Shown here: one piece after another, positions 1-34,454 of the stretch
Numbering within the stretch: the first letter of the stretch is position 1
Layout: each line of letters opens with the position of its first letter
Source of the DNA: Gemmatimonadales bacterium
GTDB lineage: Bacteria; Gemmatimonadota; Gemmatimonadetes; Palauibacterales; Palauibacteraceae
Reading direction: 5' to 3'
Length of the DNA: 34,454 nucleotides
NCBI GenBank assembly: GCA_009841005.1
Contig: VXMR01000033.1
Coordinates: forward strand, 1 to 34,454
Notes under the pieces: model-generated
What the model was told of the DNA's origin: nothing
Databases searched by the model: none
The model's input: only the letters and a program-made list of their open reading frames with translations
Translations under genes and position numbers: made by a program

Positions 1-2619
1 CCCCCCGCTCCTCCCCCGCCCGCGCCCACGCCGGCCGAGGCGGAGGTCGTGGCGACGGAGGATCTCCGGCTCGCCGCCATCGCCGGGGCCCTCGTCGAGG
101 CCTACCGCGCGTACGGACACCTGGGGGCGCGCATCGACCCGCTTGGCTCGGAGCCTCCGAGGCACCCGATGCTGGAACCGGAGTATCACGGCATCCGCCG
201 CGAGGAACTCGCACGCGTGCCCGCCTCCGCCGTCTGGCTCAAGCACCTCGGTGACAACGCCGCCGAGGTCGTGGACCGCCTCGAGGAGATCTACTGCGGC
301 CCGATCGGCTACGAACTCGACCAGGTGGAGAACCCGACCCAGCGCGACTGGCTCGTGGACTACATCGAATCGCACCGCCACCGACTCCTGATGAGCCGCG
401 AGCGGGCGAAGGCGTGCCTGGAGTGGCTGACCCGAGTGGAGGGGCTCGAGACCTTCCTGCACCGCACCTACCTCGGGAAGAAGCGGTTCTCCGTAGAGGG
501 ACTCGACATGCTCGTGCCGATGATGCGCGGGATCATCGGGAGCGCGGGGCGGCGCGGGGCGCGACAGGTGTTCGTGGGGATGGCGCACCGCGGGCGCCTG
601 AACGTGCTGGCCCATGTCATGGGGCTGTCCTACGAGTCGATCGTGGCCGAATTCGAGGAACAGGCCGCGCGCGGCATCATGACTGCGCTCCCCGAACACG
701 GCTCCGGCGACGTCAAGTACCACGTCGGAGGCCGGTCTCAGGTCGCGGAGGACGAGGTCGAACTGGACGTGCGGCTCGCCCCCAACCCGAGCCACCTCGA
801 GCACGTGAACCCCGTCGTCCTCGGCATGGCCCGGGCCGCGCGCTTCACCGGCGAGGCCTCCGATTCCTCGGCGATCCTCCCCATCATCATCCACGGCGAC
901 GCCTCCTTCGCGGGGCAGGGCGTCGTGGCGGAAACGCTGAACCTGTGCCGGCTGCATGCCTACGAGACGGGCGGCACGCTTCACATCATCACGAACAACC
1001 AGCTCGGCTTCACCACCCTTCCCGGCGACAGCCGCTCCACGCGGTATGCGAGCGACCTCGCGCTCGGCTTCCGGCTCCCCGTCGTGCATGTGAACGCCGA
1101 CGACCCGGAGGCGTGCATGGCCGCGGTGCGGCTCGCCATCGACTACCGGTTCGAGTTCGGGGAGGATCTGGTCATCGACCTCGTGGGCTACCGGCGCTAC
1201 GGGCACAACGAGGGGGACGAACCCTCGTACACCCAGCCCATGATGTACGAGCGGATCGCGTCGCACCCGCGGGTGCGCGCGCAGTTCGCGGAGGCCGTCA
1301 TCGAGCGGGGGCTCATCACCCGCGACGAGGCTGACGACCTGGTCGCGGATGTGGAGGAGGAACTCGATGCGGCGAGGGGGGCGATCGCCGCGCACAAGGC
1401 AGCGGACGAACGGACGGGAGCGGCGCCGGACCCGAAGCGTCTGCTGGATCCGGCGGAACCGGCGCGTCCGACGGGCATCCTCGAGGCGCGGCTGCGGGAG
1501 CTCAACGAGGCGATCCACCGTTGGCCCGAGGACTTCAAGCCGTTCCACAAGCTCGGGCGGCAGCTGGAACGCCGTCGCACGGCGCTGGACGAGGGGATCG
1601 ACTGGGGCCACGCGGAAGGGTTGGCGCTCGCGGGTCTGCTCACGGAGGGCGTGCCGGTGCGCCTCACCGGCGAGGACACCGAGCGCGGCACGTTCAGCCA
1701 CCGCCATCTCGTGCTGCACGACGCCGAGGACGGGCGTCCGTACGCGCCCATGGCCCACCTCGAAGAGGGACAGGCGGCGTTCCGGATCGCGAACAGCCCC
1801 CTGTCCGAGATCGCCACGCTGGGCTTCGAGTACGGCTTCTCCACGATCGCCGCCAACGCGCTCGTGATGTGGGAGGCGCAGTTCGGCGACTTCGGCAACG
1901 TCGGGCAGGCGATCATCGACCAATTCATCGTGTCGGGCCGCACGAAGTGGGGCCTGGAGTCCCGGCTCGTCCTGCTCCTTCCGCACGGCTACGAGGGGCA
2001 GGGCCCGGAACACTCGAGCGCCCGGCTGGAGCGTTTCCTGCAACTCGCGGCCGAAGGCAACATCCGCATCGTGAACTGCACGACGCCCGCGCAGTACTTC
2101 CACGCGCTGCGCTGGCAGGCGCTGCGCGCGACCTGCCGTCCCCTGATCGTGATGACGCCGAAGAGCCTGCTGCGCCACCCGCGCGCCCGCTCGACGATCG
2201 GCGACCTCACCGGCGGTGCCTTCCGTCCCGTGCTTCCGGACCCCGACTTCCGAGCCGATCCGTCCCGCGTGAACCGGGTCATCATCTGCAGCGGGAAGGT
2301 CTACTTCGACCTGCTCGCGGAAGCTCCGCCCGCGCACGACATCCCGATCCTGCGCGTGGAGCAGCCCTACCCGTTCCCGGCGGAGGAACTGGCTGCGGCC
2401 CTCGCCCCGTATCCCCGCGAGGCGGAGATCTGCTGGGTTCAGGAGGAACCTGAAAACATGGGCGCCTGGACGTTCATGCGCCCCCACCTGCGAGAACTCA
2501 TCGGCCGAGAGCCCGTCTACGTCGGCCGCCCCGAACGCGCGAGCCCCGCGGAGGGCTACTTCGGCAGGCACGTCCGCCGACAGCGCCACCTCCTCCGCGC
2601 CGCGCTCCGCCTGGACTGA
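1..2619 (+). CDS. sucA: 2-oxoglutarate dehydrogenase E1 component (5'-truncated by window edge)
   Basis: Thiamine-diphosphate-dependent E1 of the 2-oxoglutarate dehydrogenase complex in the TCA cycle; it decarboxylates 2-oxoglutarate and passes the succinyl group to the E2 lipoyl domain. Seen: the family N-terminal block LVEAYRAYGHLGARIDPLG, the MAHRGRLNVL motif, the ThDP/Mg region around GDASFAGQG, RYGHNEGDEP, and the C-terminal transketolase-like half with GYEGQGPEHSSARLERFL. A GTG at 49 could serve as a start, but the frame stays open to base 1 and reads a Pro/Ala-rich linker (PPAPPPPAPTPAEAEV). In this family such a linker separates the short N-terminal E2-binding segment from the catalytic body, so the real start is probably left of the window. 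From the GTG it is 856 residues against about 930 for the family. No downstream sucB is visible, because the next gene is convergent. Confidence 0.95.
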   Translation, partial: PPAPPPPAPTPAEAEVVATEDLRLAAIAGALVEAYRAYGHLGARIDPLGSEPPRHPMLEPEYHGIRREELARVPASAVWLKHLGDNAAEVVDRLEEIYCGPIGYELDQVENPTQRDWLVDYIESHRHRLLMSRERAKACLEWLTRVEGLETFLHRTYLGKKRFSVEGLDMLVPMMRGIIGSAGRRGARQVFVGMAHRGRLNVLAHVMGLSYESIVAEFEEQAARGIMTALPEHGSGDVKYHVGGRSQVAEDEVELDVRLAPNPSHLEHVNPVVLGMARAARFTGEASDSSAILPIIIHGDASFAGQGVVAETLNLCRLHAYETGGTLHIITNNQLGFTTLPGDSRSTRYASDLALGFRLPVVHVNADDPEACMAAVRLAIDYRFEFGEDLVIDLVGYRRYGHNEGDEPSYTQPMMYERIASHPRVRAQFAEAVIERGLITRDEADDLVADVEEELDAARGAIAAHKAADERTGAAPDPKRLLDPAEPARPTGILEARLRELNEAIHRWPEDFKPFHKLGRQLERRRTALDEGIDWGHAEGLALAGLLTEGVPVRLTGEDTERGTFSHRHLVLHDAEDGRPYAPMAHLEEGQAAFRIANSPLSEIATLGFEYGFSTIAANALVMWEAQFGDFGNVGQAIIDQFIVSGRTKWGLESRLVLLLPHGYEGQGPEHSSARLERFLQLAAEGNIRIVNCTTPAQYFHALRWQALRATCRPLIVMTPKSLLRHPRARSTIGDLTGGAFRPVLPDPDFRADPSRVNRVIICSGKVYFDLLAEAPPAHDIPILRVEQPYPFPAEELAAALAPYPREAEICWVQEEPENMGAWTFMRPHLRELIGREPVYVGRPERASPAEGYFGRHVRRQRHLLRAALRLD

Positions 2620-2686
2620 CGACACTCCAGAGTCCGGATATCCACGACCGCCGAGTACCACGCCCTCGGCGGCCCCGGCGCCGGGA

Positions 2687-3766
2687 TCAACGGCCGCACG
2701 CCTGTCGTTCCGGGTCGGGGTCGCCGGTTCGGCGCGTGAGGTCGGCGCTCAGTTCTTCGGCCAGCGACACGTCGTCGTGCGTCATGTACTCCCAGAGGGC
2801 CTGTCTGCGCCGGTCCGCCTCCTCGTGTCCCTGCTCAGCGGCGAGGTGCAGCCAGGCGTAGGCGTGCATGTCGCGTGACATGTACTCGGCCGCGAGGGAG
2901 AACTGCGCGTCCGCGTAGCCGCGCTCGGCGGCCGCGCGCATCCACCGCACGGCCTCGGCCGTATTGCCGTGCCGGGCGTAGAGGAAGCTCAGGTTGTACT
3001 GAGCGACGGGATCGCCCTGCTCCGCCGCCGCCCCGAACCAGTACATCGCCTCCACGTCGTCCGGGATCACGCCCAGCCCCAGCGCATAGGCCTGGCCAAG
3101 GTGGTTCTGGGCCCCGGCGTGGCCCTGTTCGGCGGCGGCCCGAAACCAGCGGATGGCCGCGTCGCTGTCCTGCGTCACGCCGTTTCCGTCGAGGTGCCGC
3201 AGGCCGAGCGCGTTCCGGGCCCCCGCGTGTCCCGCCCGAGCCGCCGTCTCGAGCCACGCCACAGCCGCCGAGTCGTTCCTCGCGACGCCCCGGCCCGCGC
3301 CGTAGAGGAGGGCCAGGTTGTACTGGCCATCCGGGTAACCCAGCGTCGCGGCGGCATCGACCCATCGCACCGCCATCGCCGTGTTCCGTGGCACGCCGTA
3401 CCCGTGCAGGTGCATCAGGCCCAGCGTGTTCTGCAGGCCGGGATCACCGGCCTCCGCGGCGGCGGTGATCGCCGCCAACGCCTCTTCGCTACCCCGTCCG
3501 GCGGCCGCGCACAGCCAGCGCGCCGCCGCGGGCGTGTCCCTCTCGACCCCCTCGCCTCCGAGGTAGAGCAGGCCGAGACTCGCCTGGGCCCCGGCGCGAC
3601 CTTGTTCCGCCGCACTGACCAGCCACGACAGAGCCTCGGCGTCCCCCGCACCCGCCCTCTGCCGGAGGGTTTCGTGGAACGGCGCCGGCGACCGGTCGCA
3701 CGCGGCGGCGGCCAGAGCCACCAGAAGCGCCGCCGCGGCCCGCGTGCGCAACAGGCCCTCACTCAC
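2687..3766 (-). CDS. Sel1-like repeat lipoprotein
   Basis: Predicted secreted or outer-layer lipoprotein built of about seven to eight Sel1-like (SLR/TPR-type) repeats, recognisable by recurring units such as AQ..LG..Y..G.GV..D...A..W...AAEQG. SLR proteins usually act as protein-interaction scaffolds; the partner here is unknown. I chose the GTG at 3766 because it is preceded by GGGGAG and directly precedes a signal peptide ending in a lipobox (LAAAAC). An upstream in-frame ATG at 3829 would add 21 residues in front of the signal peptide and seems less likely. The gene is convergent with sucA and divergent from the M48 protease gene. Confidence 0.85.
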   Translation of the reverse strand: MSEGLLRTRAAAALLVALAAAACDRSPAPFHETLRQRAGAGDAEALSWLVSAAEQGRAGAQASLGLLYLGGEGVERDTPAAARWLCAAAGRGSEEALAAITAAAEAGDPGLQNTLGLMHLHGYGVPRNTAMAVRWVDAAATLGYPDGQYNLALLYGAGRGVARNDSAAVAWLETAARAGHAGARNALGLRHLDGNGVTQDSDAAIRWFRAAAEQGHAGAQNHLGQAYALGLGVIPDDVEAMYWFGAAAEQGDPVAQYNLSFLYARHGNTAEAVRWMRAAAERGYADAQFSLAAEYMSRDMHAYAWLHLAAEQGHEEADRRRQALWEYMTHDDVSLAEELSADLTRRTGDPDPERQACGR

Positions 3767-3901
3767 TCTCCACTCCCCACCTCCTCGACGAGTCCACGCG
3801 CTCCCGTCGCTTTCGACCCCGATAAGCACACGCTAAGGTACTGCGAAGCCGTCTCCGGGAGACCGGTGTCGGCGCGCGGGGCGGTGTCGAGGGGGGTGTC
3901 C

Positions 3902-4966
3902 ATGAAAGATTCGTTGCTTCCGGGATTCATCTTCCTGGCGGCCATCTCTGCCTGCGCCAAGCCCTCCACCATAGCCTCGGATCCGTCGCCGGCCGGCATC
4001 CCTTCCGTGGCCGGCGAGCGGGCGTTGCAGACGGAGGCGGCCGTTCGCACCCGCGAGGCGCGCCTCCAGCGGCTGGACGACGTCTCGCTTCCGCTTCTCC
4101 GGCAGGGACCGGCCCTTTGCGGCCACGAGGTGAGCCACTTCGGATTTCGATACCTCGCGCGGGAGGAGGTCGAGGACGAGGCGGAACGCGACGCCTATCG
4201 CGAACTGTTCGGCGTCGGAGAGCGGCCCACGATCATCGGCGTGACGAGCGGCGGCGCGGCGCAGCGGGCCGGCCTCGTCCCCGGCGACGTGATCGTCGAG
4301 CTGGGCGGCGTTGAAGTGCCGTCCGGCGCGCAGGGATCCGTCGAGATCGCCTTTCAACTCGTTCGGCGGGGGGCGGGGGAGCCGCTGCCCGTGGTCGTGC
4401 GCCGGGGCCGGGAAAGCGTGACGCTGGAGATCACCGCGGAGCGAGGCTGCGACTTCCCCATCCACCTGTCGCCGAGCGATGAGATCAACGCTTCCGCCGA
4501 TGGCCGCCGGATCCAGGTGAACGCGGGTCTGCTGCGGTTCCTGGAATCGGACGAGGAGTTGCAGCTCGTCATCGCCCATGAGATGGCGCACAACACCATC
4601 GGCCACTCCGCGCAGGACCGCGAGTACGACAGGCTGCGGGGCCTGCGCGGCGCCGTTCGCGATGCCGCCGCGGCCGCGGCGGGCGGCGTCGCACCGCCAG
4701 GGGAGTTCAGCCAGACCCAGGAGCGCGAGGCCGACTACGTGGGCATGTACTACCTCGCCAGGGCGGGCATCGACACGCGCGGCGTGGCACGCTTCTGGCG
4801 GCGCATGGCAGCGGAAGATGCCGCCGGGATCCGGGATCGCGGGGACGCCACGCACCCCGCCTATCCGGAGCGTTTCCTCTTCCTGGAGGAGGTCCACCTC
4901 GAGATCGCGCGGAAGCTGGAGGCGGGTGAACCGCTGATCCCCGACCGCGTATTCAGGCGCTTCTAA
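3902..4966 (+). CDS. PDZ domain-containing M48 family metalloprotease, lipoprotein
   Basis: Predicted zinc metallopeptidase tethered to the membrane, probably in envelope protein quality control. The 354-residue product begins with a signal peptide ending in a lipobox-like ISAC (Cys18). A PDZ-like segment follows (roughly residues 104-175, with PTIIGVTSGGAAQRAGLVPG), then the M48 catalytic motif HEMAH (about residues 226-230) and a downstream EREAD whose Glu (about 276) would be the third zinc ligand. The start ATG follows a GAGGGGGG ribosome-binding site. A longer open frame reaches upstream to 2969, but that part overlaps the opposite-strand Sel1 gene and is a GC-rich shadow. The stop codon overlaps the stop of the next, convergent gene by 4 nt. 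Confidence 0.9.
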   Translation: MKDSLLPGFIFLAAISACAKPSTIASDPSPAGIPSVAGERALQTEAAVRTREARLQRLDDVSLPLLRQGPALCGHEVSHFGFRYLAREEVEDEAERDAYRELFGVGERPTIIGVTSGGAAQRAGLVPGDVIVELGGVEVPSGAQGSVEIAFQLVRRGAGEPLPVVVRRGRESVTLEITAERGCDFPIHLSPSDEINASADGRRIQVNAGLLRFLESDEELQLVIAHEMAHNTIGHSAQDREYDRLRGLRGAVRDAAAAAAGGVAPPGEFSQTQEREADYVGMYYLARAGIDTRGVARFWRRMAAEDAAGIRDRGDATHPAYPERFLFLEEVHLEIARKLEAGEPLIPDRVFRRF

Positions 4967-5262
4967 CGGATTCGGGTCTGGATCGTCCGCTTCATGTCCG
5001 AGAGTTCGGAGACCACCTTCTGGTGGAGGACGCCGAGGGCCTGGCTCCTGCCGTCTTCCTCGGAGTCGGAAAGCTCCTCGAGGCGCGTCTTCGCCCCGTC
5101 GTACTTGCGCTCCAGCCGGTCGATCATGGCCATGATCTGAACCTTTCGGCCGGCGCGGGCCTCGCGGAGCTTCACCCTCAGCTCCTCGGCCCCCTCGCGG
5201 TACTTCTCGACCGTCGCGGTCGTTCGCTGCAGCATCTGCTCGTAGTTGTCGGAAAGCTCCAT
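4963..5262 (-). CDS. small coiled-coil protein, unknown function
   Basis: A 99-residue, highly charged, alpha-helical protein with Leu-rich heptad-like spacing (LRVKLREARAG, MIDRLERKYDGAKTRLEEL), probably a coiled coil. No catalytic motif or signal peptide is visible, and I do not recognise the family. The ATG at 5262 is preceded by GAGG at a suitable distance. An upstream GTG at 5322 would add 20 residues without a clear ribosome-binding site. It lies about 150 bp downstream of actF on the same strand and could be read through from the act operon. Its stop overlaps the M48 protease stop by 4 nt on the other strand. Confidence 0.65.
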   Translation of the reverse strand: MELSDNYEQMLQRTTATVEKYREGAEELRVKLREARAGRKVQIMAMIDRLERKYDGAKTRLEELSDSEEDGRSQALGVLHQKVVSELSDMKRTIQTRIR

Positions 5263-5411
5263 CCAAACCGCCTCGGTCAAGAACTTCGCGGCACGAGGCC
5301 ACGCCACATCGGCGAGGTCCACACCGTCACGTCATACGGCCAGCGTTGAAAGTAGACGCCGAAGGCCAGCCGGGGCACCCCCTCGTCCGCGGGGCGGCGA
5401 CCGGCGGAAGC

Positions 5412-6692
5412 CTACGGGCCGCGGCCGGGGCTCCCCAGCGCAATCGTCTCGCGCATCGGAACCTTCGGGAAGGTCGTCGAATAGGCGCCGTACGCGAGCG
5501 CGAACAGGCCGACGAAGCCGACCGAGATCATCGCTTCCGGCACGCCGAGCGGCAGTCCCTCCCCATGCCAGATCGACGGCGCCACCATGTTCCAGCGCTC
5601 GACCCAGAAGCCGATCAGGATCAGCAGCCCGACGAACGCCAGCCAGCGCGAACTCATCTTCGGGCTCCGCCCCAGGAGGAAGGGGAAGGGGAGGGCGAAG
5701 ATGAGCACCATCTGGAGCCAGAACATCCAGCCGAAGGCGCCCGTCGAACGCGGCATGAAGAAGTTCGTCTCGCGCGGGATGTTGCCGTACCAGATCACGA
5801 GATACTGGGCGAACCAGAGGTAGGTCCAGAACGCCACGAAGGCGAACGTCAGCTTGCCGAGATCGTGGAAGTCGTACTTGCCCCACAGCCGGATCCCGTC
5901 GGTCCGCCCGTTGTAGCGGTGGGCCATGACCGCGACGAGCGCGAGCATGCCGAGCCAGCCGCCGATGAAGTAGTACGGCCCCCACACCATGCTCATGAAG
6001 CCCGGCGTGAGCGACATCCCGAAATCGAACGACAGGAGCGAGAAGATGACGGCCCAGCTCAGGATCAGCACGGCGGACAGCCGCCCGATCCGGCTGCGGC
6101 AGCGCTCCACCTCCACCTCGTCTCCGCGCCAGCCCCGCGCGAAGAGGGAAACGACGGCCTTGCGCCAGCCTCGGTTCTCCGCCGCGACCAGCGGCGCGTC
6201 GGCCCGGATCGAGTAGAAGAGCCAGACGAAGCCGAGCAGGTAGAGCACGGCGAGCAGGACCCCGTTCCGCAGGAAGACGCCTTCGAGCGTCAGCCAGTCG
6301 CGGTTCAGGTGCGATGTTTCCACCGGCCCGATCCACGGGAAGACGTGTTCGGCGCCGAGCCGGAGCGCGAAGAAGAGGGCGAAGGAGATGGGGAGGAAGG
6401 CGCCCGCGGCCTCGGCCAGCCGGCGGAAGCTCTTGCCCCAGTGCCCCTTCGCGACCTGGAGGACGGCTCCGAAGACGACGCCCGCCATCGAGATCGCCGT
6501 CCAGAAGAGGAAATTCGACCACACGCTCATCCAGGCGCGCTGCGCGTCCGCGCCGACCGTCGTCGCAAAGCCCACGGCCCCGACCGCGACCGCGGCCAGC
6601 CATACCGCCAGCCACAGCGTCGGGATGCGGCCGCTGATCGTCTTCAGCGCCTCTCCCGTCGTGAGCGCCGGACGGTCGCCGCCGCCGCTCAC
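5412..6692 (-). CDS. actF: alternative complex III subunit ActF (quinol:cytochrome c oxidoreductase, membrane)
   Basis: Polytopic membrane subunit of alternative complex III, which oxidises quinol and passes electrons to cytochrome c or a terminal oxidase without a bc1 complex. The 426-residue product has about ten hydrophobic segments and belongs to the NrfD/PsrC-like ActC/ActF type. Gene order and the ATGA overlap with actE (start 6692, actE stop 6689) fix it as the last gene of the act operon. The N-terminus (MSGGGDRPALTT) is cytoplasmic-looking and hydrophilic. No cytochrome oxidase genes follow in the window. Other open frames across this stretch are GC-rich shadows without membrane character. 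Confidence 0.9.
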   Translation of the reverse strand: MSGGGDRPALTTGEALKTISGRIPTLWLAVWLAAVAVGAVGFATTVGADAQRAWMSVWSNFLFWTAISMAGVVFGAVLQVAKGHWGKSFRRLAEAAGAFLPISFALFFALRLGAEHVFPWIGPVETSHLNRDWLTLEGVFLRNGVLLAVLYLLGFVWLFYSIRADAPLVAAENRGWRKAVVSLFARGWRGDEVEVERCRSRIGRLSAVLILSWAVIFSLLSFDFGMSLTPGFMSMVWGPYYFIGGWLGMLALVAVMAHRYNGRTDGIRLWGKYDFHDLGKLTFAFVAFWTYLWFAQYLVIWYGNIPRETNFFMPRSTGAFGWMFWLQMVLIFALPFPFLLGRSPKMSSRWLAFVGLLILIGFWVERWNMVAPSIWHGEGLPLGVPEAMISVGFVGLFALAYGAYSTTFPKVPMRETIALGSPGRGP

Positions 6693-7303
6693 GGGCCTCC
6701 TCCGGTCCCCGGAACATCGCCCGTTTCGGACTCCGCCGCCGCTTCAGCCGCCGCGGCCTCGGCCGCTGCCGCTTCCTCGGCCATCGCCTCGGCCTGCAGT
6801 TGCCGCACGTACGCGACCAGGTACCAGCGGTCCATGTCCGGGATGCGCCGGTAGGGCGGCATCAGCCCGCGTCCGTTCGCGATCATGCCCCAGATGTAGC
6901 CGTCCGTGTATCCGCGCGTGAGTTCGCCGCGGATGTTGAGGAGCGGGATGTCGGGAATCCGATTCTGTCCCACGACGGAGCCGTCGCCCGCCCCCGTCAC
7001 GCCGTGGCAGGGCGTGCAAAACTGGCTGTACAGTTCCGCCCCGCGAACCAGGTCGGCTTCGGTGCCCGAGATCGGGCTGACGAGCATGGTATCGGCCGCC
7101 ATCAGGTCGTACGTGCGCTCGCCGTCGATCGGCATCGTGCCGGGCACCGGCAGCCGCGCCCGCTCCTCGTAGGCCTCCACCGAGGGCTGCCAGGACATCG
7201 TGTTGAAGAACGGCGTCCGCTGCTCCAGATGCTTGATCTGGTCGTCGCAGGCGCCGAGCGCGAAGGCGGCGAGGACCACGGTCGCGGCGGCCCGGGCGGT
7301 CAT
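6689..7303 (-). CDS. actE: alternative complex III monoheme cytochrome c subunit ActE
   Basis: Periplasmic membrane-anchored cytochrome c of alternative complex III. The 204-residue product has a signal peptide with lipobox ALGAC (Cys19), one haem-binding CTPCH (residues 96-100) and a likely axial-Met motif GLMPPYRR. The family-typical N-terminal block with MSWQPSVEAYEE and PVPGTMP is present. The C-terminus is an Ala/Glu-rich low-complexity tail, probably disordered. The ATG at 7303 overlaps the actD stop in an ATGA arrangement. The open frame extends upstream to 7642, but that extension lies over actD and is not coding. Confidence 0.93.
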   Translation of the reverse strand: MTARAAATVVLAAFALGACDDQIKHLEQRTPFFNTMSWQPSVEAYEERARLPVPGTMPIDGERTYDLMAADTMLVSPISGTEADLVRGAELYSQFCTPCHGVTGAGDGSVVGQNRIPDIPLLNIRGELTRGYTDGYIWGMIANGRGLMPPYRRIPDMDRWYLVAYVRQLQAEAMAEEAAAAEAAAAEAAAESETGDVPGTGGGP

Positions 7304-7809
7304 GCCTGCACCTCCACGTCCACCGCGGAGGTCTCGCGCACGAGCGCCTCGGCGGCGGCGGTGCCTTCGCCGTTGGCCGGGACGAAGATGCCCCAGCGGT
7401 CCACCGAGAAGGAGGTTCGATACGCCGGGTCGAGGTTGATCACCGGCCGCTTCGTGTGCACGAGCAGCGCAACGAGCCCGAAGATCCCCGTGAGCAGCAC
7501 CGTGAGCTCGAACATGAACACGACGAACGGGGGCAGCGACACGAGCGGCTTGCCCTGCGTCACGAGCGGGTAGGCCAGCGAGGTGCCCGCCGTGAGCAGC
7601 ACCCCGAGCGTACACCCGGTGATCGCGCCCGTCAGCGCCCACACGCGCACCGGCGAGGAGTGGATGTCCATCGCCTCCTCGATCTCCGGCGACGGAATCG
7701 GCGAGAAGACCTCGATGTCGCGGTGTCCCGCGTCCCGCAGCCGCGCGATGGCGTCGAGCGTGCCGGGCAGCGTGTCGTACTGCCCCAGGACGCCGCTACT
7801 CATCGTCAT
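7300..7809 (-). CDS. actD: alternative complex III subunit ActD (DUF3341 family)
   Basis: Small membrane subunit of alternative complex III. It is 169 residues from ATG 7809, or 167 from the second ATG at 7803. The N-terminal soluble part carries the DUF3341-like block with LRDAGHRDIEVFSPIP. Two transmembrane segments follow (around ALTGAITGCTLGVLL and FVVFMFELTVLLTGIFGLV), then a C-terminal FSVDRWGIFV block. It overlaps the end of actC and shares an ATGA overlap with actE, so translational coupling is likely. Confidence 0.92.
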   Translation of the reverse strand: MTMSSGVLGQYDTLPGTLDAIARLRDAGHRDIEVFSPIPSPEIEEAMDIHSSPVRVWALTGAITGCTLGVLLTAGTSLAYPLVTQGKPLVSLPPFVVFMFELTVLLTGIFGLVALLVHTKRPVINLDPAYRTSFSVDRWGIFVPANGEGTAAAEALVRETSAVDVEVQA

Positions 7810-9151
7810 CCCCGTGTGCGTGTGCGTGTTCGTGCGCGAGATGTTCCTTCACCTCGGCGATCGAGATCACCGGCAGGCTGCGCGAGAAGAGCAGGAACCA
7901 GAAGAAGAACCAGCAGAAGCTGCCGACGAGAATCGACATCTCCACCCAACTCGGCGTGTACAGGCCCCAGCCGCCCGGCTCGTACTCGTGGGCGAGCGAC
8001 GTGACGATGATCACGAACCGCTCGTACCACATCCCGATGTTGACGAAGATCGTGAGCGCGAACAGCGCCGGCAGGCTCGTGCGGACCTTCTTGAACCACA
8101 GCGCCTGCGGCACGACCACGTTGCAGAACACCATCACCCAGAACGGCAGGGCGTAGGCTCCCATCGCCCGCCAGCGGAAGCTCTCGATCTCGATCGGGTC
8201 CGCCGAGTAGTAGGCGAGGAAGAACTCCGTCCCGTACGAGAAGCCGACGATGAGCGACGTGAGGAGGACCAGCTTCGCCATGTTCTCGAAGTGGTTCTCG
8301 GTGATGTACGCCTCGAGCCCGAACGCCCACCGCAGCGGGATCATGATCGTGATCACGAGGGCGACCCCGCTGAAGATCGCCCCGGCCACGAAGTACGGGG
8401 CGAAGATCGTCGAGTGCCAGCCCGGCACGATCGAGAGGGCGAAGTCCCACGAAACCACGGAGTGCACCGACAGCACCAGCGGCGTCGCGATCCCCGCCAT
8501 GTAGAGGTAGATGCGGCGGTAGTGCCGCCACTCGCTCACCGTCCCCTGCCACCCGAGCGAGAACGCGCCGTAGATCTTGTACATCCAGCCCTTGGCCCGG
8601 TCGCGCAGGATCGCGAAGTCGGGGATGAGGCCGGTGTACCAGAAGAGGGCGGAGATCGTGAGGTACGTCGACACCGCGAACACGTCCATCACCAGCGGCG
8701 ACCGGAAGTCCGGCCAGATCTGCCGCTGCGACGGGTACGGCATCAGGTAGTAGAAGTACCAGACGCGACCCAGGTGGATGAGGGGGAAGAGTCCCGCCGT
8801 CATCACCGCGAAGATCGTCATCGCCTCCGCGGTCCGGTTGATCGTCGTGCGCCAGCCGGAGCGGAAGAGGTAGAGGATCGCCGAGATCAGCGTCCCGGAG
8901 TGGGCGATCCCGACCCAGAAGACGAAGGTCGTGATGTACACGCCCCAGAAGACGGGGTGGGTGATGCCCGCGACGCCGATGCCGGCCCCGATCTGGTAGA
9001 ACCAGGCCCCGAACATGAGGGCGAGACCCGCGGCCGCGACCCCGAGCACGAGATAGAAGCGCTTCTCGGGCATCGCGATCGGCCGCGTGATGTCGCGGTT
9101 CGCGTCGGCCAGCGTCGGGGGGGCGGGCACCTTCGCCTCCGCGGTCGCCAT
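7796..9151 (-). CDS. actC: alternative complex III quinol-binding membrane subunit ActC (NrfD/PsrC family)
   Basis: Integral membrane subunit of alternative complex III, with about ten transmembrane helices over 451 residues. It matches the NrfD/PsrC-type ActC in the conserved segments ITHPVFWGVYITTFVFWVGI, HSGTLISAILYLF and FPLIHLGRVWYFYYLMPYP, whose His residues are typical of the quinone-site side. The start ATG overlaps the actB stop as TGATG. The C-terminus is His/Asp/Glu-rich and cytoplasmic (HEHAHAHGDDDE). The neighbouring act genes make the call secure. Confidence 0.95.
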   Translation of the reverse strand: MATAEAKVPAPPTLADANRDITRPIAMPEKRFYLVLGVAAAGLALMFGAWFYQIGAGIGVAGITHPVFWGVYITTFVFWVGIAHSGTLISAILYLFRSGWRTTINRTAEAMTIFAVMTAGLFPLIHLGRVWYFYYLMPYPSQRQIWPDFRSPLVMDVFAVSTYLTISALFWYTGLIPDFAILRDRAKGWMYKIYGAFSLGWQGTVSEWRHYRRIYLYMAGIATPLVLSVHSVVSWDFALSIVPGWHSTIFAPYFVAGAIFSGVALVITIMIPLRWAFGLEAYITENHFENMAKLVLLTSLIVGFSYGTEFFLAYYSADPIEIESFRWRAMGAYALPFWVMVFCNVVVPQALWFKKVRTSLPALFALTIFVNIGMWYERFVIIVTSLAHEYEPGGWGLYTPSWVEMSILVGSFCWFFFWFLLFSRSLPVISIAEVKEHLAHEHAHAHGDDDE

Positions 9152-12100
9152 CAGTGCGCCTCTTCGCCTTCTCCGGCCGCGGCCGGTTCACCGTGCCCGC
9201 CGGCCGCCATGTGCTTGTGCGTGACGTCCTCGAGGTAGGTGATCGCGGGACGCACGCCGAGTTCACCGAGCGCGTGGTAGCCGCGGGCGCTCTTCGCCTT
9301 GCGGGAGACCTCGCTCTCCGGATCCTTGAGGTTGCCGAAGGTGATCGCATTCGACGGGCAGCTGGCCTGGCAGGCCGTCATCACCTCGCCGTCCCGCACC
9401 GTCCGCCCCTCCTCCTTGGCGTCGATCTTGGCCTTGTTGATCCGGTGCACGCACATCGTGCACTTCTCCATCACCCCCACCTCGCGGACCGTGATGTCCG
9501 GGTTGAGCTGGAGGTTCAGCGGCCAGGCGAAGGCGCCCCCGTCGCCGCGGCCGCGCGCGTCATGGTTGAACCAGTTGAAGCGCCGGACCTTGTAGGGGCA
9601 GTTGTTCGCGCAGTACCGCGTGCCGACGCAGCGGTTGTAGACCTGGACGTTGAGCCCCTCCGGGCTGTGGTACGTCGCGTAGACCGGGCACACCGGCTCG
9701 CACGGCGCGTCGCCGCAGTGCTGGCACAGCATCGGCTGTTGCACCGTCTGGAATCCGCCGTCCTCCGCCTCCTCCTCGAAGCGGTGGATCCGCATCCACG
9801 ACATCTCGCGCCGCAGCGCGGCCTGCTCCTCGCCCACGGTGGGGATGTTGTTCTCGGAGTAGCAGGAGGTGACGCAGGCGCCGCAGCCGGTGCAGGCGTT
9901 GAGGTCGATGGTCATGCCCCAGCGGTACGGGCTGTTCGGATCGGAGTCCCACGCGGCCTCGACCAGCTCGACGAGGTCGATCTCGTGCGCCTCGACCTCG
10001 TGCAGCGCGTCCTCCACGTTCATGGCGTGGACGATTTCCCGGTCCTGGTCGTCGGTGGACCCCTGCGTGACGACGAGCCGGGCCGTCTCCTCCGTGGCCG
10101 AGACCGTGACCGCCGTCCCGGCGTATGCCAGCGCGCCGGAGCCGGGGTCCGCGTTCGCCGCGAGGAGGTCCAGCGGGTTCACGCCGCGGTTCCGCGCGTA
10201 GCGGCCGTATTCCGTGTGCCCCTGTCCGAGCGGGATCGCCACCGTGTCCGGACGGATGCCGCGGTAGACGTAGACCGGCGCCTCGATGGCGCCCTGGGCC
10301 GACTCGACGCGGACGACGTCGCCCCGGTCGACGCCGAGCGACTCGGCCATGTCGGGGTGCATCTCGACCCAGGAGTTCCACACGACCTTCGAGATCGCGT
10401 CGGGCTGCTCCTGCATCCAGGAGCGGTTTGCGCCCCGGCCGTCGTAGAACTGGGCCGTCGGATACACGACAAGTTGCGTGCCGGCGGGCGCCTGCGGGAG
10501 CGCGAAGCCGCTGCCGTCGCCCCCCGCGGGCGCATCGTCCGCACCGGCCCCCGCGTCGCCGTCGCCCGCCCATGCCGCCGCCGAGGCGCCGCCGCGCCGG
10601 AGCGCATCGAGCCAGGCGGCGTGGCCGCCGAGCCGCTCGGTCCAGGTGTTCCGCAGCACGGTCGCGTAGTCCGTCCCGCTGAACGCGCCGCCCTGTCCCG
10701 CCGCGTTGGTGACGTCCAGCAGCAGGTCTTCGCGCTGGCGCGTGTCGAACACCGGGTGCATGAGCGGCTGTCCGAGCGCCATCGCGCCGCCCGCCAGTTC
10801 GGCGTCGCACCACGACTCGAGCGCGTGGTGGCACGGGAGCACCCAGCCGCAGGCCGAGGCCGTCTCGTCGAGGTGCGGCGTGACCGCGACCGTGTTCGCC
10901 ACGTTGGCCAGCGCATCCGCGAACCCCGCGGCGGCCGGGAGCGCGTAGGCGGGATTGCACCCGGACACGATGAGCGTCCGTACCTGGCCGGCCCGCATGC
11001 GCCCGATCAGGGCCTGCATGTCCGCGAAGCTCGCCGTCGTCCCCTCGGGTGCGCCGCCTCCCGGGAAGACCGAGCGACCCGTCGCGCCGAGGAGCTCGTT
11101 GAGCGCCGCCACCGCCTGCTGCGCCTGCCGGGCATCGGCTCCCTGCGACTCGATCCCCGGCGGAATCGCGACCGCGTTCTCCGCGGCGGCAAGCTCCTCT
11201 CCCAGCGCGCGGATCGCGTCCGCCGAGACGCCCGCGATTTCGGCGGCCGATTCCGGCGACACATTGGGCAGTCCGGCGGGAAGCTCGGCGCCGCGTGAGG
11301 CGGCCACGACGCCGGCGACCGCGAGCGCTACGGTGCCCTCGGTGCCTGCACGCGCTTCGACCCACTCATCCGCGTTCGCGCCGGTGAGCGAAAGGCGCGG
11401 CCCGACGAAGGTGAACTTCGCGTGGTGGTGGGCGTCGATGTCCCGCGCAGCCGCGAAACCTGCGGAAATCTGCGTCGGTGCGAGCCAGGTGCCGAGGAAG
11501 TCGGCCCCGAAGCAGGCGATTCGGTCCGCCGAGGAGAGATCGAAGCGCGGCATGCCTGCGCCGCCGCTCACGTCCGCGGTCCCCGTCGCCAGCGCGTCGT
11601 TCGAGAACGGCTCCCAGGCGACGTGCTCGACTCCCATCACCCGAGCCCAGTCCGCGATGAAGCGGCCCGTCGTCCCCGTGACCCGGCCCGTCAGGAGCAC
11701 CGCGCCGCCGACGCGCACCGCATTCGTGAGCGCGGCCGTCGCATCTTCCCAGTTCGCGTACTGGTAGGGAGGCGCCCCATCCTCCGTCGACGGATTCTGC
11801 TGGAGCGGCTGACTCACGCGATCCGGATCGTAGAGATCCTGCAGCGTCGAGTGCGTGAGCGACGAAAGGCCGCTCGTCCCGCCCCCGAACCGGTCGTTGG
11901 GGCTCAGGCCGAGGACGCGGCCGTCGCGCACCTGCGCATGGACGGCGACCGGTTCCGGCCCCGCATCCGCCAGCACGGTCGCGTAGGTCTCGGAAACGCC
12001 CGGCGTGATCCCCTCTTCCTCGACGAGGCTGGGGATGAGCTTGTCCCCGAAGTTCGGCGGCCCGCACGCCGCCAGCGTCGCGGCTCCGGCCCCGGAAGTC

Positions 12101-12252
12101 CCCAGCACCTTCAGGAAGCGCCGGCGGGAAGTCCCCGTTCCGTTCGCCGCCGCGCCGTTCAGGGCCTCCGGCTCCGGCGTGGCGGCGCCCGAACCCGTCC
12201 CCCCGCAGCCGCAGCCGCCGCAGCCGTCGCTGCTCCCGTTCAGTAGTGACAT
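9151..12252 (-). CDS. actB: alternative complex III iron-sulfur/molybdopterin-like subunit ActB
   Basis: Large periplasmic subunit (1033 residues) of alternative complex III. It joins a molybdopterin-oxidoreductase-like domain, known in this family to lack the cofactor, to a four-cluster ferredoxin domain. A twin-arginine motif RRRFLK (residues 43-48) is followed by a hydrophobic stretch and a lipobox-like LAAC (Cys63), so export by Tat is likely. The C-terminal part shows the cysteine groups CTGCGACVTSC, CQHCGDAPCEPVCP, CVGTRYCANNCP and CTMC...CQASCP. An unusual Cys-rich CGGCGC lies at residues 11-16, ahead of the Tat motif. The ATG at 12252 overlaps the end of actA; the frame stays open further upstream only as a shadow of actA. 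Confidence 0.95.
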   Translation of the reverse strand: MSLLNGSSDGCGGCGCGGTGSGAATPEPEALNGAAANGTGTSRRRFLKVLGTSGAGAATLAACGPPNFGDKLIPSLVEEEGITPGVSETYATVLADAGPEPVAVHAQVRDGRVLGLSPNDRFGGGTSGLSSLTHSTLQDLYDPDRVSQPLQQNPSTEDGAPPYQYANWEDATAALTNAVRVGGAVLLTGRVTGTTGRFIADWARVMGVEHVAWEPFSNDALATGTADVSGGAGMPRFDLSSADRIACFGADFLGTWLAPTQISAGFAAARDIDAHHHAKFTFVGPRLSLTGANADEWVEARAGTEGTVALAVAGVVAASRGAELPAGLPNVSPESAAEIAGVSADAIRALGEELAAAENAVAIPPGIESQGADARQAQQAVAALNELLGATGRSVFPGGGAPEGTTASFADMQALIGRMRAGQVRTLIVSGCNPAYALPAAAGFADALANVANTVAVTPHLDETASACGWVLPCHHALESWCDAELAGGAMALGQPLMHPVFDTRQREDLLLDVTNAAGQGGAFSGTDYATVLRNTWTERLGGHAAWLDALRRGGASAAAWAGDGDAGAGADDAPAGGDGSGFALPQAPAGTQLVVYPTAQFYDGRGANRSWMQEQPDAISKVVWNSWVEMHPDMAESLGVDRGDVVRVESAQGAIEAPVYVYRGIRPDTVAIPLGQGHTEYGRYARNRGVNPLDLLAANADPGSGALAYAGTAVTVSATEETARLVVTQGSTDDQDREIVHAMNVEDALHEVEAHEIDLVELVEAAWDSDPNSPYRWGMTIDLNACTGCGACVTSCYSENNIPTVGEEQAALRREMSWMRIHRFEEEAEDGGFQTVQQPMLCQHCGDAPCEPVCPVYATYHSPEGLNVQVYNRCVGTRYCANNCPYKVRRFNWFNHDARGRGDGGAFAWPLNLQLNPDITVREVGVMEKCTMCVHRINKAKIDAKEEGRTVRDGEVMTACQASCPSNAITFGNLKDPESEVSRKAKSARGYHALGELGVRPAITYLEDVTHKHMAAGGHGEPAAAGEGEEAH

Positions 12253-13049
12253 GCCGCGCAATCCGTGGGAGCCCGGGTCCGGCCGTAGTCCGTGTCGATG
12301 TCCCTCGGGTAGAACCCCTCGGGCTGACGAGGCGCCGGCGCCCGCGGCGGCGGGTTGTCCCGCGCCAGCGTGTGGTCCGTCGCGACATCGCCCTCGAAGG
12401 GAGCCTGCCGGTGGCACTCGAGGCACCAGCCCATCGTTAGCGGCGCCCACTGGTAGACCCGGTCCATCTCCTCGACCGGACCATGGCAGTCCTGGCACTC
12501 GAGGTTCCGCACGTGGGCCTTGTGGCTGAACTGCACGAACTCCGGCAGCTTGTACACCCACTCCCATTCGATCGGCTCGCCGCGCGCCTCGTACTGGCGC
12601 AGCTCCTCGACCGGCGGCAGCCCCGTGCCCGCGATGCGGTGGCACCCCATGCAGACCTCGAGCGTCGGCACGACGCCCGACACCGACCGCTCCGTCCCCA
12701 CATGGCAGTACATGCAGTCGATCTGGAGGTCCGTCACGTGGAAGCGGTGGTTGAACGGGATCGGCTGCTCGGGTCCGCGGCTCGCGTTCTCGTGGTCGTA
12801 GATCGCACGCCACTGCGCCGGCATCGTCGCGAGATCCTGCTCTTCGGCGAACTGCGCGGCCGCGGCCGCCGTCTCGCCCTCGCCCGCGGCCTGCGGATCC
12901 GCGCTCTCCTGGACGTGCAGGAAGGAGGACGGATCGAGGCTCGCGGCAGCGATCTCGAGTTCGCCGGTTGAAGGCCGGTACAGCGCCAGAGCGGTGGCGC
13001 CGAGGGCCGCGACGAGGACGCCCGCGGCCACGCGAGAGCTTATCTTCAT
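12240..13049 (-). CDS. actA: alternative complex III pentaheme cytochrome c subunit ActA
   Basis: First gene of the act operon; a membrane-anchored pentahaem cytochrome c of 269 residues. An N-terminal hydrophobic segment (residues 7-24) serves as signal or anchor. Five CXXCH sites are visible: CMYCH (112-116), CMGCH (133-137), CQDCH (185-189), CLECH (209-213) and CAACH (264-268). Additional His residues in NHRFH and FSHKAH are likely axial ligands. The ATG at 13049 is preceded by GAGAGG at good spacing. An open frame to 13190 without a better start is not favoured. The stop overlaps the actB start by 13 nt. Confidence 0.95.
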   Translation of the reverse strand: MKISSRVAAGVLVAALGATALALYRPSTGELEIAAASLDPSSFLHVQESADPQAAGEGETAAAAAQFAEEQDLATMPAQWRAIYDHENASRGPEQPIPFNHRFHVTDLQIDCMYCHVGTERSVSGVVPTLEVCMGCHRIAGTGLPPVEELRQYEARGEPIEWEWVYKLPEFVQFSHKAHVRNLECQDCHGPVEEMDRVYQWAPLTMGWCLECHRQAPFEGDVATDHTLARDNPPPRAPAPRQPEGFYPRDIDTDYGRTRAPTDCAACHY

Positions 13050-13199
13050 CCGCCTCTCTGAGGGGGAATCGACGATGTGAGTCGCCCGGCAGCCTCCGCC
13101 GGCGGAAGCCCGGGTCGCGAACAAGGTAAAGCCCGCCCCGGTGGATGCAACCGTAGCCGGGACCCGCCGATCCGGCGCCCGCCGGAGCACCCCCCGAGG

Positions 13200-13228
13200 T
13201 TGACCGATTCGGCTCGTTCCTTTAGCAT
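13200..13228 (+). promoter_or_regulatory. sigma70-type promoter of the tRNA cluster
   Basis: TTGACC (13200-13205) and TAGCAT (13223-13228) are separated by 17 bp, which places the transcript start about 45 bp before tRNA-Val. This is the only clear promoter pair I see in front of the cluster. The rest of 13050-13279 holds no convincing gene. Confidence 0.6.
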
Positions 13229-13279
13229 TGTGTCGTCCGAGCGGGCTCCCACCCGGGGTCCGCTCGTCTTGTCTTCGGG

Positions 13280-13353
<74 letters not shown>

Positions 13354-13370
13354 TCGAAACGCCGCTGCAG

Positions 13371-13445
13371 GGGGCTGTAGCTCAGTCTGGTTAGAGTGCC
13401 GGTCTGTCACACCGGAGGTCGCGGGTTCAAATCCCGTCAGCCCCG
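13371..13445 (+). tRNA. tRNA-Asp (GTC)
   Basis: Acceptor GGGGCTG pairs with CAGCCCC, discriminator G. The anticodon stem CCGGT/ACCGG encloses loop CTGTCAC with anticodon GTC. The T loop is TTCAAAT. CCA is not encoded. It lies 17 bp after tRNA-Val. Confidence 0.96.
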
Positions 13446-13467
13446 TTCCAAAAAGAGTGTCGAGCGA

Positions 13468-13541
13468 GGGGCCGTAGCTCAGTTTGGGAGAGCGCTTGAA
13501 TCGCACTCAAGAGGTCGCGGGTTCAAATCCCGCCGGCTCCA
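13468..13541 (+). tRNA. tRNA-Ala (CGC)
   Basis: The anticodon stem CTTGA/TCAAG encloses loop ATCGCAC with anticodon CGC. The acceptor GGGGCCG pairs with CGGCTCC and includes the G3:U70 wobble that identifies alanine tRNAs, which supports the assignment independently. A T-rich run follows the gene. Confidence 0.95.
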
Positions 13542-13621
13542 CTTTTTCGTCGTCGCGTCCACCCCCGGCACCCCCCGCGAGCCCTCTCGCCGGGTTCGCC
13601 CCGGGTAGCGGCCGACGGCTC

Positions 13622-13693
13622 GCCACCGTAGCTCAGGGGTAGAGCACCGCATTCGTAATGCGGCGGTCGTCGGTTCAAATCCGACCGGTGGCT
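13622..13693 (+). tRNA. tRNA-Thr (CGT)
   Basis: Acceptor GCCACCG pairs with CGGTGGC, anticodon stem CCGCA/TGCGG with loop TTCGTAA (anticodon CGT), T arm GTCGG/CCGAC with TTCAAAT. The spacer behind it (about 13703-13730) can form a GC-rich hairpin. Confidence 0.96.
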
Positions 13694-13757
13694 TTGAAGG
13701 ACCCCTCCGCCGACAGCCGGCAGGCCGGAGGCTCTGGAGGGAGAGGGAGCAGGATAC

Positions 13758-13830
13758 GCGGGTGTAGCTCAGTTGGTAGAGCGCAACCTTGCCAAGGTTG
13801 AGGTCGCCGGTTCGAATCCGGTCACCCGCT
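13758..13830 (+). tRNA. tRNA-Gly (GCC)
   Basis: Acceptor GCGGGTG pairs with CACCCGC, anticodon stem CAACC/GGTTG with loop TTGCCAA (anticodon GCC), T arm GCCGG/CCGGT with TTCGAAT. All stems are complete. Confidence 0.96.
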
Positions 13831-13894
13831 TCTTCGCCGCCGGCTCGCGCGCGAGCCCGGCCCCCGCGCCCAACGCGCGGTCCGCAGTACCCCT

Positions 13895-13968
13895 CGGGGC
13901 GTGGCTCAGTCCGGTAGAGCGCTGCGTTCGGGACGCAGAGGTCCCCGGTTCAAATCCGGGCGCCCCGA
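13895..13968 (+). tRNA. tRNA-Pro (CGG), island attachment target
   Basis: Acceptor CGGGGCG pairs with CGCCCCG, anticodon stem CTGCG/CGCAG with loop TTCGGGA (anticodon CGG), T arm CCCGG/CCGGG with TTCAAAT. Its 3' terminal 17 bp (13951-13967) recur at 14071-14087. Accessory genes begin directly after it, so it is the likely integration target of the island. Confidence 0.96.
13951..13967 (+). repeat. att-like direct repeat, copy 1 (tRNA-Pro 3' end)
   Basis: CAAATCCGGGCGCCCCG, covering part of the T loop, the T-stem 3' strand and the acceptor 3' strand of tRNA-Pro. It is identical to 14071-14087. The position and extent are typical of attachment sites used by tyrosine recombinases. Confidence 0.7.
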
Positions 13969-14070
13969 TTCCCGCCCGCCTGGGCAGTTTTGGCCGGGCG
14001 GACTGTTTCGTTCGTCTGGGCTATCCCGCCGCCCCCCGAGATTAGGCGGGCCGCCGCAGGCGGTCGTAGC

Positions 14071-14087
14071 CAAATCCGGGCGCCCCG
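14071..14087 (+). repeat. att-like direct repeat, copy 2
   Basis: Exact 17-bp copy of the tRNA-Pro 3' end, 120 bp downstream of it. Flanking bases differ on both sides and no second tRNA body is present, so it is not a tandem tRNA duplicate. It marks either the edge of an earlier insertion or an attachment core left after excision or tandem integration. Confidence 0.7.
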
Positions 14088-14275
14088 GCCCGGTCAACGC
14101 GCTGTTTTTTTCGCCCATCGCTGACCGCGCCAGCGGTCGCGGATCCAGATGCCGCCCAGAACCCAGGCGGATTCCGACCCCGCCGGTGCGCACGTGCTCC
14201 CGCAGCCCGTCACCCATGTTACCTTGCGGTCCTCGAACACGGGTGGACGTTGGCCAAGGCGAGTCTGGACGACCC

Positions 14276-17014
14276 ATGAATGCCGTAGAAATCGAAGAGG
14301 CTGTCTCCGCGCTCGCCGCCGAGCCTTTCGATCCTGCGGAGTTTCCCTTTGCCTTCCTTGAGGCGTTCGGAAACAAGGAAACCACCATCAGGCGGCTCCG
14401 CACGGGCACGACGAATCGGTCCGACGTCGGCGGGGTCCTCCAGCGAAGCAACATCCACATCAAGGTTGCCTCTCAAGGCGAAACCGCGGTCGCGCTGGAC
14501 ACGCTAAGGGAGAGCCCCGAAACTCCGCGAGCCAAGGCAAAATTCATCTTGGCGACCGACGGGCAGGAGTTCCACGCCGAAGAACTTGCCAGCGGCGACA
14601 TACTGGTCTGCGACTACGCGGATTTTCCCGATCACTTCGGCTTCTTCCTTCCGCTAGCTGGAATCACGACCGTCCGGCAGATTCGCGAGAGCGCCTTCGA
14701 CATCAGGGCGACGAGTCGGCTGAATCGACTCTACGTCGAGCTCCTGAAGGAGAATCCCGAGTGGGAGACCCCGGAACGCCGCCACGAAATGAATCACTTC
14801 ATGGCGCGCCTCATCTTCTGCTTCTTCGCCGAGGACACCGATATCTTCCCCAGCCAAGCGAGGTTCACGCGCACCATCGAGCAGATGACCATGGCCGATG
14901 GATCCGACACCCCCGAGGTGATTGATCGGCTCTTTGGTGCAATGAACACCCTCGACGAGGATCGGGTGGGGTCCGACCTTCCCCGCTGGGCAGCGGCGTT
15001 CCCCTTCGTGAACGGCGGGCTCTTCGCGGACGCGGCGGAGGCTCCGCGGTTCAGCCGGATTGCACGCTCCTACCTCCTTCACATCGGGAATCTCGACTGG
15101 AAGAAAATCAACCCGGACATCTTCGGATCGATGGTCCAGGCGGTCGCGGTCGAGGAAGAACGCGGCAACCTTGGCATGCACTACACGAGCGTGCCGAACA
15201 TCTTGAAGGTGCTGAATCCGCTCTTCCTTGACGATTTGCGCGAGAAGCTGGAGGCGGCGGGGAACAACGGTCGCAAGCTCCTCAATCTCAGGAACCGCAT
15301 GGCGCGGATTCGCGTGTTCGACCCGGCCTGTGGTTCCGGCAACTTCCTTGTGATCGCCTACAAGCAGATGCGGGCGATCGAGGCAGAGATCAACGGTCGA
15401 CGCGGGGAACGTGAGCGTAAGTCTGACATCCCGATCAGCAACTTTCGCGGGATCGAGGTGGCAGATTTTCCCGCCGAGATCGCCCGTCTCGCCCTTGTCA
15501 TCGCCGAGTACCAGTGCAACGTGAATTACCTCGGGCAGCGGGAGGCGGTGGCCGTCGTCCTTCCGCTCGACAAGGACAACTGGATCACCTGCGCCAACGC
15601 CCTGCATGTAGATTGGAGCCGAGTCTGCCCGCCCACGGGAACGGGGGTCAAACTCGTCTCCGACGACCTCTTTCAGACGCCGCTGAATCAGCCTGAGATC
15701 GATTTCGAGCACGAAGGCGGGGAGACCTACATCTGCGGGAATCCGCCTTACCTCGGGAGCCAATCGCAGACCCCCGAGCAGAAGGCTGACCTCAAGAGCG
15801 TGTTTGACGGCCGGACGACGGGGTGGAAGTCGCTTGACTACGTCGCCGGCTGGTTCCTAAAGGCTGCCGACTACGGTGCTCATACGCGGGCGGTTTCGGC
15901 CTTCGTGGCTACGAATTCGATTTGCCAGGGACGCCAGGTGGCGACGCTCTGGTCGCTTATCCTTGGGGCTGGCCACAGGATTACCTTCGCGCATACCAGC
16001 TTCAAGTGGACGAACCTCGCGAGTCACAACGCCGGTGTTACGGTGGCGATTGTGGGCATATCCAACCGGCCCGGTCCCGTTCGTCGGCTTTACTCCGAGG
16101 GGCTTGATGGCGTCACTACCGTACGCGAATCGACAAACATCAATCCCTATTTGGTCTCTGGTCCGGATGTCTTGGTGCGTCTCCGTAGGCAGCCGATGGC
16201 GGATGTGTCCAGGATGAGCTTTGGCAACATGCCGAACGACAGCGGGCACCTCCTCCTGGATCGTCGCGAGGCCGCCGATGCGATCGAACGAAATGGCGTG
16301 AGCCCACGTTTCATTCGGGTGTTCGTGGGCTCGAACGAGTTTATCCATGGCGCGCAAAGGCGATGCGTCTGGGTCACCGATGAAGACTGTCCGAAGGCAA
16401 CAGAAAACGAGTGGCTCGCTGGGAGGTTCGAGGACGTGCGTGATCAGCGAGCAGGGTCTCCTCGCGCCACGACCCGACAGCTTGCCAACACACCCCATCG
16501 ATTCGGAGAGGTGCGCCAAGCTGGCTCGGAGACCGCCATCATCGTTCCCAGGCATTCATCGGAACTCCGCGACTATCTTCCCGTCGGATACATGGCGCCC
16601 GGCACGATCATCGCCGACTCAGCCGTTGCTCTCTTCGATGCGCCGCTCTGGCATTTGGCGCTTATCGCCTCACGCCTCCATCTGGTGTGGATCGCGACGG
16701 TCTGCGGCAAGATCGAGACTCGATTCCGCTACTCGAACACCCTCGGTTGGAACACTTTCCCCGTGCCCGTACTCACGGTGAAGAACAAGACGGATCTGAC
16801 GGAATGCGCTGAGAACATTCTGCTTGCGCGCGAGGCGCACTTCCCTGCGACGATTGCCGACCTCTACGCCGCCGACAGCATGCCGGAGAATCTCCGCGCT
16901 GCGCACGACCGAAACGATGAAGTGCTTGAGCGCATCTACATCGGGCGGCGTTTCCGAAACGATACTGAGCGGCTGGAGAAGCTGTTCGAGTTGTATACGA
17001 AGATGGCCAATTGA
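14276..17014 (+). CDS. MmeI-like class I SAM-dependent DNA methyltransferase
   Basis: Large DNA methyltransferase (912 residues, close to the MmeI/type IIL length), probably the modification subunit of the three-gene set that follows. Seen: SAM-binding motif FDPACGSGNFLVIAYKQ (about residue 348), catalytic NPPY (489-492, N6-adenine type), a central helical spacer, and a C-terminal region probably holding target recognition. The N-terminus resembles the MmeI nuclease domain, but where that family has D...ExK I read only IHIK, so the built-in nuclease may be inactive. ATG 14276 was chosen because upstream sequence is GC-rich and runs through the att repeat and tRNA-Pro. The helicase follows after 45 bp. 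Function is inferred from motifs and context. Confidence 0.88.
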   Translation: MNAVEIEEAVSALAAEPFDPAEFPFAFLEAFGNKETTIRRLRTGTTNRSDVGGVLQRSNIHIKVASQGETAVALDTLRESPETPRAKAKFILATDGQEFHAEELASGDILVCDYADFPDHFGFFLPLAGITTVRQIRESAFDIRATSRLNRLYVELLKENPEWETPERRHEMNHFMARLIFCFFAEDTDIFPSQARFTRTIEQMTMADGSDTPEVIDRLFGAMNTLDEDRVGSDLPRWAAAFPFVNGGLFADAAEAPRFSRIARSYLLHIGNLDWKKINPDIFGSMVQAVAVEEERGNLGMHYTSVPNILKVLNPLFLDDLREKLEAAGNNGRKLLNLRNRMARIRVFDPACGSGNFLVIAYKQMRAIEAEINGRRGERERKSDIPISNFRGIEVADFPAEIARLALVIAEYQCNVNYLGQREAVAVVLPLDKDNWITCANALHVDWSRVCPPTGTGVKLVSDDLFQTPLNQPEIDFEHEGGETYICGNPPYLGSQSQTPEQKADLKSVFDGRTTGWKSLDYVAGWFLKAADYGAHTRAVSAFVATNSICQGRQVATLWSLILGAGHRITFAHTSFKWTNLASHNAGVTVAIVGISNRPGPVRRLYSEGLDGVTTVRESTNINPYLVSGPDVLVRLRRQPMADVSRMSFGNMPNDSGHLLLDRREAADAIERNGVSPRFIRVFVGSNEFIHGAQRRCVWVTDEDCPKATENEWLAGRFEDVRDQRAGSPRATTRQLANTPHRFGEVRQAGSETAIIVPRHSSELRDYLPVGYMAPGTIIADSAVALFDAPLWHLALIASRLHLVWIATVCGKIETRFRYSNTLGWNTFPVPVLTVKNKTDLTECAENILLAREAHFPATIADLYAADSMPENLRAAHDRNDEVLERIYIGRRFRNDTERLEKLFELYTKMAN

Positions 17015-17059
17015 AGACACCTGCCCGATGAGATCGAACACTCACGCGGAGTCGTTCGT

Positions 17060-19129
17060 ATGACCAACGCCAAATCCATCCCATCCGTCACCGTAAGCTA
17101 CGCGCGGACGGGACGCACTACCCAGTCCAACGAACTCGGGATGCGCCCAATGCAGGAGCGGGCCTGGGAGAGGCGAGGGGAGCAGTATCTCCTGATCAAA
17201 TCGCCGCCAGCATCCGGAAAGAGCCGGGCGCTCATGTTCATCGCCTTGGACAAACTCGAGAACCAAGGAGTGCGGCAAGCGATCATCGTCGTTCCGGAGA
17301 GAACGATAGGCGCGAGCTTCGCGGACGTGCAGCTCAGCCGCTGGGGCTTCTGGGCCGACTGGACGGTGCGGCCCAAGTGGAATCTGTGCAGCGCACCCGG
17401 AACGGACGGCGGCAAGGTCGAGGCCCTGGGCAGGTTCCTCGGCAGCGACGACCGGGTGCTCGTCTGCACCCACGCCACTTTCCGCTTCGCGATCGACCGA
17501 TTCGGCGTGGAAGCCTTCGACAACCGGCTCATTGCGGTCGACGAGTTCCATCATGCCTCCGCCAATCCAGACAACAAGCTTGGGGTCCACGTCGGCCAAC
17601 TCATGGAAAGGGACAAGGTTCACATCGTCGCGATGACGGGCTCCTACTTCCGGGGCGATGCTGAACCCGTGCTGATGCCCGACGACGAGGAACGCTTCCA
17701 GACCGTCACCTACACGTACTACGAGCAGCTGAACGGTTACCAGCATTTGAAGCGCCTCGACATCGGTTACTTCTTCTACTCGGGGAGCTACGCGGATGAC
17801 ATCTTGAAGGTCCTCGATCCGGACGAGAAGACGATCGTCCACATCCCGAGCGTAACGTCGCGGGAAAGCACGAAGGACAAGATCCGGGAAGTAGAGCACA
17901 TCCTCGAGGAGCTGGGGGAGTGGAAGGGCGCGGATCCGGAAACCGGCTTCCAGTTGGTCGAGACCTCTGGCGGGCGTGTACTCCGGATCGCCGACCTCGT
18001 TGACGACAACCCCACTCGCCGGGATTGCGTCGCCGCAGCGCTCAGGGATCCTCGGCTGAATGACGACCGAGATCACGTAGACATCATCATCGCTCTGGGG
18101 ATGGCGAAGGAAGGCTTCGACTGGATCTGGTGCGACCACACACTGACCGTCGGATACCGGTCGAGTCTGACGGAGATCGTACAGATCATCGGTCGCGCCA
18201 CGCGGGACGCCCCGGGGAAAGCTCGGGCTCGTTTCACGAACCTGATCGCGGAGCCGGACGCTTCCGAGGAAGCGGTCACGGAGGCCGTCAACGACACGTT
18301 GAAAGCCATAGCGGCGAGCCTGCTGATGGAACAGGTGCTGGCTCCGCGGTTCAACTTCACGGCGAAGACCAGTGCGAGCGGGCCGGTCAAGGGGCTCGAC
18401 TACGGCGACGAGGATTACGAGCCGGACCGATGCAATGTGGGGGTCAACAAGGAGACCGGCGAAATTACCATCGAGGTCAAGGGGCTCGTGGAGCCGACGA
18501 GCGAGGCAGCTGCGCGCATCTGCCGAGAAGATCTCAACGAGGTGATCACGGCCTTCATGCAGAACCCGATTATGGTCGAGCGCGGACTCTTCGACGAAGA
18601 TCTCGTTCCCCAGGAGCTAACGCAGGTAGGAATGGGGAAGATCGTCAAGGAGAAGTTCCCGGAACTCGACGAAGGGGACCAGGAGGCAGTCCGTGAGCAC
18701 GCGATCGCCGCGCTGAACCTGACTCAAAAGGCGAAGCAGGTTCTCTCCGAAGGCCGAGAAGAAAATGAGGGCGATGAGGGGACGAGCCGTCGGAACACCG
18801 CCTTGATCGACGGCGTGCGCCGATTCGTGATGGACGTTCGGGATCTCGACATCGACTTGATCGACCGCATCAATCCGTTCGGTGAGGCCTACGCGATCCT
18901 CGCGAAGGCGATGAACGAAGAGAGCCTCAAGCAGGTGGCCGCAGTGATCACGGCAAAGAAGGTCCGCATCACGCCCGATGAGGCCCGTGACCTTGCCAAG
19001 CGCGCCTTGAAATTCAAGAAGGAGCGTGGCCGGCTGCCGTCCATCACCGCAGTGGATCCTTGGGAGAAGCGAATGGCCGAAGGCGTCGCCGTACTGGCTC
19101 GCATGAGGGCGGAGGCGGACGGTGCCTAG
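17060..19129 (+). CDS. DExH-box helicase / restriction-type translocase
   Basis: Superfamily 2 helicase of 689 residues, likely the ATP-driven translocase of the adjacent methyltransferase and GIY-YIG nuclease. Visible motifs: Walker A PPASGKS (about residues 49-55), Walker B/motif II DEFHH (161-165), motif III-like MTGS and motif VI QIIGRATR (375-382). The C-terminal 300 residues are a family-specific charged extension without a recognisable nuclease motif. ATG 17060 lies 45 bp after the methyltransferase. The end overlaps the GIY-YIG gene by 8 nt, which implies coupled translation. Confidence 0.9.
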   Translation: MTNAKSIPSVTVSYARTGRTTQSNELGMRPMQERAWERRGEQYLLIKSPPASGKSRALMFIALDKLENQGVRQAIIVVPERTIGASFADVQLSRWGFWADWTVRPKWNLCSAPGTDGGKVEALGRFLGSDDRVLVCTHATFRFAIDRFGVEAFDNRLIAVDEFHHASANPDNKLGVHVGQLMERDKVHIVAMTGSYFRGDAEPVLMPDDEERFQTVTYTYYEQLNGYQHLKRLDIGYFFYSGSYADDILKVLDPDEKTIVHIPSVTSRESTKDKIREVEHILEELGEWKGADPETGFQLVETSGGRVLRIADLVDDNPTRRDCVAAALRDPRLNDDRDHVDIIIALGMAKEGFDWIWCDHTLTVGYRSSLTEIVQIIGRATRDAPGKARARFTNLIAEPDASEEAVTEAVNDTLKAIAASLLMEQVLAPRFNFTAKTSASGPVKGLDYGDEDYEPDRCNVGVNKETGEITIEVKGLVEPTSEAAARICREDLNEVITAFMQNPIMVERGLFDEDLVPQELTQVGMGKIVKEKFPELDEGDQEAVREHAIAALNLTQKAKQVLSEGREENEGDEGTSRRNTALIDGVRRFVMDVRDLDIDLIDRINPFGEAYAILAKAMNEESLKQVAAVITAKKVRITPDEARDLAKRALKFKKERGRLPSITAVDPWEKRMAEGVAVLARMRAEADGA

Positions 19130-20306
19130 GGGATTCACCGAGGAGGACGCCGCCCTCCTGGATGAGCTTGGTATCGAGGTCGAACCTCAGCAGGCCACTC
19201 AACACACGGCTCGTCAAGAGCGGATCATCGCGGGCTTCGAGGAGATCCAGCGGTTCGTGGATCTGCACGGGCGGGCTCCCGAGAGCGGCGAGGATCGGGA
19301 TGTCTTCGAGCGACTCTACGCCGTGCGGTTGGGCCGCATCATAAAGGATGACGACAGCCGCAGAATCCTCGCGCCGCTGGATCGCCAGGAGCTGCTGAGC
19401 GGGCACGCCGGGGCAGAGAGCTCCCATCCAGACGCGCTGAACGACGCAGAGCTCCTCGCTGAACTGGGCGCGGGCACAGGTGCGCCGGATATCACCGAGC
19501 TACGACACGTCCGGTCGCGTGCGGACAAGCGGGCAGCCGAGGAGATCGCGAGCCGAACGACGTGCGAGGACTTCGATCGCTTCCGACCACTATTCGAGCA
19601 AGTCCAGAAGGAGATCGATGCAGGCCTTCGAGAGACACGGCCCTTCGGAAGAAAGGCGGAGATCGAACCCGGCCGGTTCTTCGTCGTCGGCGGTCAAAAG
19701 GCGTACGTTGCCGAGATGGGGCAGGTCTTCACGCAGGAATACGGCGACAAGGACGCCCGTCTCCGCGTGATCTTCGACAACGGCACCGAAAGCAACCTGC
19801 TCCGCCGGTCGCTCCAACGGGCGCTCAACAAGGACCAGGCGGGCCGCCGGATCACCGAGGCAACGGCTGGTCCGCTCTTCGAAGACCACCCTGCGGACAG
19901 CGACCAACTGAGCGGCACGATCTACGTGCTGCGCAGCAAGTCCGATCTTCCCTTCATTTCAGAGCATCGCGAGCTGATCCACAAGATCGGCGTCACCAGC
20001 GGCAACGTTAAGGAGCGCATCGCGGCCGCAGACCTGCAGCCGACCTTCCTGATGGCGGATGTGGAGGTCGTCGCCACCTACAAGCTCTACAACATCGCCC
20101 GCAGCAAGCTGGAACACGTCATCCACCGCGTCTTCGGCTCCGCACGCCTCGAGATCGAGATCAAGGATCGTTTCGGGCATCCCGTGGTCCCGCGCGAGTG
20201 GTTCCTGGTGCCCCTCCACGTGATCGACGAAGCCATCGAGAAGATCAGGGACGGAACGATTACCCAGTACTCCTATGATAAGAGCACGGCATCCCTCATC
20301 GGTTAG
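19122..20306 (+). CDS. GIY-YIG (T5orf172-type) nuclease of the restriction-modification-like operon
   Basis: Predicted DNA endonuclease, 394 residues. The C-terminal domain (about residues 265-340) has the T5orf172/MUG113 pattern of the GIY-YIG superfamily: GTIYVL with the tyrosine, HKIGVTSGNVKERI with the arginine, and RSKLEHVIHRVF with the glutamate. A preceding block with GGQKAYVAEMG and VIFDNGTESNLLRRSLQRAL looks conserved in this protein type. The first 150 residues are helical and charged. The start is a GTG inside the helicase stop region (8-nt overlap). With the methyltransferase and helicase it forms a three-gene set in which this is the only convincing nuclease. Confidence 0.88.
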   Translation: MPRGFTEEDAALLDELGIEVEPQQATQHTARQERIIAGFEEIQRFVDLHGRAPESGEDRDVFERLYAVRLGRIIKDDDSRRILAPLDRQELLSGHAGAESSHPDALNDAELLAELGAGTGAPDITELRHVRSRADKRAAEEIASRTTCEDFDRFRPLFEQVQKEIDAGLRETRPFGRKAEIEPGRFFVVGGQKAYVAEMGQVFTQEYGDKDARLRVIFDNGTESNLLRRSLQRALNKDQAGRRITEATAGPLFEDHPADSDQLSGTIYVLRSKSDLPFISEHRELIHKIGVTSGNVKERIAAADLQPTFLMADVEVVATYKLYNIARSKLEHVIHRVFGSARLEIEIKDRFGHPVVPREWFLVPLHVIDEAIEKIRDGTITQYSYDKSTASLIG

Positions 20307-20588
20307 CGGCTTCCTAGCGCAGGCGCCGCCACGCCGGTCTCTCCAAAGCCACCCGGAGCGTCCGCCACTCGACACCGCGCCGCCTTCACCCCAGGTGGGA
20401 CGTTCCCATTCTCCGGATGGGATACCCTCGAAGCCCGTCAACACGAAGTCCCTGCGGCAGAATCGATCTGTCCGCTCGAGTTCGGCCGGGGTAGGTACCT
20501 GCGGGTTTCTGGGGGCGGTGGGCGGAGTACACGGTCAGGTTGATCACGCGCTAACGATTGCTCGGCGACAGCAGGACTCCTAACCCTG
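20307..20588. other. intergenic spacer without recognised features
   Basis: 282 bp between the convergent GIY-YIG and STAS-winged-helix genes. I find no gene, repeat or clear terminator here. Confidence 0.6.
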
Positions 20589-21155
20589 TTAGCGGATTGG
20601 ATAGTATCGATACTCTCGGCCACCGCTCGGGGACGCTCCTTGGATCCGACCGATCAACCCTGCCTTCCAGAGCGCCGTCAGCCGGGCAGAGGCCGTAGAT
20701 GCTTCGAGCCCATACGGTGGGATGGTCAGCTGAGTCGATGTGAACTGCTGATGATCCTGGATTGCGGACAGGGTGTCCTCATGCTCCGTCGCTAATCGTC
20801 GACCGAAGAGTCGGGGTGGCCCCTCCTGAACCCGAACCAACAGAATCTCGCCACGAGCCGCAAGCGCGGCAGTCAGGTTTGCGAGCACATCTTCGTTACC
20901 CACGTTTGCGGCGATGAAGAGGAGCCGGGGACGATGTCTTCTCACCGTCTCCACCACTGCTTCTCGCTGAAAGCTGACATCCGTGCGCACGATACCTGAG
21001 TAGTCGAGTACAACGACGGTGTGGTCCGAAAGCCGGACCAGCTCGGCATGGAGCCTCAAGAAGACGTCGATACCGGCCGACGTTCCCCAAGCATCCGCAC
21101 CGTCTCCCGACCGCAGCAGGATAGGGTAGTCGTGCGACGTATTGATCTCATCCAT
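20589..21155 (-). CDS. STAS-like / winged-helix protein, putative regulator
   Basis: 188 residues. The central part (about 45-110) reads like a STAS-type fold: a VVVLDYSG strand, a helix with SFQREAVVETV, then LLFIAANVGNEDVL and GEILLVRV. The C-terminal 50 residues look like a winged helix (GLEASTASARLTALWKAGLIGR followed by a wing with EYRYYPIR). STAS domains often bind phospho-switch partners, so this may be a DNA-binding regulator or sensor of the divergent ATPase-kinase operon. That function is inferred. It is divergent from the ATPase gene with a 61-bp gap. The start ATG at 21155 may be leaderless, since a -10-like TAAGCT ends only 7 bp before it. Confidence 0.6.
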   Translation of the reverse strand: MDEINTSHDYPILLRSGDGADAWGTSAGIDVFLRLHAELVRLSDHTVVVLDYSGIVRTDVSFQREAVVETVRRHRPRLLFIAANVGNEDVLANLTAALAARGEILLVRVQEGPPRLFGRRLATEHEDTLSAIQDHQQFTSTQLTIPPYGLEASTASARLTALWKAGLIGRIQGASPSGGREYRYYPIR

Positions 21156-21190
21156 TGAATGAGCTTAGTATGAAGGCCTAGCGTGATCAA
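21142..21190. promoter_or_regulatory. overlapping divergent promoters of the STAS gene and ATPase operon
   Basis: On the plus strand TTGATC (21142-21147) and TAGTAT (21166-21171) with 18-bp spacing would drive the ATPase gene. On the minus strand TTGATC (21190-21185) and TAAGCT (21167-21162) with 17-bp spacing would drive the STAS gene. The two -10 elements overlap, so the transcripts would compete. Judged by eye. Confidence 0.4.
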
Positions 21191-21216
21191 GAAACGACAA
21201 CCCCCAGTGACCTGCC

Positions 21217-23124
21217 ATGAGCACCTACCTGAAGAAAGTATCCACGTCCTCGGGCTTCCTGGAGGCCTGTCCCGTGGAGTTCGGTCGTAGCCTCACCTGC
21301 GTCATCGGTGCCCGCGGGACCTGCAAGTCCACGCTCATCGAGAGCATCCGCTTCGCGTTCGAGACGGACAAAGCCCGGGTAGCCACGCTCGTCGAAGATG
21401 GGGAGGCCGGTGACCAGAAGCTGCCAACATTCGGGATCATCAAAGCCACGCTGCGCGCGGGCAGTGTGCGGTGTGAGCTGGAGAGGGCCGACAACGGTTC
21501 GGAGCACGAGGTCACGCTGGAACGTGAAGTGGGTGGCCAGTCGCGGATTTTTCTCGATGGAGTTCGCGAGCACACGAGCCATGACCTCCTGGGGGAAATC
21601 GAGGTGTTTTCCCAGGGAGACCTTCAGCGGATCGCAGAGGACGCCAACGACGAGCTGCGTCTCGCGTTGATCGACCGCCCGAACAGAAACCAAGTGGCAA
21701 AGCTAAATGGGGAGCGACGGGAAACGGCGGAGGAGCTGAGTCGCCTTGGGCCGGAGCTCCGAGTGGTCCGGGGGCGGCTCTCGACCCTGGATCACGAAGT
21801 CACCCAACTGGATCCAGCCCGGAGCCAACTCGACCGCCTTACAAAGGATGCCCCCGTCGCGAGTCCAGAGTTAGAAGCGGAGCGCCAGAGCCACGAGCGT
21901 CGACAGCGAGTCTTGGAAGCCTTGAGGAGCGCAGAAGCCGAGCGGAGAAGTCTCGCGACTCGTCTGGCAGGTGTTCGGGCGTCTGCCCACCAACTGGCCG
22001 AGTCTGTCGCAACAATCACGGAAGATTCGGGGGACGCTCTGGCGGACGAGATGTCACCTCTTCAGGAGTTACTTGGCGCGGTTGGCGAACTCACGATCGT
22101 AACCGAGAAGGTCGATTCGATAAGCTTGACGCGGCTCATCGGGGATCTTGAGCGGCGCTTCGAAGACGCGAGCGAGCGGTACTATCAATTGCGGCAGCAG
22201 GAGCAAGCCGTGAATGAGTCACTCAAGCAGCAGCAGGTCCTGAAGCGACAGGTAGAACACCTCGAACAGCTGAGGAGTCAAGCGGAAACCGAACGGAAGA
22301 AAGAGTCGGATCTGCTCAATGAGCGGAGGAAGCTGCGCGGGAAACTGCGGCAAATGGATGACCAACTCTACGACCTGCGAATCGCGGAGATCGATTCGAT
22401 CAATGACGAACACGGCGATACGGTCCAACTCACGCTGAGTTCATCGTCGAACACCCCCGCGTACGCGGATCACCTGCGTGAGCTTCTAAAGGGCTCGCGG
22501 ATCCACGGGCAAGAAGAGGTGGCGGGCTCTATCGCGGACCGCCTCGAGCCTAGCACTCTGATCGATCTGGCTGAGGCAGGTGACGCCCACCGACTCGCGG
22601 ATCTACTCGGGCGCGATCTGGGGCAGATGACGCGAATCGTCGCCCAGCTCGGGGATCATCACGACCTGTATAACTTGGAAACGGAGTTACCGGCGAATCG
22701 CTTGGAGGTCACCTTCTATGATGATGGGGAGCCCAAGTCGGTCGAGACTCTTTCCAAGGGTCAGCGAGCGACCGCTCTGCTACCGATCATTCTTCGGCCG
22801 CTACCTTATCCGTTGCTGTTCGACCAGCCTGAAGACGATCTGGACAACAGCTTTGTCTTCAAGTCGTTGGTCGCCACCGTGCGCCAGCTCAAGTCCAAGC
22901 GGCAACTGATATTCGTCACTCACAACGCCAACATCCCGGTGCTGGGTGAAGCGGAGAGGATCGTAGTGATGAGCATGAAGGGCCCCAAGAACGCAGCCCC
23001 GGCGCTGATTGGGAGCGTGGACGATCGAAAAGAGCAGATTCTCAACCTCCTAGAGGGTGGTGCAGAAGCGTTCGCTAAGCGTGAACGCTACTACGGCGAG
23101 CTCCTGGCTGAGTCGAATGACTAG
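21217..23124 (+). CDS. SMC/ABC-like AAA ATPase with coiled coil
   Basis: 635-residue P-loop ATPase of the RecN/SMC/Rad50-like ABC class found in many conflict systems. Order: Walker A GARGTCKST (residues 31-39), a long charged coiled coil (about 170-400, with many Leu/Glu/Arg heptads), ABC signature LSKGQ (512-516), Walker B LLFDQPEDDLD (catalytic region around D536) and an H-loop FVTHN. The Walker A has Cys36 where the second glycine of GxGKS normally stands. Translation starts at ATG 21217 without a strong ribosome-binding site. The kinase-like gene follows 12 bp after its stop, so both are co-transcribed. It probably acts as a DNA- or complex-sensing ATPase; the target is unknown. Confidence 0.82.
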   Translation: MSTYLKKVSTSSGFLEACPVEFGRSLTCVIGARGTCKSTLIESIRFAFETDKARVATLVEDGEAGDQKLPTFGIIKATLRAGSVRCELERADNGSEHEVTLEREVGGQSRIFLDGVREHTSHDLLGEIEVFSQGDLQRIAEDANDELRLALIDRPNRNQVAKLNGERRETAEELSRLGPELRVVRGRLSTLDHEVTQLDPARSQLDRLTKDAPVASPELEAERQSHERRQRVLEALRSAEAERRSLATRLAGVRASAHQLAESVATITEDSGDALADEMSPLQELLGAVGELTIVTEKVDSISLTRLIGDLERRFEDASERYYQLRQQEQAVNESLKQQQVLKRQVEHLEQLRSQAETERKKESDLLNERRKLRGKLRQMDDQLYDLRIAEIDSINDEHGDTVQLTLSSSSNTPAYADHLRELLKGSRIHGQEEVAGSIADRLEPSTLIDLAEAGDAHRLADLLGRDLGQMTRIVAQLGDHHDLYNLETELPANRLEVTFYDDGEPKSVETLSKGQRATALLPIILRPLPYPLLFDQPEDDLDNSFVFKSLVATVRQLKSKRQLIFVTHNANIPVLGEAERIVVMSMKGPKNAAPALIGSVDDRKEQILNLLEGGAEAFAKRERYYGELLAESND

Positions 23125-23136
23125 GTGGTGTAGACG

Positions 23137-25128
23137 TTGATCGCGGCGGTGATGACGCGCGACGAGTTCATCAGGCGAGTTGCGGCCGATGCCGATCGGA
23201 CTGCTCAGGACGCGTTGAAGCCTGGACGCTGGCAGCAACTACGTGCAGACGCTGCCCCGCGGCTGGTACGTGATATCGCAGATGCTCTTAGCCGGAATCC
23301 CCGTCTGTCAAGGCGCACCCAGGCCCAGCGTCTAGAAACGTTGCTGCGGGGTCTTACGCTGCGTGGGAACCAAGCGTCGCGGGTTGCTCGGGTAGCGCGT
23401 GGATTCCCCGCTCACTTGCGCATGGCCGTGGCCACCGTTGTCCCGGCCAGTGCACGGCTAGAGTTGTACGGGTCTCGACGGCGATCAACGGCACCTAGGG
23501 CGGAAGTAACAACGGACACGCCGGCTCTTGCGGTAGAACCGGACCACGAAACCGCCGCGTCGCCTGAACGAGGTCAAGAGCGGCTGGGCCATTCGACAAT
23601 TCTACTCCTGTCACATCCTGATCGGCAGGTTGCTAACCGACGACTGCTTGAGAGCGCTGAGTTGGACCCGATGGTTGTAGAAACCCTTGGTGACCTAGAA
23701 CGGGTGCTGGCCACGAGCACCGGAGTATGCGGGTGCGCGATCGACCAGTCAGCACTCACGGTCCTCGATACCGAAACCCAGGAAGCCCTGTTCACCACTC
23801 TAGCGGAGTATTCCAGCTTCATAGCGGTTCGGGTACACGAGGGTGCGGAGCTAAGGGTATCCCCCGACGAAGTGTCTCAGATCCTCAAGACGGCGCGACA
23901 ACTCGGCACCCATGTCCCACACGACGCCCTCTGGTTTCGGCCGGACGGGACGATTCAGGGAACAGAGTTGTCCTTCTACCAGAGCGCGGCGGAGCTGCTG
24001 CAATCTCATGAGTCGGCGTCGTTCGCTCTAGGCGAGTTGACCCCAGCCGAAGCTCAACTGCTCGTTGCTGCAGCCCGGGCCCGAGTGCGGGCCGGGAGCT
24101 TCGGCCCGGAGTTGGGCGCTGAGGAGTTAACCGTTCGTTTTCTGACAGGCGGCCGTTCGGAAGCGAAGCTGGCAACGGTCGTGTGCGGTAACACTCCAAC
24201 GTTTGTGGCCAAGATCACGCCCAAAGATCGGGCGCTGGACGAAATGCTGCGATTCAGGACGTTCGTACAGCCCTTGAACGATGAACTTAGCCCCGAGTGT
24301 CACCTTCATGGAGGAACCGCGGTAATCCTCTTCCGCTTAGTCCGTGCTGACAGCGACCCTTCGACTCCGGCCGAGTCCCTTGAAGACCGTTTGCGCAACG
24401 TCTGGAATAAACAGTGGCTCCAGAGCAATCCGGAAGAGGCGGAGCAGGATGGCGTGTTCGTGGGGAGGGCGCTGATGCGTGTCGCGCGAACCCTAGCAGA
24501 GCTGAACGGCAACGCACCTCCGCTCAATTGGAATCGCCAGTCCTTCGTCAATCCCCCGGCGACGCACCTCGACGCCCTAGAGCGCGAGGGATTCGTCTGG
24601 GGGCTGAGTGATTGTGCTAAGAGGGCGCGGAGGGCTGCTGCGGAGCGTGTTCGGCGCATGGAGGAGTCGGCCATCGTGCACGGCGACCTGCATTTGCGAA
24701 ACATCCTGATCCGGGGCGAGAGCGAGGTGCGCCTGATCGACTACGAGGCGTCAGGACCCGGCCATCCCGCATTAGACTTGGTGAGGTTCGAACTCGCACT
24801 CTACCTGGGCCCAGTTCGTCAGTTCGAAGATGAGGCATCGAGTGTGGCGTTCCAACGGGCACTTTCAATTGATCGGGCTCCGTTGGACGTCCTGCGCAGC
24901 AGCTTCCCGGACTTTTTTCAGTGCCACGTCAACTCTGCGTGTGCAGCCGGCATGACGGGAGCGCGCGACGCGGCGATCGAGGTACTTGAGAAGCACGGCG
25001 GAGACAGCCGCGACTACTTGGCCATGAAGTTCCTCGTGGCGTGGCAGAACCTCGCGTTCATCGGCTCTCAAACGGGACTTGCAAGGGCCGTCATCTTGGC
25101 CACGACTGAAGAGATATCCGCATGGTGA
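23137..25128 (+). CDS. APH/kinase-fold phosphotransferase with N-terminal receiver-like domain
   Basis: 663 residues. The C-terminal part carries the aminoglycoside-phosphotransferase/kinase-fold catalytic loop VHGDLHLRN (His515, Asp517, Asn522) followed by LIDYE, the counterpart of DFG. A lysine in TFVAKITPKD upstream could be the ATP-binding Lys. Residues about 150-255 (STILLLSHPD..., GVCGCAIDQS) resemble a receiver-like alpha/beta domain, but I see no acidic pair, so it may be a pseudo-receiver. The first 110 residues are helical and basic. I prefer TTG 23137, which has AGGTGG eight bases upstream; GTG 23149 and ATG 23152 are alternatives. It sits 12 bp behind the ATPase and most likely phosphorylates or adenylylates a partner in that system. 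Confidence 0.72.
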   Translation: MIAAVMTRDEFIRRVAADADRTAQDALKPGRWQQLRADAAPRLVRDIADALSRNPRLSRRTQAQRLETLLRGLTLRGNQASRVARVARGFPAHLRMAVATVVPASARLELYGSRRRSTAPRAEVTTDTPALAVEPDHETAASPERGQERLGHSTILLLSHPDRQVANRRLLESAELDPMVVETLGDLERVLATSTGVCGCAIDQSALTVLDTETQEALFTTLAEYSSFIAVRVHEGAELRVSPDEVSQILKTARQLGTHVPHDALWFRPDGTIQGTELSFYQSAAELLQSHESASFALGELTPAEAQLLVAAARARVRAGSFGPELGAEELTVRFLTGGRSEAKLATVVCGNTPTFVAKITPKDRALDEMLRFRTFVQPLNDELSPECHLHGGTAVILFRLVRADSDPSTPAESLEDRLRNVWNKQWLQSNPEEAEQDGVFVGRALMRVARTLAELNGNAPPLNWNRQSFVNPPATHLDALEREGFVWGLSDCAKRARRAAAERVRRMEESAIVHGDLHLRNILIRGESEVRLIDYEASGPGHPALDLVRFELALYLGPVRQFEDEASSVAFQRALSIDRAPLDVLRSSFPDFFQCHVNSACAAGMTGARDAAIEVLEKHGGDSRDYLAMKFLVAWQNLAFIGSQTGLARAVILATTEEISAW

Positions 25129-25245
25129 GGCCGCGCATCGGATCCGGTGCCCTGCAGCAGCGGCATGTTCCGATAGGGTAATCGCCTGACCCCCCCCGGC
25201 CTCGCCGAGATTCAGTTCCTTCGCGAGTTCAGGCACCGTGGCCTT

Positions 25246-26040
25246 CTACATCTGTTGCTGAGTCGAACCGACGCCGTCTCGCGGGCACACCGATCCCATG
25301 CAGCATGCGTGGCACTCAGGCGCGCGCCCGGCGTGACACCAAGTGTTCCCGATCCACCATGCCGGCCAGTCGAGTTCCCCCGGCCACTCCGGGCTGAGTT
25401 CCCGCGCGTGCAGCTGGAGTCGAAGCGCCTGCTTTTCCTTGGTCGAGCGTAGCTCGCTGTGATCGAGCCGATCGAGTAGGCCCAGCCGCTCGAACACCCG
25501 CAGGACGTGCGTATCGACCGCGATGTCCGGCATGGGCCTGGTGAGGCGGATACCGAAGTCGCGAATCAGGATGTTCACGGCCATGTTGGCGATCTTCAGG
25601 CCAACACCGTCGAAGGCCAGGAACCGTCTGGCCACGGCAGCGCCGCTGCTCCCGGCGGCCCAGATGCGTGAGGCGTCCCCGCCGTACCTGTCCCAGATGT
25701 GCCGGACGGCCGCGGGAAGCAGTTGCTCCATCTTGGTGGCCAGCCGGTGGCCGGACGACGCAAGTACGGAGGTCCACGTGTCCTTGTCGAGCCCCAGCAG
25801 CGTGTCGATGTCGAAACCCCCGGCCGCCTCGCGGATCGCGTGTGGAAGGCTCCATGCGATGTCGGCTTTCGTTTGCCGATCCGCGACGCAGGCCAGCACG
25901 AACGCGTGCGGATAACGCTCGAGGTCGTTCACGAGGTCACGCGCGGCAGGCTCGATGTCGATGCCGGAAACGCCATCCTCCCGCTTGATCGACTCCGCCC
26001 CGAACAGCTTTAGGCGGGAAACGATGTCATCTACCGACAT
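25246..26040 (-). CDS. endonuclease III-like HhH-GPD DNA glycosylase, copy 1
   Basis: 264 residues from ATG 26040, which is preceded by GGAGAG. An upstream ATG at 26070 adds ten residues. Helix-hairpin-helix plus catalytic region: FDGVGLKIANMAVN contains the Lys that matches the Schiff-base Lys of endonuclease III, and IAVDTHVLRVFERLG the catalytic Asp. A C-terminal cysteine cluster C-x7-C-x2-C-x5-C (WCHAGRAPECHACC...C) would hold a [4Fe-4S] cluster; classical endonuclease III has x6 in the first gap. Base-excision activity is predicted, substrate unknown. A second copy, about 78% identical by eye, lies at 32393-33175. Two small genes lie immediately upstream on the same strand. Confidence 0.82.
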   Translation of the reverse strand: MSVDDIVSRLKLFGAESIKREDGVSGIDIEPAARDLVNDLERYPHAFVLACVADRQTKADIAWSLPHAIREAAGGFDIDTLLGLDKDTWTSVLASSGHRLATKMEQLLPAAVRHIWDRYGGDASRIWAAGSSGAAVARRFLAFDGVGLKIANMAVNILIRDFGIRLTRPMPDIAVDTHVLRVFERLGLLDRLDHSELRSTKEKQALRLQLHARELSPEWPGELDWPAWWIGNTWCHAGRAPECHACCMGSVCPRDGVGSTQQQM

Positions 26041-26074
26041 GGATCTTCGCTCTCCGCTGTCGACCGGCACCCCC

Positions 26075-26551
26075 TCACAGCGGGTCCACCCCGAATCCGC
26101 GCACGGCGGCCCCGCAGTCCGGACACCTTCCCTCCAGCGCCCCGTCTCGGACGTGGCCGCACTCCCGGCACGTCCGCCGCTGCCGTGCGCGCCGCGCGAT
26201 GGCGGCGAGGTGGTCCGCCGTCTCGTCCCTCGCTTCTGCCTCCGGTACGTCGTGGGTTGAGGGCGGTAGGCGTCGCCCCGTTTGGGGGTCGATGCGCACC
26301 GGGACGGCCGGGAGGATCGCGTCCCGCGCCCCGCGCCGCAGTCCGGGGACGGGCCGTCGCATGCGCCGCGTCAAGCGTTGGGCGCAGCGCTCCGCCGCCG
26401 CGCGCGTTCGATGTTGTATCCCGCATCCGCCCTTCACGGTCTCGCCGGGGTGGCCCGCCGACGGCGTGCAGGTCCACGCCTCCACCTGCGGCCGCTTCCG
26501 CCGTGCCAGCCCCTCCGCAATCCGCCGCAACCAACGCACCCTCGCCGTCAT
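26075..26551 (-). CDS. small zinc-ribbon protein, unknown function
   Basis: 158 residues, Arg-rich. The last 35 residues contain two CxxC pairs, CREC and CPDC, about 14 residues apart, which form a zinc ribbon. Another Cys pair lies near residues 28-43 (WTCTPS, GGCGI). The start ATG overlaps the stop of the preceding small gene in an ATGA arrangement, and the endonuclease III-like gene starts 34 bp downstream. Tight packing suggests a real operon. No family recognised. Confidence 0.5.
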   Translation of the reverse strand: MTARVRWLRRIAEGLARRKRPQVEAWTCTPSAGHPGETVKGGCGIQHRTRAAAERCAQRLTRRMRRPVPGLRRGARDAILPAVPVRIDPQTGRRLPPSTHDVPEAEARDETADHLAAIARRARQRRTCRECGHVRDGALEGRCPDCGAAVRGFGVDPL

Positions 26552-26745
26552 CGCCCCGTCCCGAGCCGCCAGTCAAAGCCGTATCCCGCACAGCGGACCC
26601 CGCCGTCCCACGCCAGCCACGCGGCCGCGGGCGACTCGATCCTCGGGACCTCCTCCCACTTCCATGGCGTCGGACACGAGGCCTGTGCGCGCAACCGCTC
26701 GGGGGCGTACAGGAACACCGCAATCGCACAAGTTAGTAGACGCAC
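26548..26745 (-). CDS. short secreted peptide, unknown function
   Basis: 65 residues from GTG 26745. The N-terminus (RLLTCAIAVFLYAPERLRA) is a plausible signal peptide, and the mature part is short with two cysteines and several tryptophans. It ends in an ATGA overlap with the zinc-ribbon gene. It begins next to a truncated higA copy, so it may belong to an insertion that split an older higA-endonuclease pair. A longer start at 26778 is possible. Low certainty because of its size. Confidence 0.35.
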   Translation of the reverse strand: MRLLTCAIAVFLYAPERLRAQASCPTPWKWEEVPRIESPAAAWLAWDGGVRCAGYGFDWRLGTGR

Positions 26746-26754
26746 ATGTACCCC

Positions 26755-26867
26755 CGCGACAGAGTCCCGCGCTCGCACCTCAGGCGCGCCGCCGTCTCGG
26801 TCACGTTCCAGCCGACCTCGTCCATGCTCTCGCCGATCAGTTCGCCCAGGTGCGGAGGGTTGAACAT
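26755..26867 (-). pseudogene. HigA-like antitoxin remnant (copy 1)
   Basis: Only the N-terminal part of an XRE/HigA-type antitoxin remains: it reads PPHLGELIGESMDEVGWNVT and continues to CERGTLSR, where similarity stops. About 113 bp are closely similar to the higA copy at 33258-33371 (roughly eight mismatches by eye). The rest of the helix-turn-helix and the C-terminus are missing. Confidence 0.65.
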
Positions 26868-26918
26868 CGGACCCACGCGCTCGCCGCCTGCCTCAGCGCG
26901 GAACAGATACACAGCGTC

Positions 26919-27854
26919 TCAACTCGGCAGATTCGCCACGGATGGTATGAGAACACGTGTCGTGTTGAGGGCACTCACGGGGTATAGCAGGATCAAGATG
27001 TTGTACGTGGTATCGAACGCTTCCGCGACGCACTCATGTGGCAGCCCGTTGGCGTCAGCGAACGACAACGACATCGGTCTGGTCATTCTGCGGCCAATGG
27101 GAATGACCGGCCAGAGAGGGTGGTCGGGTGTTATCGCTTCGATGGAGGGGCGACCGAAGCGGGCGAGGAACGAGGGCGACGGTTCGATGCGTCGAACTGT
27201 CGCGCGGGCACCGGCATCCTCGGTGGCTTCAAGTCCGTTCAGAACAAGAACCAGACACGGGTTCGGGTTCGTGCGGGCGTACTCACGAACCGAGGCGTAA
27301 ACCGAAGCGCCGAATCTCTTGGCGAGTGTGATCGGTGTCTTGATCTCCAAGGGAAAATCGGCTGCGTTTTCGGCGAAGGTACGGTCCTTGAACAGCAAGA
27401 ACCGCGCGAAGTTGTTGGCCTCACGTTCGAACTGATCCGCGACGGTCGGGTTTAAGGTCCTGCGGCAGTCTTGGAAGAATCGAAACATCTTGCGATGCCA
27501 GGGAAGGTCGTGATGTCCCACCTCGTGCAGCTTCAAGAAGGTCTGCTTGGCTTCCACAAGGGTGTCGTCGATATGGATGACGGCAGCAGTAGCATCGTAC
27601 ACGCCGAACACCTTGCTTATCGCCGTTTTGACGAGGGCGCCCGTATCGGCCGTCTTGCCCTTCACGTAGGAGACAATTGCGGCCGGGTCGAACGCGCTGG
27701 CTTGGACAACGTGGACCTTAGCAGCGGAGAGGATATCGTTGACGGGGACGGGGAATTGATTCCAAGCATCTGCGCGGTCGAGGAGTCGGCGGGCCTGCCC
27801 CTCGACCGCGCGGAGGTCCGCGGGGTCGAGCCTACTGTCGTCAGGTCGTATCAT
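26919..27854 (-). CDS. ImmA/IrrE family metallopeptidase (CapP-like)
   Basis: 311 residues. The zinc protease motif HEVGHH (residues 110-115) and the third-ligand segment FEREANNFARFLL (Glu about 145) define the ImmA/IrrE family. The C-terminal half is beta-rich and could be a sensory domain. Such proteases cleave a partner XRE repressor; ImmA acts on ImmR and CapP on CapH, the latter after DNA damage in CBASS operons. Here the gene overlaps the XRE gene upstream by 14 nt and both face a ubiquitin-like operon. I infer that it relieves repression of that operon. The signal it senses is not visible in the sequence. Confidence 0.88.
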   Translation of the reverse strand: MIRPDDSRLDPADLRAVEGQARRLLDRADAWNQFPVPVNDILSAAKVHVVQASAFDPAAIVSYVKGKTADTGALVKTAISKVFGVYDATAAVIHIDDTLVEAKQTFLKLHEVGHHDLPWHRKMFRFFQDCRRTLNPTVADQFEREANNFARFLLFKDRTFAENAADFPLEIKTPITLAKRFGASVYASVREYARTNPNPCLVLVLNGLEATEDAGARATVRRIEPSPSFLARFGRPSIEAITPDHPLWPVIPIGRRMTRPMSLSFADANGLPHECVAEAFDTTYNILILLYPVSALNTTRVLIPSVANLPS

Positions 27855-28206
27855 GAGTTCGCCCCTTACTGCGTATGAATTGAAGGAATCGTAGCAACTC
27901 TGATTCCTCTTCCTCCGTCAAATTGTGCTCCGCGAACGTCGCCACGCGGCCGTGGCGGTCATCGGCCGCACGTTCCGAGGAAGGCATCAGGTAGCCGGCC
28001 TTGATCATCAGATTCTCGAAGCTGATGGCGTAGATCTCGGCCAGGGAATGAAGGACGTTGGGGGAAGGTTTGCGGATCTTGTTGTGCTCGATTTGACTGA
28101 GGTAGGCGTTCGAGACTCCCTTCTCGGTAGCCTCCTCAACGTCACGCAGGGTCATCTTCCGGTCCCGACGGATGGAGGCAAGGTACTCTCCGAGTGTGGG
28201 CTTCAC
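27841..28206 (-). CDS. XRE family helix-turn-helix repressor (CapH-like)
   Basis: 121 residues from GTG 28206, chosen because GGAGGG stands seven bases upstream and the product then begins just before the HTH. The helix-turn-helix covers about residues 5-65 (LGEYLASIRRDRKMTLRDVEE, VSNAYLSQIEHNKIRKPSP). A charged C-terminal tail with EEEESELLRFLQFI may dimerise or hold the cleavage site. It overlaps the ImmA-like gene by 14 nt. An inverted repeat between this gene and the divergent Ubl operon is its probable operator, which would allow autoregulation and repression of the operon. Confidence 0.88.
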   Translation of the reverse strand: MKPTLGEYLASIRRDRKMTLRDVEEATEKGVSNAYLSQIEHNKIRKPSPNVLHSLAEIYAISFENLMIKAGYLMPSSERAADDRHGRVATFAEHNLTEEEESELLRFLQFIRSKGRTHDTT

Positions 28207-28267
28207 GCTGAATCCCTCCGAAGTCGGGTGCACGTGCACGTCCTCGTCGATGGCGTTCCCGATCCTC

Positions 28268-28341
28268 AGTCTAGCTCTGACCGGGATGAGGATCAAGCAT
28301 GCTCGACCGATGCTTGACATCACAAGCACGCTCGGTAAGAT
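28268..28341. promoter_or_regulatory. divergent promoters with shared inverted-repeat operator (XRE/Ubl operon)
   Basis: Plus strand: TTGACA (28314-28319), 16 bp, TAAGAT (28336-28341), reading toward the Ubl gene. Minus strand: TTGATC (28296-28291), 17 bp, TAGACT (28273-28268), reading toward the XRE gene. The perfect inverted repeat CAAGCAT-N9-ATGCTTG (28294-28316) overlaps both -35 boxes. A related half-site CAAGCACGCTCGG (28323-28335) lies in the plus-strand spacer. This is the layout expected of a repressor that controls both transcripts. Confidence 0.65.
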
Positions 28342-28488
28342 TAGCTGATCGACTTCTGGGGCTGACGTCCTAAGGGGGAACGGCGGTTCCATGAGGAGGG
28401 GGGCCGGTCGGGTGAATCGAGATTCTTGACAACGTGGCCCAGAGGCGCGGAGCCCAGGGCGAAACGGACCCATCTGAGGAGGTGTCTC

Positions 28489-29100
28489 GTGTCGCGGTTG
28501 AAGATTGGAAAGGTGTCGGAAGGAGAGCGCTGCTGGGGCGTGGAGCTGTTCGACGAGAGCGGCGCCCTGCTGCGAAGCCTGGAGGGAGTGGGTGCGGACG
28601 AGGTGAGGTCCGTAGCAGAGATCTTGAAGTCCGAGGGGCCGGGGGCGCTGGTGCTGGAGGACAGCAAGGTCGAGCCGGATGAGGCGGCTTGGGTGATTGA
28701 GAAGGTGCGGGGCGGCTGGGCGGTTCGGTTCACGCCGGTTGCAGCGACCTTATTCGAGCTGCTCGTGAAGCTGGATGCCAAGGGCGAGCCGTCCAAGGCG
28801 GCCGAGGAGGCGATGGCGTTGGTCAAGAAGTGCCTCGATGACGCTGACATCGTTTGGGAACCGCCGATTACGATCAAGATCGACGGCGAACTACATGAGG
28901 CGCGGGAAAACCCGATGTCGGCGAATGACATTCTACGCCTAGGCGGTCTCGATCCCGGCAGCAACTACCTGGTCGAAATCCGGGACGGCGAGCGGATCAA
29001 GTACGAGGGGAACGGCGAGCAGCAGATCTTCCTGTACGAGGGAGCGGTGTTCGTTGGCCACTATACCGGGTCGAAGGGCGTTTCGCATTTCCACGGATAG
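28489..29100 (+). CDS. ubiquitin-like (multiubiquitin-type) modifier protein
   Basis: 203 residues. The C-terminal 77 residues (from about 127) match the bacterial multiubiquitin-type beta-grasp fold: ITIKIDGELHEA, MSANDILRLGGLDP, YLVEIRDGERIKYEG and EGAVFVGHYTG. The protein ends in a single glycine (SHFHG), so it could be activated without processing. The N-terminal 125 residues form a separate domain of unknown function with a helical segment (TLFELLVKLDAKG). The GTG start at 28489 follows a perfect GAGGAGG six bases away; the longer frame to 28426 lacks this. It is the first gene of an operon with E2-like and JAB-E1 proteins. Confidence 0.78.
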   Translation: MSRLKIGKVSEGERCWGVELFDESGALLRSLEGVGADEVRSVAEILKSEGPGALVLEDSKVEPDEAAWVIEKVRGGWAVRFTPVAATLFELLVKLDAKGEPSKAAEEAMALVKKCLDDADIVWEPPITIKIDGELHEARENPMSANDILRLGGLDPGSNYLVEIRDGERIKYEGNGEQQIFLYEGAVFVGHYTGSKGVSHFHG

Positions 29101-29113
29101 CTGGGGGGACCAG

Positions 29114-29497
29114 ATGCTTGTTGGAGGAGCGCTCTTCGCGAAGCAACTGCGGGCCGCCGGGATGGAGGTCGAGGAGTTGGGCGACCATCACATCATGATC
29201 CCGGCGTACTGTGTGCCCGAAGGTAGGTTCGAGGGGTTGAAGGTGGACATCGGGATCGTCGTACCGTCCGACTTTCCGCTGTCGCCGCCGGGCGGCCCGC
29301 ACGTTCACAAGCTGATCCACCCGAACAACCCGGACGGCCCGCATCCCTCCGGGCACGTTCATGCGAGCAAAGACCACAGCGTGCACTTCAAAGACGGCTG
29401 GCAGTATTGGAGCAGACCCCACCCGAACTGGACATCGGGTGCAAGGAACGCGGTGCGGTACATGGAGCACGTCCGGGCGCTTTGGGAGAGCCAGTGA
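29114..29497 (+). CDS. E2/UBC-like protein lacking a recognisable catalytic cysteine
   Basis: 127 residues, start ATG 29114 behind a GGGGGG ribosome-binding site, 13 bp after the Ubl gene. The central strands and turn KVDIGIVVPSDFPLSPP, followed by LIHPNN and the Trp-rich C-terminal helices, resemble the E2 ubiquitin-conjugating fold. The only cysteine is in AYCVPE (residue 33), ahead of the FPLSPP turn; the active-site Cys of E2 enzymes comes after the HPN motif. The region after HPN is His-rich (HPSGHVHASKDHSVHF). It may act as a non-catalytic adaptor, or catalysis may use another residue. It overlaps the E1-JAB gene as GTGA. Confidence 0.72.
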   Translation: MLVGGALFAKQLRAAGMEVEELGDHHIMIPAYCVPEGRFEGLKVDIGIVVPSDFPLSPPGGPHVHKLIHPNNPDGPHPSGHVHASKDHSVHFKDGWQYWSRPHPNWTSGARNAVRYMEHVRALWESQ

Positions 29498-30990
29498 GTT
29501 CAGTCGACTACAGCGTGGTAATGACGTCCGAGGTCGCTGCTGTGTTGAGACGGCATCTTCTGCAACACATCAGGAATGGGGAGCGGCAGGAGGATCTCTG
29601 TTTCGCCTTGTGGAAGCCGAGCACCGGTGAAACGCGAACAACCGCCGTGTTGACAGAGGTTGTGCTTCCGGCCACGAACGAAAGGCGGCTGCACGGCGGC
29701 GCCAGCTTCTTGCCGAACTACCTGGACAGGGTGGCGGAGGCGGCGATGTCGAAGAACGCCGGTATCGCACTGCTGCACAGCCACTTCACTCCGGGCTGGC
29801 AGGGAATGAGCGATGACGACGTGGACACGGAGCGAAGCACGGGGCCTTCAATATTTGGGGAGACGGGCTTACCCCTGATCGGTCTGACCATGGGAACTGA
29901 CGGGGCACTGAGCGCCCGTTTCTGGACCCGGGTTGGGCGACGGGAGTACGAACGGCGCTGGTGTGGGAGCGTTCGCGTAGTCGGGGATGATTTCGACGTA
30001 ACGTTCATGGAAGAGCTGGCACCTGCGCCGAGGTTCAAGGAAATCCTGAAGAGGACCTACTCGGCATGGGGCACGGAGAAGCAACACACGCTAGCTCGAC
30101 TGCATTGCGGCGTGATCGGAGTCGGAAGCGTGGGCGCGATCGTGGCGGAGAGCTTGGCCCGGATGGGTGTTGAAACCATCAGCTTGATCGACTTCGACAC
30201 GGTGGAAGAACACAACCTGGATCGGCTCCTGCACGCGACCGTCGATGATGTTGGGCGGTTCAAGGTGGACGTCGCGGGAGAGCAGTTACTCAAGCACGCG
30301 ACCGCCGACGATGTAGACGTGAGGGTGTACGGGGAATCAGTGACGAGGGCGGACGGCTTACGAGCGGCGCTGGATTGCGACGTGCTCTTCAGTTGTGTGG
30401 ATCGACCCTGGCCGAGACAGGTGTTGAACATGGTAGCCTTCGCACACCACATCCCGGTCGTGGACGGAGGCGTTCACGTCCGCGTCAAGCCGGACGGATC
30501 CATGCGAGGAGCTGAGTGGGGTGCACACGTCGCGATGCCCGGAAGGGCGTGCCTGGAATGCCTCGGCCAGTTCGATCCGGCCAACGTCACGCTAGAACGG
30601 CTAGGCCTGCTTGACGATCCGACGTACATCGAGCGGCTTCCGGAAGACCATGAGTTGCGACGGAACGAGAACGTGTTCGGGTTCGCGCTGTCTGTAAGCG
30701 GGATGATGGTGTGTCAGTTCTTGAGCTTGATCGTGCAACCCGCTGGGATGGGTGACCCGGGGGTCCAAACCTATCACTTCGTAACCGGGATGATGGACAG
30801 CGAGCTACGTGCTGCGTGTGCTGCGGAGTGCCCGTACTGCGAGCACATGGGCACGGGTGATCGCTTCCCATTCCCCGTGGTCGAGGCAGACGAAGCGAAG
30901 GTTGAGTCGAGCGTTGAGGCGGTGCCGTGGTTGGCGAAGTGGCGGCGTAGGGTGAGGAATTGGCTGAGACGATTGGCTCGAACCAGGTAG
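29494..30990 (+). CDS. JAB-E1 fusion (deubiquitinase-like plus ThiF/E1 adenylating enzyme)
   Basis: 498 residues in two domains. The N-terminal domain has a JAB/JAMM metalloprotease site: Glu in TEVVLP (about residue 58), HSH (95-97), Ser106 and Asp109 in GMSDDD. The C-terminal domain is ThiF/E1-like with GVIGVGSVG (206-214), LIDFDTVEEHNLDRLL for ATP and Ub-like tail binding, and two CxxC pairs (CLEC 353-356; CPYC near residue 446) that likely bind zinc as in MoeB. The GTG start overlaps the E2 stop by 3 nt (GTGA). It would adenylate the Ubl C-terminus, and the JAB domain would mature or remove the modifier. The extreme C-terminus is basic. Confidence 0.88.
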   Translation: MSSVDYSVVMTSEVAAVLRRHLLQHIRNGERQEDLCFALWKPSTGETRTTAVLTEVVLPATNERRLHGGASFLPNYLDRVAEAAMSKNAGIALLHSHFTPGWQGMSDDDVDTERSTGPSIFGETGLPLIGLTMGTDGALSARFWTRVGRREYERRWCGSVRVVGDDFDVTFMEELAPAPRFKEILKRTYSAWGTEKQHTLARLHCGVIGVGSVGAIVAESLARMGVETISLIDFDTVEEHNLDRLLHATVDDVGRFKVDVAGEQLLKHATADDVDVRVYGESVTRADGLRAALDCDVLFSCVDRPWPRQVLNMVAFAHHIPVVDGGVHVRVKPDGSMRGAEWGAHVAMPGRACLECLGQFDPANVTLERLGLLDDPTYIERLPEDHELRRNENVFGFALSVSGMMVCQFLSLIVQPAGMGDPGVQTYHFVTGMMDSELRAACAAECPYCEHMGTGDRFPFPVVEADEAKVESSVEAVPWLAKWRRRVRNWLRRLARTR

Positions 30991-31493
30991 CGAGGAGGGA
31001 TGGTGGTAGGCCCCGTCGCGACGGTCACGGCCAGTGCCGGCGCACCGGCATACTCGTTCTCGGACGCAGGAGCTGTGCAATCCGTCGACCCCCGGTTAGA
31101 TCCGATGGAGTGTCAACGACAGGAGACCCTTCGGCATCTCTCGAGGGTCAGCCAGATACGATTGCAGCGATCGAGCCGGGATGCTACGCTGCTGAACGTA
31201 GGCAGATGACAGCGAACGGAGACCGCCGTGAAGAGCGGTGGCTAGCGTACCACCAGCGCCTGGACAGGACCGCGAACGATCTGACCTCCACGCAAGAAGC
31301 GGATACGGGAGCGCCCCGTCCCTCCGCTTCTTCGTGTTTCTGGGCGTGCACACCCTCGGGAGGAGCGGCATCGCCGCTCGCCATGTCGCGGCGCAAGCCT
31401 CAACGCTTGCGGTCGCAACGTCCGGGAACATGGAAAAGAGGAACATGACGTATCGGGTGGGTGTACGACGATCGAATCAGAGAGAGACCAAGG
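30991..31493. other. gene-poor spacer with one strong hairpin
   Basis: About 500 bp between the E1-JAB gene and the NYN promoter. Open frames here (such as 31000-31209) lack good start signals, conserved motifs or support from neighbours. The one clear structure is the hairpin at 31290-31335. Confidence 0.55.
31290..31335 (+). other. strong stem-loop in the spacer after the Ubl operon
   Basis: AAGAAGCGGA (31294-31303) pairs perfectly with TCCGCTTCTT (31323-31332). ACG/CGT extends the stem outside one bulged base, and ACGGG (31305-31309) pairs with CCCGT (31315-31319) inside it. No T-run follows, so it is not a standard intrinsic terminator. It could be the 3' end of the Ubl transcript, a small RNA or a protein-binding site. 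Confidence 0.5.
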
Positions 31494-31494
31494 C

Positions 31495-31524
31495 TTGACA
31501 CGTTGATCGAACCGACGCTAGTTT
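31495..31524 (+). promoter_or_regulatory. putative promoter of the NYN gene
   Basis: Consensus TTGACA (31495-31500) and TAGTTT (31519-31524) with 18-bp spacing. The start would be near 31531, just ahead of the structured leader. Confidence 0.45.
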
Positions 31525-31547
31525 TTTGGTCTACACCAAGTTACCGG

Positions 31548-31630
31548 GGCCTCTGCGTTGGGCGGGATGTACAACATCCTGCTATCCAAACAACGCAGAG
31601 GCCAACCCATATCTAGCTACTTGAGGTAGC
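31548..31630 (+). ncRNA. structured leader or small RNA in front of the NYN gene
   Basis: GGCCTCTGCGTTG (31548-31560) pairs perfectly with CAACGCAGAGGCC (31591-31603), a 13-bp stem. Nested inside is a nine-pair stem (31562-31570 with 31574-31582, one G:U) closed by an ACA loop, leaving an eight-base bulge on the 3' side. A second small hairpin, GCTAC (31616-31620) with GTAGC (31626-31630), contains the GAGG ribosome-binding site of the NYN gene. The fold may control translation or act as an RNA partner of the nuclease; both are inference. Confidence 0.5.
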
Positions 31631-31635
31631 AGAAA

Positions 31636-32268
31636 ATGACGAATCGTGTAGCGGTTTTGATTGATGGTGATTATATGCGATTCACTCTTCAGGATAAGCT
31701 GAATCGTTTTCCTACAATCGATGATTTTCGCACCTACCGTAACAACCTCATGACTGCGTACTACACCGCCGCCAATAATATGGAACCTGAAAACCTAGCA
31801 TCCGTACCGGGTGGTGCGTTTTATCTTTATCGCATTTTCTACTATACGGCGGACCCTTACGGCGACCCGCCCTTCAAGGGCAATTCTCTGCAAAGTTACG
31901 AATTCATCAAGCAGCTAGAACGAGAGAAGGATGTTGCGGTGCGACGCGGGACGGTAAAATTCCGCGGGTGGAAAGTGAAGTCGAATATCGTTGAAAAAGT
32001 GAGAAAGGGTACTGTTGTGCAACTTGACAAATCTGGCATCAAGCACAACTACGTGCAGAAAGGTGTCGACATGCGCATCGGCCTTGATATTGCTACGCTG
32101 GCGTTGAAACGTCTTGTCAGCGATGTTGTGGTCGTTACGGGTGACTTGGACATGGTCCCTGCTTTCAAACTGGCACGTACGGAGGGGCTCCGGGTTTACG
32201 TAGATACGATGAGTGGCATGGACGCAGAAGCAAAGCTTCAAGTACATTCGGATCGAGTAATCGGATAG
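31636..32268 (+). CDS. NYN domain (PIN-like) ribonuclease, LabA-type
   Basis: 210 residues. NYN features: VAVLIDGDYMRF at the N-terminus, KGVDMRIGLDIATLAL in the middle and VVVVTGDLDMVPAF near the end, which together supply the acidic metal-binding residues of the PIN-like RNase fold. The base composition is clearly more AT-rich than that of the neighbours, with many T-ending codons, so recent acquisition is likely. The ribosome-binding site GAGG sits in a small hairpin nine bases before ATG 31636. No partner protein lies on the same strand nearby. The target RNA is unknown. Confidence 0.85.
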   Translation: MTNRVAVLIDGDYMRFTLQDKLNRFPTIDDFRTYRNNLMTAYYTAANNMEPENLASVPGGAFYLYRIFYYTADPYGDPPFKGNSLQSYEFIKQLEREKDVAVRRGTVKFRGWKVKSNIVEKVRKGTVVQLDKSGIKHNYVQKGVDMRIGLDIATLALKRLVSDVVVVTGDLDMVPAFKLARTEGLRVYVDTMSGMDAEAKLQVHSDRVIG

Positions 32269-32282
32269 GCTCTTTAGTTGTA

Positions 32283-32300
32283 TGTACAAGCTGTACAAGC
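32283..32300 (+). repeat. tandem 9-bp repeat
   Basis: TGTACAAGC occurs twice head to tail just after the NYN stop; each unit contains the palindrome TGTACA. Possibly a protein site or a slippage product. Confidence 0.7.
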
Positions 32301-32392
32301 ACGGTATTCACCTAACACACCCGGCCCTGCTACAGCCTCGCTCTTTCGCGGATCACTGACCTGCAGCGGCCGTCTGCGTCGGGCGCTGCGTT

Positions 32393-33175
32393 CTAAGCGA
32401 CTCCGTCTCTCGGGCACACCAATCCCATGCAGCATGCGTGGCACTCAGGCGCGCGCCCAGCGTGACACCAAGTCTTGCCGATCAGCCATACTGGCCAGTC
32501 GAGTTCCCCCGGCCACTCCGGGTTGAGTTCGCGAGCGCGCAGCGGGAGCCGGAGTCGCTGCTTGTCCTTCGGCGCCCGCAGCGTGCTGTGTTCGAGCCTG
32601 CCGAGAAGGCCGACCCGCTCGAACACGCGCAGGACGTGGGTATTAACCGCGATATCCGGCGTCGGCGCCGCGAGTTCGATACCGAAATCGCGAATCAGAA
32701 TGTTCACGGCCATATTGGCGATCTTCAGACCCACACCGTCAAATGCCAGGAACCGTCTCGCCACGGCAGCGCCGCTGCTCCCGTTGGCCCAGATACGTGA
32801 GGCGTCCCCGCCGTATTTGTCGCCGATGTGACGGATGGCCGCGGGAAGGAATCTCTCCATATCCGTAGGCAGCGGGTGACGAGACGACGTGATGGCGGAG
32901 GCCCACACGCTGTCGGGAAGCCTCAACAGTATGTCGAACTCGAAACCCGATGCGGTCTCGCGGATCGCGTGGGGAAGACTCCATGCGATGTCGGCCTTCA
33001 TTTGCCGATCCGCGATGCAGACCAGCACGAACGCGTGCGGATAACGCTCCAGGTCGTTCACGAGGTCGCGCGCGTCGTCCTCGATGTCGATTCCGCCCAC
33101 CCCGCCCTTCCGTTCGAGCGATTCCGCCCCGGACTGCTTCGGACAGGAGACGATGCGGCTCGCCTGCATCCGCAT
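32393..33175 (-). CDS. endonuclease III-like protein, copy 2, catalytic Asp replaced by Asn
   Basis: 260-residue paralogue of the gene at 25246-26040, about 78% identical by eye over the shared part, same strand, so the two are direct repeats. The HhH and Lys region (FDGVGLKIANMAVN) and the C-x7-C-x2-C-x5-C cluster are kept. The motif that reads AVDTHVLRV in copy 1 reads AVNTHVLRV here (codon AAT), removing the Asp needed for catalysis in endonuclease III. The first residues (MRMQAS) come from the C-terminus of a HigA-like gene rather than from the native glycosylase start, so this copy has probably lost its own start. It may be a non-catalytic DNA-binding protein or a decaying gene. Confidence 0.7.
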   Translation of the reverse strand: MRMQASRIVSCPKQSGAESLERKGGVGGIDIEDDARDLVNDLERYPHAFVLVCIADRQMKADIAWSLPHAIRETASGFEFDILLRLPDSVWASAITSSRHPLPTDMERFLPAAIRHIGDKYGGDASRIWANGSSGAAVARRFLAFDGVGLKIANMAVNILIRDFGIELAAPTPDIAVNTHVLRVFERVGLLGRLEHSTLRAPKDKQRLRLPLRARELNPEWPGELDWPVWLIGKTWCHAGRAPECHACCMGLVCPRDGVA

Positions 33176-33404
33176 CCAGTGAATCGGCGGTGCCCCAGCC
33201 TAGACCCTCCAACGCGAGCGCCATGTTCGCCGAAACGCCCGCCTTCCCGTTCAGCACTCGCGACAGCGTCCCCCGCTCGCACCCCAGGCGCGCCGCCGTC
33301 TCGCTCACGTTCCAGCCGACGTCGTCCATGCTCTCGCGGATCAGTTCGCCCAGGTGCGGAGGGTTGGACATCGAGCGCGCCGACCCACCGTCTGCGTCGT
33401 TCAT
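33158..33404 (-). pseudogene. higA: frameshifted HigA-like XRE antitoxin (copy 2)
   Basis: From ATG 33404, with GGAGG six bases upstream, the frame reads NPPHLGELIRESMDDVGWNV, a full helix-turn-helix (ETAARLGCERGTLSRVLNGK) and MALALEGLGWGTAD, the HigA pattern. Near 33181-33185 the normal ending (HWMRMQAS) continues only in the next frame, so one base appears to have been gained. After the shift the frame runs directly into the endonuclease III-like copy 2. No HigB toxin is visible. A sequencing error could also explain the shift. Confidence 0.6.
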
Positions 33405-33551
33405 GATCATCCTCCTTCCCTTCAATCGTAACCTACCAGGTCGACACCCACTGCCGCACCGTCCTCGGGCGGCCGGGCACCCAACCCGCTAGCATGGTGT
33501 ATCGCAACCAGATGCAGGAAGCACGGAAGCACGGGAAGGGAGGTCGGAAAC

Positions 33552-33719
33552 ATGAGCACGACGCGCATCACGATTGATCCGGACGATCCCGGAAGCTGGC
33601 CCGAAGGGAGTGTCGATTACGCGGTGCTGGACGCCACCACCGAGGAGGATATCGCCTCACAGCAGCAGGAGGATGACGCCGAAGCGATGAGGGACATCGA
33701 GCGGCGCTCGGACAAGTAG
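33552..33719 (+). CDS. small acidic protein, possible partner of the DUF433 protein
   Basis: 55 residues (starts STTRITIDPDDPGSWPEGSV, acidic, ends RDIERRSDK), with a GGGAGG ribosome-binding site eight bases before ATG 33552. Its stop is one base from the DUF433 start, so both are likely co-translated. No family recognised; size and context suggest a toxin-antitoxin-like or regulatory role. Confidence 0.6.
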   Translation: MSTTRITIDPDDPGSWPEGSVDYAVLDATTEEDIASQQQEDDAEAMRDIERRSDK

Positions 33720-33720
33720 G

Positions 33721-33918
33721 GTGGGTGAGCTCATCGACAGGAACCCCGACATCCTGGGCGGGACTCCCGTGTTCTCCGGCACAAGGGTGCCCGTGCGGAT
33801 ACTCATGGAGCACGTCCAAGCCGGCGACCGACTCGACGATTTCCTCGAGGACTACCCTACGGTCTCGCGGGATCAAGCGGTCGAACTGCTTGAGGAACGT
33901 CTCGGCCCTCACGCGTAG
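33721..33918 (+). CDS. DUF433 domain protein (antitoxin-like)
   Basis: 65 residues from GTG 33721. It shows the DUF433 pattern: DRNPDILGGTPVFSGTRVPV, ILMEHVQAGDRLDDFLEDYP and a C-terminal helix VSRDQAVELLEERL. DUF433 proteins have a small winged-helix-like fold and are commonly antitoxins next to PIN-type toxins. Here the usual DUF5615 toxin is missing downstream and a small acidic protein precedes it, so it may be an orphan. Confidence 0.82.
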   Translation: MGELIDRNPDILGGTPVFSGTRVPVRILMEHVQAGDRLDDFLEDYPTVSRDQAVELLEERLGPHA

Positions 33919-33968
33919 TAGGGGAGCGTCGTCCCGTGGATCGGGCGTCGAGACAAGGAGTGGAAGCA

Positions 33969-34340
33969 ATGGCGCCAGCGCGTCGGAGTCGGAGAAGGAG
34001 ATTCGGAGAGCGGTCGGCAGAACCGGCCGTCCAATACCTCTACGACTCCGCGGGGCGGTGGATCGCTTTTCGGCGGGGCAAGTACGTCTTCGACACCGCC
34101 GGAAAGTGGGTCGGGTGGCTGCCTTGGGAGGACGGCCACGTGGTCGATGTCGACGGAGGATACCTCGGAACCATCTTTCCGGGTGACCGCCTCTACAGGG
34201 TGCTGACGCACCGGTATCGCGGCTACCCCGGCTATCCCGGCTTTCCGGGCTACCCCGGTTATCCGGGTTACCCCGGGTTCGCAGGTCACTCGATGCTTCC
34301 GCCGTCTGCCGTGGACATCGAGGAACTCAGTCACCAGTGA
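33969..34340 (+). CDS. beta-flower-like repeat protein with Gly-Tyr-Pro-rich tail
   Basis: 123 residues from ATG 33969, with AAGGAG eight bases upstream. The middle contains four short repeats of the type YDSAGRWIAFRRGKYVFD, DTAGKWVGWL, DVDGGYLGTI, which resemble the 4-fold beta-flower domain. A tail of GYPGYPGFPG-type triplets follows, encoded by a 9-bp-phased repeat (about 34221-34280). The first 20 residues are strongly basic. Function unknown. Confidence 0.6.
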   Translation: MAPARRSRRRRFGERSAEPAVQYLYDSAGRWIAFRRGKYVFDTAGKWVGWLPWEDGHVVDVDGGYLGTIFPGDRLYRVLTHRYRGYPGYPGFPGYPGYPGYPGFAGHSMLPPSAVDIEELSHQ

Positions 34341-34454
34341 CCGAAGCCGAAGGGCATTCGCACGCGGAGACGCGTCGCACTATCCGTCGTTCGACGAGAA
34401 TGCCTACGCGACATGAGCTTTCGGATTCCCATGTCGTTGTGATCGTTCAGCTTA

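Follow-up and report, generated by a model that had tools for sequence, protein, structure and literature searches.

A five-gene locus in a Gemmatimonadales bacterium raises the question of which system joins a ubiquitin-like protein (Ubl), an E2-like protein and a JAB-E1 fusion in one operon, and what the XRE and ImmA-like genes beside it do. In the window, that is, the whole stretch of 34,454 nucleotides analysed here, three open reading frames on the plus strand (Ubl, E2-like, JAB-E1) and two on the minus strand (XRE, ImmA-like) were confirmed, and the positions of the five genes in a preliminary description of this DNA were all correct. A 13-base gap separates the Ubl gene from the E2-like gene, which in turn overlaps the JAB-E1 gene in GTGA. 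The locus is probably a Bub-like (type 6e) operon for Ubl conjugation, controlled by a repressor-protease switch of the CapH/CapP kind, with a mechanism that we infer from sequence and structure models. The features are as follows.

26919..27854, minus strand: CapP-like 311-aa metalloprotease of the ImmA/IrrE (Peptidase_M78) type with an intact HEVGH zinc motif (Pfam 3.4e-8)
27841..28206, minus strand: CapH-like XRE/HTH repressor, 121 aa (HTH_19 4.3e-9; PADLOC capH 4.3e-9)
28293..28317, no strand: candidate CapH operator, perfect 8-9-8 inverted repeat TCAAGCAT-N9-ATGCTTGA (repeat search, conservation in the same-genus genome L002)
28314..28341, plus strand: TTGACA-16-TAAGAT, candidate sigma-70 promoter for the Ubl operon (pattern match)
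28489..29100, plus strand: Ubl (BubA-like) precursor, 203 aa, GTG start (AF2 model, structure matches)
28861..29079, plus strand: predicted beta-grasp domain, Ubl residues 125-197 (AF2 model, structure matches)
29086..29097, plus strand: four codons (HFHG here, QLDR in L002) that follow the conserved -GVS and are predicted to be cut off
29114..29497, plus strand: E2-like protein (BubB-like, Prok-E2_E), 127 aa, W96-x3-S100 (Prok-E2_E 3.8e-7)
29411..29413, plus strand: Ser100 codon of the E2-like protein, candidate nucleophile (W96 and S100 invariant in 13/13)
29494..30990, plus strand: JAB-E1 fusion (BubCD-like), 498 aa (ThiF Pfam 2.1e-31; BubCD match)

The JAB half of the fusion carries E33, H95-x-H97, S106 and D109, and the ThiF/E1 half (residues 189-374) carries GVGSVG, D233, D235, R244, K257 and D303. 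Probable zinc cysteines, lost in the Enterobacter-type BubCD, are present at C353, C356, C442 and C446. The key residues are invariant in 14 relatives, conservation was also scored in 43, and the predicted catalytic residues are intact. The solved BubCD of Citrobacter matches the fusion across both domains (single-sequence E 9.8e-25, residues 8-341; next E1 family 5.4e-11), and in a profile search it scores 2e-36 against 1.3e-17 for the next family. This gene set was listed in 2006 by Iyer as operon type 6e, in which a JAB fused to E1 is combined with a Ubl and a Cys-less E2 (passages of PMC1779556). Type 6e is now named Bub, and solved structures of BubCD, BubB and BubA exist. Bub operons are the subject of Ye 2026 and Gong 2025, as cited in passages of PMC13373217, which place CapW or CapH plus CapP beside 219 of 544 Bub operons. 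An HTH gene and an ImmA gene stand beside several members, as in the window, and the Bub operon of Synechocystis pSYSX has the same divergent HTH+ImmA layout. The reference Bub operon of Enterobacter pEho8-1 (L056), composed of Multi_ubiq+Prok-E2_E, JAB-ThiF and DUF6527, includes CapS under accession WP_001567865.1, which an excerpt of PMC13373217 names. The earlier statement that no named system has exactly this makeup therefore has to be withdrawn, since the gene order is that of type 6e/Bub and CapH/CapP neighbours are in print. A wholly new system is ruled out by the BubCD match, the 6e listing and the published Bub neighbours.

Judged by its sequences and modelled folds, the window operon is a diverged Bub relative with the type 6e order of Ubl, E2-like and JAB-E1 genes. 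It shares with Bub the JAB fused to E1 (BubCD), the beta-grasp Ubl, which is predicted to have one such domain here, and the Cys-less Prok-E2_E protein with the WxxxS serine (BubB). Its E1, however, lies outside the reference BubCD clade: in a midpoint-rooted tree it falls in a sister clade (clade II), across a 100/99 branch from reference BubCD. The sister clade was seen in Gemmatimonadota, Bacteroidota, Myxococcota, Chloroflexota and actinobacterial plasmids. We do not claim it as undescribed, and it may be among the 544 Bub operons of PMC13373217. For comparison, 34 loci of clade II and nine of the other clade (clade I) were assembled, 43 in all. DUF6527, the metal-binding partner that is usual in clade I (8/9 loci), occurs at only one of the 34 clade II loci (L074, convergent strand, Pfam 3.6e-8), and it was found neither beside the window operon nor genome-wide at E<=0.001. 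Because this partner is missing, the window operon is filed as a Bub-like sister group and not as a strict 6e member.

Two other systems combine similar activities. Bil (BilABCD) also joins Ubl, E1, E2 and a JAB peptidase in an operon, but BilA, BilB, BilC and BilD are separate proteins, whereas in the window JAB and E1 form one chain and the E2 is Cys-less. The ThiF part of the window E1 matches BilD weakly (1.9e-5, PADLOC, best 25 of 33 families), and among the matches listed no PADLOC model hits the window Ubl or E2. Type II CBASS likewise has E1 and JAB activities in Cap2 and Cap3, but the window E1 is not fused to E2, Cap2 matches it weakly (4.8e-4 at best), and among the matches listed there is neither a CD-NTase nor an effector. 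The preliminary description had noted that a cyclic-nucleotide synthase and an effector are missing, and this was upheld, with no CD-NTase in the PADLOC matches listed (10 window proteins) or among the window ORFs listed, which were inspected by eye. To be without cyclase or effector is the normal state of the Bub operons examined here.

The Ubl comprises an N-terminal part (residues 1-122), the predicted beta-grasp domain (125-197), Gly-Val-Ser (197-199) and a tail (200-203). It has no Pfam match that passes a curated cut-off, and searches of PADLOC and NCBIfam found nothing; Pfam Multi_ubiq leaves it unmatched and matches the relative L003. The AF2 model has a pLDDT of about 90 at residues 131-170 and of 60.7 overall. 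Its best structure matches are multi-ubiquitin proteins (Z 9.9 and 9.7), followed by BubA (Z 8.1), with Foldseek E-values that do not pass 0.001. The beta-grasp fold that had been proposed for the 203-aa protein is thus found in its predicted C-terminal part. For the N-terminal part, DUF2188-like and internal-repeat readings were dropped for lack of support, as hhalign aligned 8 residues only and the best Pfam match, Clp_N (0.009), is below cut-off. In clade II, 26 of 28 Ubls stop at [VTA]-[SAV], mostly Val-Ser/Ala in contrast to the ...TEG or NG end in Bub, while those of the window and L002 are four residues longer, with unlike letters. The Gly at the very C-terminus was ruled out as the active end of the window Ubl, the tail being unconserved and that of L002 ending in Arg. 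Since four residues stand past the conserved end, the fused JAB probably trims this tail.

The E2-like protein is predicted to be a UBC fold without a conserved Cys and with a conserved Ser. Its model (pLDDT 82.8) has BubB (9eae_C, Z 10.7) as top structure in both Foldseek and VIA-align. A sequence-only search does not find BubB, and the profile match to BubB is weak (E 0.034), that to a eukaryotic-type ubiquitin conjugating enzyme (2pwq) being better at 0.0046. Among the 43 E2s, no alignment column holds >=5 Cys, and passages of PMC1779556 call the 6e E2s inactive and RWD-like. Both points would suit a catalytically dead protein, with E1-JAB only activating and releasing a Ubl that modifies a small molecule or acts non-covalently, for example by oligomerising; that multi-ubiquitin proteins form filaments, according to the titles of 9d5b and 9d59, fits a non-covalent Ubl. 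This alternative is nevertheless unlikely. A Ser at one place in 42/43 E2s of both clades, the exception being Asn in a haloarchaeal E2 (L054), suits an active site, as does selection on the E2 (dN/dS 0.22). Moreover, the abstract of Ye et al. is said to describe Bub conjugation through an oxyester, together with a Ser-His protease.

The adjoining pair, for which the preliminary description had proposed control of the operon on the model of CapH and CapP, is CapH/CapP-like by its Pfam and PADLOC matches. CapH/CapP regulates CBASS and other immune operons, according to passages of PMC13373217. As in CapH/CapP, the HTH gene overlaps the M78 protease gene (here by 14 bases) and lies beside the operon; the CapH gene has a GTG start with GGAGGG upstream. 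The PADLOC capP match (7.2e-14) joins residues 21-206 to model positions 9-164 of 242, about two thirds of the model, the C-terminal part of the window CapP having diverged, and no PDB sequence matched CapP at 0.1. The inverted repeat is likely a CapH operator. It gave the only match with <=3 mismatches in the window (0.09 expected), and genome-wide it is the sole site with 0-1 mismatches, one other site having 2. It sits in a run of 33 bases identical to L002 (28288-28320), the next longest run being 16 (aligned 28150-28520). The -35 box of the candidate promoter overlaps its right arm; since one such promoter pattern was found in 26800-31100 and 0.8 were expected by chance, this match is weak alone.

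The five genes also form one shared block. Comparison of the window with L002 by blastn gave one 4.1-kb match of exactly these genes (26879-30953, 85.4%), which indicates that the cassette is more than chance. The other matches were a common tRNA-array flank, an HhH-GPD gene and a weak 128-base match (15113-15240). The HhH-GPD gene has one copy in L002 and two in the window. Purifying selection acts on all five cassette genes, dN/dS (NG86) between window and L002 being 0.15-0.22 for E1, E2, CapP and CapH and 0.47 for Ubl; CapP is 87% and CapH 88% identical (dN/dS 0.17 each). An ImmA protease lies beside the operon at 19/34 clade II and 5/9 clade I loci, some of them near-copies, so that the conservation expected of the pair is borne out for ImmA, and its partner varies between XRE, a fused HTH and a sigma-like protein. 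The window genome has only two M78 proteases in 3.16 Mb; adjacency at 24/43 loci therefore looks far above chance, with this genome alone as background. Could the pair be an independent module, such as an island regulator or an antitoxin-type pair, that merely adjoins the operon? ImmA is missing at 15/34 clade II loci (one of which, L014, has only 163 bases upstream), and in PMC10233336 an ImmR-like repressor also regulates an integrative element. Still, this is very improbable given the ImmA adjacency, the conserved repeat on the operon promoter, the single block shared by two islands whose other cargo is mostly different, and CapH+CapP as a Bub neighbour in passages of PMC13373217.

The same island holds a type IIG restriction enzyme (PADLOC REase_MTase_IIG 3.9e-277) and a Ppl-like ATPase (9.2e-31). 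The operon is patchy, missing in 13/16 same-genus genomes listed, one of the same species among these 13. Patchy distribution is common among defence genes. Both observations argue against a purely stress-related role, in which damage would induce the tagging of host proteins. A stress response is raised as a possibility for Bub in passages of PMC13373217, which also note that protection against phage had not been shown, and it is a real possibility here, if somewhat short of an even chance, that is compatible with the Bub-like CapH/CapP reading. No tblastn match to JAB-E1 was found at 1e-5 among 50,697 phage records, and none of 32 pattern matches in viral contigs was a relative.

We infer roles in conjugation, damage response and defence for the window operon. 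Bound to the 25-bp repeat, CapH dimers would keep the -35 box blocked. Passages of PMC13373217 have CapP of CBASS activated by ssDNA, and by analogy DNA damage would activate the window CapP, which would cleave CapH and derepress the operon. The JAB half would cut the four-residue tail to leave a Ubl ending in ...Gly-Val-Ser, the E1 half would adenylate this end, and the Ubl would move as an oxyester to Ser100 of the E2, from which it would be transferred to target proteins. Conjugates might also be undone by the JAB half, and the pathway would have no DUF6527 helper. More tentatively, and with somewhat less than even confidence, the clade may be a Bub sister lineage with a mature Ubl end of Val-Ser or Val-Ala, a Ser-based E2, the fused JAB as only protease, and often an ImmA switch with an exchangeable DNA-binding partner (XRE repressor, fused HTH, or ECF-sigma-like protein plus small middle protein).

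The sister clade suggests that DUF6527 is the dispensable part of Bub and that JAB, E1, Ser-E2 and the Ubl end are indispensable. The cassette would offer a second test of protein tagging in bacteria that may do without the customary catalytic cysteine, and at about 4 kb it is a compact object for testing a Ser-based, Cys-free Ubl relay with a non-Gly Ubl end. It also bears on whether, in bacteria, phage infection leads to protein tagging with DNA damage as the trigger.

All five genes that the preliminary description had read from the sequence are present in the window with their overlaps and the 13-base gap as described, and together they form a Bub-like operon with CapH/CapP-type control. 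The family matches of the encoded proteins are as follows.

Family matches and best start sites of the five genes
Minus strand, ImmA-like protein: Peptidase_M78, 3.4e-8 (Pfam); capP, 7.2e-14 (PADLOC)
Minus strand, XRE protein, best start GTG at 28206 with GGAGGG seven bases upstream: HTH_19, 4.3e-9 (Pfam); capH, 4.3e-9 (PADLOC)
Plus strand, Ubl protein of 203 aa, best start GTG at 28489: nothing above the Pfam cut-off, no match in PADLOC or NCBIfam
Plus strand, E2-like protein: Prok-E2_E, 3.8e-7 (Pfam)
Plus strand, JAB-E1 fusion: ThiF, 2.1e-31 (Pfam)

Searched as a single sequence against solved structures, the JAB-E1 hit Citrobacter BubCD first (E 9.8e-25 over residues 8-341, against 5.4e-11 for the family in second place), and a profile of 14 relatives matched it over positions 8-405 at 2e-36. 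The E2 model (pLDDT 82.8) found BubB 9eae_C as the top structure in both Foldseek (E 0.035) and VIA-align (Z 10.7 over 112 residues; runner-up Z 9.3), while the E2 profile placed BubB (E 0.034) behind the ordinary ubiquitin conjugating enzyme 2pwq (0.0046) and the single-sequence search with the window E2 did not find BubB. The Ubl model, built from 13 sequences (overall pLDDT 60.7, beta-grasp part mostly around 90), matched bacterial multi-ubiquitin proteins (Z 9.9 and 9.7) and BubA (Z 8.1) better than ubiquitin (Z about 7), with a best Foldseek E of 0.006. The name Bub was anchored to a gene set through the CapS accession WP_001567865.1, which an excerpt of PMC13373217 gives. On Enterobacter pEho8-1, this protein is encoded upstream of a Multi_ubiq and Prok-E2_E fusion, a JAB-ThiF protein (closely similar to the fragment of Citrobacter BubCD) and DUF6527. 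The same set was described as type 6e, with a polyUbl, an "inactive" E2/RWD-like protein, a JAB-E1 fusion and a metal-binding protein, named as the Zn-finger protein sll6052 in Synechocystis (Iyer et al., 2006; excerpt of PMC1779556).

Relatives of the E1 were collected from genome contigs (14 loci), from the window's phylum (17/395 genomes at E <= 1e-40, own included), from a second phylum (3/296 and 4/395 genomes in two overlapping draws, centre genomes included), from a third (4/235, centre included) and from 146 plasmid records, 10 of which were examined. In the window's phylum, 17 of 19 places were retrieved, leaving out the window itself and G191, identical in coordinates and score to G300. 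L035-L037 and L046, which repeat one contig, were removed before the tree was built, as were shorter versions of the same loci and E1s that were broken or incomplete (L040, L015, L079); L040 (G087:C18:24103-24888) is a second E1 gene broken by two in-frame stops, with an intact copy on the same contig. The tree of 43 E1s splits in two at 100/99 (midpoint root): clade I, with nine rows, contains Enterobacter BubCD and pSYSX, while the other 34 rows, the window's among them, make up clade II; L056, L054, L050, L047, L048 and L078 form long branches. Since near-copies occur among the rows (e.g., L003/L004/L005/L012, L052/L059, L044/L045, L008/L009), counts refer to loci and not to independent events. 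L004, whose record is named Williamsia sp., groups with Bacteroidota; the phylum draws of L004 and L003 have genomes in common, and the MAG name is probably wrong.

The window's operon belongs to a clade that is sister to that of the reference Bub operons and differs from it in mostly lacking DUF6527 and in the end of the Ubl. Within 3 kb, DUF6527 was found at 8/9 clade I but only 1/34 clade II loci (the convergent gene of L074), two clade II loci having less than 500 bases downstream; the window's genome has none at E <= 0.001. In clade II, 28 Ubls are encoded by genes of their own: 22 have Val-Ser or Val-Ala as their last two residues and four stop at the same place in Thr-Ser, Ala-Ser or Val-Val, while those of the window and L002, a same-genus genome with its own copy of the block, carry Gly-Val-Ser and then four unlike residues (HFHG and QLDR, respectively). 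This count leaves out the E2-fused Ubls of L073 and L079 and six loci without a Ubl call (L014, L043, L044, L045, L054, L078). Clade I Ubls show ...T-E-G in 5/8 seen, with or without a tail, some of the eight being chosen by position only, and the solved BubA construct 155-229 ends at a Gly (Enterobacter numbering). From this comparison of sequences, Ser199 is probably the last residue of the mature window Ubl, and the obvious enzyme for trimming the tail would be the JAB half. The N-terminal 122 residues of the precursor (28489-28857), which have no Pfam match, occur among the aligned loci only in the window and L002, and with a dN/dS of 0.48 evolve faster than the other genes.

The JAB residues H95, H97 and D109 and the E1 residues D233, D235, N241, R244, K257, D296, D303 and Y378 are kept in 43/43 E1s. 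JAB S106 is present in 31/34 clade II and 9/9 clade I sequences, and E33 in 34/34 and 4/9 (gaps in the other five). C353 and C356 occur in 34/34 and 8/9 (the exception is Enterobacter BubCD), C446 in 34/34 and 7/9, and C442 is invariant in the set of 14 relatives. Beyond these, no Cys reaches 90% among the 34 clade II E1s, so the E1 thioester site is not evident. Tyr378 (codon 30625-30627) lies 22 residues past the CxxC, at roughly the position of the catalytic Cys of ThiF-type E1s; it may be a nucleophile or have a purely structural role. In the 43 E2s (L014, L040 and L047 yielded none), no column holds five or more Cys, and the S100 column is Ser in 42; in L054, the haloarchaeal outlier, this residue is Asn, with a Ser three positions earlier.

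At 19/34 clade II and 5/9 clade I loci, an ImmA relative with HExxH is encoded no more than 4.5 kb from the E1; ImmA is missing from the other 15 clade II loci, 14 of which extend 4.9 kb or more upstream of the E1. The window's 3.16-Mb genome has two M78 proteins. The presence label changes 10 times on the E1 tree, and therefore the ImmA module was gained and lost. CapW or CapH+CapP adjoins 219/544 Bub operons according to an excerpt of PMC13373217, so that the association was already known. Beside several Bub-like operons, the ImmA protease is preceded by a gene resembling sigma factors and by a small middle gene instead of XRE, and small DUF2188 genes lie near some Bub-like operons.

Other genes near Bub-like operons
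Sigma-like gene, middle gene and ImmA: L003 5142-6957; L072 6628-8417; L058 1846-4081; L061 1799-3536; also L004, L005, L009, L012
DUF2188 gene, minus strand: L010 6676-6915 (Pfam 1.2e-22)
DUF2188 genes, by annotation or profile: L057 4100-4327; L049 3078-3368

The sigma assignment is backed by Pfam for L058 only (Sigma70_r2, 5e-7); those tested from Bacteroidota and Paracoccus had no credible Pfam match and were called by eye, yet the protease of L003 (Bacteroidota) is a full-length CapP (PADLOC 1.6e-66).

Between the divergent genes of the window, an inverted repeat TCAAGCAT-N9-ATGCTTGA (28293-28317) overlaps with its right arm the TTGACA of a promoter-like site (28314-28341), the sole one in 26800-31100 (0.8 expected by chance). 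With up to three mismatches the repeat occurs once in the window (0.09 expected), and with up to two the whole genome has one other site, with two mismatches. It sits in the longest run identical with L002 (33 bases, against 16 for the second longest) of an alignment in which 201/284 intergenic columns are identical.

The upstream part of the window holds core genes (alternative complex III, judged by eye) and then a tRNA array ending with tRNA-Pro (13894-13969), which leads into an island; in L002, too, this array adjoins an island. About 100 bases downstream of the tRNA-Pro, 17 bases of its 3' part recur (14071-14087), possibly as an attachment-site remnant of the island.

Further island genes
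Type IIG restriction enzyme: 3.9e-277 (PADLOC)
Ppl-like ATPase: 9.2e-31 (PADLOC)
TCAD9/APH kinase-like protein (Pfam)
Helicase and GIY-YIG-like genes (by eye)

HhH-GPD-like gene copies flank the window's five-gene block (25246-26070 and 32393-33175), versus a single copy, after the block, in L002. A JAB-E1 of the window's family occurs in 3/16 listed same-genus genomes (own included) and not in one genome of the same species. Between the window and L002, dN/dS is 0.15 for E1, 0.22 for E2, 0.17 for CapP, 0.17 for CapH and 0.47 for Ubl. In blastn, the two share the common flank 12773-14143 (91.7%), the five-gene block 26879-30953 (85.4%), the HhH-GPD gene and a weak 128-base match, and because of this pattern the five genes are regarded as a unit. 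The operon is mobile.
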